In this document: piece after piece, positions 1 to 64,000 of the stretch
How the letters are laid out: each line of letters opens with the position of its first letter
How positions within the stretch are numbered: the stretch's first letter is position 1
Assembly: GCF_014194695.1 (NCBI RefSeq)
Contig: NZ_JACIAH010000014.1
Location: forward strand, 1 to 64,000
Length of the DNA stretch: 64,000 nucleotides
Direction of reading: 5' to 3'
Source: Rhizobium sp. BK399
Lineage (GTDB): Bacteria; Pseudomonadota; Alphaproteobacteria; Rhizobiales; Rhizobiaceae
Notes under the pieces: model-generated
The model's database searches: none
What the model was told of the DNA's origin: nothing
What the model saw: only the letters and a program-made list of their open reading frames with translations
Position numbers and translations under genes: made by a program

Positions 1-104
1 CAGGGCTGGATCCAGGGTCGCACGCCCTGTTCGAGCTCGGCGATGATCTTGTCGGTGATGCGGCTGTATAGATCGGATCGTTGGTGAATGGGCTGTCTGC
101 TCAT
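1..104 (-). CDS. ArdC-like antirestriction protein, N-terminal fragment
   Basis: Only the first 34 codons lie in the window; the gene continues beyond the left edge. The start codon (104-102) has a good Shine-Dalgarno sequence (GGAGGTT, about 5 bases upstream). The peptide begins MSRQPIHQRSDLYSRIT and continues with IIAELEQGVRPWIQP, the characteristic opening of the ArdC/DUF1738 N-terminal ssDNA-binding domain (DLY-x-RIT-x-x-II-x-x-LE-x-G-x-x-PW). ArdC proteins are plasmid or conjugative-element proteins that protect incoming DNA from restriction; that role is inferred from family. Its presence suggests that the DNA left of the window is plasmid or mobile-element borne. The C-terminal metallopeptidase-like part cannot be checked here. 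Confidence 0.75.
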   Translation of the reverse strand, partial: MSRQPIHQRSDLYSRITDKIIAELEQGVRPWIQP

Positions 105-662
105 GTTGGAACCTCCGTTTGAAGTCGCGACCATCGCGACCTGCTACGGCGGTCCGACAGCCGGACCCGCAAGCGCTGATCCGCACCCGAAGGGCCGAAA
201 CGAAGGTGGAGGACGGCAAAGCTGTTGCGGGACTGCGCGGGGCCTGGCAGGACCAACAGCCGGGGCAGGACGCGAGGCGCGGCCATGACCGGAGGAGAGG
301 TACAGGAAGGGCCTCACGAAGGCCGACCCTCAGGAACGGCAGACTGACAGCAGCGCATTCGAGAGGACGGCGGGAGCATCGCTATCGCCGGACCGTAATC
401 CGAAGACGAGGGATTTGCCTGCGGCTGCCAGAGCGGAAGGACGATGCATGCCTGCATTCAGCCCTGATTGCCAGGAGGCGACAGGTTTGGCACGCTCAAG
501 CTTTGGGTCTCACCAGATGAACTGCTGTTGACCGGTCACTGAAGACAGTGCGCAAGTCTATCTAATGACTGGAACAAACGATTTTTGACAGCGTAATGCC
601 TATCGAGGCACCGCCTCCTCACGTCGAAAATCTGCAAGAATCGTCAAGGATAGGATTCCGCC
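105..662. other. Gene-poor stretch upstream of ardC-like gene
   Basis: No convincing coding sequence. The one long forward frame (119-520) is arginine-rich low-complexity and overlaps the promoter/leader region of the divergent ArdC-like gene; it has no Shine-Dalgarno or recognisable domain. The only signal seen is a near-consensus stress promoter at 571-595. Confidence 0.5.
571..595 (+). promoter_or_regulatory. Possible EcfG-type (general stress) promoter
   Basis: GGAAC (571-575), 16-base spacer, CGTA (592-595). The rhizobial general-stress consensus is GGAAC-N16/17-CGTT, so the last base is off. It would drive the small gene starting at 663. Confidence 0.35.
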
Positions 663-932
663 GTGCCTTTGACTGCCAGAGTTTCAGACGTTGCTTCAAA
701 CGAAGATCACGTCGTCACCGCCAAGGAGGCCCTTGAAGGGTTGTATTTGTCCCTGGAACTAGAGACTGAAGCGCGCCTGGTTGCCGCAGCGGTGCGCGCC
801 GGGTGGTCTGCCGAAGAAGCTATCGACGCGATTGATCGCCTTCGCGCCGAAGATATCAGACATTGGTCTCGCTCACTCCTCTCCAGTTGGGTGACTCGGC
901 ACATCGCGAGGGGGTTTTGTTCGGCGCGCTGA
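663..932 (+). CDS. Small hypothetical protein (89 aa)
   Basis: No family recognised. GTG start with AAGGA about 10 bases upstream. The first 67 residues form an acidic, helix-prone sequence (TAKEALEGLYLSLELE, AAVRAGWSAEEAIDAIDRLR) that looks like a genuine soluble helical domain; the tail after residue 70 (SWVTRHIARGFCSAR) is less protein-like and may reflect a late frameshift or erosion. A possible stress-type promoter lies 68 bases upstream. It stands alone between accessory-looking intergenic stretches. Function unknown. Confidence 0.5.
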   Translation: MPLTARVSDVASNEDHVVTAKEALEGLYLSLELETEARLVAAAVRAGWSAEEAIDAIDRLRAEDIRHWSRSLLSSWVTRHIARGFCSAR

Positions 933-1176
933 TGGTTCAATTCTGCGGCCACGGGATCGGACGTGATCGTCGTGGCAGAAGCCGTAGTGTACAACCCTAA
1001 CGCTTCGACGCTGATCGCGCTGCTAGTCGCGAAACACTGACAATCGCCGAAAACAGCCCGTGATCTATCGAACAGTTCAAATATAGCGGTGAACAAGGAA
1101 CCGAGGGGCTGGCAAGAATCGCCAACTCATCAGTACAACTGAAGTCAGATTGGAGACGGACCTAAGTCCTAGGGCG

Positions 1177-1201
1177 GGAACGCTCCATGAGAACGCACGT
1201 T
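1177..1201 (+). promoter_or_regulatory. EcfG-type general stress promoter (exact consensus)
   Basis: GGAAC (1177-1181), exactly 16 bases, CGTT (1198-1201), a perfect match to the alphaproteobacterial EcfG/sigma-EcfG promoter consensus. It lies 29 bases upstream of the small membrane protein gene at 1230, in the right orientation. Confidence 0.65.
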
Positions 1202-1229
1202 GAGTTTCCGTAGCAACGGAAAGAGCGAC

Positions 1230-1412
1230 ATGAGTGACAAAAATCAAGCCTTCCCTTCGCCGGCTATTTTGAATGCGTCGGTACTTGCTCTTGTCGCAGT
1301 ACTTGCAGTGATGCTCTACGTCTTTGGGGTTGTCATGTCGGGCGACACCACGCAGTTGACCGGGAGTGTCCGCGGCGCAGATATCATTGACACGAGAGAC
1401 GTACCGAAGTGA
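1230..1412 (+). CDS. Small single-span membrane protein (60 aa), probably stress-induced
   Basis: The ATG at 1230 is preceded by GGAAAGAG; an in-frame TTG at 1200 falls inside the promoter and is unlikely. The protein has a short polar N-terminus (MSDKNQAFPSPAIL), one hydrophobic helix (about residues 14-37, ASVLALVAVLAVMLYVFGVV) and a polar tail ending TRDVPK. This resembles the many tiny single-TM proteins in rhizobial stress regulons, but no named family was recognised. The perfect EcfG-type promoter 29 bases upstream is the main evidence that it is a real, regulated gene. Confidence 0.6.
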   Translation: MSDKNQAFPSPAILNASVLALVAVLAVMLYVFGVVMSGDTTQLTGSVRGADIIDTRDVPK

Positions 1413-1866
1413 CTTTGACCAAGGCTGCGGGGCCGCCCTTCTGACGTGTGGCGGAGTCTTGAGAATGATGGTCTTGATGCAGAGGCGGTGCTCTCGGTGA
1501 CCATAGGCTCTTGCATGCCTGAGGTTGGGCTCGTGCAATCTTGAGGCTCGGCGAAGCCGCGAAGCTGGGTCCCAGTCGCGCTGCGATAGTGCCACCACCG
1601 ATCGAGATTGGTCGTTTGACTTCTTCAGCCGAGGCAAAGGCGTCTTTGTCTGAACTCAATTCGAGTCAGTTACGTCGTAAATGCGGTCGGGACCTTGACG
1701 ACAGAACCAAACCGCCAGGCTCCTGACGACAGGGCCGATGCTAAACGCAATTGTCGGTGATGGATTGCCCTTCGATCCAGCTCGGCATTGGCGTTCGGCC
1801 TCCCCCGGGCTTGGCCTCTCGGTAAAGAAGATAGCCGAGGGCAGGTTGGATCGTTCGATGGCGTCG
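1413..1866. other. No gene recognised
   Basis: About 450 bases without a credible gene. Short open frames exist in both directions but lack ribosome-binding sites, family motifs or consistent third-position bias. It separates the small stress gene from the convergent ClpP-fold gene. Confidence 0.4.
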
Positions 1867-2430
1867 TCAGTTTCTCACGCGTGTCGCGAGCATCAGTCGT
1901 AGGTCGCCGGTGATATCGGACAACCTCGTCGATGACGTCGAAACGATCTTGTATACGATCGATGGGGGGACGCCATCCTCAGCCAACATCTGCGCCGCTT
2001 CCAAAGATGCTTGCAGGTCATCCCTCCCGTGCAGATCATAGACCCGATGGACGGCAACGGCGGCAGTTTCGTCGAGGTAGAGATTTCCAGTCGCTGCCAG
2101 CCCAGCTGCTATGAAGCCGCAGGCACTTAGACAATCGCCCTTGATTAAGATCGGCTGCTGCGTGTTGGCGAACAAGTCCATTAAATAGAAGCTTTCCAGT
2201 ACTTCACCCCCCGGACTGTTCATGATCACGAAACCGCGCAGCACTTCGTGTCGCTTCCGCAGATCAGCAATTACCTTGCGAATGCGCTTAACATCACCTG
2301 GCTTGATATCCCCTTCGAGGTGAATAACCCGACGCCGATCGCCGCGCTCACCGCGCAGTTCGATGGACATGGCGCTGGCGTTTGCCGAAATGCACGCGGC
2401 AACTAGAACTGACGCAATCGCGGTTTTCAT
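1867..2430 (-). CDS. Periplasmic ClpP/crotonase-fold protein (187 aa)
   Basis: The ATG at 2430 has GGGGAG about 7 bases upstream and opens a classic Sec signal peptide (MKTAIASVLVAACISANASA). An in-frame GTG 15 bases upstream would spoil it. The mature part has a ClpP-like/crotonase-like fold signature: a first strand (RVIHLEGDIKPGDVKRI), an oxyanion-type segment (VIMNSPGGEVLES) and CLSACGFIAAG, with Ser at the place of the ClpP nucleophile. A conserved His follows in AVHRVYD, consistent with a Ser-His dyad. Such stand-alone secreted ClpP-fold proteins are common in Rhizobiales, with unknown substrates. It is monocistronic with no obvious partner. Confidence 0.75.
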   Translation of the reverse strand: MKTAIASVLVAACISANASAMSIELRGERGDRRRVIHLEGDIKPGDVKRIRKVIADLRKRHEVLRGFVIMNSPGGEVLESFYLMDLFANTQQPILIKGDCLSACGFIAAGLAATGNLYLDETAAVAVHRVYDLHGRDDLQASLEAAQMLAEDGVPPSIVYKIVSTSSTRLSDITGDLRLMLATRVRN

Positions 2431-3197
2431 GTCTGGTCTCCCCACTAGGAGCTTTCGAGGTTGCCGCTACCCTTGGTTTTTTGGAGCATCGATCGCCCCT
2501 TCTTCCGGCGCGATCCTTGTCCACCCGCTCGATCGCGGTCCTTTCCGGCGACGTCGAAAACGACGTCAGCAATTCGTCCATGATATTGAGCGTTTGAACC
2601 TGTAGAGTCACCCAAGACGGCAGCGACCTTCAGCAGCGGGTCAATCGCCTGCTTCAGTGATGCGAGCCGCTTCGACTTTCAGATCCCGGATCTTTCTCGT
2701 CAAGACAGCCAATCGGCTATGGCTGCCAGCTCGGGATTTCGTCGCTTATAGCCGTTTGCCCAGTGGTTTCGGTGGCTTAGGTGTAGTTGGCTCTTACAGG
2801 AGGTCGGCGACCGTCCGGCCCGTCGCCAGAGCAGTGCGTTTTTCACAGTTGCCGCGGCACGTTGGCGCCTTCCTTCGTTGCCGCAACGGCGCTCTCTAGG
2901 CAAGGCTGTTTGCAGGGCTCATTGGTGACGGTCAGATGGATTTGGGGATTTGTTTCCCGATTGTTCAGCACTCGAAACCCGTGGGGACGCCCAGGCTAGT
3001 CTCGAAAGCAGGATCTTAAAAAACGATGTTATTTGCCGACCTGCGTGAAAGTCGTCCGATTTATGCATCTGCCTTCGCTTGGTCGCAGCGTGTAGATAGA
3101 AGCGGCCTGCGTACCCGTGCGAGAGCGAATTCTATCGGCCGCGTAGGACTTTTGAAAAAACTGATGGAGTTTACGAGAAGCCTGAGCCCGCTGCCTA
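2431..3197. other. Long intergenic stretch without a recognised gene
   Basis: About 770 bases. Several 60-100-codon frames overlap on both strands, all arginine/serine-rich without family motifs. A minus-strand stretch near 2640-2700 (LTRKIRDLKVEAARIT) looks weakly protein-like but is interrupted by stops, so this may be decayed coding DNA. Nothing can be named. Confidence 0.4.
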
Positions 3198-4262
3198 TTA
3201 CTTGGGCTTGTCCGCGAAATGCTCGATCGCATAGTCTGCGATCTGTTGGTTCGATTTCCTTGCGTCATCGAGCAGGGAGGGGAATAACTGCCACTGATGA
3301 ACCATGCCTGGCCAGATCTCCGTCCTGACGTCCACGCCGGCCGTCTTCGCTCTGTCAGCTAGACGCAGGGTATCGTCCAGAAGGGCGTCACCAGATCCAA
3401 CCTGCAATAAAAGTGGGGGAAATCCCGTCATGTCCGCATAAAGCGGCGATATAAGGGGATCGCTGGGTGAGCGGGTGCCGAGATAGGCGTTACGGATCAA
3501 TGTAAGTTGATCTTTGCCGATGAGTGGATCAGTATTGTTTGCTGCCAAGGACGCAGCTGTGGCCACGAGATCGGTGATCGGGCTCATCGCAACCACTGCA
3601 GCGGGTAGCTGTCCGCTCACCCGCATTTGCCGCAGCGTGGCTTCGATCGCAAGATTTCCGCCTGCGGAATCGCCGACGATGACGATGTTGCCGCTCTCAT
3701 AGCCGGAATCGAGAAGCCATCTGTAAGCACTAAGTGCGTCGTCGATCTGGGCGGGATAAGGGCTATCGGGCGCGAGGCGATAGTCGACCAGAAGAACGTC
3801 CGCTGAAGCCGCCTTCGCGAGCGACCCAGCGATCGCACGGTGTGTGCGCAATGAACCGCTATAGAAGCCGCCACCGTGAAGATAGAGGATGGCGCGCCGC
3901 CCGAGCGGATGATGCAGCCTTGCTGGCCAGATAAGCTGTGCATCGACACCGCCGACATCTACCGATCTGATTTGCACTCGTGTTGGCTCGGGGGTGGATT
4001 CCATGAGATCTTCGAAGGCCCGACGGCGGTCGCGAAGACTGTCGGCGTCAGCGTAGTATTTCTTGATGGTGTCGACGAGCTTGCGGACCTGTTCCTTGGA
4101 TCCCTCAGTCTGTGGAGTTGGACCCGCGGCCATCGCTGCGCTTGATGAGATCCCGACGATCAGACATGCGGCTAGCCACGTCATCAAGGTAATTTTTGAA
4201 ATCGGTGCCAAGCGCCTCGAGGCGTCTTTGTCCTGCGAACCCCCGGCCAATTGCAGCACCAT
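3198..4262 (-). CDS. Secreted alpha/beta hydrolase (HSL-type esterase/lipase, 354 aa)
   Basis: An HSL/GDXG-type esterase. The oxyanion motif LYLHGGGFY is at about residues 127-135, the nucleophile elbow GDSAGGN around Ser199, the acid in GSGDALLDD, and the base His in GMVHQW, giving a complete Ser-Asp-His triad. The N-terminus has a hydrophobic export segment (MTWLAACLIVGISSSAAMA). The ATG at 4262 has AGGGAG 5 bases upstream; a more distal TTG at 4325 has no ribosome-binding site. A later ATG at 4184 would shorten the leader to a more typical signal peptide. It follows the EEP gene on the same strand after 133 bases and is probably a separate unit. The substrate is unknown; small acyl esters are likely from the family. 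Confidence 0.85.
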   Translation of the reverse strand: MVLQLAGGSQDKDASRRLAPISKITLMTWLAACLIVGISSSAAMAAGPTPQTEGSKEQVRKLVDTIKKYYADADSLRDRRRAFEDLMESTPEPTRVQIRSVDVGGVDAQLIWPARLHHPLGRRAILYLHGGGFYSGSLRTHRAIAGSLAKAASADVLLVDYRLAPDSPYPAQIDDALSAYRWLLDSGYESGNIVIVGDSAGGNLAIEATLRQMRVSGQLPAAVVAMSPITDLVATAASLAANNTDPLIGKDQLTLIRNAYLGTRSPSDPLISPLYADMTGFPPLLLQVGSGDALLDDTLRLADRAKTAGVDVRTEIWPGMVHQWQLFPSLLDDARKSNQQIADYAIEHFADKPK

Positions 4263-4394
4263 CCAGCTCCCTATCAAAGCTATCTCGAGATGGGCAGAGC
4301 CTGCCACGGCATCAGGCAGTGTCAAGTCATCGCAGAGGTAAAGGGGATGGCTCGTTCCGGCACGACAAGTTTGCGAACGGGCTCAGGAAGGTGC

Positions 4395-5225
4395 TCAACC
4401 TTTCGCGGTGAGCTCCTCAACACGTTTGAGATTGACCACGGCCTTGATGGGCAGATGATCTGAAGCGACCCGAGCAAGCGGCGTATCATGCGCCTCGACG
4501 GCTGTCACAACACCCCTTCGGTTTGCCATGATCCGATCAAGTGCCAGGACCGGAAGTCGCGCGGGAAAGCTCGGCACGGCCGTCGGCTGTGGTCCGAAGG
4601 CCGACTGAAATGTGTGCAGCGACGATCGGTCGCCAAGCCGCCATTCGTTGAGATCGCCGAGCAGGATGGTTGGGACCTCTCTTTTGTCGGCCATCAGCTG
4701 GACAAGCGTCTTGGCCTGCTGGGCCCGCGAGTGGCGTAGCAGGCCGAAATGCGCCGCGATGATCCGCAAGGCTCCGCCGTTTTCCAGATCGAGTTCGGCA
4801 ACAAGGGCACCGCGCGGCTCCAGCCCCGGCAGGTTGATCTGGTGGACATCCCGCACCAATCCCCTCTTGAAGAGAACGACGTTGCCATGCCAGCCGTGAG
4901 CCTTGGCCATACCGCTGATGGGGACCGGTATCAGTCCTGTTTCCCGCTCAAGCCGGCCAAGATCCAGGATACCTGTCCTCTCACCAAACCGGGTATCTGC
5001 TTCTTGCAACGCGATGACGTCGGCATCGATTTCGTGGATCACGCGGCTGGTGCGCTCGGGGTCGAAACGACGGTCGTTTCCGATGCACTTGTGGACGTTG
5101 TAGGAGGCAATCAGCGTGCCATCGGACCGGGGTTTCTGCTCCAGATGCGCTGCATCGAGCCGCTTTTTTCGATTGCGGATCGAGGCAAGAATATTGGCGG
5201 GCAGACTGTCGTTTCTGGCATGCAT
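4395..5225 (-). CDS. Endonuclease/exonuclease/phosphatase (EEP) family protein (276 aa)
   Basis: All EEP-superfamily signatures are present in order: ASYNVHKCIG (metal and catalytic Asn), DVIALQEAD (metal Glu), GWHGNVVL, the central HFG region, GDLNEWR (Asp/Asn catalytic pair) and the C-terminal ASDHLPIKAV (Asp-His pair). The superfamily covers phosphodiesterases acting on DNA, sphingomyelin or inositol phosphates. With no signal peptide it is probably cytoplasmic. It lies 93 bases downstream of cardiolipin synthase on the same strand, an association common in rhizobia, so a phospholipid-headgroup or lipid-linked phosphodiesterase role is plausible but inferred. The start is uncertain because no clear Shine-Dalgarno precedes ATG 5225. 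Confidence 0.85.
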   Translation of the reverse strand: MHARNDSLPANILASIRNRKKRLDAAHLEQKPRSDGTLIASYNVHKCIGNDRRFDPERTSRVIHEIDADVIALQEADTRFGERTGILDLGRLERETGLIPVPISGMAKAHGWHGNVVLFKRGLVRDVHQINLPGLEPRGALVAELDLENGGALRIIAAHFGLLRHSRAQQAKTLVQLMADKREVPTILLGDLNEWRLGDRSSLHTFQSAFGPQPTAVPSFPARLPVLALDRIMANRRGVVTAVEAHDTPLARVASDHLPIKAVVNLKRVEELTAKG

Positions 5226-5318
5226 CGGAGTTTCGCATGGGCTCCGTTGATCGAAGGACTCTGTCGGGATTATAGGCCCGGCACCTCAAGTTGCCACCGT
5301 TTTCACCCCAGAAATTTG

Positions 5319-6782
5319 CTACAAATATGGCGAGCCCAGCCAAAGCACCTTCTCGAGCAGCCGGACCAGGAAAGGGCGTGATCGCAGTCCCTCCAGCGTC
5401 ACTGGAGACGCCGATTTGATGGCCTCATCGATGTGCTCATCGATCTCGTTGGCAAAGCCTTCGTTCAGCACCTCGAGGTCGATCTCGAAATTCAATCGCA
5501 GCGATCTCGGGTCGAGGTTCGAGGATCCGACATAGGACCAGACCCCGTCGATCGACAGAAGCTTGGAGTGGCTGAATGCTCCGCTCGAGCGCCAGATCCG
5601 GCAATAGCTGCTGAGGATCTGGTCGAACTGTGCCGTCATTGCCCGGTCGACAAGGACGAGGTTGTTGACCGAGGGAACCACGATGTCGACCTCCACGCCG
5701 CGCCGCGCCGCAGTCGCCAGCGCGCTGATCAGTTCCCGGTCTGGCAGGAAGTAGGGAGACATGATGCGGATCGATTTTCGGGCGATCGAGAAGGCGCCCA
5801 TCAGCATCTTGTGGTTCGTCTCGACGCTTCTGTCAGGACCCGATGCCACCACCCGCATGAAGACCGGGTCGCCCGGGTTTCTCTCAGGCATTGCGGTGCG
5901 CCACGCTTGCCCCTCAAGGATTTCGCCCGTCGTGAAGCGCCAGTCTTCGGCTGCGACGTTGAAGAGATCGGCGACAACAGGTCCGGTTACGCTGAAATGG
6001 GTGTCGCGGGCGAAATCGTCCCCCGCCATTTCGCGGGTGAACCCGGCCCGTATGTTCATGCCCCCTGTCAAGGCGATACGCCCATCGACGATCAGGATCT
6101 TGCGGTGAGTGCGCAGGTTCGCATAGGGCAGGCGCAAGCCCATGATCACGTTGCCATTGAATACCGAGACGGTCACGCCGCCATCGGCAAGGTAGCCGAG
6201 GATGCTTGGCACGGAATAGCGGGCGCCTACGGCATCGATCAGGACGCGGACCTCCACGCCGCGCCTGACGGCGGCGATGAGCGCGTCGGCAATCCTCAAT
6301 CCGATCGGGTCGCGATCAAAAATATAGGTCTCCAGAAGAATGCTTCGCTCCGCAGCCTCCATCGCGGTTTTCATGGCTGCATAGCAATCGTCGCCCGTCT
6401 CGAGCATGTCGATCGTGTTGCCAGTCGCGAGTGGAATACGGGCAACCCTGTCGCCGAGCGTCTGCAGGGCAGCAAAACGACGCCCGAAGCCGCTGATGAC
6501 GATCTCGGTATCGGCGTCGAAGCTCTCCAGTTCGTCGAGGTCCGCTTCCGGGATGAGCGCATCACGCCGGAGGCTGAGCGACGCCCGTCGGATCCGGTTA
6601 ATGCCGGCGATGGCGTAGAGAACAGCGCCAACGATTGGCGAAAGGATGATGACGCCGACCCAGCCGATTGCGGCCCTGACCTCTTCCTTGGTCATTGCGG
6701 CATGGATCGCTGCCGCTGCACCCATGGCCAGCGAAACAATGAATAGAATATGAGGCCAGTAGGTCGATATGAGATAAAACAT
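5319..6782 (-). CDS. cls: Cardiolipin synthase (PLD family, 487 aa)
   Basis: Two phospholipase-D HKD motifs are present: HRKILIVD (His226) and HSKLLSID (His405), each followed by a Gly/Ser-rich N-containing segment (GGMNIR, GSSNLDPRS). Two N-terminal transmembrane helices (about residues 2-28 and 38-60) precede the catalytic domain, the standard ClsA-like arrangement and length. The enzyme condenses phosphatidylglycerol molecules to cardiolipin at the inner membrane. It is the first gene of a probable two-gene unit with the EEP protein downstream. The start is ATG 6782. No EcfG-type promoter was found on its strand, although stress promoters flank it on the other side. Confidence 0.92.
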   Translation of the reverse strand: MFYLISTYWPHILFIVSLAMGAAAAIHAAMTKEEVRAAIGWVGVIILSPIVGAVLYAIAGINRIRRASLSLRRDALIPEADLDELESFDADTEIVISGFGRRFAALQTLGDRVARIPLATGNTIDMLETGDDCYAAMKTAMEAAERSILLETYIFDRDPIGLRIADALIAAVRRGVEVRVLIDAVGARYSVPSILGYLADGGVTVSVFNGNVIMGLRLPYANLRTHRKILIVDGRIALTGGMNIRAGFTREMAGDDFARDTHFSVTGPVVADLFNVAAEDWRFTTGEILEGQAWRTAMPERNPGDPVFMRVVASGPDRSVETNHKMLMGAFSIARKSIRIMSPYFLPDRELISALATAARRGVEVDIVVPSVNNLVLVDRAMTAQFDQILSSYCRIWRSSGAFSHSKLLSIDGVWSYVGSSNLDPRSLRLNFEIDLEVLNEGFANEIDEHIDEAIKSASPVTLEGLRSRPFLVRLLEKVLWLGSPYL

Positions 6783-6969
6783 TGAGCTGAACTATAACGC
6801 TTAAGCGGCAACGTTCAATCCGGCGCCAATGGGGAGATTTACGGCTCGGGCCGGCGACCAAATGTTGGTGGATCCGGTTACAGCATGGTCAAATAGCCGG
6901 CCTGATGCTGCAATGCGCAATTTCTTTTTGCAGTGTGTCAAAAAAAGCTTGAAACATTCGTCGTGGTCT

Positions 6970-6995
6970 GGAACTTTGAATATTAGGATCTAGTT
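6970..6995 (+). promoter_or_regulatory. EcfG-type general stress promoter
   Basis: GGAAC (6970-6974), 17-base spacer, AGTT (6992-6995), ending 34 bases upstream of the DUF2934 gene. It fits GGAAC-N16/17-(C/A)GTT. Confidence 0.5.
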
Positions 6996-7029
6996 ACGCA
7001 ACGGGCTTTACCCTGACTGGAGATCGGCG

Positions 7030-7293
7030 ATGACGGAAACTCGGGACGAGTGGATCAGAAAGCGCGCCTATGCGCTTTGGGAAGAGGAAGGGCACCCCGC
7101 GGGGCGAGAAGTCGCTCATTGGGAACAGGCCCGGTCAGAGCGGCTTTCGCTCGAAGGATCGGCGGCTTCGGTCGACGGCAAGGAGGTCAAGACGCGCAAG
7201 CGCACGGTCTCCCCCCCGAAAACGGCTCCAGCCACCCGCAGTGTCACAAAGCCCGCGACAACGAAAAAGGCTGCCAACGGTAAATCGGCCTAA
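7030..7293 (+). CDS. DUF2934 family protein (87 aa)
   Basis: The N-terminal 35 residues carry the DUF2934 signature IRKRAYALWEEEGHPAGRE-x-x-HWEQA; the remainder is a basic, Thr/Pro/Lys-rich disordered tail ending KKAANGKSA. GGAG sits 7 bases before the ATG. DUF2934 proteins are short proteins of unknown function, frequent in rhizobia and often in stress-induced sets; the basic tail suggests nucleic-acid association, which is inference. An EcfG-type promoter lies immediately upstream, matching the other stress-type genes that follow. Confidence 0.85.
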   Translation: MTETRDEWIRKRAYALWEEEGHPAGREVAHWEQARSERLSLEGSAASVDGKEVKTRKRTVSPPKTAPATRSVTKPATTKKAANGKSA

Positions 7294-7470
7294 CCCTTTG
7301 ACTTCAGATAGAGAAGGCGTCATGCGTGACGCCTTCGTCACATGATTGCATTGCTTCTGCTCTATTGATTTTTCGGGGAGGCGCGCGCAGCGCCTTTTGA
7401 GGGAAAGACCACAGATGAGTGCGTACTGTTCCGACCTCGCAAAAAATCTGCTGAGGCAGCCTTTCGCGAT

Positions 7471-7495
7471 GGAACCAAAATCCAGTTCCGCTGTT
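7471..7495 (+). promoter_or_regulatory. Possible EcfG-type promoter for the tandem small membrane ORFs
   Basis: GGAAC (7471-7475), 16-base spacer, TGTT (7492-7495); one mismatch to CGTT. It ends 26 bases before the ATG at 7521. Confidence 0.4.
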
Positions 7496-7520
7496 CATAG
7501 CGGCAACTGGAGTATTCGCC

Positions 7521-7598
7521 ATGAGCAGAAGCTATTTCGACGTTATCCTCCTTTCCCTCGCCGTAGCGAGTTGCTACCTCCTCGTGGCGCCCATGTGA
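7521..7598 (+). CDS. Membrane mini-protein (25 aa)
   Basis: This open frame codes MSRSYFDVILLSLAVASCYL followed by LVAPM, essentially a single hydrophobic helix with a short charged N-terminus. GGAG stands 8 bases before the ATG and a possible EcfG-type promoter lies just upstream. It is followed after 7 bases by a second small membrane ORF with its own GAGG, suggesting a two-gene transcript. Too short for homology; the support is the ordered promoter, ribosome-binding site and hydrophobic-helix arrangement. Confidence 0.4.
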   Translation: MSRSYFDVILLSLAVASCYLLVAPM

Positions 7599-7605
7599 GG
7601 CCGAG

Positions 7606-7776
7606 ATGACCGCACTCATCGTGGCAACTATCGCCTATCTCGCGTTGGCTCTTGTCCTTGTTTATGCGATCGACAACATGGTCGCGCTGTTTTTTCCCGC
7701 GACGCGTTCCGCTTCATTCGGGCTCATCACCCTCAGCAAGATGATCGCTGTTTCCCGCAAATATTATCGCAAGTAG
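7606..7776 (+). CDS. Small membrane protein (56 aa)
   Basis: It starts at ATG 7606 with GAGG 5 bases upstream, overlapping the stop region of the preceding mini-ORF, which suggests coupled translation. One long hydrophobic helix (TALIVATIAYLALALVLVYA) is followed by an amphipathic stretch and a basic tail (SRKYYRK). No family recognised. Its position between DUF2934 and the basic stress-like protein, all behind EcfG-like promoters, suggests an envelope component of the general stress response. Confidence 0.5.
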   Translation: MTALIVATIAYLALALVLVYAIDNMVALFFPATRSASFGLITLSKMIAVSRKYYRK

Positions 7777-7825
7777 CCTGCTACCCCGGGAAGGGGCGTC
7801 GGTTTGACGACCCCAGCAAATGACT

Positions 7826-7850
7826 GGAACTTTTCGTGTGCCAGCAAGTT
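7826..7850 (+). promoter_or_regulatory. EcfG-type general stress promoter
   Basis: GGAAC (7826-7830), 16-base spacer, AGTT (7847-7850), 29 bases upstream of the ATG at 7880. Confidence 0.5.
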
Positions 7851-7879
7851 GCCTGTTCGTTCAAGACATGGAGGCAATC

Positions 7880-8194
7880 ATGCCACAAGGCGACAAATCC
7901 GCTTACACGGACAAGCAGAAGCGCAAGGCCGAGCATATCGAGGAAGGCTACGAGGACCGCGGCGTCTCCACCAAGGAAGCCGAACGTCGGGCCTGGGCGA
8001 CTGTCAACAAGGAAAGCGGTGGCGGCAACAAATCGGGATCCGGTCGCGGCAAGAAGGATACCCACGAGTCATCCGAGAAGGGTGGACGCAAGGGGGGCGC
8101 CGCCTCCGCATCGCGGTCGGCAGCTGAGCGCTCTGCATCCGCGAAGAAGGCAGCCGCAACGCGCAAGCGTAACGAGCACCATTCGCATCACTGA
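7880..8194 (+). CDS. Basic hydrophilic stress-like protein (104 aa)
   Basis: The ATG at 7880 has TGGAGG 5 bases upstream. The N-terminal 55 residues (DKQKRKAEHIEEGYEDRG, then VSTKEAERRAWATVNKESGG) match the short helical domain annotated in rhizobia as plasmid-stabilisation or ChaB-neighbour-like proteins. The C-terminal half is Gly/Ser/Lys/Ala-rich and disordered, with histone-like AAKK-type repeats and a His-rich end. It is probably a nucleic-acid-binding or protective protein of the general stress response, inferred from composition and the EcfG-type promoter. The plasmid-stabilisation label is historical and not evidence of function. Confidence 0.75.
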   Translation: MPQGDKSAYTDKQKRKAEHIEEGYEDRGVSTKEAERRAWATVNKESGGGNKSGSGRGKKDTHESSEKGGRKGGAASASRSAAERSASAKKAAATRKRNEHHSHH

Positions 8195-8230
8195 TTGATC
8201 CAGACTGGAATGGCTACCGGGAGGGGATCG

Positions 8231-8962
8231 ATGGCCTATGAACTTTACTACTGGGACGGAATTCAGGGACGGGGCGAGTTCGTTCGCCTGGCGCTGGAAG
8301 AAGCCGGCGTCGATTATGTCGATGTTGCACGCCAGTCCGGCCGGGGCATGGGCACAGGCGCCATGCTGGAACTGATGAAGAGCAAGAGCGAGCCGCACAT
8401 TCCGTTCGCGCCGCCGTTCCTAAGGGATGGCGACCTGATCGTCTCGCATGTCGCCAACATTCTCTTCTATCTCGGCCCGAAGCTTGGCCTTGTCCCTGAC
8501 AATGAAACGTTGCGTTACATTGTGAACGGCCTGCAGCTCACGATCACCGATCTCGTGGCGGAAGTGCATGATACCCACCACCCGATCGCGACCTCACTCT
8601 ATTATGAAGATCAGAAGGATGCGGCAAAAGCCCGCACGAAAGCCTTCATCGGCGAACGGATTCCAAAGTTCCTCGGGTATTTCGAACAGGTGCTGCAACA
8701 GAATCCCGGGGGATCGCGCTACATTGTTGGCGATGCATTGAGTTATGTCGACCTGTCTCTGTTCCAGGTGATCGAGGGTCTTCGCTATGCCTTCCCAAAG
8801 GCGATGAAGGCTCAAGACGGTGACTATCCCGGCCTGATTGCCTTGCACGACGCCGTCGCCGTCCGCCCCAAGATTGCCGCCTACCTGGGCTCAAAGCGAA
8901 GGCTTGCCTTCAATGAGGATGGGATCTTCCGGCACTACCCTGAGCTCGACACGACACCGTAA
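8231..8962 (+). CDS. Glutathione S-transferase family protein (243 aa)
   Basis: A thioredoxin-fold N-terminal domain (YELYYWDGIQGRGEFVRLAL, about residues 2-85, including the SHVANILFYLG segment equivalent to the glutathione-binding region) is followed by an all-helical C-terminal domain containing the N-capping-like motif VGDALSYVDLSLFQ. Length and order fit soluble GSTs related to the sigma/GSTA group. The catalytic Tyr is plausibly Tyr5 or Tyr6. GGAGGGG precedes the ATG at 8231; upstream in-frame starts lack one. It follows the stress protein by 36 bases and may share its transcript. It conjugates or reduces electrophiles with glutathione; substrate unknown. Confidence 0.88.
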   Translation: MAYELYYWDGIQGRGEFVRLALEEAGVDYVDVARQSGRGMGTGAMLELMKSKSEPHIPFAPPFLRDGDLIVSHVANILFYLGPKLGLVPDNETLRYIVNGLQLTITDLVAEVHDTHHPIATSLYYEDQKDAAKARTKAFIGERIPKFLGYFEQVLQQNPGGSRYIVGDALSYVDLSLFQVIEGLRYAFPKAMKAQDGDYPGLIALHDAVAVRPKIAAYLGSKRRLAFNEDGIFRHYPELDTTP

Positions 8963-9055
8963 CAGGATCGGCATTGCTCCGGTCAGCCTCCGGCTGTTAA
9001 GCTCGTCCCCACTCGCCAAATCAATCCCGCTTCATGTTCGGAGGCTATCGCTGCC

Positions 9056-9850
9056 ATGGCAAACCTTGCTCAATTGCTTGCATCCATCAAGATCCCGGAC
9101 CTCGCCGGCAGGGCCGTGCTGATCACCGGTGCGTCGACCGGCATAGGTGCTGCGCTTTCGCGCGCCTTTGCCGCCCAGGAGATGAAGGTTGGCATTCATT
9201 ACAATGCAAGCCGGGAACCGGCCGAAGCGCTCGCGGAGGAAATCCGGGCGACTGGCGGCACGGTGCACCTCGTGCACGGCGACGTGTCGAAAGAGGGCGA
9301 AACGGAGCGCGTTGTCGAGGAGACCGCGAGGACCTTCGGCCATCTCGATGGGCTGGTGAACAATGCCGGCGGTATGCTCGGCCGCAAACCAACCTCGGAG
9401 TATACCGACGAACACTATGAGAAAGTCATGGATCTGAATGCCCGTTCGGTTCTCGCCGCGACACGCGCGGCCCACCCGTGGCTGAAGAAGCAGGGTGGCT
9501 TCATTATCAACACGACTTCGATCGCGGCACGCAACGGCGGTGGCAATGGCGCGGTGCTCTATGCCGCATCAAAGGGCTTCGTTTCGACCATTACCCGCGG
9601 ACAGGCCAAGGAATTCGTCCCGGATCGCATTCGCGTCAATGCCGTCGCTCCTGGGGTTATCGCTACCCCCTTTCACGAGCGATACACCAATGACGAACAG
9701 ATGGAGTTGCAGCGGAAGTCGATACCGATGGGCTTCGTTGGGACGCCGGAGGACTGCGTCGGCGCTTACCTCTTCCTCGCATCGCCAACACTGTCAGGCT
9801 ACGTGACGGGCCAGATCATCGAGGTCAACGGTGGCCAGCTGATGCCTTGA
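9056..9850 (+). CDS. Short-chain dehydrogenase/reductase (SDR, 264 aa)
   Basis: A classical SDR: the Rossmann motif TGASTGIG (about residues 24-31), HGDVS, NNAGG (101-105), a catalytic Ser in the NTTSIAARN segment, YAASK (Tyr168/Lys172) and the PG-x-x-x-T motif VAPGVIATP. The C-terminus (GQIIEVNGGQLMP) is typical of FabG-like oxidoreductases. GGAGG lies about 11 bases before the ATG. It is separated from the GST gene by 93 bases and is convergent with pcaF. An NAD(P)-dependent reductase for a sugar, keto-acyl or xenobiotic substrate; specificity cannot be deduced. Confidence 0.9.
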   Translation: MANLAQLLASIKIPDLAGRAVLITGASTGIGAALSRAFAAQEMKVGIHYNASREPAEALAEEIRATGGTVHLVHGDVSKEGETERVVEETARTFGHLDGLVNNAGGMLGRKPTSEYTDEHYEKVMDLNARSVLAATRAAHPWLKKQGGFIINTTSIAARNGGGNGAVLYAASKGFVSTITRGQAKEFVPDRIRVNAVAPGVIATPFHERYTNDEQMELQRKSIPMGFVGTPEDCVGAYLFLASPTLSGYVTGQIIEVNGGQLMP

Positions 9851-9871
9851 TGCGGCACTGAGGATTTGGTG

Positions 9872-9894
9872 ACCGGCGCCTGTTCGACGCCGGT
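9872..9894. terminator. Hairpin between convergent SDR and pcaF genes
   Basis: A perfect 7-bp inverted repeat, ACCGGCG (9872-9878) and CGCCGGT (9888-9894), with a 9-base loop, sits between two converging genes. There is no T-run on either side, so any termination would be weak or factor-assisted. Confidence 0.4.
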
Positions 9895-9911
9895 TCCCGG
9901 TTTCGATGGGC

Positions 9912-11117
9912 TTAGACGCGCTCGAGAGCGATCGCAATGCCTTGGCCGACGCCGATGCACATTGTGGACAGCGAGTAGCGTCCGCCGGTTTCCTTGAGTT
10001 CCAGCGCGGCAGTGCCGGTAATGCGCGCACCGGTCATGCCGAGCGGATGGCCGAGAGCGATCGCCCCGCCATTGCGGTTCACACGAGGATCATCATCGGC
10101 AATCCCCAGTTCCCGGAGCACGGCAAGGCCTTGCGACGCGAAGGCTTCGTTGAGTTCGATGACGTCGAACTGGTCCTGCTTCATGTGAAGACGGGCCATC
10201 AACTTCTGGGATGCAGGCACAGGACCAATGCCCATGATGCGCGGTGGGACGCCGGCGGCGGCTCCCCCGAGAATTCGTGCGATCGGTCTCAGTCCGTATC
10301 TTTTCGCGGCAGCCTCGCTGGCGATCAAGAGAGCGGCGGCGCCGTCATTAACGCCGGAGCTGTTTCCTGCAGTGACCGTTCCGCCTTCCTTTCTGAAGGG
10401 CGTGGAGAGTTTCGCGAGTGCCTCCATCGTGGTTGCCCGCGGATGCTCGTCCTTGCCGACGACAATGGGATCGCCCTTGCGCTGCGGGATGGTCAAGGAG
10501 GTGATTTCTGTTGCGAGCCGACCGCTGGCCTGTGCGGCGGCGGCCTTGGCCTGGCTGCGGACAGCGAAGGTGTCCTGGTCTTCGCGCGAGACTTTGTAGT
10601 CAGCAGCGACATTCTCGCCGGTCTCCGGCATGGAATCGACGCCATATTGCTGTTTCATCAGCGGATTGACGAAACGCCAGCCAATCGTCGTGTCATAGAT
10701 CTCGGCGTTGCGTGAGAAAGCCGTCTCAGCCTTCGGCATGACGAACGGCGCGCGCGACATGCTTTCGACGCCTCCAGCAATCATGAGGTCTGCCTCGCCG
10801 GCGCGGATCACCCGGGCGGCGGCGATTACAGCGTCCATGCCCGAGCCGCAGAGCCGGTTGATGGTGGTCCCTGACACGGACATGGGAAGGCCTGAGAGCA
10901 ATATCGACATGCGGGCGACATTGCGGTTGTCCTCACCCGCCTGGTTGGCACACCCGAAAATCACGTCGTCAACCGCTTCCCAGTCGACGTCCCGGTTGCG
11001 CTCGGTGAGTGCCTTCAGTGGCGCCGCCCCGAGATCGTCGGCGCGAACCGATGACAGGGAGCCGCCGAAGCGGCCGATTGGCGTCCTGATGTAGTCACAA
11101 ATGAAAGCGTCAGCCAT
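9912..11117 (-). CDS. pcaF: 3-oxoadipyl-CoA thiolase (401 aa)
   Basis: The last step of the beta-ketoadipate pathway: cleaves 3-oxoadipyl-CoA with CoA to succinyl-CoA and acetyl-CoA in the cytoplasm. A thiolase with nucleophile Cys90 in [17 protein letters not shown], the His motif [16 protein letters not shown], and a second Cys in [10 protein letters not shown] near the C-terminus. The N-terminal region [21 protein letters not shown] type is represented here by [17 protein letters not shown], which with the 401-residue length is typical of PcaF rather than generic acetyl-CoA acetyltransferases. The gene abuts pcaJ (stop at 11120, start at 11117) as the third gene of pcaIJF. Confidence 0.95.
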
Positions 11118-11900
11118 TTATGCGGCCTCCTTGTTGCCCTGGTGGGCCTTCTTGGTACGTGTGTTGATGTCGCGGAGCGTTGCGAGTTCCGTCTCTGTCG
11201 GCACAGGCGTTTCGATTACCTGATCTGCGAAGCGGATTGCCCAGCCGCAATTGTCGGTGATCTGTTCGCGAGTGACGCCGTGATGGATAGAGACGACGGT
11301 GAGCTCCCTCGTCACCGGATCCGGCTCGAGGATGCAGAGATCGGTAATGACCCGGGTCGGTCCTTTTGTCTTCATCCCCAGACGCTCGCGGTGATTGCCG
11401 CCCTCGCCATGGCCCATGGAGGTGATGAAGGGGAGCTTCTCGACGAAACCACGCTTGGAAAGCGCCATGGTGATGAATATCTGCCCGCAATTGCTGGCAA
11501 TTTCGGGTGCGCCACCGCCGCCTGGCAACCGGACCTTCGGATGATCGTAGGGACCGACAACAGTGGTGTTCAGATTGGCGAACCTGTCGATCTGCGCGCC
11601 GCCGAGAAAGCCTGTCGTGATGCGGCCGCCCTGCAGCCAGTAGCGAAACATCTCCGGCACGGAGACGGTAAACAGCGCGGTGTCGCAGAGCTCGCCATCG
11701 CCGATCGAAAGCGGCAAAACGTCGGGCTTGGTGCCAACCGTGCCGCTCTCGTAGATCAACGTGATGTCAGGGGCATGCGTCAGGCGGGCGACATTACAGG
11801 CGGCGGACGGCGCGCCGATGCCTACAAAGCATACGTCGTCGTTTGTGAGCGCGCGGGCTGCGGCAATGGTCATCATCTCAGTGGGGGTAAAGTCACTCAT
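11118..11900 (-). CDS. pcaJ: 3-oxoadipate CoA-transferase, beta subunit (260 aa)
   Basis: Second subunit of succinyl-CoA:3-oxoadipate CoA-transferase. The catalytic glutamate lies in LIYESGTVG (Glu51), the signature of family I CoA-transferase beta subunits; a Gly-rich loop (LPGGGGAPEIA) follows. The start ATG at 11900 has GGAG upstream. The gene lies 11 bases after pcaI and directly before pcaF, so the three are surely co-transcribed. It acts with PcaI as a heteromer in the cytoplasm. Confidence 0.95.
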   Translation of the reverse strand: MSDFTPTEMMTIAAARALTNDDVCFVGIGAPSAACNVARLTHAPDITLIYESGTVGTKPDVLPLSIGDGELCDTALFTVSVPEMFRYWLQGGRITTGFLGGAQIDRFANLNTTVVGPYDHPKVRLPGGGGAPEIASNCGQIFITMALSKRGFVEKLPFITSMGHGEGGNHRERLGMKTKGPTRVITDLCILEPDPVTRELTVVSIHHGVTREQITDNCGWAIRFADQVIETPVPTETELATLRDINTRTKKAHQGNKEAA

Positions 11901-11911
11901 CCCGGGTCTCC

Positions 11912-12760
11912 TTACGCAACCTTCGTCGCATGCTTGGCAAAATCGTCAGGACTTGCCCGCAGGACATTTTCATCAATCCATGTCAGGAAGGCATCGCGTT
12001 CACGCGCGATCGCGTCCCATGCGATGTAGAAAGCATTCGAGCGGGCGTAGTAGCCTTGCGCATAGGACGGAAATGCTCCCCCCGGCACATGGGCAACTGA
12101 CGTGACAGCCCAGCTAGGCAGCACGACGGAGTTCGGCGACGGCGGGTCGAGCTCGTCGACGATTTCCTCGACCGTCACGATCGAGCGTCGGGCGGCAAGG
12201 ACTGCTTCCTTCTGGACGCCGACGATGCCTTCCAGGAGGACATTGCCCTTACGATCGGCGCGAAGCGCATGGATGATCGTGACATCGGGCCGAATGGCTG
12301 GAACGGCGGCAAGCACCTCGCCCGTGAAGGGGCATGTCACGGACCTGATGTTGGGATTGACTTTCGGAAGATCGGCGCCGAGGTAGCCACGGAACGTCGC
12401 AAACGGAAGGTTTGCGGCACCAGCCTCATAGGCGTTGGCCATCGCGGCATGACTATGCTCTTCGATTTCAAGCGGCCGGGGCCACTGGTTCTCCACCGCA
12501 TCGCGAAAGCGGTGCAGGGAGCCGACGCCGGGGTTGCCGCCCCAGGAAAATTTCATGCCGCGCGCAGCACCTACACCGATTAGCTGGTCATAAATGATAT
12601 CGGGTGTCATCCGGATCAGGAAGAGATCCTTCTTGCCCTGACGGATTACTTCGTGGCCGGCCGCGTAGGGAATAAGGTGGGTGAAGCCCTCCATGGCGAC
12701 GGTGTCGCCATCCCTGACATTGTCGGCGACAGCTTCCTTCAACGATACGATCTTCGCCAT
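11912..12760 (-). CDS. pcaI: 3-oxoadipate CoA-transferase, alpha subunit (282 aa)
   Basis: First gene of pcaIJF. The ATG at 12760 has GGGAGG 5 bases upstream; the frame stays open to 12847 but would run into the operator region. Alpha-subunit features: EAVADNVRDGDTVAMEGF near the N-terminus, the GGNPGVGSLHRF motif (equivalent of the family I G-x-N/G-x-G CoA-binding loop), and a C-terminal domain predicted to pack against PcaJ. It activates 3-oxoadipate at the expense of succinyl-CoA. It is transcribed divergently from pcaR across a 128-base intergenic region with a clear operator-like palindrome. Confidence 0.95.
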   Translation of the reverse strand: MAKIVSLKEAVADNVRDGDTVAMEGFTHLIPYAAGHEVIRQGKKDLFLIRMTPDIIYDQLIGVGAARGMKFSWGGNPGVGSLHRFRDAVENQWPRPLEIEEHSHAAMANAYEAGAANLPFATFRGYLGADLPKVNPNIRSVTCPFTGEVLAAVPAIRPDVTIIHALRADRKGNVLLEGIVGVQKEAVLAARRSIVTVEEIVDELDPPSPNSVVLPSWAVTSVAHVPGGAFPSYAQGYYARSNAFYIAWDAIARERDAFLTWIDENVLRASPDDFAKHATKVA

Positions 12761-12828
12761 ATGGCCTCCCGCAGTGAGCTCTTGAATGCGGGTCAATAAG
12801 CGCCCTGCGACGGCAACCGTCAAATGTT

Positions 12829-12867
12829 TTTGTGCGCTATTTGACATTTGTTCGTATATCGCACAAA
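12829..12867. promoter_or_regulatory. Candidate PcaR operator in the pcaI-pcaR divergent promoter
   Basis: GTTCGTATATCGCACAA (12850-12866) closely resembles the operator recognised by IclR-type PcaR/PcaU regulators (GTTCGATAATCGCAC-like, recalled from Pseudomonas and Acinetobacter). A larger perfect inverted repeat, TTTGTGCG (12829-12836) and CGCACAAA (12860-12867), embraces it. The position between pcaI and pcaR fits both activation of pcaIJF and autoregulation. Confidence 0.65.
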
Positions 12868-12888
12868 TTGAAGCGAACGGAGGACGCC

Positions 12889-13644
12889 ATGAGAGAGACC
12901 GACTTTGTCAGCGGGTTCGCACGGGGACTAAAGGTGATCGAGGCCTTTGAGGAGACGCGCCAGCGCCTGTCGATTGCGGAGGCCTCAAAGCTGACCGGGT
13001 TCGACCGCGCCACGGTGAGGCGGTCATTGCTGACGCTCGCCCAACTCGGCTATGCGGACTATGACGGCAAGTTCTTTGCTCTGACGCCAAAGATATTGAG
13101 GCTCGGGCATGCGTATCTTTCGGCGACGCCCTTGCCCGTTCTGATCCAGCCGCATCTTGACCAATTGTCCGAAAAGGCAGGCCAGAGCGCCTCTGCATCC
13201 GTCCTCGAAAATACCGAGGTTGTCTATATCGCGCGCGCTTCCCAGCGTCGTGTCATGTCGATCAACCTGACCCCCGGCAGCCGCCTGCCCGCCTACTGTG
13301 CGTCGATGGGCCGGGTCCTGCTTGCGGCACTGCCGGAGACGGAGGCAAGGGCAATCCTTTCCCGCACCGAGCTCAAGGCGAATACGAAGAATACCAAGAC
13401 CGATATCGAGGAGTTGGTTGCCGAGTTCCGGCGCGTACGCGAACAGGGCTACGCCGTGATCGACCAGGAGCTGGAGATCGGACTTTGCTCGATTGCGGTG
13501 CCTGTCGAGAATAACGGGGGCCAGACCGTCGCCGCCATCAATATCGGAGCTCCGGCCGCCCACGTGCCGGCCGCCGACATGCCGGCACTGTATCTGCCGC
13601 TGCTGAAGGAGACCCAACAGGCGCTGCGCCTGGTGCTGCGCTAG
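12889..13644 (+). CDS. pcaR: IclR-family regulator of pcaIJF, PcaR (251 aa)
   Basis: N-terminal winged HTH (about residues 8-65: FARGLKVIEAFEETRQRLS followed by IAEASKLTGFDRATVRRSLL) and a C-terminal IclR effector domain containing YCASMGRVLLAAL and the Cys-bearing EIGLCSIAVP near the ligand pocket. CGGAGGA precedes the ATG at 12889. In rhizobia and pseudomonads the homologous PcaR senses 3-oxoadipate and activates pcaIJ/F. It is divergent from pcaIJF, and its stop codon shares the CTAG tetranucleotide with the stop of the convergent AraC-family gene. Confidence 0.9.
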   Translation: MRETDFVSGFARGLKVIEAFEETRQRLSIAEASKLTGFDRATVRRSLLTLAQLGYADYDGKFFALTPKILRLGHAYLSATPLPVLIQPHLDQLSEKAGQSASASVLENTEVVYIARASQRRVMSINLTPGSRLPAYCASMGRVLLAALPETEARAILSRTELKANTKNTKTDIEELVAEFRRVREQGYAVIDQELEIGLCSIAVPVENNGGQTVAAINIGAPAAHVPAADMPALYLPLLKETQQALRLVLR

Positions 13645-14585
13645 ACCCCGAGCCTTGCGCGTTCCGCTATGCGCCAGGCGCGCGGGGTCCTGCCGGTCTC
13701 CTTCAGAAAGAACCGCGAGAAATAGGCAGGATCGGAGAAGCCAAGCCGATAGGCGATCTCCTGCACGTTGCCCGAGGTGAAGACGAGTTCGCGCTTCGCC
13801 TCATCGAGAAGCTTGCGCGCGATCAGTTCGTGAGGGCCAAGGCCGGTCGCAGCGCGCACGATGCGGTTCAGGTGCGTCGGCGAAATTCCGATTGCCCTGG
13901 CATAGAAGGCAGCCGGTTCATGCGATCGAAAATGCCGGTGGATGAGGTCTTGAAGCGCCTCGATACGTCGCTCGTTCTCGCTGGCAGCAGTATCGTCTTC
14001 CCGGACTTTGGAAGAAAGTCGTGCCGTCAGAAGCAGGGCCGATGTCAGATAGGATTCCAGGAGATCGTTGCGCCCGGCCCGCCGATGCGGGAATTCATGC
14101 CCGAGCCGCATCAGGCAGGCGGCGATATGCCCGGCATCCTCGTCATCCGGATCAAGCGAAGTCAGATGCGGCAATGCCATCCATGCACCGAGCCGGCTGC
14201 GGTCGCCCGGGATCGCCTTCAGATGCGAGTTCAAAACCGTGATGACGAAACCGTCGATATCCCTTGAGAACCGGAAGCCATGATCGACGCCAGGGGGAAC
14301 CGTGATGACCGATCGCGGCCTGATCGGGTGCCAGAGGCTCTGGAACATCGCTTCTCCCGCACCGCCGGCAATGTACAGGATCTGAAAGAAACTGTCGTGG
14401 CGATGCGGTCGAATTTCAAAGTGATGCAGACTGCTGCGAGAGACGATGGTCTCGCAATGCAGCCAGAAATCCGGCTTTCCGGCGGCCATTTCGCCGTACA
14501 GCTCATATGTCGGAATATTCCGCACCATCCCGGCCGCCTCCCTCAGCATGTTCGAACTGTGCAATCTGATGATGGAATTGTCCAT
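13641..14585 (-). CDS. pobR: AraC-family regulator of pobA, PobR (314 aa)
   Basis: N-terminal cupin sensor domain (HFEIRPHRHDSFFQILYIAG, about residues 55-75) and a C-terminal double HTH AraC domain (residues about 215-305) with the family signature VQEIAYRLGFSDPAYFSRFF. In rhizobia PobR is AraC-type, unlike the IclR-type PobR of Acinetobacter, and activates pobA with 4-hydroxybenzoate. The gene is divergent from pobA with a 57-base spacer containing a palindrome. It ends head-on against pcaR. Confidence 0.88.
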   Translation of the reverse strand: MDNSIIRLHSSNMLREAAGMVRNIPTYELYGEMAAGKPDFWLHCETIVSRSSLHHFEIRPHRHDSFFQILYIAGGAGEAMFQSLWHPIRPRSVITVPPGVDHGFRFSRDIDGFVITVLNSHLKAIPGDRSRLGAWMALPHLTSLDPDDEDAGHIAACLMRLGHEFPHRRAGRNDLLESYLTSALLLTARLSSKVREDDTAASENERRIEALQDLIHRHFRSHEPAAFYARAIGISPTHLNRIVRAATGLGPHELIARKLLDEAKRELVFTSGNVQEIAYRLGFSDPAYFSRFFLKETGRTPRAWRIAERARLGV

Positions 14586-14591
14586 TGCTGA

Positions 14592-15815
<1,224 letters not shown>

Positions 15816-15817
15816 AT

Positions 15818-15840
15818 CCCTTCCGACATCCACGGAAGGG
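15818..15840 (+). terminator. Hairpin after pobA
   Basis: CCCTTCCG (15818-15825) and CGGAAGGG (15833-15840) form a perfect 8-bp stem with a 7-base loop, two bases after the pobA stop. There is no downstream T-run, so it may act as a 3'-end stabiliser or a weak terminator. Confidence 0.5.
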
Positions 15841-16083
15841 TGCATGGAGAGCGGCGGTGGTAAATGCGTCCCACCGCTGCTCGCCCCGGTAACAGGGCCA
15901 GATGCGCGACTGAATGAGCGGTCGGCGATGCCCTGCACTGCGCAGTTGCTTTAGGAAAACAAAATTTCAACCAGGATCAACTGAGTGCCGTTTGGGAAGC
16001 GTCTCTCTTTCCCGTCGCGGGTCCTTAGCCATTGGAGTCGGTGTTCCACGGGCTGTGCCGATAGTACGACAGCGGGATCGGTC

Positions 16084-16224
16084 TTATTGCATTGAAAGCG
16101 GAACGAGTGCTGCCCCGGCCTGGATCATGCCAAGGATGTCATCAGCCTTCTTCTGCGCAAACAGCAGTTTATCCATCGCAGCGTCTGAGCGCGAATGGTG
16201 TTCAGTTCTGAAGATGAACTTCAT
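16084..16224 (-). CDS. Possible small protein downstream of lipocalin-like gene (46 aa)
   Basis: The frame begins MKFIFRTEHHSRSDAAMDKL and ends ALVPLSMQ, with GGATC about 5 bases before the ATG and 12 bases after the stop of the lipocalin-like gene on the same strand. It is amphipathic with no family recognised. It may be a genuine small second cistron or the remnant of a larger gene. The rest of the 15816-16236 interval holds only the pobA hairpin. Confidence 0.35.
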   Translation of the reverse strand: MKFIFRTEHHSRSDAAMDKLLFAQKKADDILGMIQAGAALVPLSMQ

Positions 16225-16236
16225 TCGGATCCGAGA

Positions 16237-16665
16237 TCATACCTTGCGGAACTCAAGTTCGTAGACAACTTCCTCGCCAGTCTTCGGATCGACCCCGGGG
16301 GCGCCGCTGATCTTCAGCCTGTTGCCGTCGATGGAAAACGGACGGATCAGGTCGCTAACGCCCCAGGCGGGGTTCCAGCTTGCATCGACATGGTGCACGA
16401 CGCGTCCGTTCTCGAAGGTGTAGGTGCCGGCGTAGGCGAGCATGGAATCGAACAGCGCAACCTTTTCCGCGTCAGTAGGCACCTCTCCCTTGATCGCCGG
16501 CCGCTCGCGGCTAACCACGACAGCCATCACCCTCCCATCCGGATGGTAGGAGAGATAGCCGACCGGATCCGGTCCCATCGCATTCGTGACCATTCCAGTC
16601 GCGACGGCCCGACGCGTCCAGGAAATCATTCGCCATGTCCCATGTAATGCGGCTGCACTTCCCAT
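16237..16665 (-). CDS. Lipocalin-like domain protein (142 aa)
   Basis: The sequence LHGTWRMISWT at the N-terminus and the alternating beta-strand pattern after it (PVGYLSYHPDGRVMAVVVS, YAGTYTFENGRVVHHVD, GNRLKISG) fit the lipocalin-like PF13924 family, whose members open with a GTW motif followed by an eight-stranded barrel. The ATG at 16665 has GGGGAG about 8 bases upstream; the upstream in-frame extension (TACYRDTRATAPG) is unlikely. There is no signal peptide. It probably binds a small hydrophobic ligand. It sits between pobA and pcaQ, so a link to aromatic metabolism is possible but unproven. Confidence 0.75.
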   Translation of the reverse strand: MGSAAALHGTWRMISWTRRAVATGMVTNAMGPDPVGYLSYHPDGRVMAVVVSRERPAIKGEVPTDAEKVALFDSMLAYAGTYTFENGRVVHHVDASWNPAWGVSDLIRPFSIDGNRLKISGAPGVDPKTGEEVVYELEFRKV

Positions 16666-16733
16666 CGTCTGGCTCCCCGGCGCAGTTGCACGCGTGTCAC
16701 GATAACACGCGGTCATTCCAGGGAACAGGCCGG

Positions 16734-17657
16734 CTAGGCTGCGGTTGCCTCGGTTGCCGCTTCACGGATGGTATGCATCAGGATCGACAGCGGCAGTGAG
16801 GGGATTTCATCGGTACGCATTGTCAGTCCGACCGGCCCTTGCGTCTCGCTCGTATCGATCGGCAGGACCGAAAGCAGGCCATCGGCAATGTCGGTGGCAA
16901 CGACGCCCGTCGAAATGATCCAGATGGCATCGCTCGTGCGCACGAAGGCGCGCCCGAAGGAATCCGAAACCGTTTCGATCTGGTTCGGCAGGCTAGCGAC
17001 TCCGTTGGCGATCAGGAAGCTTTCGACGAAGGGGCGGATGATTGATGCCCGCGTCGGCATCAGCACCGTGTACTCGCTGAGGCTCGAAAACAGCGATTGT
17101 CTGGTCTTCAGCAGCGGATGACCCGCCCGAACGGCGAACACCACCTTTTCCGAATAGAGATGCTCGAAGGAAAACCCGGCCATTTTCTCGGCCCCGGCAA
17201 GCCGGCCGACGACAAGGTCAAGGTCGCCCACGCGCAGCTGCTCGAGAAGAACCGCATTCTCGCCCGTGACGATCTTGATGCGGCTCCAGGTGTTTTCCTT
17301 GAGAAACAGCTCCATCGCTCGCGGCATGATGCGCGTCGACACTGTTGGCAGTGCCCCAATGCGGATTGGCGGCGCTTCCCCGAAGCGTTCCTGACTGACC
17401 GAATCGAGACCCTGGCGAAGCGCGGTCAGTGCTGCGCCCGCATGCCTGAGAAACACATCGCCGTAACGGGTGATCCTGATGCCGCGACCATCGCGCTCGA
17501 AAACGGCAACGCCCAGCACCTCTTCCAGTTCGCGGATCGTCTTCGTCACAGCGGGTTGGCTGACATTCAGGAGATCAGCCGCCTTCATGACGCTTTTCTG
17601 GCGCGCGACCTCGACAAATGTCTGCAGATGACGAAACTTGACCCGGTTGTCGATCAT
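16734..17657 (-). CDS. pcaQ: LysR-type activator of the pca operon, PcaQ (307 aa)
   Basis: N-terminal LTTR winged HTH (FRHLQTFVEVARQKSVMKAA then LLNVSQPAVTKTIRELE, about residues 8-65) and the periplasmic-binding-like effector domain. The opening MIDNRVKFRHLQTFVEVARQ is the PcaQ hallmark in Rhizobiaceae. In that family PcaQ activates pcaDCHGB in response to beta-carboxy-cis,cis-muconate and gamma-carboxymuconolactone. Start ATG 17657 is chosen; an ATG 9 bases upstream lies within the palindromic operator. It is divergent from pcaD. Confidence 0.92.
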   Translation of the reverse strand: MIDNRVKFRHLQTFVEVARQKSVMKAADLLNVSQPAVTKTIRELEEVLGVAVFERDGRGIRITRYGDVFLRHAGAALTALRQGLDSVSQERFGEAPPIRIGALPTVSTRIMPRAMELFLKENTWSRIKIVTGENAVLLEQLRVGDLDLVVGRLAGAEKMAGFSFEHLYSEKVVFAVRAGHPLLKTRQSLFSSLSEYTVLMPTRASIIRPFVESFLIANGVASLPNQIETVSDSFGRAFVRTSDAIWIISTGVVATDIADGLLSVLPIDTSETQGPVGLTMRTDEIPSLPLSILMHTIREAATEATAA

Positions 17658-17664
17658 GGTTCTC

Positions 17665-17680
17665 ATAACTTGTGGGTTAT
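17665..17680. promoter_or_regulatory. PcaQ-binding palindrome between pcaQ and pcaD
   Basis: ATAACTTGTGGGTTAT: perfect ATAAC/GTTAT arms, conforming to the LysR T-N11-A rule and matching the rhizobial PcaQ motif ATAACC-N4-GGTTAA (from memory) at 10 of 12 specified positions. It lies just upstream of pcaQ and 126 bases upstream of pcaD. Confidence 0.7.
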
Positions 17681-17805
17681 CGGAATGCCATGAAATATCA
17701 TTTTACCTAACCAGATTAAACATCCAATTTGATCCCGGGCCCGCGCAGATCCTCCATCAAGTCGACCCGCGGCTTGCCCGGGATTGCCGTAGGGAGGAGA
17801 AAGCC

Positions 17806-18615
17806 GTGCAGTTTGCCCGCATCAACGACATCGCGATCCACTACCAGCTGATCGGCGGCCCCGCCGACAAGCCGGTCATCGTCTTTTCCAATTCGCTCGG
17901 CACCGATTTCCGCATCTGGCGGGATGTGATCGTGCGCCTGGCCGGTGACTACGGGATCATTGTCTACGACAAGCGTGGGCACGGACTTTCTGACGTTGGC
18001 CAGGTTCCCTATTCGATCGAAGACCATGCCTCTGACCTTGCTGGCCTGCTCGAGCTTCTATCGGTCAGGAAGGCGATCATCTGCGGACTTTCCGTCGGCG
18101 GACTGATCGCGCAGGCGCTCTACAGCACGCGGCCGGACCTCGTGCAGGGACTGATCCTTTGCGATACCGCGCACAAGATCGGCACGGCCGAGAGCTGGAA
18201 CGCAAGGATTGCGACGGTCAAAAGCAAGGGCATCGAAAGCATCGTCGACGGCGTCATGAAGCTCTGGTTCACCCCGGCCTTCAGGCGGCCGGAGAACACC
18301 GCCTACCGCGGCTACCACAACATGCTCGTTCGCCAGCCCGTCGAGGGATACATCGCCACCTGCGAGGCCATCCGCGATGCCGACTACACCGATGCTGCGG
18401 CAAAGATCACGGTGCCGACGCTCTGTGTCGTCGGGGAAGAGGACGGGTCAACTCCGCCTGATCTGGTGAAGTCGACTGCAAAACTCATTCCTGGCGCGCG
18501 CTTCGAGGTCATTCACGACGCCGGTCATATCCCCTGTGTAGAGCAGCCCGAGGCCCTGGCGGTCTTGATCCGGGCATTCATCGATAGCGCATTGCATGGA
18601 GAAACGAGCCCATGA
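17806..18615 (+). CDS. pcaD: 3-oxoadipate enol-lactonase (269 aa)
   Basis: Alpha/beta hydrolase that opens 3-oxoadipate enol-lactone to 3-oxoadipate. The nucleophile elbow GLSVGGLIAQ (Ser about residue 105), the oxyanion region FSNSLGTDFRIW, an Asp in VGEEDGSTPP and the final His in DAGHIPCVEQPE give a full triad. The GTG start at 17806 has GGGAGGAG nearby and agrees with the usual MQFARIN-type N-terminus. First gene of pcaDCHGB; its stop overlaps the pcaC start by four bases (ATGA). Confidence 0.95.
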   Translation: MQFARINDIAIHYQLIGGPADKPVIVFSNSLGTDFRIWRDVIVRLAGDYGIIVYDKRGHGLSDVGQVPYSIEDHASDLAGLLELLSVRKAIICGLSVGGLIAQALYSTRPDLVQGLILCDTAHKIGTAESWNARIATVKSKGIESIVDGVMKLWFTPAFRRPENTAYRGYHNMLVRQPVEGYIATCEAIRDADYTDAAAKITVPTLCVVGEEDGSTPPDLVKSTAKLIPGARFEVIHDAGHIPCVEQPEALAVLIRAFIDSALHGETSP

Positions 18616-19025
18616 ACGAACCCCACCAGCCCTCAGAACGGTTTGAGCAGGGGATGGCCACGCGCCGCGCCGTCCTCGGTGATGCCCATGTCGACCGGGC
18701 CGAGGCAAACGCTACTCCGTTCGACAAGCCGTTCCAGGACCTGATCACGGAAGCTGCCTGGGGACATGTCTGGTCGCGCACGACCTTGTCGCGTCGCGAG
18801 CGGTCGATCGTCACCATCGCTCTGCTTGCAGCACTCGGTCAGGACGACGAGGTGGCGATGCATGTGCGTGCCACCGAAAACACCGGCGCATCGCGCGACG
18901 ATATTTGCGAGGCGCTGCTGCATGTGGCGATCTACGCCGGTGTCCCGGCCGCCAATCACGCAATCAAGATTGCCAAGCACGTGTTCGAACAGATGGACGC
19001 CGGAACGGCAGTCCGAAAGGCTTAA
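18612..19025 (+). CDS. pcaC: 4-carboxymuconolactone decarboxylase (137 aa)
   Basis: Converts gamma-carboxymuconolactone to 3-oxoadipate enol-lactone. The CMD-family helical core carries GHVWSRTTLSRRERSIVTIA, the conserved Glu in QDDEVAMHVRATENTG, and the C-terminal EALLHVAIYAGVPAANHA motif (the His-containing active-site helix). The length is that of stand-alone PcaC, not a PcaCD fusion. Translation is coupled to pcaD by ATGA overlap. Confidence 0.95.
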   Translation: MNEPHQPSERFEQGMATRRAVLGDAHVDRAEANATPFDKPFQDLITEAAWGHVWSRTTLSRRERSIVTIALLAALGQDDEVAMHVRATENTGASRDDICEALLHVAIYAGVPAANHAIKIAKHVFEQMDAGTAVRKA

Positions 19026-19028
19026 GGG

Positions 19029-19778
19029 ATGTCCGACCTCACCAATCGCAAGCCGGAAACAGGCGCCTTCTTTGCCCGTGACCGGGCTTGGCATGCACCA
19101 GCCCTCACGCCGGGCTACAAGACCTCCGTCCTGCGCTCGCCGCAGCGCGCGCTCCTGTCGCTCGAAGGAACGATCTCCGAGATAACTGGCCCGGTCTTCG
19201 GGCAATCGATGATCGGCGAGCTCGACAACGATCTGATCCACAACTATGCCCGGCCGGGTGAAAGTGCGATCGGCGAGCGTATCGTCGTCCACGGCCGTGT
19301 CCTCGATGAGCGCGCGCGCCCGGTACCGGGTGCCCTCGTCGAGTTCTGGCAGGCCAACGCCGGCGGCCGTTACCGACACAAGAAGGAAACCTACCTTGCC
19401 GCGATCGACCCGAACTTTGGCGGTTGCGGGCGCTGTGTAACGGACGACGAGGGGCGCTATGCCTTCAGGACCGTTCGCCCCGGCGCCTATCCGTGGCCGA
19501 ATGGGGTCAATGACTGGCGGCCGGCCCATATCCATTTCTCGATCTTCGGCCACGGCTTTGCCCAGCGCCTGATCACCCAGATGTATTTCGAGGGGGATCC
19601 GATGATCTGGAAATGTCCGATCGTGGGCACCATCCCCGACAAGCGCGCCATCGAGCAGTTGATTGCGCCGCTCGACTGGGGCAACACGATCCCGATGGAC
19701 GCTCGCGCCTACAAGTTCGACATCGTGCTGCGCGGACGCCGCTCGACGATGTTCGAAAACCGCCCGGAGGGAAACTGA
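19029..19778 (+). CDS. pcaH: Protocatechuate 3,4-dioxygenase, beta subunit (249 aa)
   Basis: Intradiol ring-cleaving dioxygenase subunit carrying the catalytic non-haem Fe(III). Expected ligands are all present: Tyr115 (AGGRYRHK), Tyr154 (PGAYPWPN), His167 and His169 (RPAHIHFSI). The N-terminal extension and the [15 protein letters not shown] segment are typical of PcaH. It starts 4 bases after pcaC and its stop overlaps the pcaG start (TGATG). With PcaG it converts protocatechuate to 3-carboxy-cis,cis-muconate. Confidence 0.96.
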
Positions 19779-20392
19779 TGGTACAGGAACTCGGCTACCT
19801 CAAGGAAACGCCGTCGCAGACGGCGGGCCCTTACGTTCACATCGGGCTCACCCCCAACTTCTGTGCGATCGAAGGGGTCTACGACACCGACCTCGGCACG
19901 GTCATGGTCAACGACAAGACGCTCGGCGAGCGCATCACGGTGACAGGCCGCGTGTTCGACGGTGCGGGCGCGCTGGTGCGCGATGCCGTCATCGAAATCT
20001 GGCAGGCCGACAGCGCCGGCCTCTACAACAGCCCCTCGGAAATGCGCGGCACTGCCGATCCGAACTTTACCGGTTGGGGCCGGTGCGCAACCCGCGCGGA
20101 GGATGGCGTCTTCACCTTCGAAACCGTCAAGCCAGGTGTCGTCCCGTTCAAGGACGGACGAAAGATGGCACCGCACCTAACCGTCTGGATTGTCGCTCGC
20201 GGCATCAACATCGGCCTGCACACGCGCATGTATTTTCCCGAGGAGGTCGAGGCGAACCAGGCAGACCCGCTGCTCTTGCGCATCGAGCACCGGGACCGTG
20301 TCGATACACTGATCGCGACGAGGGAGGGGTCGACATTGACCTTCGATATCCGTCTCCAGGGCGAGCGGGAGACCGTGTTCCTCGATATTTGA
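19778..20392 (+). CDS. pcaG: Protocatechuate 3,4-dioxygenase, alpha subunit (204 aa)
   Basis: Homologous to PcaH but shorter and lacking its Fe-ligand set: the position of RPAHIHF is occupied by APHLTVWIVARGI. The TPSQTAGPYVHIGL opening and WQADSAGLYNS segment are typical of PcaG. The start ATG at 19778 overlaps the pcaH stop and is preceded by CGGAGGG. It forms the alpha-beta protomer with PcaH and contributes to the substrate pocket. Confidence 0.95.
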   Translation: MVQELGYLKETPSQTAGPYVHIGLTPNFCAIEGVYDTDLGTVMVNDKTLGERITVTGRVFDGAGALVRDAVIEIWQADSAGLYNSPSEMRGTADPNFTGWGRCATRAEDGVFTFETVKPGVVPFKDGRKMAPHLTVWIVARGINIGLHTRMYFPEEVEANQADPLLLRIEHRDRVDTLIATREGSTLTFDIRLQGERETVFLDI

Positions 20393-20407
20393 GGAAGGGA
20401 ACCACAG

Positions 20408-21457
20408 ATGACCGTCTCAGCCTTTGACCACCCTTTACTGTCCGGGCTTCTCGGCGACGAAGAAATTGGCCACTATTTTTCGGTAGAGACCGATATCAGC
20501 ACCATGCTTGCCTTCGAGGCTGCATTGGCAAAGGCCGAAGCGGCCGAGGGCCTCATTCCGCATGAAGCTGCCCACCACATCGGCGACGCCTGCAAGACCT
20601 TCAGGCCGGATTTTCTGGAGCTGAGGGTCGCGACAGCCCGCGACGGCGTGGTCGTTGCCGATCTCGTCAAACAGCTCCGGAAGGTCGTTGGCGATCCCTA
20701 TTCCGAGTTCGTGCATCTCGGCGCCACCAGCCAGGACGTCATCGACACCAGCCTCATGGTCCGCCTGAAGGCTGTCGCCTTCCTGCTATCCAACCGGCTC
20801 TCTGACCTGTCGACCGCGTTTGACAATCTCGACAGGTCCTTTGGACACAATCCGCTGATGGGGCGGACGCGCATGCAGGCGGCGATAAAGATTACCGTTT
20901 CGGATCGCATCTGCGCCTGGCGGGCACCCATCGACTGCTATCGCGACAGGTTGACCGAGCAGCGTCTGCCCTTGCAGTTCGGGGGTGCCGCGGGCACGCT
21001 GGACAGGCTGGATGACAGGGCAGATGCGATCCGCGCGACCCTTGCCAGGGAAATCGGCCTTTCCGACATCCCGCAATGGCAAAGCCAGCGCGCTGTTATT
21101 GCCGACTATGCGGGTCTGCTGTCGCTGATCTCGGGCAGCCTCGGTAAGGTCGGCCAGGATGTCGCGCTGCTTGCGCAGGCGGGCGACGAGATCGAGCTTT
21201 CGGGCGGAGGCGGCTCCTCCGCCATGGCGCACAAGCAGAACCCGGTGGCTGCGGAAGCATTGGTGGCGCTTGCGCGGTTCAATGCAACCCTGCTGTCTGG
21301 ATGCCACCAGTCGCTGGTGCACGAACAGGAGCGCTCGGGTGCTGCCTGGATGCTGGAATGGTTGATCCTGCCGCAAATGGTTATGGCATCGGCCGCATCC
21401 CTTCGGCTCGGCCTTCAACTGGCAGGAACTATCGAAAGGATCGGCGCGAAACCATAA
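20408..21457 (+). CDS. pcaB: 3-carboxy-cis,cis-muconate cycloisomerase (349 aa)
   Basis: A member of the fumarase/aspartase (class II lyase) superfamily. Conserved blocks: EFVHLGATSQDVIDTS (C1 region), MGRTRMQAA (C2 region) and GGGSSAMAHKQNPVAAE (the flexible C3 signature loop with catalytic Ser). At 349 residues it is the short form found in Rhizobiaceae; pseudomonad PcaB is about 100 residues longer. It lactonises the ring-fission product to gamma-carboxymuconolactone. Last gene of pcaDCHGB, 15 bases after pcaG. Confidence 0.94.
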   Translation: MTVSAFDHPLLSGLLGDEEIGHYFSVETDISTMLAFEAALAKAEAAEGLIPHEAAHHIGDACKTFRPDFLELRVATARDGVVVADLVKQLRKVVGDPYSEFVHLGATSQDVIDTSLMVRLKAVAFLLSNRLSDLSTAFDNLDRSFGHNPLMGRTRMQAAIKITVSDRICAWRAPIDCYRDRLTEQRLPLQFGGAAGTLDRLDDRADAIRATLAREIGLSDIPQWQSQRAVIADYAGLLSLISGSLGKVGQDVALLAQAGDEIELSGGGGSSAMAHKQNPVAAEALVALARFNATLLSGCHQSLVHEQERSGAAWMLEWLILPQMVMASAASLRLGLQLAGTIERIGAKP

Positions 21458-21469
21458 CCCCTGAACTAT
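21454..21469. promoter_or_regulatory. Possible PcaQ half-site upstream of the ABC importer
   Basis: ATAACCCCTGAACTAT has the exact ATAACC left half of the PcaQ motif, but the right half (AACTAT) deviates from GGTTAA. It overlaps the pcaB stop and lies 116 bases before the substrate-binding-protein gene. Weak on its own. Confidence 0.3.
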
Positions 21470-21584
21470 GATTTGCGGCTTTTATTTCATTTTACATCAC
21501 CGTTTTGGGTGAGACACTATCGCCACGGTTTTGGCTCTTTGCTAATCCGGCGTGGGAGTGCGCCATCGTTATTGGGAGGATTTT

Positions 21585-22757
21585 ATGAAACGGTTTGTCC
21601 TGGCTGCCGTCGCGGCGATCGTCATGAGCACGGCGGCCTATGCAGAGACCATCAAGGTTGGCGTGGTCGGTCCGTTCTCGGGTCCGTTTGCCCTGCAGGG
21701 TAAGAATTTCAAGGCCGGCATTGACGCCTATATGGCGATCAACGGCGCCAAGGTCGCAGACAACACCGTCGAGGTGATCTATCGCGACCTGCCGGCCGCC
21801 GATCCCGCGCAGTCGAAGGCCCTGGCGCAGGAACTGGTGGTCAAGGAGAAGGTGCAGTACCTTGCTGGCTTCTATTTCACGCCCGACGCCATGGCCGTGG
21901 CACCGATCCTGAAGCAGGCGAACACGCCGCTCGTGATCATGAATGCGGCAACATCGGCCATCGTCACGAAGAGCCCACTGGTGGTGCGCACGTCGTTCAC
22001 CACGTGGCAGACCTCGACACCGATCGCCAAGGTTGCCCATGACGACGGCGTCAGCAAAGTTATTTCGGTGGTCAGCGATTATGGTCCGGGCGTCGATGCC
22101 GAGAACGCCTTCAAGGCTGCCTTCGAGAAGGAAGGCGGCAAGGTCGTCGAGGCGATCCGCATGCCGCTCTCGACCAATGATTTCAGTCCTATCATGCAGC
22201 GGATCAAGGACTCGGGCGCCCAAGGGGTGTTTGCGTTCCTGCCCTCAGGCCCGACTACGCTCGGCTTCGTCAAGGCCTACAACGAGAACGGCCTCAAGGC
22301 TGCCGGCATCAAGTTCTTTGCTCCTGGCGACCTGACGCAGGAATCCGACCTTCCGGCCCTCGGCGATGCCGCTCTCGGCATCAAGACGACCTTCCATTAT
22401 GCCGTCTCGCACGACTCGCCCGAGAACAAGGCCTTCGTCGAGGCTGCGGCAAAGGCGATCGGCAACAAGGCGGAACTCTCCTTTCCAGCCGTCGGTGCTT
22501 ATGACGGCATGAATGTCATCTACAAGATGATCGAGGCAACCGGCGGCAAGCAGGATGCGGCCAAGGCCGTCGAAGCGGTCAAAGGCCTGACCTGGGTCAG
22601 CCCGCGCGGTCCGGTAACGATCGATCCCGAGAGCCGCCATATCACACAGAACATCTACCTGCGCGAGGTGACGAAGGCCGACGATGGCACCTATTACAAC
22701 AAGGAGATCCAGACGTTCGAAAAGCAGGGCGACCCTGGCCTTGCGGCCGCCAAGTAA
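21585..22757 (+). CDS. HAAT-family ABC transporter substrate-binding protein, probable protocatechuate binder (390 aa)
   Basis: The ATG at 21585 has GGGAGGA 4 bases upstream and starts a clear Sec signal (MKRFVLAAVAAIVMSTAAYA). The mature part is a Leu/Ile/Val-type type I periplasmic binding protein: IKVGVVGPFSGPFALQGKNF at the N-terminus, ADPAQSKALAQELV, and GPTTLGFVKAYNENGLKAAG. First gene of a five-gene importer operon on the same strand as pcaDCHGB and 127 bases downstream of pcaB. In Sinorhizobium the PcaQ-regulated protocatechuate importer (pcaMNVWX) has this same composition, so this is probably PcaM; the substrate is inferred from context. Confidence 0.88.
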   Translation: MKRFVLAAVAAIVMSTAAYAETIKVGVVGPFSGPFALQGKNFKAGIDAYMAINGAKVADNTVEVIYRDLPAADPAQSKALAQELVVKEKVQYLAGFYFTPDAMAVAPILKQANTPLVIMNAATSAIVTKSPLVVRTSFTTWQTSTPIAKVAHDDGVSKVISVVSDYGPGVDAENAFKAAFEKEGGKVVEAIRMPLSTNDFSPIMQRIKDSGAQGVFAFLPSGPTTLGFVKAYNENGLKAAGIKFFAPGDLTQESDLPALGDAALGIKTTFHYAVSHDSPENKAFVEAAAKAIGNKAELSFPAVGAYDGMNVIYKMIEATGGKQDAAKAVEAVKGLTWVSPRGPVTIDPESRHITQNIYLREVTKADDGTYYNKEIQTFEKQGDPGLAAAK

Positions 22758-22851
22758 AGGCCTTTGATCCTGCGGCCGGAGAGGAAAGTCTGCAGCGCAA
22801 AAGCTGCAGGCGGGCTTGCCTGCCGCGCCCAAACAGCATCGGGATAGCCTC

Positions 22852-23715
22852 ATGCAAACTGTCTTCAGCATAGCCGTCGATGCGCTCGCCTATGGCATGG
22901 TACTGTTCGTCATCTCGATCGGTCTGTCGGTGACGATGGGGTTGATGCGGGTCGTCAATCTCGCGCACGGCGCATTCGCCATGATCGGCGGCTACATTGC
23001 CTCCTATGCTGCGCGCGACCTCGGGCTTGGCTACGGCATCGCTGTCCTTCTGGCGGTTGTCGGCACCGTCATTATCGCGGTTCCTATCGAACGCTTTCTG
23101 TACCGGCGCATCTACGGAGCGCCTGAGCTGACGCAGGTGCTGATGACCATCGGCATCACCTTCTGCATCATAGGCATTGCCAACTATGTGTTCGGCCCGA
23201 CGCTGAAGACGATCCCCCTGCCGCAAGATCTTCAGGGCTCGGCCGATCTCGGGTTCCGGACAATTCCCGTTCACCGACTCTTCGCGATTTTCTGCGGGCT
23301 CGCTGTCGCCGCCGGTCTCTGGTATGCGATTGAAAGAACCAGCTTCGGGGTCAAGCTGCGCGCCTCCGTCGACAATGCCGCCATGGCGGCTGCACTCGGG
23401 GTGCGCACCGAAATCATCTATGCCTTAAGTTTTGCCGTTGCCGTCGGCCTTGCCGCCTTCGGCGGCGTGGTCGGCGCGGAACTGCTGCCCGTCGAACCCT
23501 ACTATGCCCTGAGGTACATGGTGACCTTCCTTGTCGTCGTCTCGGTCGGCGGCGCGGGCTCGATCCCCGGCGCACTCGTTGCCTGCCTGCTTCTCGGTGC
23601 TGTCGACACGACCGGGCGTTACCTCATGCCGGAATTCGGCGAATTCTTCTTCTACCTCGCGGTCATCGCCATCATCTGCATCTTTCCGCGTGGCCTTGCG
23701 GGGAGGATGAAATAG
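22852..23715 (+). CDS. Branched-chain-type ABC permease, LivH-like (287 aa)
   Basis: Eight or so hydrophobic segments and the LivH-type signature SVTMGLMRVVNLAHGAFAMI near the N-terminus; the EAA-like cytoplasmic loop appears around TSFGVKLRASVDNAAMAAAL-G. The ATG at 22852 gives a conventional N-terminus; upstream in-frame codons code for a Pro/Lys-rich extension. The ribosome-binding site is weak (GGGAT). It forms the translocation pore with the LivM-like protein encoded next. Likely PcaN of a protocatechuate importer if the context inference holds. Confidence 0.9.
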   Translation: MQTVFSIAVDALAYGMVLFVISIGLSVTMGLMRVVNLAHGAFAMIGGYIASYAARDLGLGYGIAVLLAVVGTVIIAVPIERFLYRRIYGAPELTQVLMTIGITFCIIGIANYVFGPTLKTIPLPQDLQGSADLGFRTIPVHRLFAIFCGLAVAAGLWYAIERTSFGVKLRASVDNAAMAAALGVRTEIIYALSFAVAVGLAAFGGVVGAELLPVEPYYALRYMVTFLVVVSVGGAGSIPGALVACLLLGAVDTTGRYLMPEFGEFFFYLAVIAIICIFPRGLAGRMK

Positions 23716-23716
23716 A

Positions 23717-24727
23717 TTGGCTGCCGTCATGAACACCGAAAGAGCCCTGCTTGCTCAAGCCCGCCCGCGCCGTCAGGCGGGACGGGATCTGGCGGGCGTT
23801 GCCGTCATTACCATTGCTGCCGTCATCGGCTACCTGCTTTTCCCAGACAATCTGGCCCTGCTCACCCGCATCGTCGCAGTCGCCCTGCTTGTCCTGTCGC
23901 TTGACCTCGTCACCGGCTATTGTGGCATCGCGACGCTCGGCCATGCAGCCCTCTTCGGATCGGGCGCATATGCGGCCGGCATCCTGTCGGCGCACTACGG
24001 CATCAATGATCCCCTGCTGATGACGCTGGCAGGCGTCCTCGGCGGCGCGCTCGCCGGGCTCGTCAGCGGCGTGGTCATCCTGCGTGGCCATGGCCTTCCC
24101 CAACTGGTGCTGTCTATCGCCCTCATCCATCTCTTCCACGAATTCGCCAACAAGACATCAAGCTGGACCGGCGGCAGTGATGGCCTGTCCGGCATTTCCG
24201 CTGACCCGATCTTCGGTACGTTCGAATTCGATCTCTACGGCCACACCGCCTATGTTTTCGCGATCGTCCTGCTTGTTCTCGTCTTCGTGCTTCTGCGCCT
24301 TCTCGTACGCTCGCCCTTCGGCATGTTGTGTCGCGGGATCAAGGAGGATCCGGTGCGCATCCGCGCCATGGGTGCCTCGCCGAAGGCAGCGCTGTTGAAG
24401 ATGTACGTCGTCTCCGGCGCCGTTGCGGGCGTCGGAGGGGCATTGAACGCCATCACCACGCAGGTGGTTGGTCTGGACAGTCTCTCCTTCACGCTGTCGG
24501 CCGAATCGCTGGTCATGCTTGTCCTCGGTGGAACGGGCTCGCTGTTCGGCGCGCTTTCGGGAACCGTCATCTTCATGCTGTTTGAGGACTATGTCTCGGC
24601 GGCAAACCCGTTTCACTGGCTGACCATGGTGGGCGTGCTTTTGATCGCGGTGGTCCTGTTTGCGCCGAAGGGGCTTTACGGTTCCGTTGCAGCCCTGCTC
24701 GGCCGCAGAAGGGAGGCGGGAGAATGA
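23717..24727 (+). CDS. Branched-chain-type ABC permease, LivM-like (336 aa)
   Basis: LivM features: LSLDLVTGYCGIATLGHAAL (the conserved GY-x-G-x-x-S/T-x-GHAA segment) and a C-terminal cytoplasmic loop RSPFGMLCRGIKEDPVRIRA. About ten hydrophobic segments. Two starts are possible: TTG at 23717, 10 bases after GGAGG, or ATG at 23729, 22 bases after it; the TTG is better spaced. The stop overlaps the start of the next gene (ATGA). Confidence 0.9.
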   Translation: MAAVMNTERALLAQARPRRQAGRDLAGVAVITIAAVIGYLLFPDNLALLTRIVAVALLVLSLDLVTGYCGIATLGHAALFGSGAYAAGILSAHYGINDPLLMTLAGVLGGALAGLVSGVVILRGHGLPQLVLSIALIHLFHEFANKTSSWTGGSDGLSGISADPIFGTFEFDLYGHTAYVFAIVLLVLVFVLLRLLVRSPFGMLCRGIKEDPVRIRAMGASPKAALLKMYVVSGAVAGVGGALNAITTQVVGLDSLSFTLSAESLVMLVLGGTGSLFGALSGTVIFMLFEDYVSAANPFHWLTMVGVLLIAVVLFAPKGLYGSVAALLGRRREAGE

Positions 24728-25488
24728 GCGCCGTCTTCGAAGTCATCAACCTCAGGAAGTCCTTCGGCGGGCTTGCTGTGACGAACGACGTCTCCCTGTC
24801 GATGGAGCCAGGCGACCGGGTGGCGCTGATCGGACCAAACGGCGCGGGAAAGACCACTTTCGTCAATCTGGTGACGGGCAATCTGAAGCCCGATTCCGGA
24901 GATGTCCGGCTTGCTGGCGAAATCGTCACCAGGGTTGGCGCCAACGGCCGCGTCCAGCGTGGCCTGGTTAGATCCTTCCAGGTCACCCGGCTGTTCCTGG
25001 AGATGACGCCCGCCGAGCACGTTGCCCTTGCCATCCTCCAGCGCCGCAGACGTTCTGGTCGCATGTTCGGGAATTTCCTTTCCATGCCTGATGTGATGGA
25101 CGAGGTGAATGACCTTCTTTCCACACTCGGCATTGCGCATCTGATGCACCGCAGGGTGAACGAGATCGCCTATGGCCAGCAACGGCTTCTCGAAATCGCC
25201 GTTGCCATGGCTCTCAGGCCGAAGGTACTGCTCCTCGACGAGCCGGCGGCCGGCGTTCCCCAAAGCGATACCGGACGGATCGAGCAGGCGCTCGCCGACC
25301 TGCCCGCCGATCTCGCCGTCCTGATGATCGAGCACGACATGGACCTCGTCTTCCGCTTCGCCAAACGCGTCGTCGTCCTCGCTGCAGGCGCGATCATCTT
25401 CGACGGGTCGCCCGCTGACGTCACCAAGGATGCCTGCGTTCGCGAGGCCTATCTCGGGAGCTATGCCAATGCCAGCCACGCCGCTTGA
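24724..25488 (+). CDS. ABC transporter ATP-binding protein, LivG-like (254 aa)
   Basis: Walker A GPNGAGKT (about residues 38-45), Q-loop region, Walker B VLLLDEPAAGV and the switch His in MIEHDMDLVF. The ABC signature is unusual: YGQQRLLEIA occupies the LSGGQ place (Y-G-Q-Q), a variant normal in LivG proteins. ATGA overlap with the upstream permease. One of two ATPases powering import. Confidence 0.93.
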   Translation: MSAVFEVINLRKSFGGLAVTNDVSLSMEPGDRVALIGPNGAGKTTFVNLVTGNLKPDSGDVRLAGEIVTRVGANGRVQRGLVRSFQVTRLFLEMTPAEHVALAILQRRRRSGRMFGNFLSMPDVMDEVNDLLSTLGIAHLMHRRVNEIAYGQQRLLEIAVAMALRPKVLLLDEPAAGVPQSDTGRIEQALADLPADLAVLMIEHDMDLVFRFAKRVVVLAAGAIIFDGSPADVTKDACVREAYLGSYANASHAA

Positions 25489-26185
25489 CGTCGAGAACCT
25501 GTCGGCCGGCTATGGGCCGACCCGCGTCCTCGAAAACGTTTCGTTCAAGGTTCCGGCCGGCGCACGCCTTGCGATCCTCGGTCGAAACGGCATGGGAAAG
25601 ACGACGCTGCTTGCCACACTTGCCGGCCAGACCAGGCGCTACGCGGGCACGATCCGCATCGGTGCTACCGATGTGACCGCAATGGCGAGTGCAGCACGCG
25701 CCCACACCGGACTGGGCTACGTGCCGCAGGCACGATGCATCTTCCCGACATTGACCGTGGAGGAAAACCTTTTCGTCGGATTGAAGGGGCGCCCGAGAAG
25801 CGCACTGGAGGAAGCCTACGGGATGTTCCCACGCCTGAAGGAGCGGCGCCGCAACCTCGGCGGTCAGCTCTCGGGCGGCGAACAGCAGATGCTATCGACG
25901 GCACGCAGCATTCTCGGCCGGCCGTCGGTGCTTCTGCTCGACGAGCCGCTTGAGGGGCTGGCGCCCGTCATCTGCGAGGAGCTGATGACGGCCTTCGCCG
26001 AGCTGGCACGCACGGGCGACATCACAATCCTGCTTGTCGAGCAGCGGATCCAGAGCGCGCTTGACTTTGCCGACCATGTGATCGTCCTCGAACGCGGCCG
26101 CCTGGCGTTTACCGGTGCGCCGCAAACGTTGCTTGAGGATCAGGATGCAGTTGAGCGTCTTCTAGGTGTCGGCGGGTTGCACTGA
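25469..26185 (+). CDS. ABC transporter ATP-binding protein, LivF-like (238 aa)
   Basis: Walker A GRNGMGKTT, signature LSGGEQQML, Walker B VLLLDEPLEGLAP and the H-loop replaced by VEQRIQ, as usual in LivF. The gene begins inside the end of the LivG-like gene; ATG 25469 is 8 bases after GGGAG, while ATG 25463 would be too close. Last gene of the operon. Confidence 0.92.
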   Translation: MPATPLDVENLSAGYGPTRVLENVSFKVPAGARLAILGRNGMGKTTLLATLAGQTRRYAGTIRIGATDVTAMASAARAHTGLGYVPQARCIFPTLTVEENLFVGLKGRPRSALEEAYGMFPRLKERRRNLGGQLSGGEQQMLSTARSILGRPSVLLLDEPLEGLAPVICEELMTAFAELARTGDITILLVEQRIQSALDFADHVIVLERGRLAFTGAPQTLLEDQDAVERLLGVGGLH

Positions 26186-26453
26186 GACGACGGCGGCATC
26201 CGGCGAAGATCGATACTGCCGTGATCCGGTAAGACGAATGGGTAAGGAGCCGGGATTTGTATTTTCAGGGCCGAGCAACCATTTAATGCAGGAAGGCTGC
26301 GGAACCCTGCCGCGTCCCTTGCCGGGCATCAGGGTCCGTTTACCGAATACAAACCATAGGCAGTTGCTTTCCGGAACGAAAACAGATTGCTTAGGAAAAT
26401 CTACCACTTCACCGGATAGGGTTAGAAACGGTACCAACGACACAGGGAAGTCC

Positions 26454-26534
26454 ATGGAAAACAACGCGTCGCTTGCTAATCGTGATAGGATTACGATAGC
26501 GTTGTTAGGTCGGCCCATTTTGAAAACGCGATGA
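26454..26534 (+). CDS. Leader mini-ORF overlapping the MBL-hydrolase start (26 aa)
   Basis: ATG at 26454 behind GGGAAG codes MENNASLANRDRITIALLGR followed by PILKTR, and stops at TGA 26532-26534, overlapping the MBL start codon (ATGA). The MBL gene has no Shine-Dalgarno of its own (TTTTGAAAACGCG precedes it), so translation is probably coupled through this ORF. The remainder of the 26186-26453 interval shows no gene. Confidence 0.4.
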   Translation: MENNASLANRDRITIALLGRPILKTR

Positions 26535-27361
26535 GTAAAGATCAGTTTCAGGTAAAGTTTTGGGGCGTTCGCGGCAGCATCCCGGTCTCGGGTCCCGAAT
26601 TCGTCCGCTACGGTGGCAACACCTCGTGCATCGAAATCCGCTGCGGTGAATACCGGATGATCTTCGACGCCGGATCGGGCGTACGCGAAGCCGGCCTTGC
26701 CATGCTCAGCGAGGACGTCCACAACGTCGACCTGTTCTTCAGCCACTGCCACTACGACCACATCATTGGCCTGCCGTTCTTCAAGGCGATCTACTACCCG
26801 ACCATCGATCTGACGATCTGGTCGGGGCACCTGGACGGCAAGATGAGCACGCGCGAGATGATCGAGCAGTTCATCAGCCCGCCATGGTTCCCTGTGAAGA
26901 CCGACATCTGCCAGGCGACGATGAACTTCCGCGATTTTCATGCCGGCCAGACGCTGGAACCGCGTCCCGGCGTCAAGATCAAGACCTACACACTGAACCA
27001 TCCGGGTGGGGCGATCGGTTACCGCGTCGAGTGGAACGGTCGCTCGGTCGCACTGATTTACGACATCGAGCATATCCCGGGCGTTCATGATCCGGTTGCG
27101 CTGGAGATGATGAAGGACGCCGACCTCGTCGTCTACGATTGCACCTACAACGAAGACGAGATGCAGCGTTTCAAGGGTTTCGGCCATTCCACCTGGGAAC
27201 ACGGCGTCGAACTCGCGAAGATGGCGGGCGCCAAGAAGTTCGCGCTTTTCCATCATGCGCCCTCGCGCACGGACACACAGCTGGATCAGATGGAATGCGA
27301 TGCCAGGGCGGAATTTTCGGGCGCCTTTGCGGCGCATGACAATCAGCTCGTCGAGATCTGA
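26531..27361 (+). CDS. MBL-fold metallohydrolase (276 aa)
   Basis: The N-terminus VKFWGVRGSIPVSGPEFVRY and RYGGNTSC, followed by the metal motif SHCHYDHIIG (HxHxDH), a second His in TLNHPGGAIGY, the bridging Asp in LIYDIEHIPG (and DLVVYDCTYN) and the final His in FALFHHAPSRTD, place it in the RNase Z-like/Lactamase_B_2 branch that also contains cyclic-nucleotide phosphodiesterases. Two metals are expected. Substrate unknown; a phosphodiester is plausible. No signal peptide. It is the last core gene before the genomic island and has no partner other than the leader ORF. Confidence 0.85.
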   Translation: MSKDQFQVKFWGVRGSIPVSGPEFVRYGGNTSCIEIRCGEYRMIFDAGSGVREAGLAMLSEDVHNVDLFFSHCHYDHIIGLPFFKAIYYPTIDLTIWSGHLDGKMSTREMIEQFISPPWFPVKTDICQATMNFRDFHAGQTLEPRPGVKIKTYTLNHPGGAIGYRVEWNGRSVALIYDIEHIPGVHDPVALEMMKDADLVVYDCTYNEDEMQRFKGFGHSTWEHGVELAKMAGAKKFALFHHAPSRTDTQLDQMECDARAEFSGAFAAHDNQLVEI

Positions 27362-27422
27362 GCTAATCAAAGCGCGCGGCGCATCTCGGGACCCGTTCGC
27401 TGGTCGGTATCGATGGGGAGCG

Positions 27423-27473
27423 ATTGCATGGCATGCAAGAGGCCAGTGGTTCGATCCCGCTTAGCTCCACCAA
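27423..27473 (+). repeat. tRNA-Ala(GGC) 3' fragment, left attachment site (attL)
   Basis: The segment contains the anticodon loop ATGGCAT (anticodon GGC), variable region, T-arm GGTTCGATCC and the acceptor end TTAGCTCCACCA. The 5' half before 27423 does not fold into acceptor and D arms, and the anticodon stem has one mismatch, so this is a tRNA remnant rather than a working gene. The last 24 bases (27450-27473) recur exactly at 37592-37615, and the first 40 (27423-27462) recur exactly at 39957-39996. Confidence 0.8.
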
Positions 27474-27532
27474 TCATTTCATTACCATAATTTCTGATTT
27501 TATATCAACGCGTTACAGAGAACGCTGATTTT

Positions 27533-27558
27533 CATTCTGACCAATCATTCTGACCAAC
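27533..27558. repeat. Integrase arm-type repeat pair, left end
   Basis: Two direct copies of CATTCTGACCAA separated by one base. The same 26-base block, with one mismatch and the same orientation, occurs at 37509-37534 inside the other end. They lie 60 bases from the attL core, where arm-type integrase sites are expected. Confidence 0.7.
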
Positions 27559-27685
27559 CGCCGATATAGCACGATGCGTGGCCTGCGGTCTGCGAAATCA
27601 ATGGACGTGAATCATAGCTGACTGGGCATCTGGCATTGACGGCTCCCTCAATGCGTGGCTTCCCTATAATCAAAAGGGGACACTC

Positions 27686-28375
27686 ATGAGACGCATACGA
27701 ATCTTTGCAATCGGTTGTATGTTGGCCAGCGCCCAGTTCGCTACGGCCCTCGCAGACGAAACGCCGACAGGCCCTTATGCGAACGAAGGCGAATACCTGA
27801 AGGAAAGGTTCGACCGCACAACCTCAATACAGGCTCAATATGCGATTGGTCTCATACGTGCTGTAGAGTTGCAAGTTAGTGATCAGGTCGATGATAAGTG
27901 CTTCACCAACGCAAGCGCTATATCCGCCCGTATTCGCGCACAACTCGAAAACGCTAAGATCGCAGTCTACGGCGAACCTCTCGCTGCTTCGCTGCCATTC
28001 AGCCCTAAATTGGTTGTCACAGTCCTCGGGTTCAAAATCGGGGATGGTCCTTGTGTCGCCTCAGCAGCGATGAGTGTGGAGTACTTCTCCAAGATTGACC
28101 TTGGGAGCCTCGCGTATACGGGCGGCCTGTTCGCAGTGTCTGAGGCGCATGTTATGTGGCGCAATAGTAGCTTGTTTAGCCGAGGTGGTAACGTCAACGA
28201 CGCCGTCCTGAACCAAGTCCAGGAGTGGACCGACTCGCTCACCGCAGACGTAGCGATGGCCAAGCGCAATCCGAACGTGCAGAAGCTTCTTGCTGTCTGG
28301 CCAAACGACCCACCACAAACAGAGCGTGAATTTCAGGTGGAGATGGAGAAGGTAATCAACAAGGTGCGGCAATAG
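27686..28375 (+). CDS. Secreted hypothetical protein (229 aa)
   Basis: ATG 27686 with AAAAGGGGA upstream and a Sec signal peptide (MRRIRIFAIGCMLASAQFAT, cleavage near ALA-DE). The mature protein is mixed alpha/beta with a pair of cysteines (DDKCFTNAS, GDGPCVAS) likely to form a disulphide. No family recognised. It is the first cargo gene inside the left end of the island and is followed by the AAA ATPase. Another secreted protein with a similar layout is encoded at 34215-34892. Confidence 0.65.
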   Translation: MRRIRIFAIGCMLASAQFATALADETPTGPYANEGEYLKERFDRTTSIQAQYAIGLIRAVELQVSDQVDDKCFTNASAISARIRAQLENAKIAVYGEPLAASLPFSPKLVVTVLGFKIGDGPCVASAAMSVEYFSKIDLGSLAYTGGLFAVSEAHVMWRNSSLFSRGGNVNDAVLNQVQEWTDSLTADVAMAKRNPNVQKLLAVWPNDPPQTEREFQVEMEKVINKVRQ

Positions 28376-28482
28376 CGTATGACAGCTTCGCTGGGTACTG
28401 CAGCGGCAGCCGTACCTTGCACTGGTTCTACTCAGCATCCTATAATTGTTACTGCGCGAATCGAGGTTCCTGACGAGGCAGT

Positions 28483-29793
28483 ATGATGGTTGATGAACTG
28501 TGGAACCTGCGAGCGGTTGTAACCCAACCAGAGGGCGATTTTGGCAAGGCCCTCGCCCACGTTCTATCCCCCTCTCAGCCTCTTCAATCGGAAGAGTTCC
28601 TGCGCGGTCGTGAAGAACAGCTGGATGGGATACGTAAGGCCCTCTATGCGCCCGGGCGTCACGTCTTCATCCATGGATTTAGGGGCGTGGGAAAATCATC
28701 CCTCGCACAAACCGCGGCCTTCTCCCTGTCTTCAGCACGGCACGACCCAATTATTCTGGGATGCGACAACAGCAATAGCTTCACGAGCATCATACGCGAC
28801 CTCTTTGAAGAGGTGATGGGTAGAAGCCCTGTAGTCGAGAAAACGATTAGGGAAGGCGGCGGTGGCCTGAACCTCGGCTGGCTTACAGGGTCTTTGAAGG
28901 TTTCAACCCAAGAAGGGACCGTACCGCAACCAAGCACCATCAATGAGGCTGTGAGGCTTGTGGGCTTCCTCTGCGAGAAATACAGCGAGCAACTTGTTGT
29001 CGTCATAGATGAGTTCGACCAAATCAAGGATAAGGTCGAGCAGGAGCATTTTGCTAACTTCATAAAGCAGCTGTCTGACAAGCGCGTCCCGGCTCGTTTC
29101 ATCTTCTGCGGGATTGGTGAGACCGTTGACGCCATCATGTCAGCCCATGCCAGCGCTGATCGATATTTCCACACCGTAAGCCTTGATCGACTCGGTTGGG
29201 ACGCGAGGATCGAGATCGTGTCGGTCGCGGCGCAGCGTCTCGGTATCGAGATCGACGATACGACCGCATACCGCATCGCCAAAATATCTGACGGGTTCCC
29301 GCACTACGTCCACCTAATCTCTGAAAAGTTGTTTTGGCAGGTTTTTGAAGCGCAAAATGGGGGCAGGGTCACCGGGGAGCTTTTCGAAGCCGCTATGCGG
29401 GACGCCAGTGATGCTATGGAAATGAAGCTGAAAGCTCCTTATGACACGGCGACGAGAAAATACAGCAACGACAACCAGTACATTCTGTTTGCTGTTGCCG
29501 ATGGCCACGAGCTGCAGCGGAGAAGTACCGACATCTTCGGCTCCTACACGCGAATTACAACGGCCCTAAACATCGAAGCCCTCGACCGAAATAAGTTCAA
29601 CACGAGGATGAACAGCCTCAAACAACCAAGTGCGGGTGCGATCTTATCAGCCAACAGGACCGGCTGGTATGAGTTCACCGAGAAGGTCATCCGAGGCTAT
29701 GTTCGGTTACGTGCGGAACAAGCCCATGTGCAGCTGGAAGTGGACCACCCAATGGCGAGGCGGAAACTTGGATGGCGGGGCGATTCAACCTGA
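28483..29793 (+). CDS. AAA/ORC-CDC6-like P-loop ATPase (436 aa)
   Basis: Walker A HGFRGVGKSS (Lys71) and Walker B LVVVIDEFDQ (Asp176/Glu177), followed by sensor-like FIFCGIGETVD and a C-terminal helical lid (SDGFPHYVHLISEKLFW), the arrangement of ORC/CDC6-like or STAND-type ATPases found alone in mobile elements. No effector domain is fused. Two adjacent ATGs exist (28483, 28486); the second is better spaced from GAGG. It could serve in replication, transposition-type target control or defence of the element; the sequence does not discriminate. It converges with the serine recombinase. Confidence 0.75.
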   Translation: MMVDELWNLRAVVTQPEGDFGKALAHVLSPSQPLQSEEFLRGREEQLDGIRKALYAPGRHVFIHGFRGVGKSSLAQTAAFSLSSARHDPIILGCDNSNSFTSIIRDLFEEVMGRSPVVEKTIREGGGGLNLGWLTGSLKVSTQEGTVPQPSTINEAVRLVGFLCEKYSEQLVVVIDEFDQIKDKVEQEHFANFIKQLSDKRVPARFIFCGIGETVDAIMSAHASADRYFHTVSLDRLGWDARIEIVSVAAQRLGIEIDDTTAYRIAKISDGFPHYVHLISEKLFWQVFEAQNGGRVTGELFEAAMRDASDAMEMKLKAPYDTATRKYSNDNQYILFAVADGHELQRRSTDIFGSYTRITTALNIEALDRNKFNTRMNSLKQPSAGAILSANRTGWYEFTEKVIRGYVRLRAEQAHVQLEVDHPMARRKLGWRGDST

Positions 29794-29874
29794 GGGCCAC
29801 CCGCCGCTCATAGGCCAAAAAGCATAATCAGGGTAAGAGAAACGAACGCCCGCAAATCCTCGCAGGAAGCCAGC

Positions 29875-30510
29875 CTAAAGAGACCAGACAGCCAGCGCCT
29901 TCTCAGCAGCGGCTGGGTCTTCCTTGATCCTATAGACCGTTTGGCGGGTTAGGCCTGATGCCTGGGCGATCTCTGACACACTGGCGTTCTTCCCGAGGAG
30001 GTCAGTCACCGTGGTATACTGCTCTCGGGTGTAGCTCGGCTTCCGGCCCTTGTAGCTATCGTCGCCCTTGTCTCTCGCACTGGCGATACCAGCCTTCTGA
30101 GCTTCCTTCGTGGCCTCGGCCTGAGCCTGCGCAGAGGCAGCCATGAAGCTGATCATGGCGTCTCTCACGGCCATCTGCATGGCGTCGGAGGTCGAGCCGT
30201 CAAAGGTCATGTTGTTGATGACCGTCCTGATCAACACGCCCCGACGCATGAACTCCCTGATGGTATCAGTCACGTCAGCGTAGTTTCTGCCCAGCCGGTC
30301 AACCCAGCGCACCACGAGTGTGTCACCGGCTCTCAGCATGTCGAAGAGGCGCTTGCCCTCGGGCCTGTCCTTCATGAGGACTGACACCCCAGAGACACCG
30401 TGGTCAGCGACTACATGGTCGAAGCTGAAACCAGCCTTCTCGGCTTGGGTCTTCTGATGACCAAGGGTCTGCTCTGAGGTCGATACGCGGGCGTAGAGGA
30501 AGGTCGCCAT
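29875..30510 (-). CDS. Serine recombinase (resolvase/invertase family, 211 aa)
   Basis: N-terminal catalytic domain: YARVSTSEQTLGHQ (nucleophile Ser10), the KDRPEG and VVRWVDRLGRNYADV segments with the conserved Arg residues, and SFMAASAQAQAE leading into helix E; the C-terminal HTH reads ASVSEIAQASGLTRQTVYRI. The start ATG 30510 has GGAG 6 bases upstream. The length is that of Tn3/Pin-type enzymes. A complex palindromic region with resolvase-like half-sites lies directly upstream, so it likely resolves dimers or inverts a segment of the element. Confidence 0.92.
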   Translation of the reverse strand: MATFLYARVSTSEQTLGHQKTQAEKAGFSFDHVVADHGVSGVSVLMKDRPEGKRLFDMLRAGDTLVVRWVDRLGRNYADVTDTIREFMRRGVLIRTVINNMTFDGSTSDAMQMAVRDAMISFMAASAQAQAEATKEAQKAGIASARDKGDDSYKGRKPSYTREQYTTVTDLLGKNASVSEIAQASGLTRQTVYRIKEDPAAAEKALAVWSL

Positions 30511-30522
30511 TAGTCGCTCCAT

Positions 30523-30588
30523 GTGTCCGATAGGGTTGCGTCCGAATGAATATGTGTCCGAACGCTTGATGTCAACCCTATCGGACAC
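30523..30588. promoter_or_regulatory. res-like recombination site/operator upstream of the serine recombinase
   Basis: A perfect 16-bp inverted repeat, GTGTCCGATAGGGTTG (30523-30538) against CAACCCTATCGGACAC (30573-30588), encloses two further half-sites, CGTCCGAAT (about 30540) and TGTCCGAAC (about 30555). TGTCCGATA resembles the half-site of Tn3/gamma-delta resolvase sites as remembered from the literature. Its position abutting the gene implies use both as recombination site and as autoregulatory operator. Confidence 0.6.
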
Positions 30589-30757
30589 AATAGCTGGCTA
30601 TTTCATCCTGTCCGCTGTGGTATACCTTTTCGTACAAATCGCACAACCAAGGCAACGGAATAAATAACTGTGGAGAGCAATAGTCCCCACTTACACGTCG
30701 CCACATGCCATGTGATGAAATCATCCAATATTTTTGGGGACTTGGGAGCAGTTTGGC

Positions 30758-30964
30758 ATGGGCGTTTTGTTGGTCATCGTGGGTGCGGGGATAGCTTTCG
30801 CCCTATTTCAAGTATTTGTCAGCAACCCAGCGGCGCAGAAAATCTTGCCGACCGCGGAAAGCGCCAGCATCGGGAGAAGAATCGGGTACAGCATTGTTCA
30901 TCGTCTTGTGTTAGCGGCGATTTTGCTTGCGGTAGTCGGCGTGCTTGCGCTGCTCGGCGCTTAA
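30758..30964 (+). CDS. Small two-span membrane protein (68 aa)
   Basis: ATG 30758 with GGGAGC about 10 bases upstream; an upstream in-frame TTG (30734) is possible. Two hydrophobic helices (MGVLLVIVGAGIAFALFQVF and LAAILLAVVGVLALLGA) flank a polar linker (ESASIGRRIGYSIVHR). No family recognised. It is 15 bases before another small membrane protein gene on the same strand, so the two probably form an operon ending at the terminator at 31316-31350. Confidence 0.55.
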   Translation: MGVLLVIVGAGIAFALFQVFVSNPAAQKILPTAESASIGRRIGYSIVHRLVLAAILLAVVGVLALLGA

Positions 30965-30979
30965 AGTGCGGAGCTGAGC

Positions 30980-31294
30980 ATGAATTCACAAACAAGAAGG
31001 TATCTACTCATACCGGCCGGATTGCTTGTGCTGGCTGTCCTCCCGTTCCCCTATGGCTACTACATGTTTCTTCGTCTCGTTGTAGCCGTGGCATCCGCCT
31101 TAACTGCTTTGACAATATATAAAGCCAAGCAGTCATTGAGCTATGAGGTCGTGGCTCTTGGACTGGTGGCGCTCCTGTTCAATCCGTTCATCGTTGTGGC
31201 CCTTAGCAGGCTTCTGTGGCTTCCTATTGACCTGGCTGTCGCCGCCCTTTTGGCGTACCTCGCATTGAGGAAGGACAACACGGCACGAGGCTGA
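30980..31294 (+). CDS. DUF6804-like small membrane protein (104 aa)
   Basis: Four hydrophobic segments with the pattern LLIPAGLLVLAVLPFPYGYY, then FLRLVVAVASALTALTIYKA, ALLFNPFIVVALSRLLWLPI and DLAVAALLAYLAL. The PYGYY-x-x-LRL-V and LFNPF motifs match the small DUF6804-type membrane proteins that are widespread singletons and frequent island cargo. Function unknown. It is the last gene before a good intrinsic terminator. Confidence 0.65.
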   Translation: MNSQTRRYLLIPAGLLVLAVLPFPYGYYMFLRLVVAVASALTALTIYKAKQSLSYEVVALGLVALLFNPFIVVALSRLLWLPIDLAVAALLAYLALRKDNTARG

Positions 31295-31315
31295 AATACG
31301 ATTACGAGCAGGAGG

Positions 31316-31350
31316 GGCCGGCGGGGGGAATTCCGCCAGCCTCTTTTCTC
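31316..31350 (+). terminator. Intrinsic terminator after the membrane protein pair
   Basis: GGCCGGCGG (31316-31324) pairs with CCGCCAGCC (31333-31341) at 8 of 9 positions, loop GGGGAATT, followed by TCTTTTCTC. It stops the rightward transcript before the oppositely oriented helicase gene. Confidence 0.65.
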
Positions 31351-31424
31351 AAATGTCGTCTCACGTTTTGTCGTCAAACATTCGGGGTAAAGGCGCTCCG
31401 CCCCATCTGCAACCCAAGCGTCCT

Positions 31425-32798
31425 TTATGCGGCCAACGACAACGTCTCGAAATCGCTGGCGATTGCTCCACCCTCAAGCCAATCATGGAGGAGCCTACGC
31501 ATCCTTTTGGATGGCAGGTAGAGTGTGATTGGCTCCCCGCGCCTGACCCTCGACCGGTAGACCCACTGGATGAGTTCTGCCAGTGCGTACCGGTCGTCAG
31601 CTTCAGCGGCGTTTTCCATGCCGAGCCATCGCCTGATGAACGGGTTAATATACTGATCATACAAGTAGATGCATACGCTGGCATGAGCGAAGTCGTTGGT
31701 CCCCCTCGTTGTGTTGGGAAGCCAATTTGCATCGACCATTCTTGAACCGCACGCGAAGGCGGCAGCCTTGTTTGAGGTTCCGCTCTTGAACCAGTTCTCC
31801 TTGGCACAGGTGATGATGACATCGTTCATGTCGACCCCCTTTAGGCTACGCTGCTTCGTGTTCTTCAAGGCAATGCTTATCGACTCATTCCTCCGCGTTC
31901 TGCCCTTGCTGCGAGTTTGCCCGCTGTAGCTGAGCGGCTGGCCCTCGATGGCGGGAATGGTTCGGACGTCTATCAGACGCCGAGCATTATTTCGAAAGGT
32001 GTCCTCGTCAGCGGACCTCTCGTGGTGGAAGTCGATCCCGATCTTCCTCAGGTACGCCAACATCAGGGAACCTTCGGCCATGTAGGTGTAGACCGTGAAA
32101 GAACGACCAGACTGTAGCAGAGGCGCGGGTAAAGCCCGTAGGAAGAAGCTGCCGTCGACCCTGTAGAGCGTCTGGGATTTGGCGAGATTGTAGAGCCGAG
32201 GGTCGAGCGTGTCGGAGACCTCTCGGTAGTGTTCATCCCACTTGACGGTGGGCGTGATAAGACCATCGTCATCTTCTGTGGCATAGCCGTCATCGATGTA
32301 GAATTGGTCGAAGCTTCGGGCGCTCTTGCCTACCACTCCCTTCACTACGTCCAGCACTTCATCGATAATGATGTGATAGTCATCGAGAAGACCGAGGCTC
32401 GCAGCACTCGCAATCTCTGTGAAGAGCTTGTGTGTCGTTACAACGTTGACGCCTTCCCGGAGGAGGGTGATCAGATGTTCTGACTTCGTGTCGTTCTCGC
32501 CTCCTGGTGTCGGCTGCACAAAGTTGACGACCGCACGTAGGATGACACGCTCGACCTCACTCAAGAGGGGTACGACAACCAGATATCGCTCACCCTGTTT
32601 GAACGACCCAAGGATTTCAGTGGTCTTACCCGTTCCACATGGACGATCGATGATCTGGACCTTGTGTCGCTGCTGCCGAGTGATCACCGACGTTTCGATA
32701 TTCTTATAAGGGTCTTCCTCGCAATCATCTGATAATAAAGGAGATTTTTTATCGTCGATCCGCTTGTCATGGATCAGCGTGTGTTCTGTCAGGTTCAT
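31425..32798 (-). CDS. Phage-type DEAD-like SF2 helicase (457 aa)
   Basis: Motif I RPCGTGKTTE (Lys58), motif II YHIIIDEVLD, motif Ia/III-like VVTTHKLF and YTYMAEGSL, and motif VI IQWVYRSRVRRGEPITLYLP followed by SKRMRRLL. The segment TTRGTNDFAHASVCIYLYDQ and YINPFIRRW is typical of helicases encoded by siphophages and related plasmids that I recognise by pattern, likely acting in origin opening or replication restart. ATG 32798 has GGAT upstream. It is preceded by a strong terminator, so it has its own promoter. Suggests that the element can replicate after excision or during helper-phage infection. Confidence 0.75.
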   Translation of the reverse strand: MNLTEHTLIHDKRIDDKKSPLLSDDCEEDPYKNIETSVITRQQRHKVQIIDRPCGTGKTTEILGSFKQGERYLVVVPLLSEVERVILRAVVNFVQPTPGGENDTKSEHLITLLREGVNVVTTHKLFTEIASAASLGLLDDYHIIIDEVLDVVKGVVGKSARSFDQFYIDDGYATEDDDGLITPTVKWDEHYREVSDTLDPRLYNLAKSQTLYRVDGSFFLRALPAPLLQSGRSFTVYTYMAEGSLMLAYLRKIGIDFHHERSADEDTFRNNARRLIDVRTIPAIEGQPLSYSGQTRSKGRTRRNESISIALKNTKQRSLKGVDMNDVIITCAKENWFKSGTSNKAAAFACGSRMVDANWLPNTTRGTNDFAHASVCIYLYDQYINPFIRRWLGMENAAEADDRYALAELIQWVYRSRVRRGEPITLYLPSKRMRRLLHDWLEGGAIASDFETLSLAA

Positions 32799-32845
32799 GT
32801 TTCATCCATGGTCATATTATTCTTGAAGGCATCCATGACCGCACC

Positions 32846-32877
32846 AAAAAGAAACCCCGCAGCTTGTGGCCACGGGG
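32846..32877 (-). terminator. Intrinsic terminator, leftward
   Basis: On the minus strand CCCCGTGGC, loop CACAA, GCTGCGGGG forms a 9-bp stem (two G-T pairs) followed by TTTCTTTTT. It ends the SNase-side leftward transcript and insulates the helicase gene. Confidence 0.75.
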
Positions 32878-32955
32878 CTGGGAAGGTCATGGATGAATGT
32901 GAGCGGTAGAACCAACTCCCGGTGATCGGGTCGCAACGCTGGCGCGTGGTTCTCC

Positions 32956-33282
32956 TTAAGTGGGCGGTAATTGCCAAGGGGCTTCGTGTCGGCGTAGCGC
33001 CGTAATGGCGAGCGGTGTCCAATCTATCCGATTGGTGGGGGTAATCGCCCGCAGCCTTTCGACAGCAGCAAAAGTATCGCCCGCGTCTTTTGGGCGTCGT
33101 TCTTTCCGAATGGTAGTGGTAATTCCGTTGCTTCTTCGCCGGTGCGCGTCTCGGTTAAACTTGGCGTGCAGCCCCATGCCGGGAGCGACGGAGGGATACC
33201 TTTTTTTGAAATGCTCAGCCCAGCAGGCCCAGTTTCTAATTGCACCAGGGTCTGGGAGTTGGGGGGCAACCTGTCGCACCAC
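32956..33282 (-). CDS. Possible protein overlapping the SNase 3' end (108 aa)
   Basis: A GTG-started frame overlapping the last 47 bases of the SNase gene on the same strand and ending 79 bases before the terminator. It contains a protein-like block (PGAIRNWACWAEHFKKRYPS and GLHAKFNRDAHRRR) but no recognised domain or good ribosome-binding site. Its placement between SNase stop and terminator is the only strong argument for it. Confidence 0.35.
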   Translation of the reverse strand: MVRQVAPQLPDPGAIRNWACWAEHFKKRYPSVAPGMGLHAKFNRDAHRRRSNGITTTIRKERRPKDAGDTFAAVERLRAITPTNRIDWTPLAITALRRHEAPWQLPPT

Positions 33283-34027
33283 AGTTGAAGGGCACGGCCA
33301 AGCCTTCGGAGATCAGGATTTCGCCCACATCCCGTCCGTCAGCCCGAAGTACCCCGCAGCTTCGCCCATAATTACAACGGTCTGTGCCTTCGGTCCCTGG
33401 CGAACAAGAGCATCGGACCTTCGTCAGTTGCATGCTTGACTTGCTCACAATCTCTGCCAGCCGAGCAGAGGCGCGGTTTCCCAGATCACGTTTACGATCA
33501 CACTTGGGCGAGAACTTTTCGGGTGTGTTGAAGCCTACAAGGCGGGTACCGCTTACCTCTCCATTGATCCGTATCGTGTCGCCATCGGTCACCGAGAAAG
33601 TCTGATGATCGATTGTCTCGGCGGAGGTGCGCTCGCCCGAGTTGAATGGCAATGACAATGGTACCTTCTCGAAAGCAGAGTAGATGAGGAAGCCAACGAC
33701 CAGCGCAGCAGCGAATGCAAAGTCCCGCAGAAAACGCCTTGCCCACCAGCGCCCCTCACGCACAAGGAACGATCTCTTCCGCCGCTGCCAGCGTATCGGC
33801 TGCTTGACCGTCTCTTTGGGAACGAACGCAACGACGTTCACCGGGGAGCCGCTCCCGACGATCTCTTCAAGCTTGCGGCGCTGCTTTTCACTTAGACGCG
33901 TGTTACTGCCGTAGCGCGCCAGTCGCGACTGCATATCGGTGAGAAAATTCCTCTGCCAAGCGCTGAGACGGGCTGTGGCAAGCGTGGCGTTGATCCTCGA
34001 TATTAGGCTTGTTGTGTCGGTGTCCAC
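33236..34027 (-). CDS. Membrane-anchored staphylococcal-nuclease-like (SNase) protein (263 aa)
   Basis: Residues 1-60 form a helical, basic domain (ATARLSAWQRNFLTDMQSRL, SEKQRRKLEEIVG), then a single transmembrane helix (about 100-117, RDFAFAAALVVGFLIYSAF), then a thermonuclease fold: VTDGDTIRINGEV, TRLVGFNTPEKFSPKC (Arg and Asp/Glu region) and GRDVGEILISEGLAVPF. The active-site Arg/Asp arrangement is partly preserved; an inserted Cys-rich loop (VRCSCSPGTEGTDRCNYGRS) may be disulphide bonded, which fits a periplasmic nuclease domain. The start is GTG 34027 with GAG upstream. Possible role: degrading incoming DNA in the periplasm. Confidence 0.75.
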   Translation of the reverse strand: MDTDTTSLISRINATLATARLSAWQRNFLTDMQSRLARYGSNTRLSEKQRRKLEEIVGSGSPVNVVAFVPKETVKQPIRWQRRKRSFLVREGRWWARRFLRDFAFAAALVVGFLIYSAFEKVPLSLPFNSGERTSAETIDHQTFSVTDGDTIRINGEVSGTRLVGFNTPEKFSPKCDRKRDLGNRASARLAEIVSKSSMQLTKVRCSCSPGTEGTDRCNYGRSCGVLRADGRDVGEILISEGLAVPFNCGATGCPPTPRPWCN

Positions 34028-34214
34028 GGTTGCTCTTTCGGGGCCTCTATGCCGATCAATTTGAATGTAAAATGATAAGCGCTAAAGGAGTGTTTCCGCG
34101 AATGCTGCAACTCGACGGAACGTAGGGCGGCCCGTCCCGCCTCACTCGAGCCAGACCTGATCTTCCCCTTACCGAGCGCGTGGCCGCAGTTTAGGCCCAG
34201 TGCGTTGATACCCG

Positions 34215-34892
34215 CTATTTGACCACTTCTATCTGTCGTGCGCCCCATTCGGTCATAAACTGTAGTCGCCAGAAGTCTTTCGCTGTCATCACGAGGTCCA
34301 CACCTTGCAGTGTAGCCACGTAGCCATCGACAATAATGGAGGTCGATATGGTCGTTACCTCAAGGGGCTTGCCATTGGTCGTTATGGTATTTTTCTGAGC
34401 GACCGAGATCGTCGTGTCGGTTACGTCCACTATCGCTTGCTCATGGGGCTTAATGTCGAAAGTCGTGGACTGATACGCGGCCTTTGACATGTCGTTGAGC
34501 GTAGCGGAAGCGTTTGCGGCATCTTTGCTAAAATCGTAAAGCTTGAGCATCGATTCCATTTGCTCTTTAAGCTTTTGAATGGTCATTGTTGCAAACGGCA
34601 GCAGCTTGCCGCCCGTCTTTCCCGCCAGAACGATGAACATCGGATAGTAATTATCCCGTTTGCCTGCCTTTAGCTCGTCTAGCGTCTCGCACGGCACGAA
34701 GACGTCAGAATAGTAGAACTGATTCTTATCGATGGAGCGGTCCAATACCTGAAGAACGCTAACTTCTTCAGCGGTCGACCCAGTGATCATGCACATGCCA
34801 TTCGTAGGCTTGATCTTAAGCTCCACCGCATCGGCAGCAGAAGAACAAATGAGTGCAGTCGCGCCAGTAATAACAGCAAAGATTTTACGCAT
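34215..34892 (-). CDS. Secreted hypothetical protein (225 aa)
   Basis: ATG 34892 is preceded by GGGGGGAATGT, and the N-terminus is a Sec signal (MRKIFAVITGATALICSSAA). The mature protein has a Cys pair (NGMCMITGS, FVPCETLDEL), a central helix (TMTIQKLKEQMESMLKLYDF) and a beta-rich C-terminal half. No family recognised. Codon use is AT-richer than core genes, in keeping with foreign origin. Confidence 0.65.
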   Translation of the reverse strand: MRKIFAVITGATALICSSAADAVELKIKPTNGMCMITGSTAEEVSVLQVLDRSIDKNQFYYSDVFVPCETLDELKAGKRDNYYPMFIVLAGKTGGKLLPFATMTIQKLKEQMESMLKLYDFSKDAANASATLNDMSKAAYQSTTFDIKPHEQAIVDVTDTTISVAQKNTITTNGKPLEVTTISTSIIVDGYVATLQGVDLVMTAKDFWRLQFMTEWGARQIEVVK

Positions 34893-35023
34893 ACATTCCC
34901 CCCTAAGTTTAAATTTTGGCGATCATATCCTATTCCGAACGCCAACTGTCTTCAATCGAACTGAATGGACAGCCTCCACGCGTAGTGAGACAATTTGTAC
35001 TCTCGGAGGAGGAGGACATCACC

Positions 35024-35185
35024 ATGCCGAGTAAGGACGACCACGATCAGCACAAGGCCCACGACCAAGAGGCAGAGCGCAAGCGTCACGCTGAAGAGAA
35101 GTCAGCGGAAGGCAAGGCTGCTGTTAAGGAGCCTGAGAGCGCCACTGTTGAGCATCAGGCAGGCAAGATCATCGGCAACGGGTAG
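35024..35185 (+). CDS. Small hydrophilic protein (53 aa)
   Basis: ATG 35024 follows GGAGGAGGAGG closely, one of the strongest ribosome-binding sites in the island. Sequence MPSKDDHDQHKAHDQEAERK and onward is extremely charged and His/Glu/Lys-rich, intrinsically disordered, ending GKIIGNG. No hydrophobic core. It resembles small hydrophilin-like stress proteins; function unknown. Upstream in-frame codons are less plausible because they precede the ribosome-binding site. Confidence 0.55.
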   Translation: MPSKDDHDQHKAHDQEAERKRHAEEKSAEGKAAVKEPESATVEHQAGKIIGNG

Positions 35186-35224
35186 GCGCTCGCTCTCGAA
35201 GGTACCGTCCTTACCAAGGATGCT

Positions 35225-35788
35225 CTACGCGAACTCTGCGGCAGTCGCGCCCCTCACGAAGGTATTCTTCACCCGAACGGACTTCAACATGTAGATCACC
35301 CAGATGCCAGTGGCGATGAACGGTGCAACGCCTTTCGGGTTGACGAGTTCAGCGGCTGAAACATTTAGAGCTGCCGAAACCAGCACCGTGTCCGCAACGG
35401 CGAAAGCCATTGTCCCAAGCCACTGGTAAAGAAACAGCTTCGGGAAAAGCCTGTGCTTTGTGTACATCGCGACCACAGTGACCAATTGAAGGGCAAGGAG
35501 GCCAACAGTCAAAGCGTTCTCACCGTAGAATGCAGTCAGCCCGTTAGGGACTGCGAGGAATTGGTCGTACATCTTCGCGTTGTTTACGAGGGTGCCGATG
35601 GAATAGAACGGGGCGAGGGTTTGCCCAATCATTGGCAGAATAAGCCAGCCACCGAAACCGGACAGCTCGGGCGATTGCTCTGACGTTCTGATATTTGCCG
35701 TTCTCTTTCGCGTGGAAATGACCATGTAAACGAGCGCAGCGCCGATCAGCAAAGCGATGGCCCAATGCCAAATAGAAAAAGTGTTCAT
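35225..35788 (-). CDS. DUF2569-family membrane protein (187 aa)
   Basis: Five hydrophobic segments and the DUF2569 opening motif SGFGGWLILPMIGQTLAPFY after a short N-terminal helix and polar linker. GGGGGA stands 8 bases before ATG 35788. DUF2569 proteins are inner-membrane proteins of unknown function, often found singly in islands. It may share a transcript with the next gene upstream on the same strand. Confidence 0.75.
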   Translation of the reverse strand: MNTFSIWHWAIALLIGAALVYMVISTRKRTANIRTSEQSPELSGFGGWLILPMIGQTLAPFYSIGTLVNNAKMYDQFLAVPNGLTAFYGENALTVGLLALQLVTVVAMYTKHRLFPKLFLYQWLGTMAFAVADTVLVSAALNVSAAELVNPKGVAPFIATGIWVIYMLKSVRVKNTFVRGATAAEFA

Positions 35789-35834
35789 CTAATATCCCCC
35801 AGCTTCTCTTGAACTCGTCAATGCGACTTAGCCG

Positions 35835-36158
35835 CTAAGCGAACCAGTTAAAGACCCAGTGCGGAACCCCGAACAACAGGGAGTACGCTCCCACGATGCT
35901 GGTCACCGGCCAAGCTGGCGGGATTACCCCAAGGACAAACATCCAAAAACTGCCGATCTGGATAGCGACCCACATCCAGTAAAGGCCCCCAACAGGGAAG
36001 ATGATGCCAAGCGCCAACGCTACCAGACCCCCGACCAGCCCCAATATTACCTTGAACAATGCCCCCACAGCCTGCACCTGAATGCCCCCTTCGACATAAG
36101 ATGCTAAAGTGATAGTTGCGAGGCTTTGATTCTGCAATCGAACTTGCTGCCAACTCAC
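35835..36158 (-). CDS. Small integral membrane protein (107 aa)
   Basis: Three hydrophobic segments (ALFKVILGLVGGLVALALGI, GGLYWMWVAIQIGSFWMFVL, and VTSIVGAYSLLFGVPHWVFNW) after a polar N-terminus. The GTG start (36158) has no clear ribosome-binding site, and it lies 12 bases after the integrase stop, so it may be translated from the integrase transcript. No family recognised. Confidence 0.5.
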   Translation of the reverse strand: MSWQQVRLQNQSLATITLASYVEGGIQVQAVGALFKVILGLVGGLVALALGIIFPVGGLYWMWVAIQIGSFWMFVLGVIPPAWPVTSIVGAYSLLFGVPHWVFNWFA

Positions 36159-36170
36159 AGTAACGCCGCA

Positions 36171-37511
36171 CTACTCCTTCGGTAGCACGACCGCCGCGAC
36201 ACATTCCTTCATCTGCTTCTCAGACGCCCCTTGGGTGTAGACGCCGAACGTGATGTCCTTCTTTTTGTCTGACACGTGACCGACCACGTCCTTAACGGTC
36301 TCAAGAGGCTGGTCCGCGTGTCTGGCCTGAGAGATGAACCAACGCCGTGCCGAGTGGAAGTTGACGAGGCTCCTGCGCTTCCCGGGTCGCTTGTCATCAA
36401 CACCGAGCTTCTCGCGGTAGTTATTGAAGCGCTTGCCGAAGGTGTCGCCGGGGTCACGTTCATCGGTCAGCTCATGGAATAGCCAATCCTTGGGCTGCTT
36501 GTCCTTCACCCTTCGAGTGATGATCTCCTTCAGATCGGGGTGAATGGGAACCTTTCGAGCCGCCGAGCGAGTCTTTCCCTGCTGAATATCGAAGATACCG
36601 TCATGGACCTCCTCAACCCACAAGGTAAGGACTTCAGCGAGCCTCATCCCAGACAAGCATGAAATGCGGAGGGCATCGGCTATCTGTTGCTTGAAACCTT
36701 CCTTCATGCCCTTTGGATACGGCGCATAGAGCAGTGTCTTCAGCTCAGCCTCAGTAAAGGGCCGCTCAGTTGCGTTGTCACCTCGCTCGACTCGTCGGCG
36801 TGCGTTGGCTACCTCCTGTCCAAGCCACGGGTTATCCTCAACAGCTCCTGTCACATGGTCGCGCTTGATCAGATATTCCCAGTAGCCCCGAAGAGCGGTC
36901 ATGTGCTTCTTCGCGGTGCTTCTATCCATCGGCTCGATGACCTCGGTCACATAGCGCCCGGCAGCCTTACGGGTGATGTCGGGAAGCCGGTACTTCTCGC
37001 CTATGCACCAGCGGGCAAAGCGATTGATCAGGCCCCGCCGCTCATTCGTCGTCTTAGCAGCGAGCTTGATGGCTGAGAGGTACGCTTCGAGATAATGGTC
37101 AACAGAGTGATCACCTGCGACGGCTCTAGTGAAGCGCTCACGGGCCTTTCCTCGTAAGCTCTCAGCCTCAGCCTCTGCGGCCCATACCGCGTCCTCCAAC
37201 GCCTCACCGCCCTCGGTCAGCGCCTCAGCGATGGCAGCCCTTGAAAGCTCACCCCGAAACTCTGCCAACTCCTCACTTGAACTGATAACCTCTCCTGCCT
37301 TGACGCGGGCAAACAGCCCCCTGACTTCCAGTTCCAACTTATCGCGCTTCGCCATAGCTAACTTAATGTCGCCGGTCTCCAAGCTCTGGAGGTACATGGT
37401 CGTGCCGTTGAAGTAGCTTCGACACGCCTCGGGGATGGCTATTCGAAACCACCACGTCTGCCCCCTCAGATCGAGGAGACGCTTAGACCCTTTATTGCTT
37501 TTTCCCGCCAT
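36171..37511 (-). CDS. Tyrosine integrase of the island (446 aa)
   Basis: N-terminal region RLLDLRGQTWWFRIAIPEAC (DUF6538-like opening of rhizobial phage/island integrases), a SAM-like core-binding domain, and a C-terminal catalytic domain with SCLSGMRLAEVLTLW (Arg I), the HSARRWF motif (H-x-x-R), GHVSDKKKDITFGVY and nucleophile Tyr at the VYTQG segment. ATG 37511 is preferred over a TTG 9 bases upstream; it lacks a Shine-Dalgarno. The first codon lies within the right arm-type repeat, so integrase binding would overlap its own translation start. It is adjacent to attR, as expected for an integrase gene of a tRNA-targeting element. Confidence 0.93.
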   Translation of the reverse strand: MAGKSNKGSKRLLDLRGQTWWFRIAIPEACRSYFNGTTMYLQSLETGDIKLAMAKRDKLELEVRGLFARVKAGEVISSSEELAEFRGELSRAAIAEALTEGGEALEDAVWAAEAEAESLRGKARERFTRAVAGDHSVDHYLEAYLSAIKLAAKTTNERRGLINRFARWCIGEKYRLPDITRKAAGRYVTEVIEPMDRSTAKKHMTALRGYWEYLIKRDHVTGAVEDNPWLGQEVANARRRVERGDNATERPFTEAELKTLLYAPYPKGMKEGFKQQIADALRISCLSGMRLAEVLTLWVEEVHDGIFDIQQGKTRSAARKVPIHPDLKEIITRRVKDKQPKDWLFHELTDERDPGDTFGKRFNNYREKLGVDDKRPGKRRSLVNFHSARRWFISQARHADQPLETVKDVVGHVSDKKKDITFGVYTQGASEKQMKECVAAVVLPKE

Positions 37512-37534
37512 TCTGACCAACCATTCTGACCAAC
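37509..37534. repeat. Integrase arm-type repeat pair, right end
   Basis: Two direct copies of CATTCTGACCAA separated by one base, 25/26 identical to the block at 27533-27558. It ends 57 bases before the attR core and includes the integrase start codon. Confidence 0.7.
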
Positions 37535-37591
37535 GAACACGGGTATTTATCCTTATATTCCAGTACGTTCAATGGGATAGCCGCTCGAAAC

Positions 37592-37615
37592 TTCGATCCC
37601 GCTTAGCTCCACCAA
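37592..37615 (+). repeat. Right attachment site (attR), 24-bp core
   Basis: TTCGATCCCGCTTAGCTCCA plus CCAA: identical to 27450-27473, the T-arm and acceptor end of tRNA-Ala. Nothing upstream of it is tRNA-like, as expected at the distal end of an inserted element. The surrounding 37521-37932 interval holds no other gene; one short open frame there lacks a ribosome-binding site. Confidence 0.8.
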
Positions 37616-37844
37616 ATTCTTGCCTGTAAAATCAATTCCATATGGATTGGCTTGGGTCGTGACGAAAAATTGACTTCGTTCCGGGGAAGCACCAGGGAAG
37701 TACAAGCGCTGATGTCTGAAATCAGTATCCTCCTCTGTGCTCATATAGTCGGCGCGCGAAGCTACGGAATGACAAAAATCCAGAAATGGATTCAGCGCAT
37801 TAGCGGAAATGCAAGCTTTTCAGTAATTGAAAATTATAGAAATG

Positions 37845-37863
37845 TGTGTACATTGACTACACA
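37845..37863. promoter_or_regulatory. Palindrome upstream of TacA-like antitoxin
   Basis: TGTGTA-N7-TACACA, perfect 6-bp arms, 70 bases upstream of the antitoxin start. RHH antitoxins of this class bind palindromes in their own promoters, so this is a candidate autoregulatory operator. Confidence 0.45.
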
Positions 37864-37932
37864 TGATCGTATTCGAACGTTCATCAAGTACGTCGCACAA
37901 ATCAAAATCAACTGTGCGATTGATGGAGAAGT

Positions 37933-38211
37933 ATGATGTCCGCTCTTAGGAAAACCAAAACCGTCAATCTTCGGATTGAACCGGAAACGCATGATCTAAT
38001 TGCACGTGCTGCTGAGGTTTGTGGAAAGAGCATAACTGCGTTCATGACCGAAGCCTCTGTGTATGCCGCGCAAGAAGAGTTGCTAGATCAACGATTCATA
38101 GGCGTTTCCGCTGACGTGTTTGAAGCTGTAAGTGAGCAGCTTGCTGCTCCAGGCGTCGCCAGAGACAACTTGGTCAAGCTTTTTCAGATCAAAGTAGATT
38201 GGATGGACTGA
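37933..38211 (+). CDS. TacA-like (DUF1778) antitoxin (92 aa)
   Basis: N-terminal ribbon-helix-helix: KTVNLRIEPETHDLIARAAE followed by VCGKSITAFMTEASVYAAQE, the DUF1778 signature; the C-terminal tail (GVARDNLVKLFQIKVDWMD) would block the toxin. ATG 37933 or 37936 (GGAG fits both, better the second). It precedes the GNAT toxin by 3 bases in the canonical antitoxin-first order. Confidence 0.88.
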   Translation: MMSALRKTKTVNLRIEPETHDLIARAAEVCGKSITAFMTEASVYAAQEELLDQRFIGVSADVFEAVSEQLAAPGVARDNLVKLFQIKVDWMD

Positions 38212-38214
38212 CGT

Positions 38215-38727
38215 TTGCCGTATCGGAAACCTTGCCCTATTGCAAATCAGCACATCATTGAGGGCTTCTCGTCGGGGAAGCCCTCCTTGGATTCGTGGCT
38301 AAAGGAAATGGCCTTACATAATCAGGAGCAGGGATACACCCGTACATTTGTAATTGCGGACGAAAACTTCAAAGTCGTAGGTTACCATTCGGTTTGTGCG
38401 GGCATGATACACCGAAGCGATGTTTCCCGATCGGTGAAGGGGTCAAAAGCTCCCACCGAAATTCCGATTGCAGTTCTAGCCCGACTTGCGGTCGATGCCG
38501 AATATCAAGGTAATGGCCTTGGAAAAGCGCTCCTCAGAAACGCGCTCATGAGTGTGGTGTCCGCCGCGCAAGTAGTCGCTTTTCGCGCCGTGATAATCCA
38601 CGCTCTCGATGATGAGGCCGTCACTTTCTATAAAAAATTCGGCTTTCAGGAGACGAAGAACATGGAGCGGCGTCTCATTCTGCCGACTAAGGACATAGCA
38701 GCTTCTCTGAACGAGGCCACAGGCTAA
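38215..38727 (+). CDS. GNAT-type toxin, TacT-like (170 aa)
   Basis: GNAT fold with acetyl-CoA motif A LARLAVDAEYQGNGLGKALL (Q-x-x-G-x-G) and the conserved Tyr in AVTFYKKFGF. It opens with HIIEGFSSGKPSLDSWLKEM, typical of TacT/AtaT-like tRNA-acetylating toxins. The TTG start at 38215 lies 3 bases after the antitoxin stop, so translation is coupled. Predicted to acetylate the amino group of charged tRNA and stop translation when the antitoxin decays. Confidence 0.85.
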   Translation: MPYRKPCPIANQHIIEGFSSGKPSLDSWLKEMALHNQEQGYTRTFVIADENFKVVGYHSVCAGMIHRSDVSRSVKGSKAPTEIPIAVLARLAVDAEYQGNGLGKALLRNALMSVVSAAQVVAFRAVIIHALDDEAVTFYKKFGFQETKNMERRLILPTKDIAASLNEATG

Positions 38728-38838
38728 CACCACGCAGAAAGCGCACCCATTCTGTCCCTAGTTGCTGATCTGGACGCGTTTCTGAGTGCCGATAACCTTT
38801 AACTTTCAGGAACCTAGGATTAGTCGATCTGTGGTCTT

Positions 38839-39359
38839 CTAGGAGCCGCGGCCCTCCTGCGGCTTCGCTTTGAGCTTTGCGGGCTTCCTCAGCTTGGGAG
38901 TACGAGCGGCGGCGTTCTCACTTCGCTGCTTTTCGATAATACGCAGCCTATCAAACATCTCACTCTCCCCAGCGCGCTCCTGGGTATTCTGAGCCAGCAG
39001 TTGCGACGCAGCAATCTGCAGACCCCGGCGACCATTTGCCGAACCCCATCCTCCCATTCCCACGCTCGGTCGGTCTGCGCGTGATACTCCCGATGGCGAA
39101 GGGGGAGAATGTCAGAGATCAGGAAGGAACTGGGCCATTCGCCCAGGGCATCATGATAGTCGCGATAGGCTTTCACTACCTCAGCACACTGGCGCCCAAG
39201 CTCTTCCGGGCGGCCAGCGCCTCGCACAATCCGAAGGACGTTGGCGGCCAACCTCTTGAGAGGCCAGCGTAGATCAAACTCAGCATTACGCCGATTCAGT
39301 TCAAGTCGGTCATTTTCGACGGCAAGGTGGATATGCGGCGGCTTCTGGTCTTTGGACAT
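38839..39359 (-). pseudogene. Frameshifted conserved hypothetical protein
   Basis: The N-terminal part from ATG 39359 reads KPPHIHLAVENDRLELNRRN, LKRLAANVLRIVRGAGRPEE and WEDGVRQMVAG in one frame; a natural continuation, GLQIAASQLLAQNTQERAGE to KLKAKPQEGRGS and a stop at 38839, lies in another. The switch falls at a GGGG run near 39030; adding one G rejoins the frames into a 170-residue protein. Either a recent pseudogene or a sequencing error in a homopolymer. No family name known to me. Minus-strand neighbour at 39422-39737 is similarly broken. Confidence 0.55.
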
Positions 39360-39421
39360 TCGTTCCTCTCAGTGCCGCCAGAGCGAACTGACACTGAAAG
39401 GAAGGGGCGTCAAGGTTGATG

Positions 39422-39737
39422 CTAACGATTACCTGCAAGCATCTGACGCGCTATCGCCTGCCCGGAACCGTCGAAGTGGAACCCTTCCCCGAACCCACCA
39501 TCACTCTGGAAAAGTTCAAGCGCGTCCTTATCAGCGATGCCTCGCTCCGCCTCGTCGAACTCAATGTCGTCTACCACTCGATTTCCTACCCATGCAGAGC
39601 CGACAGATGGTTCATTGTCGGCGCCGTGTTCAAGATCCACATCGCCGTCGAGTTGATCGAGGAGCCGCGATAAGTTTCTCAATCTTAGCCGCTACCGCCT
39701 TGCGGCTGAATTGAAGGACTCGGATGTGCGAGTTCAT
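39422..39737 (-). pseudogene. Frameshifted rhizobial acidic hypothetical protein (fragment)
   Basis: Starts MNSHIRVLQFSRKAVAAKIE KLIA in one frame, then continues in another as LLDQLDGDVDLEHGADNEPS VGSAW and an acidic tail. The LD-x-LDGD-x-D-E...EPS(L/V)G pattern belongs to an acidic protein seen repeatedly in rhizobial accessory DNA. Removing one G near 39660 joins the two. The family is normally longer, so the C-terminus also seems truncated. The frame of the upstream minus strand ends DLDKVAS with an ATGA overlap, suggesting a decayed two-gene unit. The forward frame over the same bases (39416-39673) is judged a shadow. Confidence 0.5.
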
Positions 39738-39956
39738 GAGGCCACCTTGTCGAGATCAGCGACGTGGATGGCAACCGACTTCGGGGCAAGGTTTATGACG
39801 ACTGAACGAAACTGGCTATCTCAGCCATAATCCCGCCGACAGCACGAAATCGGAACCAGCGGAAACGTACGGAGGCATGGTGCTAGATTTTCATTGAAAT
39901 GGATGGTGTTACGGCAACGTGCGACGGCATACGGAAACACCCGGAAACGATGGCCC

Positions 39957-39996
39957 ATTGCATGGCATGCAAGAGGCCAGTGGTTCGATCCCGCTT
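39957..39996 (+). repeat. Third tRNA-Ala(GGC) fragment
   Basis: Forty bases identical to 27423-27462 (anticodon arm through T-arm), sharing the same deviations from a functional tRNA, then diverging before the acceptor end (GGCGTCAGG in place of AGCTCCACCA). It lies in a 39738-40263 interval without genes. It may be a former attachment site or duplicated remnant from an earlier integration. Confidence 0.75.
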
Positions 39997-40176
39997 GGCG
40001 TCAGGTCCCCATCTTCTCGGGGAAGCACCGGCGAAGCGTGGGCGAGATTCGCTCTCCGGCCGTGCGCAACCCCAGACCTGTTCCGGCCCGGACAGTTTAA
40101 TGTTTCGTTACGTCGCGTTTGGAGCCAAAGCCGCCGTGATGCTCGCGGAACCAACATCATCGTAAAAAGTTTACTT

Positions 40177-40208
40177 GTTGCGAATATTGCAGTCGTTGCG
40201 GATATTGC
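40177..40208. repeat. Direct repeat upstream of HTH antitoxin, candidate operator
   Basis: GTTGCGAATATTGC (40177-40190) and GTTGCGGATATTGC (40195-40208), 13/14 identical with an 18-base period, and a partial third copy follows. They lie about 55 bases before the antitoxin start, a likely autoregulatory operator. Confidence 0.5.
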
Positions 40209-40263
40209 GAATAGTGATTCACACTGCTATATCCTCCTAAAAATTAAAAGAAGGATGTCACCA

Positions 40264-40710
40264 ATGTCGCAACTACTAGAACGCCCAATATTGCCGTCGG
40301 CTGACGATACTGAATTGGCCGCTGAGGCTAGTCGCTACATTTCGCGCGCGAAGCACGAAGGTGCCGAACTTCGAGTCCAAGTTGACGGCGGAGAGCTCCT
40401 AAAGCTCCCCAAAGCTGTCAGTGAGTTGCTGTATCACCTCCTGACCGAAATGGCTCAGGGCAATGCTGTAACTTTGATACCGGTACATGCTGAGCTGACA
40501 ACTCAGGAGACAGCAGATCACCTCAACGTGTCGCGCCCTTACCTAATCAAGCTTTTGGAAGAAGGAAAAATCCCTTTCCATATGGTCGGAAGCCATCGCC
40601 GTATTAAATTCAGCGACCTCGACGATTACCGTCGAAAGACCGAAGACGAAAGAAAGCGGCTCATGGACGAGCTGACGAGCCAGGCCCAAGATTTGGGGAT
40701 GGGCTATTAA
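40264..40710 (+). CDS. Excisionase-type HTH antitoxin of a PIN toxin pair (148 aa)
   Basis: The middle holds an excisionase-family/MerR-like HTH: LTTQETADHLNVSRPYLIKL followed by LEEGKIPFHMVGSHRRIKFS and DLDDY, with a long N-terminal helical region. AAGG stands 9 bases before ATG 40264; the ATG at 40255 abuts the ribosome-binding site. This architecture precedes PIN_3-family toxins in many alphaproteobacterial TA loci. It is expected to neutralise the toxin and repress the operon via the repeats upstream. Confidence 0.8.
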   Translation: MSQLLERPILPSADDTELAAEASRYISRAKHEGAELRVQVDGGELLKLPKAVSELLYHLLTEMAQGNAVTLIPVHAELTTQETADHLNVSRPYLIKLLEEGKIPFHMVGSHRRIKFSDLDDYRRKTEDERKRLMDELTSQAQDLGMGY

Positions 40711-41281
40711 GAAGTCTAGCTACACCGTCGTCCTGGACGCTTGCGTCCTTTATCCAGCGCCGCTGCGAGATTTCCTCATGGAGCTCGCGGCGGCAGGGCT
40801 GTTCCGAGCGAAGTGGTCAGAGCAGATCCATGATGAATGGATCCGCAATGTTCTTAAGAACCGCGAGGATTTAACGCTCGAACAGCTCAACCGCACAAAG
40901 GAACTTATGAACTCAGCGGTGCCGGACAGTGTCGTTGAGGGTTATGGTGACCTTGTACCCGCTCTCTCGCTTCCCGACGCCGACGATCGGCACATTCTAG
41001 CCGCAGCAATAGTCTCGTCGAGCGACGCCATCGTAACGTTCAATCTCTCTGATTTTCCTAAGAAGGCCGCCTCCAAGTACGGTATCGAAGTCCTTCACCC
41101 CGACGATTTTATCTTTCACCAATTCGGCCTGAACAATGCTGGTGTAATAATCGCAGCGCAACGCTGTCGCGCCCGGCTAAAAAATCCACCGAGGACTGCA
41201 GTAGAGTATTTGGAAACCCTCGAGCGCCAGGGGCTTCCTAAAACAGTAGCGGAGCTGCGGGAATATCACTTTGCTATTTAA
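40706..41281 (+). CDS. PIN-domain toxin (191 aa), probable ATT start
   Basis: PIN_3-type ribonuclease. The first acidic residue lies in YTVVLDACVLYPAPLRDFL, the second in QIHDEWIRN, the third and fourth in LPDADDRHILAAA; AIVTFNLSDFP completes the active site. The first ATG (40778) would delete the essential first motif. The only plausible upstream initiation codon in frame is ATT at 40706, overlapping the antitoxin stop (ATTAA) with GGGGATGGG upstream. Either a rare ATT start or a mutated ATG that silences the toxin. PIN toxins cleave tRNA or mRNA. Confidence 0.78.
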   Translation: MKKSSYTVVLDACVLYPAPLRDFLMELAAAGLFRAKWSEQIHDEWIRNVLKNREDLTLEQLNRTKELMNSAVPDSVVEGYGDLVPALSLPDADDRHILAAAIVSSSDAIVTFNLSDFPKKAASKYGIEVLHPDDFIFHQFGLNNAGVIIAAQRCRARLKNPPRTAVEYLETLERQGLPKTVAELREYHFAI

Positions 41282-41668
41282 TTGAACTCGCGCGGCAAGC
41301 GAGCGTTTGGAACGTGAATGCGGATAAGCTTAAGGGACAGCCGAATCCGTCCGTTCTGGGTTGTGGGCGTCGCACTTTCCGGCGAGGCGCGAGCCGGTAC
41401 CTGCGCGGCCGCCCAGGCGAACAGACCAGATGCACCGCTTCACCAGATTCACCTCTTCAAATGCAGCGTGCGCTCAAATCCGCCTAGCAACCCTCTGCTC
41501 CAGTCTTCTCTGGTCAACTCGATCGATGTACCCTGCACTGAAGACCGGAACGAGTTCAGTGATGGAGTCGGAACTGCCGAACGAACCTTGGGGTAGACAA
41601 AGACCTGCGGCGGCTTGTCTCGACCGCCAACGTGGCGAGGAACTGCGCCAGAAAGCGGCCATGACACC
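41282..41668. other. No gene recognised
   Basis: About 390 bases with only overlapping Arg/Ser/Pro-rich short frames and no ribosome-binding site or motif. Might contain transposon or toxin-locus debris but nothing can be named. Confidence 0.35.
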
Positions 41669-42280
41669 ATGAGCGCCGATCGAATTGCCAGGCTGCATAT
41701 TCAGCTGAACGATCTCGAACCTCCAATATGGCGAAGGGTCGAAGTCCCTCTGACAAGCAGCCTCAAAGCCTTGCATGATGTCATTCAAGCGGTAATGCTG
41801 TTCGAAGGCTATCATCTCTTCGAGTTCGAGGCTGGTGGGCGGTATTACGATGTGCCGGATCCGGAAGAGTTCTATGGGCGCAAGACTTACGCCGCCAGTA
41901 ACGCCCGGATCGCCGCGCTGATCGAGCGCGGGATTTCGACCTTTCGTTACACATATGATTTCGGTGACAACTGGGAACACACAATCACGGTCGAAGCCGT
42001 TGAGGAGGTTGATCCATTGCTCGAATATCCGCGCTTCATAAATGGAGAGCGCAGAGCGCCACCCGAGGATGTCGGCAGCACATCAGGGTTCGAGGAGTTC
42101 CTGAAGGTGATGGCGAAGCCAAGGCATCCGGAGCACCGACGATTGAAGCGCTGGTACGGAGGCGACTTTGACCCCAAAGACATCAGCATTGATCGCGTTC
42201 AGGATCAAATCGGCAAACTCGCTCGCCGTCGGACGCTTGGAAAAGCTGGTTTCGCGAAGAGCAAAAACCGGCAGCACTGA
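41669..42280 (+). CDS. pRiA4b ORF-3 family protein (203 aa)
   Basis: Matches the PRiA4_ORF3 (PF07929) signature: IARLHIQLNDLEPPIWRRVE near the N-terminus, LKALHDVIQAVMLFEGYHLF, and the strongly conserved TYDFGDNWEHTITVE and RRAPPEDVGS segments. The family, first described on the Ri plasmid pRiA4b, is common on plasmids and mobile elements and of unknown function. ATG 41669 has no clear ribosome-binding site. Confidence 0.85.
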   Translation: MSADRIARLHIQLNDLEPPIWRRVEVPLTSSLKALHDVIQAVMLFEGYHLFEFEAGGRYYDVPDPEEFYGRKTYAASNARIAALIERGISTFRYTYDFGDNWEHTITVEAVEEVDPLLEYPRFINGERRAPPEDVGSTSGFEEFLKVMAKPRHPEHRRLKRWYGGDFDPKDISIDRVQDQIGKLARRRTLGKAGFAKSKNRQH

Positions 42281-42654
42281 TCAAATCTCAAGGAGCAGGG
42301 CAGCATGAACTACCGCGACTGGAGCCTACCCTGAAATACGTTGCAGCGATGCTCAATGAGGACGAAGGCTTTTTGCGGGAATGTTTCATTGAGATGTTTT
42401 CTGAAGACGGCTGCTTCTGTGCATATGACGACTATCCGGCCTCCGAGCTCAGCGAGCACATAATCCTGTTCACCCAATGCGGGATCCCTTCAGCAGATTG
42501 TTCGCAACACACGTGGCATTTGCGACCCGACTCCGCGGGAGCCGGTGTCAAAAAGGCACGGCAAAGTGCCCAGGCTGCTGCGGTCCTGACCGGATAGTTA
42601 CCCCATGCCCGAAGGCACATCGACAGAAAGGCCGATATGGGCGCGGCTTCCCCT
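42281..42654. other. Intergenic stretch, possible coding remnant
   Basis: Includes a forward frame (42349-42597) whose first half (EDEGFLRECFIEMFSEDGCF) looks protein-like while the second half does not, without a ribosome-binding site. Probably decayed coding DNA at the junction between accessory DNA and the glycan region. Confidence 0.35.
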
Positions 42655-43470
42655 TCACTCTACCCGCCCTTGTGGAAGGCTCAGCCCGCCGATCAGATCC
42701 GTCGCAGACATCCAGGACACGGCCGAATGATCCACCGTCTCTTCGAATAGACGGGCAAGGAACGCCCGCTCTGAGGCGCCATGGACAAGATGGTGGGTGA
42801 GGATGCCGATCGGCTCGTCAACCGTGGCGGGCCGCTCCCGCGCGCAAGGGTCCTCTCCGCCGGCAAAACGGGTCAGCAATTCGCCAACCAGTTCCCTGAC
42901 GAGATCCGCATGCGGTCGGTCGCCCCGCTGGCCCCGGGCATTGACGACGTCGACATGCGTGTTAAGGAGCCGGATCGGGCTATTGTCCCTCATTCTGCCG
43001 AACACAGACAGCACCTCGAAGCCTTGCTCTTCAAGGCGCGGGACAAGCTCCGCGCTGATCCTGTTCCATGGCGGCACCAGCATGGGAACAAGCTTCGGAC
43101 CGTGAAGGAGCCGGAGCCTGTCCAGACCGTTGCGGAGCTGTGCCAACACGACGTCGGCGTGCCGATGGCTTCCGAGTTCCTGCTTCTTTTCGTCTGGACC
43201 CGCATGATTTTCATGCGACCAGCCGTGAACGGCAACAAGCACATGATCTTCCCGTGCAAGCCGTGCCACCAGCGCCTCGCCTGTGAAGGCCGGAATGACG
43301 GCAAGGGTCAGCGGAACGGTGGCCTGCCTGGTGGTATCGAGCAACTGTTCCAGCGCGCCCGTAACCTCGACGGCATCGTCGTCCCGCAGCCACAGGCGCG
43401 CTGTCCGGCCGGCGGACCGCCAGCGGTCGAGTTCCTGGCGCAAGGCCGCAAAGGTTTGGTCATCGCTCAT
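42655..43470 (-). CDS. Polysaccharide deacetylase-family protein (271 aa)
   Basis: NodB-homology-type fold: LWLRDDDAVE (strand 1 with the metal/catalytic acidic residues), a second motif HGWSHENH (metal His pair), and PPWNRIS in the place of the R-x-P-Y/W motif, with a C-terminal HHLVHGAS. Cytoplasmic-looking without a signal peptide. It probably acts on an amino-sugar glycan or precursor. The start overlaps the end of the glycosyltransferase gene upstream by four bases (ATGA on the minus strand). Confidence 0.82.
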   Translation of the reverse strand: MSDDQTFAALRQELDRWRSAGRTARLWLRDDDAVEVTGALEQLLDTTRQATVPLTLAVIPAFTGEALVARLAREDHVLVAVHGWSHENHAGPDEKKQELGSHRHADVVLAQLRNGLDRLRLLHGPKLVPMLVPPWNRISAELVPRLEEQGFEVLSVFGRMRDNSPIRLLNTHVDVVNARGQRGDRPHADLVRELVGELLTRFAGGEDPCARERPATVDEPIGILTHHLVHGASERAFLARLFEETVDHSAVSWMSATDLIGGLSLPQGRVE

Positions 43471-44552
43471 GACTGTCGTGTCAAACAGGTCTGCAGGATC
43501 TGGTCAAGCATTTGCGCCGCAATCTCGAGCGACCGCTCTTCAAGAACGAAGCGGCGGGCATTTGCGCCCATCGCCTGTTGCCTGTCGGGCTCGTCGAGCA
43601 GCCTTGCGATCGCTGCAGAAACCGCCTCGATGTCGCCGTCCGCTGTCAGCAGGCCCGTCTCGCCGTCGACGACCACCTCGGGAACACCCGCCGTCTTCTG
43701 GGCGACCACGGGAAGGCCGGCTGCCTGTGCCTCGAGATAGGCAAGGCCATAGGCCTCCCCTGCGCCCGGCCATATGTAGAGACCGGAGCGGCACAGTTCG
43801 CGGGCAACTTCCTCGGCTCCAAGCTGTCCCAGCCATTCAATGCGCTCACCGAAGCCGGAAAACAGCTGCTCGACCTCGCTGCGCATCGGCCCGTCGCCGG
43901 CGATCGCCAGTGTCCAGGGACGGTCCTGCAGACCGGCCAGTGCCTGCGCAAGCATGACATAGCTGCGCATCTTGTCCCCGCTCCTCATCATCGCAACGGC
44001 AATCAGACGCCCAGGCTCCCGGGCATGCGGCGATCCCTGGAAAAGTGCGGTATCGATGAAGGGCCTCAGAATGGCAAACGAACCGGAGGGCAAAGCCTCC
44101 GACAGGCCCCTCCTGTCACGCTCGGTCAGCGAGATGTTGACGGAAGCCTGTCCGAGACCATCGATAACCAGCCTTTGAAACGAGGCCCATGCATCCTCGT
44201 CGCGCTTTTTCGAATAAGACGCCTCGGCCGTGACATAGGGGATCGAGAACTCCCGGCAAAGGACTGGTCCGAAAAGATCCGGCGATTTGTAATAGGGATG
44301 GTAGCAGAACCAGAGATCGGGCCGAAGGCCGCCAGACAGGACATTGCGCAATCGCGCCAGCTCCTGGCGCGCGGCAGCCTGACGCTTGACGGTCTCTTCC
44401 GGGGTCGCGCAAAAACTCCGAAATTCGGAGATGACCTCGACGGAATGGCCGCGGAGCTCGAGAGCCTGCACAAGGAGGCGTGCCATGAGGCGATCGCCTG
44501 ACGGCACGGGATGGTTCGGGGACTTCAGCGGCGCGTAGAATGCAACCCGCAT
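43467..44552 (-). CDS. GT4 glycosyltransferase (361 aa)
   Basis: GT-B fold: N-terminal MRVAFYAPLKSPNHPVPSGD (acceptor domain) and C-terminal nucleotide-sugar domain with LAIAGDGPM, IEWLGQL, and the E-x7-E motif EAYGLAYLEAQAAGLPVV, then GVPEVVVDGETGLL. ATG 44552 is 8 bases after GGAG; in-frame ATG 44558 is too close to it. First gene of a two-gene leftward unit with the deacetylase; it is divergent from the CyaC-like cyclase. Confidence 0.88.
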   Translation of the reverse strand: MRVAFYAPLKSPNHPVPSGDRLMARLLVQALELRGHSVEVISEFRSFCATPEETVKRQAAARQELARLRNVLSGGLRPDLWFCYHPYYKSPDLFGPVLCREFSIPYVTAEASYSKKRDEDAWASFQRLVIDGLGQASVNISLTERDRRGLSEALPSGSFAILRPFIDTALFQGSPHAREPGRLIAVAMMRSGDKMRSYVMLAQALAGLQDRPWTLAIAGDGPMRSEVEQLFSGFGERIEWLGQLGAEEVARELCRSGLYIWPGAGEAYGLAYLEAQAAGLPVVAQKTAGVPEVVVDGETGLLTADGDIEAVSAAIARLLDEPDRQQAMGANARRFVLEERSLEIAAQMLDQILQTCLTRQS

Positions 44553-44742
44553 CACCATGTCTCCGCCGAGACACACTGTTTACAACAGATGCTCGGGCCT
44601 GCCGCCGGAAAATACGTTATTGTCAGCATGCCCGCTTTCTGCTGATAGAGTGAAAGGCGTTCGCAATCGCAGCGGCGGCAATTCAACCTCAATTCCGTCT
44701 TCTCTATTGTATTTGGCACCTGGTATTCAAGAACGGGAATGA

Positions 44743-46464
44743 ATGGCGACAGTCGCTGCCACCGGTATTTTTTCAGAGCGCTCGATCAGAAGGGCCCGGC
44801 TTGGCTCCGGGCTTGTCATGTTCCTGTTCGTCCTGCTGCATCTATCCAACCACGCGCTCGGACTGATTTCAGTGTCGGCCGCAGACGACGGGCGACGCAT
44901 CTTCCTGGCGATCTGGCGCAACCCCGTGGGCACCTTCGTGTTCTACACTGCGGTGTTCGTCCATATCTGCCTTGTCCTTCGCTCCGTCTACAAGCGCCGC
45001 AGCCTGGTCATGCCGGCAGCGGAGATGGCGCAGATGGTGCTCGGGCTCGCCATTCCGCTGCTGTTGATGGACCATGTGATCGGTACCCGGATCGCCCATA
45101 CCCTCTTCCACTACCGCGATGACTACGAGACGATCGTTCGCCTGCTCTGGGTCACCTCTCCGGGCGCCGGCTGGCGACAGGTCGTCGCCCTTCTTTTCGT
45201 CTGGACCCACGGATGCATCGGCCTGCATTTCTGGCTGCGCTACCGGCCCTGGTATGACCGTGTCGCCGCGATGCTCCTAGCCGTCGCGATCCTGCTGCCG
45301 GTACTCGCCATTCTCGGCTTTATCGAAATGGGTCGAACGATCGCCGAGCCGGCCTACGAGGGCATGGTCAATACCGATCGCTATCGCGACAACCTCAACA
45401 CGCGCTACTACTCCAACCCCGAGGCGCAGCAGACGATCGCCATGATCCGGGCCGGTCTCTATGGCTCGTTTTCCGCAGCGCTCCTGATCGTTGTCGGTGC
45501 CAGGACCTTGAGACGGTGGCGCGAGCGCGTCGACCAGATCACCGTGCGCTATCCAGGTGGCGAGGCGATAAGCGTCCCGCGCGGCTTCACGGTTCTGGAG
45601 GCCAGCCGTCTTGGCGGAGTTCCGCACTACTCTGTCTGCGGCGGCAAGGGGCAATGCTCGACCTGCCGCGTCCAGATCCTCAGCGACGACAACGACCTGC
45701 CGCCTCCCGATAAGTTGGAGCAGTCGACTCTCAAGAGGATCAAGGCGGCCTCCGACGTGCGTCTTGCCTGCCAGTTGCGGCCCACACACGACATCACCGT
45801 CGCGCCGTTGCTGGTGGCCGCGCCGGAAAACACATTACCGCCCAACACCCAGGAGACGAGCCCGGGGCGTGAGCGTGAGATCACCGTGCTCTTCTGCGAC
45901 ATCCGCCACTTCACCTCGCTCACCGAGACACGGCTTCCCTTCGATATCGTCTTTCTGCTCAACCGGTATTTCGCGCTGGTCGGCAATGCCGTCGAAAAGG
46001 CTGGCGGGCGCATCGACAAGTTCATTGGCGATGGCGCCATGGCGCTTTTCGGCATCGGCAACTCGGCCGAGGACGCGTGTCGCCAGGCGATCGAAGCGGC
46101 TGCCACGATCGTCCGTGACATCGCCAAGCTCGATGCGGAGCTGAGAGACGAGCTCATCATGCCACTTCACATTGCTATCGGCATTCATACCGGGCCCGCC
46201 GTTGTCGGAACCCTTGGCTATGGCCGCACGCGCAGCGTCACGGCCATCGGCGATACGGTCAATGTCGCAAGCCGCCTGGAGACTGCTGCCAAGGAGTTCA
46301 ACGCTGCGATCGTCATTTCCGATGCGGTCGCAAGCCTTGCGGGTGCCGACACCACCCATGCGGAAAGCCGCGAAATCAGCGTCCGCGGCCGCGCCCTGCC
46401 CTTGAAAGTCTACGTCATTTCGAGCGACAAGGCCGTCAACCTCATCGAAGGAAAAGACAGATGA
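44743..46464 (+). CDS. cyaC: CyaC-like redox-sensing adenylate cyclase (573 aa)
   Basis: Three modules. Residues 20-255: six transmembrane helices with conserved His (His33/37, His74, His111, His156/162) resembling the dihaem cytochrome b anchor of succinate dehydrogenase. Residues 265-355: a plant-type [2Fe-2S] ferredoxin domain with Cys299, Cys305, Cys308 and Cys343. Residues 378-555: class III cyclase with metal Asp386 (FCDIRHF) and Asp430 (KFIGDGAM), base-recognising Lys426 and Asp in IGDTVN, and transition-state Asn/Arg. This is the layout of S. meliloti CyaC, a quinone/redox-responsive adenylate cyclase. Likely makes cAMP according to respiratory state. Its stop overlaps the FkbM gene start. 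Confidence 0.9.
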   Translation: MATVAATGIFSERSIRRARLGSGLVMFLFVLLHLSNHALGLISVSAADDGRRIFLAIWRNPVGTFVFYTAVFVHICLVLRSVYKRRSLVMPAAEMAQMVLGLAIPLLLMDHVIGTRIAHTLFHYRDDYETIVRLLWVTSPGAGWRQVVALLFVWTHGCIGLHFWLRYRPWYDRVAAMLLAVAILLPVLAILGFIEMGRTIAEPAYEGMVNTDRYRDNLNTRYYSNPEAQQTIAMIRAGLYGSFSAALLIVVGARTLRRWRERVDQITVRYPGGEAISVPRGFTVLEASRLGGVPHYSVCGGKGQCSTCRVQILSDDNDLPPPDKLEQSTLKRIKAASDVRLACQLRPTHDITVAPLLVAAPENTLPPNTQETSPGREREITVLFCDIRHFTSLTETRLPFDIVFLLNRYFALVGNAVEKAGGRIDKFIGDGAMALFGIGNSAEDACRQAIEAAATIVRDIAKLDAELRDELIMPLHIAIGIHTGPAVVGTLGYGRTRSVTAIGDTVNVASRLETAAKEFNAAIVISDAVASLAGADTTHAESREISVRGRALPLKVYVISSDKAVNLIEGKDR

Positions 46465-47345
46465 GCGGCCGCGTCTGGCTGACGGCGAAATTCTGGAGCA
46501 GGCGCCTTCGCAAGGCGCGCAATGCTGTCCTGACCAGGCTTTTCGACACCCGCACCGGACGGCGGCTGCTGATCGAGAACATCGGCCCGCGAGTGGTGTC
46601 GATGACGGTTGATGCCGGCGATCATCTGATGACGTTTTCGCCGGCCGACTACATCGGGCGGAAGGTGTTTCGCAAGGGACATTTCGAGCGCCAGCATGTC
46701 GACCGGCTGCTGGCGGTGCTGCGGGAACGCGGACTTTCGCACCAGCCAAGCTGTCTGCTTGAGATCGGTGGCAACATCGGCACGCAGACCGTCTACTTCG
46801 CGCTCAGCGGGGCTTACCGGCGCATCGTCAGCATGGAGCCCGACCCGCGCAACGTCGAATTGCTTCGGAAGAATATCGACCAGAACGGCCTCGATGGGAC
46901 GGTGACGGTCGTCAACTGTGCCGCGGGAGCGACCACGGGCCGGATCGACTTCTTCATGAACGAAAACAACCACGGCAAGAGCAGTGCCTTCAGGAAAAGC
47001 CCCAGCGACCGAAAAATCAGTGTCCCGGTGAGGCCGGTGACTGAGGTTCTCCAGGAGCTTTTGATCAATCCTGCCGATGTCGGTCTCGTCTGGATGGACA
47101 TTGAAGGCTACGAACCTGTCGCCTGCCGGTCCATGACACCTCTCCTGTCCCGGCGCGTGCCATTCTACATGGAGTTCACGCCGCTCTTTTACGGCCCGCA
47201 GCAGACTGGAGAATTCGTAGAGATGCTCGCAGGCTACTACGAGACCTGCCTCGTCTTCTTCGACGACGAGCAACTGCCCCGCGAGATGCGTGTCGTCGAT
47301 CTCCCCGGCGGCGTCGAGCAGTACGACGTACTCTTCCTTCCCTGA
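46461..47345 (+). CDS. FkbM-family methyltransferase (294 aa)
   Basis: SAM-binding motif I LLEIGGNIGTQTVYFAL, acidic loop SMEPDPRNVELLRKNI, and the FkbM signature VWMDIEGYEPVA (D-x-E/D-G-x-E). The ATG overlaps the CyaC-like stop (ATGA), so the two are translationally coupled. FkbM enzymes O-methylate sugars or polyketides; in this context methylation of a surface glycan or its lipid carrier is likely. Confidence 0.88.
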   Translation: MSGRVWLTAKFWSRRLRKARNAVLTRLFDTRTGRRLLIENIGPRVVSMTVDAGDHLMTFSPADYIGRKVFRKGHFERQHVDRLLAVLRERGLSHQPSCLLEIGGNIGTQTVYFALSGAYRRIVSMEPDPRNVELLRKNIDQNGLDGTVTVVNCAAGATTGRIDFFMNENNHGKSSAFRKSPSDRKISVPVRPVTEVLQELLINPADVGLVWMDIEGYEPVACRSMTPLLSRRVPFYMEFTPLFYGPQQTGEFVEMLAGYYETCLVFFDDEQLPREMRVVDLPGGVEQYDVLFLP

Positions 47346-47584
47346 TCCAGAACGAGCGATCGACGCTCCCGGTGCGTTTGGTTAAGACCGGTGCCGGGGC
47401 GATTGTGGATGTTGCGAACTACCCTGCAAACTCATCTTGATTGTAAGTGGCATCGTGCTGCCACGCTGGAACTTGAGTAATACCCTCGCGGCTGCGCTTT
47501 GCGAGTTCGCCGAACACCTTCGGCGGGCATCAGATATGGCAAAGATCCGGCGGCGTCTCGACAGATTCAAACCAGCAGCGCTAA

Positions 47585-48064
47585 TTAGATCCGTCGGTAA
47601 AGGTAGTAGCGCCCCTCTTTGACACCAGTCGGCAGTGCGATGGGCTCGAGTTCTGGCCGGTCAAGCGGAAGGCCGCTCACAGCGATCCCGCCTTTGACAA
47701 GCACGCCCACCATCAGCTGCGGCAGCCATGTCAGTGTGACGGCATCGATCTCGTCATGCCCGGTGCCGATGTCGGCATGCGCCAGTGCTGCGCCGATGCC
47801 GAGAAAGGCCTGGCCGGACTCCCGGATATCGCCCGTCACCATATTTTCTTCCGGTGGTGTCGAGGAGGAATAGGAGCGGACCTCGCGGTCAAAGGCGATG
47901 ATGCGCCGGTCGGGGAAAAGCTCGCGCAGGTGATCATAGGTCCGTCCGTTGCCGAGGCCGAATTCCAGCACAGGGCCCTGTGCCCCGTTCACCAGGTCGA
48001 CCACGGCATTCAAAATGTCGCGCTGAGCCGTCAGGCGGCGGATGAAACTGTCCAGGCGGCTCAT
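47585..48064 (-). CDS. Class I SAM-dependent methyltransferase (159 aa)
   Basis: Compact Rossmann-type methyltransferase: PVLEFGLGNGRTYDHLRELF (motif I), RRIIAFDREVRSY (motif II) and DAVTLTWLPQLM. At 159 residues it lacks a large substrate domain. Convergent with the FkbM gene and divergent from the DUF3095 gene. Substrate unknown. Confidence 0.8.
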   Translation of the reverse strand: MSRLDSFIRRLTAQRDILNAVVDLVNGAQGPVLEFGLGNGRTYDHLRELFPDRRIIAFDREVRSYSSSTPPEENMVTGDIRESGQAFLGIGAALAHADIGTGHDEIDAVTLTWLPQLMVGVLVKGGIAVSGLPLDRPELEPIALPTGVKEGRYYLYRRI

Positions 48065-48190
48065 CTATGCCCTTGTCCATTCACTTAAATTTTCGGTCTG
48101 GTGCTATCATATGAAACCCCAGGCCGTCGATTGCCGTAGATGCAAAATCGCATTGCGGTGAGAGCATGGGTCTGTGCTAGGTTTTTGAAG

Positions 48191-49369
48191 ATGAGCGACC
48201 TCTCCAACGATCGATTCTACGCCGACGTGCCAGTCTTTGCCGACTTCGAGCGGGTGACCGACACGAGCAATTACCGGCCGCTGCCGGAGGGCTGGTTCCT
48301 GGCGGTTGCCGACATTGTCGGATCGACCAAGGCCATCGGCGCTGGCCGCTACAAGGACGTGAACATGGCCGGCGCCAGCGTCATTTCCGCGGTCCTGAAC
48401 GCGGTGGACAGGGGCGACTATCCCTATGTGTTCGGCGGCGACGGTGCCGTTGTCGCACTCCCACAGGAGTTCGAGACGGCAGCGCGCGCCGCGTTGGCGG
48501 CAACGCAGCGATGGGTGGATGAAGAACTCGACCTTGCGCTGCGAATCGCGATCGTGCCGCTTGCGGATATTCGCAAGGAGGGTCTCGACGTGCGTGTGGC
48601 GCGCCATGCGGCGAGCGAAAACGTCGCCTATGCGATGTTTGCCGGCGGCGGCGCGTCCTGGGCCGAGCGGCAGATGAAGAACGGTCTTTATGGCATCGAG
48701 CCGGCGCCATCAGGGGCTCGGCCCGATCTGACCGGCTTGTCCTGCCGGTGGAATCCGATCAAGGCCCACAACGGCGAGATCGTCTCGATCATAGCCATAC
48801 CGGCAGAAGATGGCAGGCCGAGCCCGGAATTCCGCAAGCTCGTGACGGAGGTGATTGCGCTGGCGGCAGAACAGGGGCGCGGCGGCCACCCGGTTCCATC
48901 AGGTGGCCCCGAGTTTTCCTTTTCGTTCAAGGGTTTCGATCGCGAGGCACGTGCCCTGGCAGCGCCTGGAAAGCGGCTCTGGACGAAGCTCTTCATCCTG
49001 TTCCAGAGTATCATGATCGTCCTGCTGCACACGTTCGGCCTGAAGCTTGGCCGTTTCGACGCCCGCCGCTATACCGAGGAGGTGTCCGGCAATTCCGATT
49101 TCCGCAAGTTCGACGACGGCCTGAAAATGACGATCGACGTCGATGCTTCGCACCTTGCCCGGATCGAGGCGCTGCTCGAGGAGGGAGAGGCAAAGGGCGT
49201 GGCCCGCTATGGGCTGCATCGCCAGTCCTCCGCCTTGATGACCTGCTTCGTGCCGACGCCGATGTCGCACGACCACGTGCATTTCATCGATGGGGCCAGC
49301 GGCGGCTACGCTGTCGCCGCAAGCCAGATCTCAGGCAAGACGCTTTCCCCCGCCGACATTACGCCTTGA
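48191..49369 (+). CDS. DUF3095 family, cyclase-fold protein (392 aa)
   Basis: The DUF3095 signature is present: FYADVPVFADFERVTDTSNY at the N-terminus, then the first metal Asp in AVADIVGSTKAI and second in VFGGDGAVVAL, both retained from nucleotide cyclases. The adenine-recognising Lys of true adenylate cyclases (four residues before the second Asp) is Val here. The C-terminal half is specific to the family. Function unknown; it may produce or bind a nucleotide second messenger. ATG 48191 gives the usual start; an upstream in-frame extension is unlikely. Its end overlaps the converging dehydrogenase gene by 11 bases. Confidence 0.82.
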   Translation: MSDLSNDRFYADVPVFADFERVTDTSNYRPLPEGWFLAVADIVGSTKAIGAGRYKDVNMAGASVISAVLNAVDRGDYPYVFGGDGAVVALPQEFETAARAALAATQRWVDEELDLALRIAIVPLADIRKEGLDVRVARHAASENVAYAMFAGGGASWAERQMKNGLYGIEPAPSGARPDLTGLSCRWNPIKAHNGEIVSIIAIPAEDGRPSPEFRKLVTEVIALAAEQGRGGHPVPSGGPEFSFSFKGFDREARALAAPGKRLWTKLFILFQSIMIVLLHTFGLKLGRFDARRYTEEVSGNSDFRKFDDGLKMTIDVDASHLARIEALLEEGEAKGVARYGLHRQSSALMTCFVPTPMSHDHVHFIDGASGGYAVAASQISGKTLSPADITP

Positions 49370-50699
49370 TGATGTGGTCTCCGGCAAGGCCGAGCCGCGC
49401 AAAGACGTTGCGCGTATCGACGATCAGCGGCGCGTTGCGGGTGATCGCTGCATAGTCGAGCTGGTCATGATCCGTCGCGACGAGGATGGCGTCATAGGAC
49501 GCGATGGTTTCGGGGGTGAGGTCGACCGACGCGCGGCCCTTCAGATGCTGGTATTCGCGTGTCGAGGGAATCTCGCCGACCAGCGGATCGTGATAGTCAG
49601 CCTTCCCGCCACGCTCCTCGATGACCTCGATCAAGCGCAGCGACGGGCTTTCGCGGATGTCGGCGACGTTCTTCTTGTAGGCGAGACCAAGAACCAGCAC
49701 CCGCGAGCGGCTGAGCGCCTTGCCGGCACGCATGTCGAGCGCCTCGGCGAGCTTGGCGACCACGTAGCGCGGCATGGCCGAGTTGATCTCGCCGGCAAGT
49801 TCGATGAAGCGGGTCGGCAGTTCGTATTCGCGCGACTTCCAGGTCAGGTAGAAGGGGTCGATCGGGATGCAATGCCCGCCGAGGCCGGGGCCGGGATAGA
49901 ATGGCATGTAGCCGAACGGCTTGGTCTTGGCCGCGTCGATGACCTCCCAGACATCGATCCCCATGGCGGCGTAGACCGTCTTCAATTCGTTGACAAGGGC
50001 AATGTTGACGGAGCGGAAGATGTTCTCCGTCAGCTTGACCGCCTCGGCCGTTGCGTTGGACGAGACCGGAACGACGGTCTTGACCGCGGCGCTGTAGAAC
50101 CCAACCATCAGCGAGAGGGCATCCGCGCCGTCGCCGGCGACGATCTTCGGGATGGTCGCTGTGTTGAAGTGCTGATTGCCCGGATCCTCGCGTTCCGGCG
50201 AGAAACCAACGAAGAAGTCGGTGCCCGATTTGAGGCCGGTGGTCTCCAGGATCACCTTGACGACATCGTCGGTCGTGCCGGGATAGGTCGTCGATTCCAG
50301 CACCACGAGCTGGCCGCTTCTCAGATGCACTGCGATCGACCGGGCCGTTGCCTCGACGAAGGAAAGATCAGGATCGCGGTGGCGGGTGAGCGGTGTCGGA
50401 ACGCAGATGATGATGACGTCGCAGCCGGCAAGCTCTCCAAAATCTGTGGTGGGCGAAAAGCGCTTCTCGTCGATCGCGAGCGCAAGGTCGCCGCTTGTGA
50501 CGGCATCGATATAGGAGCGTTTCGCGTCGAGCGAGACGACTTTGGCGGGGTCGATGTCGAAACCGGTGACGGCAAAGCCGCTACGGGCAATGGCGATCGC
50601 CAGCGGCAGGCCGACATAGCCGAGCCCGATGACACCAGCCCGGGCGGTGCGTGCTTCAATCTTGCGTGAAAGGGCGTCATAGGCGGGGGAACGTGGCAA
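49359..50699 (-). CDS. UDP-GlcNAc/ManNAc-type nucleotide-sugar dehydrogenase (446 aa)
   Basis: N-terminal NAD domain GVIGLGYVGLPLAIAIARSG, conserved SYIDAVTSGDL, VPTPLT, ESTTYPGTT; central FSPEREDPGNQ; catalytic Cys in GPGLGGHCIPIDPFYL; C-terminal VLVLGLAYKKNVADIRESPS. This matches WbpA/TviB/VipA-type enzymes that oxidise the C6 hydroxyl of UDP-N-acetylhexosamines to uronic acids. The TTG start at 50699 is uncertain. It would supply an amino-sugar uronate to the glycan built by neighbouring enzymes. Confidence 0.9.
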   Translation of the reverse strand: MPRSPAYDALSRKIEARTARAGVIGLGYVGLPLAIAIARSGFAVTGFDIDPAKVVSLDAKRSYIDAVTSGDLALAIDEKRFSPTTDFGELAGCDVIIICVPTPLTRHRDPDLSFVEATARSIAVHLRSGQLVVLESTTYPGTTDDVVKVILETTGLKSGTDFFVGFSPEREDPGNQHFNTATIPKIVAGDGADALSLMVGFYSAAVKTVVPVSSNATAEAVKLTENIFRSVNIALVNELKTVYAAMGIDVWEVIDAAKTKPFGYMPFYPGPGLGGHCIPIDPFYLTWKSREYELPTRFIELAGEINSAMPRYVVAKLAEALDMRAGKALSRSRVLVLGLAYKKNVADIRESPSLRLIEVIEERGGKADYHDPLVGEIPSTREYQHLKGRASVDLTPETIASYDAILVATDHDQLDYAAITRNAPLIVDTRNVFARLGLAGDHIIKA

Positions 50700-51146
50700 G
50701 GAAGATCTCGCGTGAATGCTGAAGGTTCTCCTGATCTAATGGAAGACCGTGGCAATTGAAACCCGCCTTCAATCGACATGGTTCGATGCCGGAAACCGGC
50801 TTTGACAGAGCCACTCTGACAGGCCTTGCGCCGGGGCGGCGAGATGATCCTGTCGCCTGCGGTGAGTGTGACAAAAATGACTCAGCCCGTCCCGGGAGAT
50901 TCGGTCGGGCCTCAAAAACTGCGCCAAGACCATTGTTCGAAACCTGCGCGCTGCCTATTTACCTGGAGTAACGAAACGAGAAAGGATTGCCTGCCCTGCC
51001 CATCACATCAACGGGTTGACAGGTGCCACTGCCGTGCTCCCGGCAGATCGTTGACACTATATTACCGCTCGTCCATCCTCCTCCCCCTCTTGCGCAAAAG
51101 ATGCTGCAGGCAGGGTTTCTGGCGTTTTTTTGGGTGGACGTGCTCT
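50700..51146. other. Divergent intergenic region before soluble cyclase
   Basis: About 450 bases between divergent genes. The cyclase frame extends upstream to 50826 but codes a Cys/Arg/Ser-rich sequence unlike the rest and is probably untranslated. It likely contains both promoters; no operator identified. Confidence 0.4.
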
Positions 51147-52526
51147 ATGAGGATATTACCGAGAATGGGCACGATCGAATCCAGCGTCTCGTCTATTTTA
51201 TTGGACCGGGTTGCCGAATGGCTGACCAATTCCTCCCTTGCCGGCGATGATCTCGAGACCATCGTTCGCGGATTTTGTGAGCGGATCGCCTCCGCTGGCC
51301 TGCCGATCGCGCGTGTGCACCTGACCTTCTCGATGCTGCACCCGCTCTACGATGCCTTGAGCTTTACCTGGCGGCGTGCGAGCGGCGTCACGATCGAAGG
51401 CTATCGCCACACCGTCGGCCAGAAACCGGACCGCTTTCTGCAGAGCCCGTATTATTATCTCCTCGACAACAACCTGCAGCACATAAGACGCCGCATCCCG
51501 GCCGAGGGTCCGGCGGAATTTCCGGTGTTCAACGACCTTAGGCAGGAGGGGATCACCGACTACCTCGCCTTCGTCCAGCCGTTCGGCGACGGGTCGGTGC
51601 AGGGGATGATGGGGTCATGGTCGACGGACAGCCATGTCGGCTTTTCCGACGACATGATCGAGGCGCTCCTGCGCATGCAGAACCACCTGGCCGTCGCAGC
51701 GAAGATGGCCGTCCTCGGCAAGCTCGCCAATAACATGCTGACCACTTACCTGGGCGGCGATGCCGGCAAGCGGGTGCTGAACGGCCAGATCCGGCGCGGC
51801 GACGGCGAGACGATCCGCGCCGCGCTCGTCATGGGCGACATGCGGCAATCGACGGTCTATGCCGAGAAGGAGGGCCGGCAGGCCTATATCGACACGCTGA
51901 ACCAGTTCTTCGACGCAATCGCCGCGCCCTTCAACCGCAATGGTGGCGAAATCCTGAGCTTCCTCGGAGACGGGTTCCTGGCGGTCTATCCCTGTGGCCG
52001 GCACAAGGACCCCTCCAAGATTGCCTGCCAGGCGGCGTTGACGGCTGTTCACCAGGCGCAGGCGCGTGTCGCCGAGCTGAACAGGGAGCGTCTCGAGCAG
52101 GGCCTCAGCAAGGTTTCCTACGGCATCGGCCTGCACGTCGGCAACGTGATGTTCGGGAATGTCGGTCTCAAGGACCGGCTGACCTTCTCGGCCTTCGGCT
52201 CCGCGGTCAACGAAGTGCAGCGCCTGCAGTCGCTGACAAAGAAATATTCGAGCGAGGTCGTGGCGAGCCAGGCTTTTGCCGGCTACTGCGGCGGCGAATG
52301 GCATACGCTCGGCGAGGAAAAGCTGCGCGGGGTCCGCCAGAAGGTTACCGTCCTGCAGCCCCGCATTGCGGCACCGGCGATCCATGTCGAGGAAGGCTTT
52401 CACGAGGTGGCGCCGGCAGCGCTTTCGGAAGCCGAGCAGGTCATCATGCTTCATCGCGACGCACGCCGGCAGGCCGTGAAGCCGGCTGTCGAGACGTTCG
52501 TCCAGCAGGGTCCCGACGCGCGGTAA
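51147..52526 (+). CDS. Soluble class III cyclase-like protein with altered base-recognition residues (459 aa)
   Basis: Residues 1-200 form an uncharacterised sensor-like domain (FCERIASAGLPIARVHLTFS, then ITDYLAFVQPFGDGSVQG), similar in layout to a GAF-like domain. Residues 225-400 are a class III cyclase domain: metal Asp231 (VMGDMRQSTVYA) and Asp275 (SFLGDGFLAV), and Asn/Arg in VNEVQRL. The purine-recognising Lys is Ser271 and the Asp of GD-x-VN is Ser (FGSAVN), so the nucleotide specificity may differ. Start uncertain: ATG 51147 or 51165. A strong terminator follows. Confidence 0.82.
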   Translation: MRILPRMGTIESSVSSILLDRVAEWLTNSSLAGDDLETIVRGFCERIASAGLPIARVHLTFSMLHPLYDALSFTWRRASGVTIEGYRHTVGQKPDRFLQSPYYYLLDNNLQHIRRRIPAEGPAEFPVFNDLRQEGITDYLAFVQPFGDGSVQGMMGSWSTDSHVGFSDDMIEALLRMQNHLAVAAKMAVLGKLANNMLTTYLGGDAGKRVLNGQIRRGDGETIRAALVMGDMRQSTVYAEKEGRQAYIDTLNQFFDAIAAPFNRNGGEILSFLGDGFLAVYPCGRHKDPSKIACQAALTAVHQAQARVAELNRERLEQGLSKVSYGIGLHVGNVMFGNVGLKDRLTFSAFGSAVNEVQRLQSLTKKYSSEVVASQAFAGYCGGEWHTLGEEKLRGVRQKVTVLQPRIAAPAIHVEEGFHEVAPAALSEAEQVIMLHRDARRQAVKPAVETFVQQGPDAR

Positions 52527-52528
52527 AG

Positions 52529-52547
52529 GGCCGGTCGCCGGCCTTTT
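52529..52547 (+). terminator. Intrinsic terminator after soluble cyclase
   Basis: GGCCGG, loop TCG, CCGGCC, then TTTTC, with the A-run before the stem pairing to the T-run. It closes the cyclase transcript before the ABC operon. Confidence 0.75.
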
Positions 52548-52660
52548 CAATCCCTTGAAACGCCCCATTTTTTGCGTGTCCGTCATCAACTGGACACCCT
52601 CATTGCGGTACGGTAGTGTGCCTGCACGGGAACAAAGAAAAACTGGGGAATATCATTGGT

Positions 52661-54546
<1,886 letters not shown>

Positions 54547-54553
<7 letters not shown>

Positions 54554-56460
54554 CGCGACGCACATTTCTGACTGGCCTGATTGGCTCGACCGTCCTTCCC
54601 GCTGCCGTGAAGGCGGCCTCGGAAGACCGTGACATAGAGCCGGAGTTTTTGCGGGACTGGCTACGGGCCGGTCGCATTCCTCCCATGGCGGACCGGCTGC
54701 CGGCACATCCGCGGATCGTCAACATGAGGGCGGCGGGGCGGCAACCCGGCGTTTATGGCGGCACGGTGCGCACGATCATCGGCAGCCAGAAGGACATCCG
54801 CTACATGACCGTCTATGGCTATTCCCGCCTGGTCGGTTACGACAAGCACCTGGTGTTCCAGCCCGATATCCTGCTTGGTTTTGAATCGACCGACGATACG
54901 GTCTTCACCTTCCACCTGCGCGAGGGACATCGCTGGTCCGACGGCCACCCGTTCACGGTCGACGATTTCCAATACTGGTGGGAGGACGTGATCCTCGACA
55001 AGAACCTGACACCGGGCGGTGGCGCGCTCGAGCTCAGGCCGCATGGCAACCTGCCGAAATTCGAGGTCGTCGATAACCTGACGGTACGATACAGCTGGGA
55101 GCGGCCGAACCCGATGTTCATGCCGGCCCTCGCCGGCCCGCTGCCTCTCGTGATTTTCGGGCCTGGCCACTACCTCAAGCAGTTTCACAAGAAGTACCAG
55201 GACGATTTTCGTCTCTCGGCGCTGATGAAGCAGAACCGGGTCAAGAAGTGGGCGGACCTGCACATCAAGATGTCGCGGGCATCGCGCCCCGAGAATCCCG
55301 AGCTGCCGACGCTCGATCCATGGCAGAACACCACCCCCCTGCCCTCGGAACAGTTCGTGTTCGTGCGCAATCCCTTCTTCCACCGGGTTGACGAGAACGG
55401 AGTACAGCTTCCCTATATCGACAAGTTCATCCTGAACGTCAGCTCGTCCTCGATCATCGCGGCAAAGGCGGGTGCCGGTGAATCCGACCTGCAGGCCACC
55501 GGCGTCGACTTCAACGACTACACCTTCCTGAAGGATGCAGAAAAGCGGTTCCCCGTAAAGGTCAACCTTTGGAAGCAGGTGCGTGGGTCGCGCGTGGCGC
55601 TGCTGCCGAACCTAAACTGTGCCGACGATGTCTGGCGCAAGCTCTTCCGCGAAACTCGCGTAAGGCGCGCCCTGTCGCTCGCGATCGACCGGCACGAGAT
55701 CAACATGGTAGCCTTCTACGGTCTCGGCAAGGCAAGCGCCGACACCGTACTGCCCGACAGCCCGCTCTTCCGGCAGGAATATGCGGATGCGTTCATCGCG
55801 CATGACAAGGATCAGGCAAACAAGCTCCTTGACGAGGTCGGGCTGAAGGACCGGGACGACGAGGGGATCCGTCTCCTGCCGGATGGCCGCCGCGCCGAGA
55901 TCACCGTCGAGACGGCTGGCGAGAGCAACCTCGATACCGATGTCCTGGAGCTGGTGCGCGATCATTGGCGCGAGGTGGGCATCGCGCTTTACACCCGCAC
56001 TTCGCAGCGCGATGTGTTCCGCAGCCGCGCCATGAGCGGCACGATCATGATGTCGATCTGGTACGGCATCGAAAACGGTGTCGCAACCGCCGACATGTCC
56101 CCGGGCCAGCTCGCGCCGACCATGGACGACCAGCTGCAATGGCCACTCTGGGGAATGCATTACCTCTCGGCCGGACAGGAAGGCAGTCCGCCGGACCTGC
56201 CCGAGGTCCAGCAGCTCGTCGATCTCCTGAAGCATTGGGGCGATACCATGCGGTTCGAGGAGCGCGAGGTGATCTGGCACCAGATGCTGTCGCTCTATAC
56301 CCAGCAGGTCTTCTCGATCGGCCTGATCAATAGCACCCTGCAGCCGATCCTGAGCTCGGCAAAGCTCCAGAACGTGCCGACGGAGGCGCTCTATGGCTTC
56401 GATCCGACCTCCTATCTCGGCCTCTACATGCCGGATTCCTTCTGGTTCAAGGAGGCCTGA
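54547..56460 (+). CDS. Extracellular solute-binding protein family 5 (637 aa)
   Basis: A Tat-like signal (TRRTFLTGLIGSTVLP) suggests folded export. SBP_bac_5 features: QPDILLGFESTDDTVFTFHL followed by REGHRWSDGHPFTVDDF, and PLFRQEYADAF. At 637 residues it is longer than typical DppA/OppA. It overlaps the ATPase stop by 7 bases. Probably binds a peptide, opine-like conjugate or sugar-linked compound; the ligand cannot be deduced. Confidence 0.9.
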
Positions 56461-56463
56461 GGA

Positions 56464-57462
56464 ATGCTGAAATATATCCTCTGGCGCATTGCCGCGATGG
56501 TGCCGACGCTGTTCATCATCTCGGCACTCGTCTTTACCATCATCGAGCTGCCGCCAGGCGACTTCTTCGAAAGCCAGATCGCCGAACTGCGGGCGCAGGG
56601 GGAAAGCGCAAACCTTCAGGAAATCGAGGAGCTCCGCAAGCAGTACGGTTTCGACAAGCCCGAGATCCTGCGCTACTTCTACTGGGTCGGCGGCATGCTG
56701 CACGGCGACTTTGGCTACTCCTTCGAATACCAGCTGCCCGTCTCGGAGGTGGTCGGCGATCGCCTATGGCTGACGATGCTGGTGTCCTTTTCGACGATCC
56801 TGCTTACCTGGCTGATCGCCTTCCCGATCGGCATCTATTCGGCAACCCACCAGTATAGCTGGGGTGATTACGGCCTGACATTCCTCGGCCTTCTCGGCAT
56901 CGCCATCCCGAACTTCATGCTGGCGCTGATCCTGATGTACTTCGCCAACATCTGGTTCGGCGTCTCGATCGGGCACCTGATGGACCAGAAGTTCCTGAAC
57001 GAGCCGATGAGCTGGGAAAAGGCGCGATCGATCCTGTCGCATCTGTGGATACCCGTGATCATCGTCGGCACGGCAGGGACAGCCGGCATGATCCGGCGCC
57101 TCAGGGCCAACCTGCTCGACGAGATGCAGAAACAGTATGTCGTCACCGCCCGTGCCAAGGGTCTCCACCCGTTGCGGGCGCTGGTGAAATATCCGCTTCG
57201 CATGGCGCTCAACTTCTTCGTTGCCGACATCGGGTCGATTTTGCCATCGATTATTTCCGGCGCGGAAATCGTCGCGATCGTCCTGTCTCTCGAAACGACA
57301 GGCCCGATGCTCATCAAGGCATTGCAGAGCCAGGACATGTATCTTGCAGGCTCGTTCCTGATGTTCCTCGCCTTCCTCAACGTGATCGGGGTTCTCGTCT
57401 CCGACATCGCACTCGGCTTCCTCGATCCGCGTATTCGCCTGCAAGGCAGGAGCACCAAATAG
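56464..57462 (+). CDS. Peptide-type ABC permease, DppB/YejB-like (332 aa)
   Basis: Six predicted transmembrane helices, N-terminal MLKYILWRIAAMVPTLFIIS and the EAA motif region EMQKQYVVTARAKGLHPLRA. Follows the binding-protein gene by 3 bases. Forms the pore with the following permease. Confidence 0.92.
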   Translation: MLKYILWRIAAMVPTLFIISALVFTIIELPPGDFFESQIAELRAQGESANLQEIEELRKQYGFDKPEILRYFYWVGGMLHGDFGYSFEYQLPVSEVVGDRLWLTMLVSFSTILLTWLIAFPIGIYSATHQYSWGDYGLTFLGLLGIAIPNFMLALILMYFANIWFGVSIGHLMDQKFLNEPMSWEKARSILSHLWIPVIIVGTAGTAGMIRRLRANLLDEMQKQYVVTARAKGLHPLRALVKYPLRMALNFFVADIGSILPSIISGAEIVAIVLSLETTGPMLIKALQSQDMYLAGSFLMFLAFLNVIGVLVSDIALGFLDPRIRLQGRSTK

Positions 57463-58635
57463 ATGTCGCCCTTGCCACCGCCCGGCGCACCCATGCCACA
57501 CTACGTCTCCACGGCGCCCTTCGATCCCACCGCGACGGAGGGAATGGGGGCTGCGCAGTCGCGCATCCATCTCGCCTCGCAAAAGCATCTGATGTGGTGG
57601 AAGTTCAAGCAGCACCGGCTGGCGCTCGCCTCGGGCGTCTTCCTGCTTTGCACCTATCTGATGATCATCATCGTCGAATTCATTGCGCCCTACGGGCTGC
57701 ACACCAAGAATGTCGACTTCATCCATGCGCCGCCACAGCGCGTGCATTTCTTCCACAACGGGAATTTCGTCGGCCCGTTCGTCTATGGCCGCAGCATGTC
57801 GCTCGACCTCGACACGCTCCATCGGATCTACACCGACAAGCCTGACGATGTGCAGCCGATCCGTTTCTTCTGCCGCGGTGACGGCTACAAGTTCTGGGGA
57901 CTGGTGAGCATGGACCGGCATCTGGTCTGCCCGGCGGTCGGCGGGCAGATGTTTCTGCTTGGCACCGATCGCCTCGGTCGCGACGTGCTCTCACGCATTT
58001 TGTACGGGGCTCGGATTTCGCTGACGATCGGCCTGATCGGCATTGCCATCAGTTTCTGCCTCGGGATCATCATCGGCGGACTTGCCGGCTACTGGGGCGG
58101 CATCTTCGACCTGATCGTCCAGCGCCTGATCGAGGTGCTGCAGTCGCTGCCGAGCCTGCCGCTCTGGATGGCGCTTGCGGCAATCATGCCGGTGACCTGG
58201 AGCCCGATCGTCATCTATTTCGGGATCACCGTGATTCTCGGGATCATCGACTGGACGGGACTGGCGCGTGCCGTGCGCTCGAAACTTCTGGCGCTGCGCG
58301 AGGAAGACTATGTCCAGGCTGCCCAGCTGATGGGAGCGAGCACGCCCCGTATCATCGGCAGGCACCTGGTTCCCGGCTTCATGTCCCATCTGATCGCCTC
58401 GGCGACGATTTCGATCCCGGGCATGATTCTCGGCGAGACGGCACTGAGTTTCCTTGGACTGGGTCTGCGCCCGCCGATCACCAGCTGGGGTATTCTCCTG
58501 ACCGAGGCGAAGAGCGTAAGTGTCATCGCGTTCTATCCATGGTTGTTATTTCCGATTATACCGGTCGTTCTGGTAATTTTGGCGTTCAACTTTCTGGGAG
58601 ACGGCTTGCGTGATGCGGCAGATCCCTACAAATAG
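57463..58635 (+). CDS. Peptide-type ABC permease, DppC/YejE-like (390 aa)
   Basis: Abuts the previous gene (TAG then ATG). A short cytoplasmic N-terminus, one anchor helix (residues about 52-75), a large periplasmic loop with HPKNVDF-like region, then five helices with GTDRLGRDVLSRILYGARIS and the EAA loop REEDYVQAAQLMGASTPRII. The loop after the first helix is longer than in DppC, typical of YejE-type proteins. It completes the importer. Confidence 0.92.
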   Translation: MSPLPPPGAPMPHYVSTAPFDPTATEGMGAAQSRIHLASQKHLMWWKFKQHRLALASGVFLLCTYLMIIIVEFIAPYGLHTKNVDFIHAPPQRVHFFHNGNFVGPFVYGRSMSLDLDTLHRIYTDKPDDVQPIRFFCRGDGYKFWGLVSMDRHLVCPAVGGQMFLLGTDRLGRDVLSRILYGARISLTIGLIGIAISFCLGIIIGGLAGYWGGIFDLIVQRLIEVLQSLPSLPLWMALAAIMPVTWSPIVIYFGITVILGIIDWTGLARAVRSKLLALREEDYVQAAQLMGASTPRIIGRHLVPGFMSHLIASATISIPGMILGETALSFLGLGLRPPITSWGILLTEAKSVSVIAFYPWLLFPIIPVVLVILAFNFLGDGLRDAADPYK

Positions 58636-58724
58636 CGGCCAGCCCGGCGGAGCACCGCTCTGTCTGCTGACTGCGAGCGGAAACCGGCGGTGCTAGTATG
58701 ACATCAAGCGCAGAAGGAGCGCCC

Positions 58725-59933
58725 ATGGCCCGGCGCCTGGAAGATGCCCGTATCCTCATGTACAGCCACGACACGTTCGGGCTCGGTCACCTGCGTCGGT
58801 GCCGGGCCATCGCGCATGCCCTGGTCGAGGATTATCGCGGTCTCAACATTCTTATCATTTCAGGGGCGACGATTGCGGGTGCGTTCGATTACCGTGCACG
58901 CGTTGACTTCGTGAAAATTCCGAGCGTCATCAAGCTTCGCAACGGCGAATATACGTCGATGGCGAGCCATATTGACCTGCACGAAACGCTCAAGATGCGC
59001 GAATCGAGCATTCGCCATACTGCGGAAACCTTCCAGCCCGACATCTTCATCGTCGACAAGGAGCCGATGGGACTGAAGGGTGAAGTCGAGGAAACGCTTG
59101 CCTATCTCAAGGCCCGCGGCACAGTACTGGTGCTTGGCCTGCGCGAGATCATGGATGCCTCGCACCTGCTCGATGCCGAGTGGAAGCGCAACGGCATCAT
59201 GCAGAAGATCGACCAGTACTATGATTCCGTCTGGGTCTACGGCCCGCCGGATTTCTACGATCCGCTGATTGGGCTCGACGTGCCCGCGAGTGTGCGCCGG
59301 AAAATGGATTTCGTCGGCTTCCTCCAGCGCAGCGTCTCGTCGAGCAAGACGTCGATCAATGCGCGCTCCGACAACTACATCCTGGTCACGACAGGCGGGG
59401 GCGGCGACGGATCGGATCTGGTTCACGATGTCATGAACGCCTACGAGCAGGACGCCAGCCTACAGTTGAAGGCGCTCGTTGTCCTCGGGCCGTACATGCC
59501 GGCGGCCGAACGTTCCAAGCTCGTCGCCAAGGGTTCGCGCATTCCCTATATCGAGGTCATCGAGTTCGACAATCACATGGAAGAGCTGATCGTCGGTGCC
59601 ACCGGTGTCGTCGCCATGGGTGGCTACAATACCTATTGCGAGATCCTGTCCTTCGACAAGCCTGCTCTGATCGTGCCCCGCGTGAAGCCGCGCGAGGAGC
59701 AGTTGCTGCGCGCCCAGCGGGCGAGCGAACTTGGTCTCATCGACATGCTTCTGCCGGACCAGTCCGCGGATCCGGCCGTGATGTCCGAAGCGCTCAAGCG
59801 CCTTCCAAATCGCGCACCGCCTTCAGAAAGCGGCTGTACCCTGCAGCTCCAGGGCCTTGATCACATCTCTGAGACCGTCGGTCGCTGGCTGGATGGCCGC
59901 GGCCGCCACCTGTCGGTCGTCGGGGCCGAGTAA
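58725..59933 (+). CDS. Predicted glycosyltransferase, COG4671/MurG-like (402 aa)
   Basis: GT-B-like sequence opening ARILMYSHDTFGLGHLRRCR (Gly-rich acceptor loop), with DIFIVDKEPMGLKGE, then a C-terminal domain with ILVTTGGGGDGSDLV and MGGYNTYCEILSFDKPALIV followed by PR. The pattern is that of MurG-like predicted glycosyltransferases. ATG 58725 has AAGGAG 7 bases upstream; ATG 58698 does not. First of three consecutive glycosyltransferase genes, with the third of the same family. Confidence 0.85.
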   Translation: MARRLEDARILMYSHDTFGLGHLRRCRAIAHALVEDYRGLNILIISGATIAGAFDYRARVDFVKIPSVIKLRNGEYTSMASHIDLHETLKMRESSIRHTAETFQPDIFIVDKEPMGLKGEVEETLAYLKARGTVLVLGLREIMDASHLLDAEWKRNGIMQKIDQYYDSVWVYGPPDFYDPLIGLDVPASVRRKMDFVGFLQRSVSSSKTSINARSDNYILVTTGGGGDGSDLVHDVMNAYEQDASLQLKALVVLGPYMPAAERSKLVAKGSRIPYIEVIEFDNHMEELIVGATGVVAMGGYNTYCEILSFDKPALIVPRVKPREEQLLRAQRASELGLIDMLLPDQSADPAVMSEALKRLPNRAPPSESGCTLQLQGLDHISETVGRWLDGRGRHLSVVGAE

Positions 59934-59947
59934 AGTCCAGGATCCTG

Positions 59948-61192
59948 ATGCAACGCCGCAAGATTCTCGTCGTTCTGAAAGGCTATCCGCGCCTCTCGGA
60001 AACCTTTATCGCGCAGGAACTGCTCGGCCTGGAGAAGGCCGGCTTCGACCTGACGCTGATCTCGATGCGTCGGCCCACGGACAAGAAGCGTCATCCGGTC
60101 CATGACGAGATCAAGGCCCGAGTCATCTACCTGCCGGAGTATCTCCACGAGGAGCCGTTGCGCGTCCTGAAGGGCCTTATTGCGAGCTTTGGCAAGCCGG
60201 GGATAAAGGCGCTTTGGAAGCGGTTCCTGAAGGACCTCGGACGCGATGTGTCGCGCAATCGCTTCCGCCGGCTTGGGCAGGCCTTCGTCCTTGGCCGTGA
60301 ATGGCCTGACAACGGCGGCTGGCTGCATGCGCATTTCATCCACACGCCGGCCTCGGTCACCGAATATGCGAGCATCCTGACCGGCGTTCCCTGGACCTGC
60401 TCGGCGCATGCCAAGGATATCTGGACCTCGCCTGACTGGGACCTGCACGAAAAACTCGGCAGCGCCCGCTGGACGGTGACCTGCACGCGCAGCGGATATG
60501 ACCACATGCGCACCCTGACGCCGCGCAAGGATGCGGTGCATCTGAGCTACCATGGCCTCGATCTCGCACGCTTCGGCCATTTCGCTGGCGCGCGATCGAG
60601 GCGCGACGGCTGCGACCCGGCTGATCCCGTGCTTCTCTTGAGCGTCGGGCGCGCGGTGGAGAAGAAGGGCTACGAAACGCTCCTGAGAGCGCTTGCCCTG
60701 CTGCCCCCTGATCTCAATTGGCGCTTCGAGCATATTGGCGGGGGAGACAAGCTTTCAAGATTGCAGGCGCTTGCTAGAGAACTCGGTGTAGCCGATCGGG
60801 TCACCTGGAAAGGGGCGCTTGCCCAGGAAGATGTGCTCGAGCATTACCGGAGGGCCGATGTCTTCGCGCTTGCCTGTCGCATTGCCTCAGACGGCGACCG
60901 CGACGGCCTGCCGAACGTGCTGGTGGAGGCGTCGAGCCAGCGCCTGCCCTGCGTGTCGACATCGGTATCGGGAGTTCCGGAGCTTCTGATTGACGGCGTC
61001 AACGGCATGGTCGTGCCGCCGGAGGATCCGGCGGCATTTGCGGCGGCGCTTGCTGCGCTGATTGGCGATCCTACAAGGCGCATGCAGCTTGGCGATGCCG
61101 CAGAGCGGCGCGTGCGCGAGCATTTCGATCACCAGGCAAGCATCGACCAGCTTGGACAGCTCTTCGAGGAGGAGTGGCGAAAAGCCTCATGA
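59948..61192 (+). CDS. GT4 glycosyltransferase (414 aa)
   Basis: N-terminal LVVLKGYPRLSETFIAQELL (the RLSETF motif of exopolysaccharide GT4 enzymes, e.g. colanic-acid-type), WLHAHFIHTPASV, then SVGRAVEKKGYETLLRALAL and the donor-binding segment DGLPNVLVEASSQRLPCVST. Fifteen bases after the preceding gene, ATGA overlap with the next: one operon. Confidence 0.92.
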   Translation: MQRRKILVVLKGYPRLSETFIAQELLGLEKAGFDLTLISMRRPTDKKRHPVHDEIKARVIYLPEYLHEEPLRVLKGLIASFGKPGIKALWKRFLKDLGRDVSRNRFRRLGQAFVLGREWPDNGGWLHAHFIHTPASVTEYASILTGVPWTCSAHAKDIWTSPDWDLHEKLGSARWTVTCTRSGYDHMRTLTPRKDAVHLSYHGLDLARFGHFAGARSRRDGCDPADPVLLLSVGRAVEKKGYETLLRALALLPPDLNWRFEHIGGGDKLSRLQALARELGVADRVTWKGALAQEDVLEHYRRADVFALACRIASDGDRDGLPNVLVEASSQRLPCVSTSVSGVPELLIDGVNGMVVPPEDPAAFAAALAALIGDPTRRMQLGDAAERRVREHFDHQASIDQLGQLFEEEWRKAS

Positions 61193-62322
61193 CCAGACAA
61201 AGCGTCTTCTTCTACGTCCAGCACCTGCTTGGCATCGGGCATATTGCCCGGGCAAGCCGCATTGCGTCCGCCCTTGTTCGCGACGGCTTCGACGTCACCG
61301 TCGTCACCGGCGGCCTGCCGGTCCCGGGCTTTCCGGGTGAAGGCGTCACCACGGTGGAACTGCCGCCAGTCGTGGCGAGCAATGCGGGTTTTACCGGACT
61401 TGCGGATGAAAACGGGGTTGCAGCGGACGAGGCGTTTCTTGGCCGGCGTCGGGATATGCTGCTCTCGGCCTACGATCGCGCGAAGCCCGATATCGTCATC
61501 GTCGAGGCGTTTCCCTTCGGCAGGCGCCAGATGCGCTTCGAGCTTCTGCCGCTCATCGGGGCGATCGAGCAGTCGCATCCAAGGCCGAAGCTGTTGAGTT
61601 CGGTTCGCGATATCCTGCAGGAAAACCGCAAGCCAGGACGCAACGAGGAGACTGCAGCCCTCGTGCGGGATCATTTCGATGGTGTGCTGGTGCACGGCGA
61701 CCCCGGCTTCGTGCGGCTGGAAGAGACATTTCCGCTGGCTGCCGACATTGCCGCGAAAGTGCACTACACCGGCATGGTGACAGCCCCCCGGGCCGCAGAA
61801 CCGGCCGAGGTCTTCGATGTGATCGCGTCAGCCGGTGGTGGTGCTGTCGGCATCGACCTGCTTCGGGCGGCAAGCGGGGCGGCGGAAAGGCTTCCGGAAA
61901 CGTTGCGCTGGCTGTTGATCAGCGGTCCCAATCTTCCGGAGCGTGATTTTGCAGAGCTTGCCTCTGCTGCGCCTCAGAATGTCACGCTCCAGCGCTTCCG
62001 CAAGGACTTTCCGTCACTTCTGCGGGGCGCGCGTGTCTCGATCTCGCAGGCGGGCTACAACACGGTCGGCGATCTCCTGCAGGCGGACTGCCGGGCAATC
62101 CTCGTCCCCTTTGTTGCCGGCGGCGAGACAGAGCAGACGGTGCGCGCCGAGCGGCTGAGGGCGCTTGGACTTGCCGATATCCTGCCGGAGGCCGGGTTGA
62201 CGCCGGGGATCGTTGCCGAGGCCGTCGAGACCGCGTTGTCGGCGCTCCGGAGCGGTCCTATGGCTCTCGACCTTGCCGGAGCAGAAAAGACGGCGGCAAT
62301 CATTCGTTCACTGGCTGGCTGA
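61189..62322 (+). CDS. Predicted glycosyltransferase, MurG-like (377 aa)
   Basis: Opens SVFFYVQHLLGIGHIARASR (cf. the GLGHLRR loop of the gene at 58725) and ends with a GT-B donor domain: SISQAGYNTVGDLLQADCRA then ILVPFVAGGETEQTVRA, the G-x-N-T motif shared with that gene. Start ATG 61189 overlaps the previous stop. Probably acts on the same glycan as the other two. Confidence 0.85.
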   Translation: MTRQSVFFYVQHLLGIGHIARASRIASALVRDGFDVTVVTGGLPVPGFPGEGVTTVELPPVVASNAGFTGLADENGVAADEAFLGRRRDMLLSAYDRAKPDIVIVEAFPFGRRQMRFELLPLIGAIEQSHPRPKLLSSVRDILQENRKPGRNEETAALVRDHFDGVLVHGDPGFVRLEETFPLAADIAAKVHYTGMVTAPRAAEPAEVFDVIASAGGGAVGIDLLRAASGAAERLPETLRWLLISGPNLPERDFAELASAAPQNVTLQRFRKDFPSLLRGARVSISQAGYNTVGDLLQADCRAILVPFVAGGETEQTVRAERLRALGLADILPEAGLTPGIVAEAVETALSALRSGPMALDLAGAEKTAAIIRSLAG

Positions 62323-62366
62323 AACCCTCGCACTTTTCGAAAGTCATGTGATATAAAAAACATCCC

Positions 62367-62410
62367 GGCGAGAATCGACATGACGACGGCACGTCGATTC
62401 GCCTTGTTTT
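62367..62410 (+). terminator. Intrinsic terminator after glycosyltransferase operon
   Basis: GGC(GA)GAATCGAC (from 62367) pairs with GTCGATTCGCC (to 62403), a long stem with a two-base bulge, followed by TTGTTTT. Confidence 0.65.
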
Positions 62411-62517
62411 CATATTGAAATCCGGCGGTCCGGTTGCATGGTCCCTATTCGGCATTCCTCATCGTTCTGCCGCAGGTCCATTGCCCCCCAGATTTCCCAG
62501 GCAATTGACGGTTAGCA

Positions 62518-64000
62518 ATGGAAAAAAGCCTCGCGCGTTACATCTGGTCGAACACGCGGCTGCAGCAGCTCTGGATCCTGGCGGTTGTCGCGATTTCCAT
62601 GATCCCGTACTTCCTGTCTTTTGACTTGCCGAAACAGATCGTCAACGGTCCTATTCAGGGGGCGGGCTTCGAGGGCGAGGGCGCGACGCAGACCTTCATG
62701 CGGATCGCCTATACCTTGCCCTTCTTCGGCGAGGTGGAATTCTTCAAGGGCGTTCAACTTGACCGTCTGCAGATGCTGATGGGGCTGAGCCTCGTCTTTC
62801 TGGCGCTTGTGGTTCTGAACGGGCTTTTCAAATTCTACATCAACACCTACAAGGGCAGGCTTGGCGAGCGCATGCTGCGGCGTATTCGCTTTGAGCTGAT
62901 CGACCGGGTCCTGCGATTCCCGCCATCGCATTTCAAGCGGGTCAAGTCGGCCGAGATCGCGACGATGATCAAGGACGAGGTCGAACCGATGGGCGGCTTC
63001 ACCGGTGACGCCTTCGTCGCGCCGGCCCTGCTTGGCGGTCAGGCTGTGACTGCGCTTGCCTTCATCATCGTCCAGAACTTCTGGCTGGGCATGATTGCGG
63101 CTGCCATTGTCGGCGTCCAGGCGGTCGTAATCCCGCGCATGAGAAAGCGGCTGCTCGAGCTTGGTCGCCAGCGTCAGCTGACGGCGCGTGAACTGTCGGG
63201 TCGTGTCGGCGAGATCGTAGATGGCATCGGAACGATCCATGGCAACGACACGTCGAACTACGAGCGCGCCGATATCGCCGCCCGCCTAGGCCTGATCTTC
63301 TCGATCCGCTACGACCTCTACCAGTGGAAGTTCCTGGTCAAGTTCCTGAACAACTTTCTTGCCCAGGTAACACCCTTCCTGTTTTACGCCATCGGCGGTT
63401 ATCTTGCCTTGCAGGGCCGGCTCGATATCGGCCAGCTCGTCGCCGTCATCAGCGCCTACAAGGACCTGCCGGGTCCGCTCAAGGAACTGATCGACTGGGA
63501 CCAGATGCGCCAGGACGTGCAGGTCAAGTACCAGCAGGTCTACGAGCAGTTCAATGTCGAGCCTCTGATCGAGGGCAGGATCCAGGACCTATCGCCGGAG
63601 GCGGTTGGCGCTTTGACGGCGCCACTCGTCGTCACCAATTTGACCGTCAGCGACGACAGTGGCGCGCGACTGGTCGACCACGTTTCGGTCGAGATCAAGC
63701 CGAACGAGACGGTTGCCGTGGTCGGCCCGAACTCCAGCGGGGCGGAGGCCTTCGCAGAAGCGCTCGGTCGACTGGTGTGGCCCGATTCAGGCCGCGTCAC
63801 GATCGACGGCAAGGATCTCCTCGACCTGCCGGAGGCCGTAACCGGCCGACGGATTTCCTACGCGTCCGCCGATGCCTATTTTTTCCACGGAACACTGCGC
63901 GACAACCTGCTCTACGGCCTGAAGCACGCGCCGCTCAAGCAGCCTGATTACGATGGCAAGGCCGCCCAGGAGGCGAAGTGGCATGCCGAGGAGGCAATCA
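62518..64000 (+). CDS. Large ABC transporter with degenerate nucleotide-binding domain, N-terminal part
   Basis: Runs off the right edge; 494 codons visible. Type I exporter-like membrane domain with about six helices (residues 15-340; LILAVVAISMIPYFLSF-like first helix, YKGRLGERMLRRIRFELIDR coupling region), then a nucleotide-binding domain from about residue 370. Its Walker A position (about 402-412) reads VVGPNSSGAEAFAEAL: the Lys and the following Thr/Ser are missing. It still has SYASADAYFFHGTLRDNLLY typical of the Q-loop/X-loop region. A second, presumably active ATPase domain or a partner is expected downstream. ATG 62518; no obvious Shine-Dalgarno. Likely exports or flips the glycan or a lipid-linked product. 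Confidence 0.78.
   Translation, partial: MEKSLARYIWSNTRLQQLWILAVVAISMIPYFLSFDLPKQIVNGPIQGAGFEGEGATQTFMRIAYTLPFFGEVEFFKGVQLDRLQMLMGLSLVFLALVVLNGLFKFYINTYKGRLGERMLRRIRFELIDRVLRFPPSHFKRVKSAEIATMIKDEVEPMGGFTGDAFVAPALLGGQAVTALAFIIVQNFWLGMIAAAIVGVQAVVIPRMRKRLLELGRQRQLTARELSGRVGEIVDGIGTIHGNDTSNYERADIAARLGLIFSIRYDLYQWKFLVKFLNNFLAQVTPFLFYAIGGYLALQGRLDIGQLVAVISAYKDLPGPLKELIDWDQMRQDVQVKYQQVYEQFNVEPLIEGRIQDLSPEAVGALTAPLVVTNLTVSDDSGARLVDHVSVEIKPNETVAVVGPNSSGAEAFAEALGRLVWPDSGRVTIDGKDLLDLPEAVTGRRISYASADAYFFHGTLRDNLLYGLKHAPLKQPDYDGKAAQEAKWHAEEAI

Follow-up and report, generated by a model that had tools for sequence, protein, structure and literature searches.

CyaC of Spirulina platensis (1WC0-1WC6) is a class IIIb adenylyl cyclase, and the enzymes of this class carry Thr or Ser at the position seven residues before the transition-state Asn (Asn-7). 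The transition-state Asn of mammalian adenylyl cyclase is presumably residue 1025. It is numbered 1029 in the accessible sections of PMC4174876, a numbering that plays no part in the assignment of residue 348 given below. According to the same sections, the substrate-specifying pair of the cyclase Rv1625c is Lys296 and Asp365 and its catalytic Asn is residue 372, which sets the second base-recognition place at Asn-7, and a triple mutant in which the residues K-F-D were exchanged for E-R-C arose from attempts to switch its choice from ATP to GTP (PMC4174876). The spacing recurs in Ma1120, where the second residue is D157 and residue 164 holds the place of the Asn (PMC4215837, accessible part). 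In that part, Ma1120 mutants without Lys and Asp are described as having lost adenylyl and gained guanylyl cyclase activity, and the tabulated kcat/Km of the K101E/D157T mutant, which has neither residue, is 3.16 for ATP and 0.23 for GTP (PMC4215837). In the guanylyl cyclase Cya2 of Synechocystis (2W01), the base-reading pair is E-G (PMC4215837, same part), and in mammalian adenylyl cyclase Asp1018 and Trp1020 are the specificity places named in the accessible text of PMC2796266.

Class III cyclases of the Pycsar systems are associated with pyrimidine substrates. The base-pocket triplets F100/R142/Q144 of EaPycC, F60/K104/F109 of AnPycC and Y50/D94/R97 of BcPycC are given in the available excerpt of PMC11224242, where an EaPycC triple mutant including R142 is reported as dead.

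Gene, predicted fold and catalytic residues

Rhizobia possess dozens of class III cyclases per genome, and in Rhizobium sp. BK399 Pfam PF00211 was found at 34 places. One of these lies in the window analyzed here, a stretch of 64,000 nucleotides of that genome, as a gene for a soluble class III nucleotidyl cyclase of 459 amino acids (51147-52526, + strand) whose reading frame is free of internal stops and whose cyclase domain matches PF00211 over residues 227-395 (34.4 bits, cut-off 21.9). The existing annotation describes an adenylate/guanylate cyclase domain protein and leaves the product unspecified. Judged from sequence comparison, the true start may be Met7 (51165), as the orthologues of R. 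johnstonii 3841 and S. meliloti are both annotated from the residue matching it. The distribution of ATG codons chooses neither residue 1 nor residue 7, because ATG is nearly universal at both (67/67 orthologues at residue 7 and 66/67 at residue 1, the remaining one having a stop).

A model of the full protein was computed with AF2 from an alignment of 81 rows (A1) and reached a pLDDT of 89 and a pTM of 0.78 for the monomer, in which the dimer active site is not represented. It contains a class III catalytic domain (residues 220-405; 51804-52361, +) whose closest structural matches are photoactivated and CyaC-type cyclases (8qfg, Z 24.4); superposition on CyaC 1wc1 with VIA-align gave a Z of 23.4 over 187 aligned residues at 2.1 A. 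A long signaling helix (residues 168-202; 51648-51752, +) links it to an N-terminal GAF-like domain (residues about 16-165; 51192-51641, +). Modeled separately, residues 1-192 yielded a pLDDT of 93.6 and a GAF fold (VIA-align against 3o5y: Z 13.5, 137 aligned residues, 2.8 A), with GAF domains from kinases, PDEs and phytochromes heading the structural matches. The Foldseek list was likewise composed mostly of GAF domains with some LuxR-type ligand domains (5l10, 2q0o, 5xhx), and the LuxR-type 6cbq appeared at rank 50 of the VIA-align list. The Pfam model GAF_2 was detected in five of 80 family members (best 8.3e-5) and not in the window protein. On the strength of the models, the N-terminal domain is probably a ligand sensor.

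The two metal ligands Asp231 (51837-51839, +) and Asp275 (51969-51971, +) as well as the transition-state residues Asn355 (52209-52211, +) and Arg359 (52221-52223, +) were found unchanged in all 101 tblastn rows of at least 60% identity, and all four are present in 164 of 165 rows of the wider family. The first-pass annotation had located these residues, together with a Ser four residues before Asp275, and the translation and the alignments bear it out. The two metal Asp, the Asn/Arg pair and the class III fold (PF00211, AF2) mark the protein as a class III cyclase, and fold, metal Asp, Asn and Arg are shared with CyaC.

Base-reading positions and their variation in the family

Counting as in Rv1625c, i.e., four residues before the second metal Asp and nine and seven residues before the Asn, places the base-reading positions of the window protein at Ser271 (51957-51959, +), Thr346 (52182-52184, +) and Ser348 (52188-52190, +). 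Ser271 stands at the canonical Lys position (D275-4) and Thr346 (Asn-9) at a third specificity place, that of the F in the Rv1625c K-F-D triad (PMC4174876, accessible sections). Ser348 (Asn-7) corresponds to Rv1625c Asp365 and is the true second base-recognition place; in a phmmer alignment, the Glu and Gly of Cya2 (2w01) fall on residues 271 and 348. In the first-pass annotation, the missing purine Asp had been sought at Ser352 (52200-52202, +) in the GD-x-VN motif. The letter is correctly read, but residue 352 is ruled out as the purine position by the Cya2 alignment and by the numbering of Rv1625c and Ma1120, all of which point to 348, and it is not a base determinant, because the adenylyl cyclase CyaC (1wc0) reads GPSVN with Pro at this place. 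Pro is likewise found in 70 of the 88 Lys-bearing family rows, and the occurrence of Ser at both 348 and 352 is a coincidence. The earlier statement that both purine-recognition residues are replaced can thus be kept in amended form: the Lys is absent and the true second place is also not Asp, both states being fixed in the orthologues, and the error lay in the label of the second residue. The proposed class III alignment accordingly puts the Lys position at 271, as expected, and the second residue at 348 instead of 352.

A non-Asp second residue had also been taken as a sign of oddity, a view that does not hold, as Thr occupies this place in 88/88 Lys-bearing family rows and in CyaC. By comparison of sequences, Ser or Thr at 348 appears ordinary for class IIIb, and the unusual change appears to be that from Lys to Ser at 271. 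Compared with the individual subclasses, the window protein has Ser271 where canonical class III adenylyl cyclases have Lys and guanylyl cyclases have Glu; at Asn-7 it has Ser348, as do 101/101 orthologue rows, and not the Asp of class IIIa, and it agrees with class IIIb enzymes in this residue but lacks their Lys. Two further residues deserve mention. Phe350 (52194-52196, +) lies two residues past 348 at the place of mammalian Trp1020 counted from Asp1018 (PMC2796266, accessible text), and Gln358 (Asn+3; 52218-52220, +), present in 96/101 orthologue rows, is an unusual neighbor of the active site that is Tyr in Cya2. Cya2 thus offers an aligned catalytic domain with a small residue at 348 and an unusual Asn+3 residue, but has Glu where the window protein has Ser271. 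Altogether, the base pocket appears to differ from those of textbook adenylyl and guanylyl cyclases.

Residue 271 is Ser in all 101 tblastn rows of at least 60% identity, a set that includes the window itself twice (L029, L111) and may include one species twice, and remains invariant down to about 62% identity. In the same rows, residue 352 varies (S 92, A 8, T 1). Among the 31 rows below 60% identity, residue 271 is K in 15, D in 11, and Q, S and N in one each, with two rows not aligned at this position; Ser271 also recurs in relatives of 40-51% identity, and K, D, N, R, L, T, A or E are found in other family members. Ser271 is therefore no stray mutation but the mark of a clade within an alphaproteobacterial family of cyclases that begin with a GAF-like domain. 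Of 101 genomes of the taxonomic family of the window, 63 gave some match at E 0.001 and 38 gave none, and searches at E 1e-30, in which similarity is graded, detected relatives in 73/199 genomes of the order and 95/289 of the class. Large plasmids carry many of the orthologues: 307 plasmid records match at least 80% of the query length at a single site, and the best site reaches at least 60% identity in 234 records. No publication on this cyclase family or its pocket was found by title or abstract opening among the matches listed from the open-licence literature.

For phylogenetic analysis, most near-identical orthologues and L155 were left out before an alignment of 94 rows was made, from which six further rows with a stop codon and seven near-copies were removed to give the 81 rows of A1; one short row was removed for A2, and a broader set of 165 rows remained after 26 of 191 had been dropped as near-copies. 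In the 81-row tree, whose calculation excluded the trait columns, the 20 rows with Lys271 share the same side of a branch that has an SH-aLRT support of 99. The other 61 rows comprise Ser, Asp, Asn, Arg, Leu, Thr and Ala types, and the query belongs to a group of 31 rows that all carry Ser271 (SH-aLRT 98).

In the 81-row alignment, the strongest covariation partner of residue 271 is 346 (z 8.8), followed by 179, 354, 197 and 341, which are not known base contacts, and, in sixth place, by 348 (z 4.8). The charges of 271 and 346 in the 165 rows are basic/acidic in 94, neutral/neutral in 44, acidic/neutral in 22, acidic/basic in three and neutral/acidic in two, with no other class. An acidic 346 thus accompanies a basic 271 in 94/94 rows and any other residue at 271 in 2/71, the two exceptions being L170 (Ser/Glu) and L234 (Asn/Asp). 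The pairing is a strong pattern and no statistical proof, as the tree holds few independent contrasts, two on starred branches and five at most (sign test p 1), and the covariation was dropped as a proof for this reason.

Other pocket residues follow the type of residue 271 in the 165 rows, as tabulated with six rows of other types left out. Thr348 is present in 88/88 Lys rows and Ser348 in 22/22 rows of a Rhizobiaceae-Phyllobacteriaceae core. Phe350 occurs in all 22 core rows and in 10 of the 14 other Ser271 rows and is absent from the 88 K, 23 D, six N and six R rows. Gln358 is found in 19/22 core rows, its place being taken by S, A, V, T or C in the tabulated K, D, N, R and other Ser rows. 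Within the family, CyaC-like Lys/Asp/Thr at 271, 346 and 348 contrasts with Ser/Thr/Ser in the window protein, and CyaC resembles the latter in having a residue other than Asp, namely Pro, at the place of 352. Seven paralogues from the same genome (L013, L014, L016, L021, L024, L027 and L030) belong to this family at 26-40% identity and have kept the catalytic residues; in six of them the alignment with the query begins at residue 15-22, and all seven carry K271, D346 and T348, so that the window protein is the sole Ser271 member among the eight family members in its genome (E < 1e-30). In another class III cyclase of this genome, which is not one of these eight (L010, C16:63818-64273), the Lys place likewise seems to be taken by Ser (SFMGDG), an observation that serves only as a lead, as the underlying pattern scan misread some rows, with certainty L029 and L016.

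A sibling clade with Asp271 (L131-L140 and others) has Tyr229, two residues before the first metal Asp, in 20 of 23 rows, similar to Y50 and D94 of the UTP cyclase BcPycC, and one member, L135, matches 7r65 at 2e-5. If D94 holds the Lys place, as its numbering implies, Asp271 and Tyr229 represent two of the three BcPycC residues, and from sequence this clade would be a better place than the Ser clade to look for cUMP.

Transport and sugar genes around the cyclase

The cyclase gene is followed by the genes of an ABC importer on the same strand: an ABC transporter protein with two fused ATPase domains (52661-54553, in an ORF that opens at 52616; two ABC_tran stretches), a family 5 solute-binding protein (54547-56460; SBP_bac_5) and two permeases (56464-58635, composed of 56464-57462 and 57463-58635, both with BPD_transp_1). 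A divergent gene for a nucleotide-sugar dehydrogenase with UDPG_MGDP_dh domains lies upstream (49359-50699, - strand). Conservation of this arrangement was examined in 100 loci, consisting of the best 80 of 346 relatives from a collection scan and 20 close matches from the taxonomic family, window included. The importer ATPase was identified in 96, the dehydrogenase in 87, the solute-binding protein in 80, a DUF3095 gene in 79 and the first permease in 73 of these, counts that are lower bounds, since 20 loci had flanks of 1.5 kb only and L052 a short upstream side. The cyclase thus keeps its place amid transport and sugar genes in different genera. At the S. meliloti locus, cyclase and importer are separated by a polysaccharide lyase gene (PF14099), and glycosyltransferase genes come after the permeases both in R. 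johnstonii and in the window.

The relatives of the solute-binding protein in the PDB are mixed, with 5ipw, named oligopeptide-binding, as the best, followed by SPH1118 (7ver), which we take to be an oligosaccharide-binding protein, and the alpha-galactoside-binding 6epy; the class of cargo is therefore a guess between peptides and oligosaccharides. No importer or sugar neighbors were found within about 1.5 kb in 14 examined Ser271 relatives of 40-51% identity, for which reason the link to transport is silent on why the Lys was lost.

A hairpin with four T residues directly past the cyclase stop codon in the window makes cotranscription of cyclase and importer uncertain. It folds little better than shuffled sequences, 26 of 200 of which did equally well (z -1.19). 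A comparable perfect-stem hairpin with a T-rich tail was found in 0/67 orthologues and in 11 of 2000 random control segments, the scan covering these and not the window itself, and the idea of a conserved terminator behind the gene was accordingly rejected. A consensus scan of the window reported no terminator at this site, possibly owing to pairing of the T run of the hairpin with its stem.

Pfam scanning of the neighboring proteins, which left small ORFs outside its scope, revealed transport, sugar, methyltransferase, DUF3095, cyclase and integrase genes and no Pycsar-type effector (PycTIR or PycTM). The DUF3095 protein (48140-49369, +; PF11294, 446 bits) contains the motifs DIVGST and GGDG, which by eye resemble two cyclase metal sites, and in locus L160 a DUF3095 gene of 39% identity adjoins a cyclase with Asp271. 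Another class III cyclase (44743-46464, +) ends 4.7 kb before the window cyclase; it has the canonical Lys and a 2Fe-2S ferredoxin-like domain (PF00111) and is possibly redox-linked. A phage-type integrase with DUF6538 is encoded at 36171-37520 (- strand). On pSymB of S. meliloti 1021, the orthologue (L309:3001-4349; NC_003078 828467-829815) measures 1349 nt as against 1350 nt in strain 2011 and most listed strains, and may be frameshifted or bear a sequencing error.

Substrate, regulation and wider meaning

The reading that we favor, with evenly balanced confidence, starts from the conservation, predicted fold, clade and synteny of the cyclase established above: the protein would be a class III cyclase that is active, under the control of a ligand and remodeled in its base pocket, and ATP is still its likeliest substrate. 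It is suggested by the retained catalytic residues, the GAF-like domain in front of the cyclase and the conserved place of the gene. Like others of its kind, the enzyme would act as a dimer, switched through the long signaling helix by its own GAF-like domain upon binding of a putative ligand. As the residues of two-metal catalysis are complete, it most probably converts a nucleoside triphosphate into a 3',5'-cyclic nucleotide. Its pocket would have been rebuilt from a CyaC-like Lys/Asp/Thr at 271, 346 and 348 to Ser/Thr/Ser together with Phe350, with Gln358 as an additional part in the Rhizobiaceae-Phyllobacteriaceae core, and ATP would be held without the Lys contact, perhaps with a relaxed choice of base. 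The signal probably reports oligomer uptake or the turnover of surface polysaccharides, a role proposed from the fixed position beside sugar genes and an ABC importer of the peptide/oligosaccharide type.

The simplest alternative is an ordinary, ATP-specific adenylyl cyclase with Ser271 as a neutral difference between lineages, which would share the product cAMP with the favored reading. Rv1900c is an adenylyl cyclase without the canonical Lys. In Ma1120 K101E/D157T, kcat/Km is still higher for ATP than for GTP (PMC4215837, tabulated values), which also makes the earlier claim that Lys and Asp fix adenine specificity too strong; together with the gain of guanylyl cyclase activity, the kinetics of these mutants imply that another product need not follow from the loss of both residues alone, which can nevertheless loosen the choice. 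A neutral difference is nevertheless a somewhat unlikely explanation, because Ser271 is invariant in the orthologues while the family varies, and residues 346, 348 and 350 differ along with it, a pattern that looks like selection. A catalytically dead protein that binds nucleotides as a sensor or scaffold would fit the lost Lys contact and the presence of a GAF-like domain, and a role as sensor had been entertained in the first-pass annotation. Dead enzyme paralogues, however, usually lose catalytic residues, and the invariance of the metal Asp pair, Asn and Arg in 101/101 orthologue rows renders this highly improbable.

From the sequence comparison, a product other than cAMP is possible. For a guanylyl or purine-promiscuous cyclase speaks Phe350, which we take to resemble the residue of guanylyl cyclases. 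The available part of PMC4215837 adds that the second place varies in guanylyl cyclases, with Ser among the residues found, that Tyr at Asn+3, where the window protein has its unusual Gln358, raises guanylyl cyclase activity in Cya2, and that the loss of Lys and Asp did so in Ma1120. Such a specificity is all the same quite unlikely, as the Glu typical of the Lys place is replaced by Ser in 101/101 rows and occurs in just 2/165 family rows. Production of cUMP or cCMP by a non-defense counterpart of the Pycsar cyclases would be in keeping with the loss of the Lys, the small polar pocket residues next to Phe350 and the Tyr prevalent two residues before the first metal Asp in the related Asp271 rows. 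The Lys place is similarly altered in the CTP cyclase EaPycC, where by the published numbering it is held by Arg (R142, with metal D146; PMC11224242, available excerpt), and BcPycC (7R65) shares the class III fold with the window protein (Z 19.8, rmsd 7.9, 203 aligned residues). PADLOC PycC models also match the window protein, the best at 2.9e-16, but two of them fit 81/81 family members including the 20 Lys-bearing ones, and Pycsar membership on the basis of these matches was rejected for lack of discrimination. Moreover, none of the triplets given for clades B, D and E in the excerpt of PMC11224242 is present as a set in the window protein, which has M229, S271, L273, G274 and L278, the scanned neighbors included no effector, and the gene is fixed among transport and sugar genes. 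A pyrimidine product is hence considered improbable, to a similar degree as a guanylyl cyclase.

The window protein belongs to a class III cyclase clade that, by its sequences, appears to have rebuilt its base pocket, and within the family the make-up of this pocket differs from clade to clade. In a more far-reaching and rather doubtful version, the entire non-Lys branch would consist of non-defense cyclases whose triads at 271, 346 and 348 encode the choice of substrate, and in rhizobia, as in other alphaproteobacteria, the Ser type would make not cAMP but cyclic nucleotides of a pyrimidine or mixed kind as a routine signal of metabolism. As the family combines a range of naturally occurring base-pocket triads with a single scaffold, it renders the base choice of class III cyclases directly testable, and it tells which cyclases should not be assumed to be producers of cAMP. 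Cyclic pyrimidines would have a function beyond phage defense if the Ser or Asp types do produce cUMP or cCMP.
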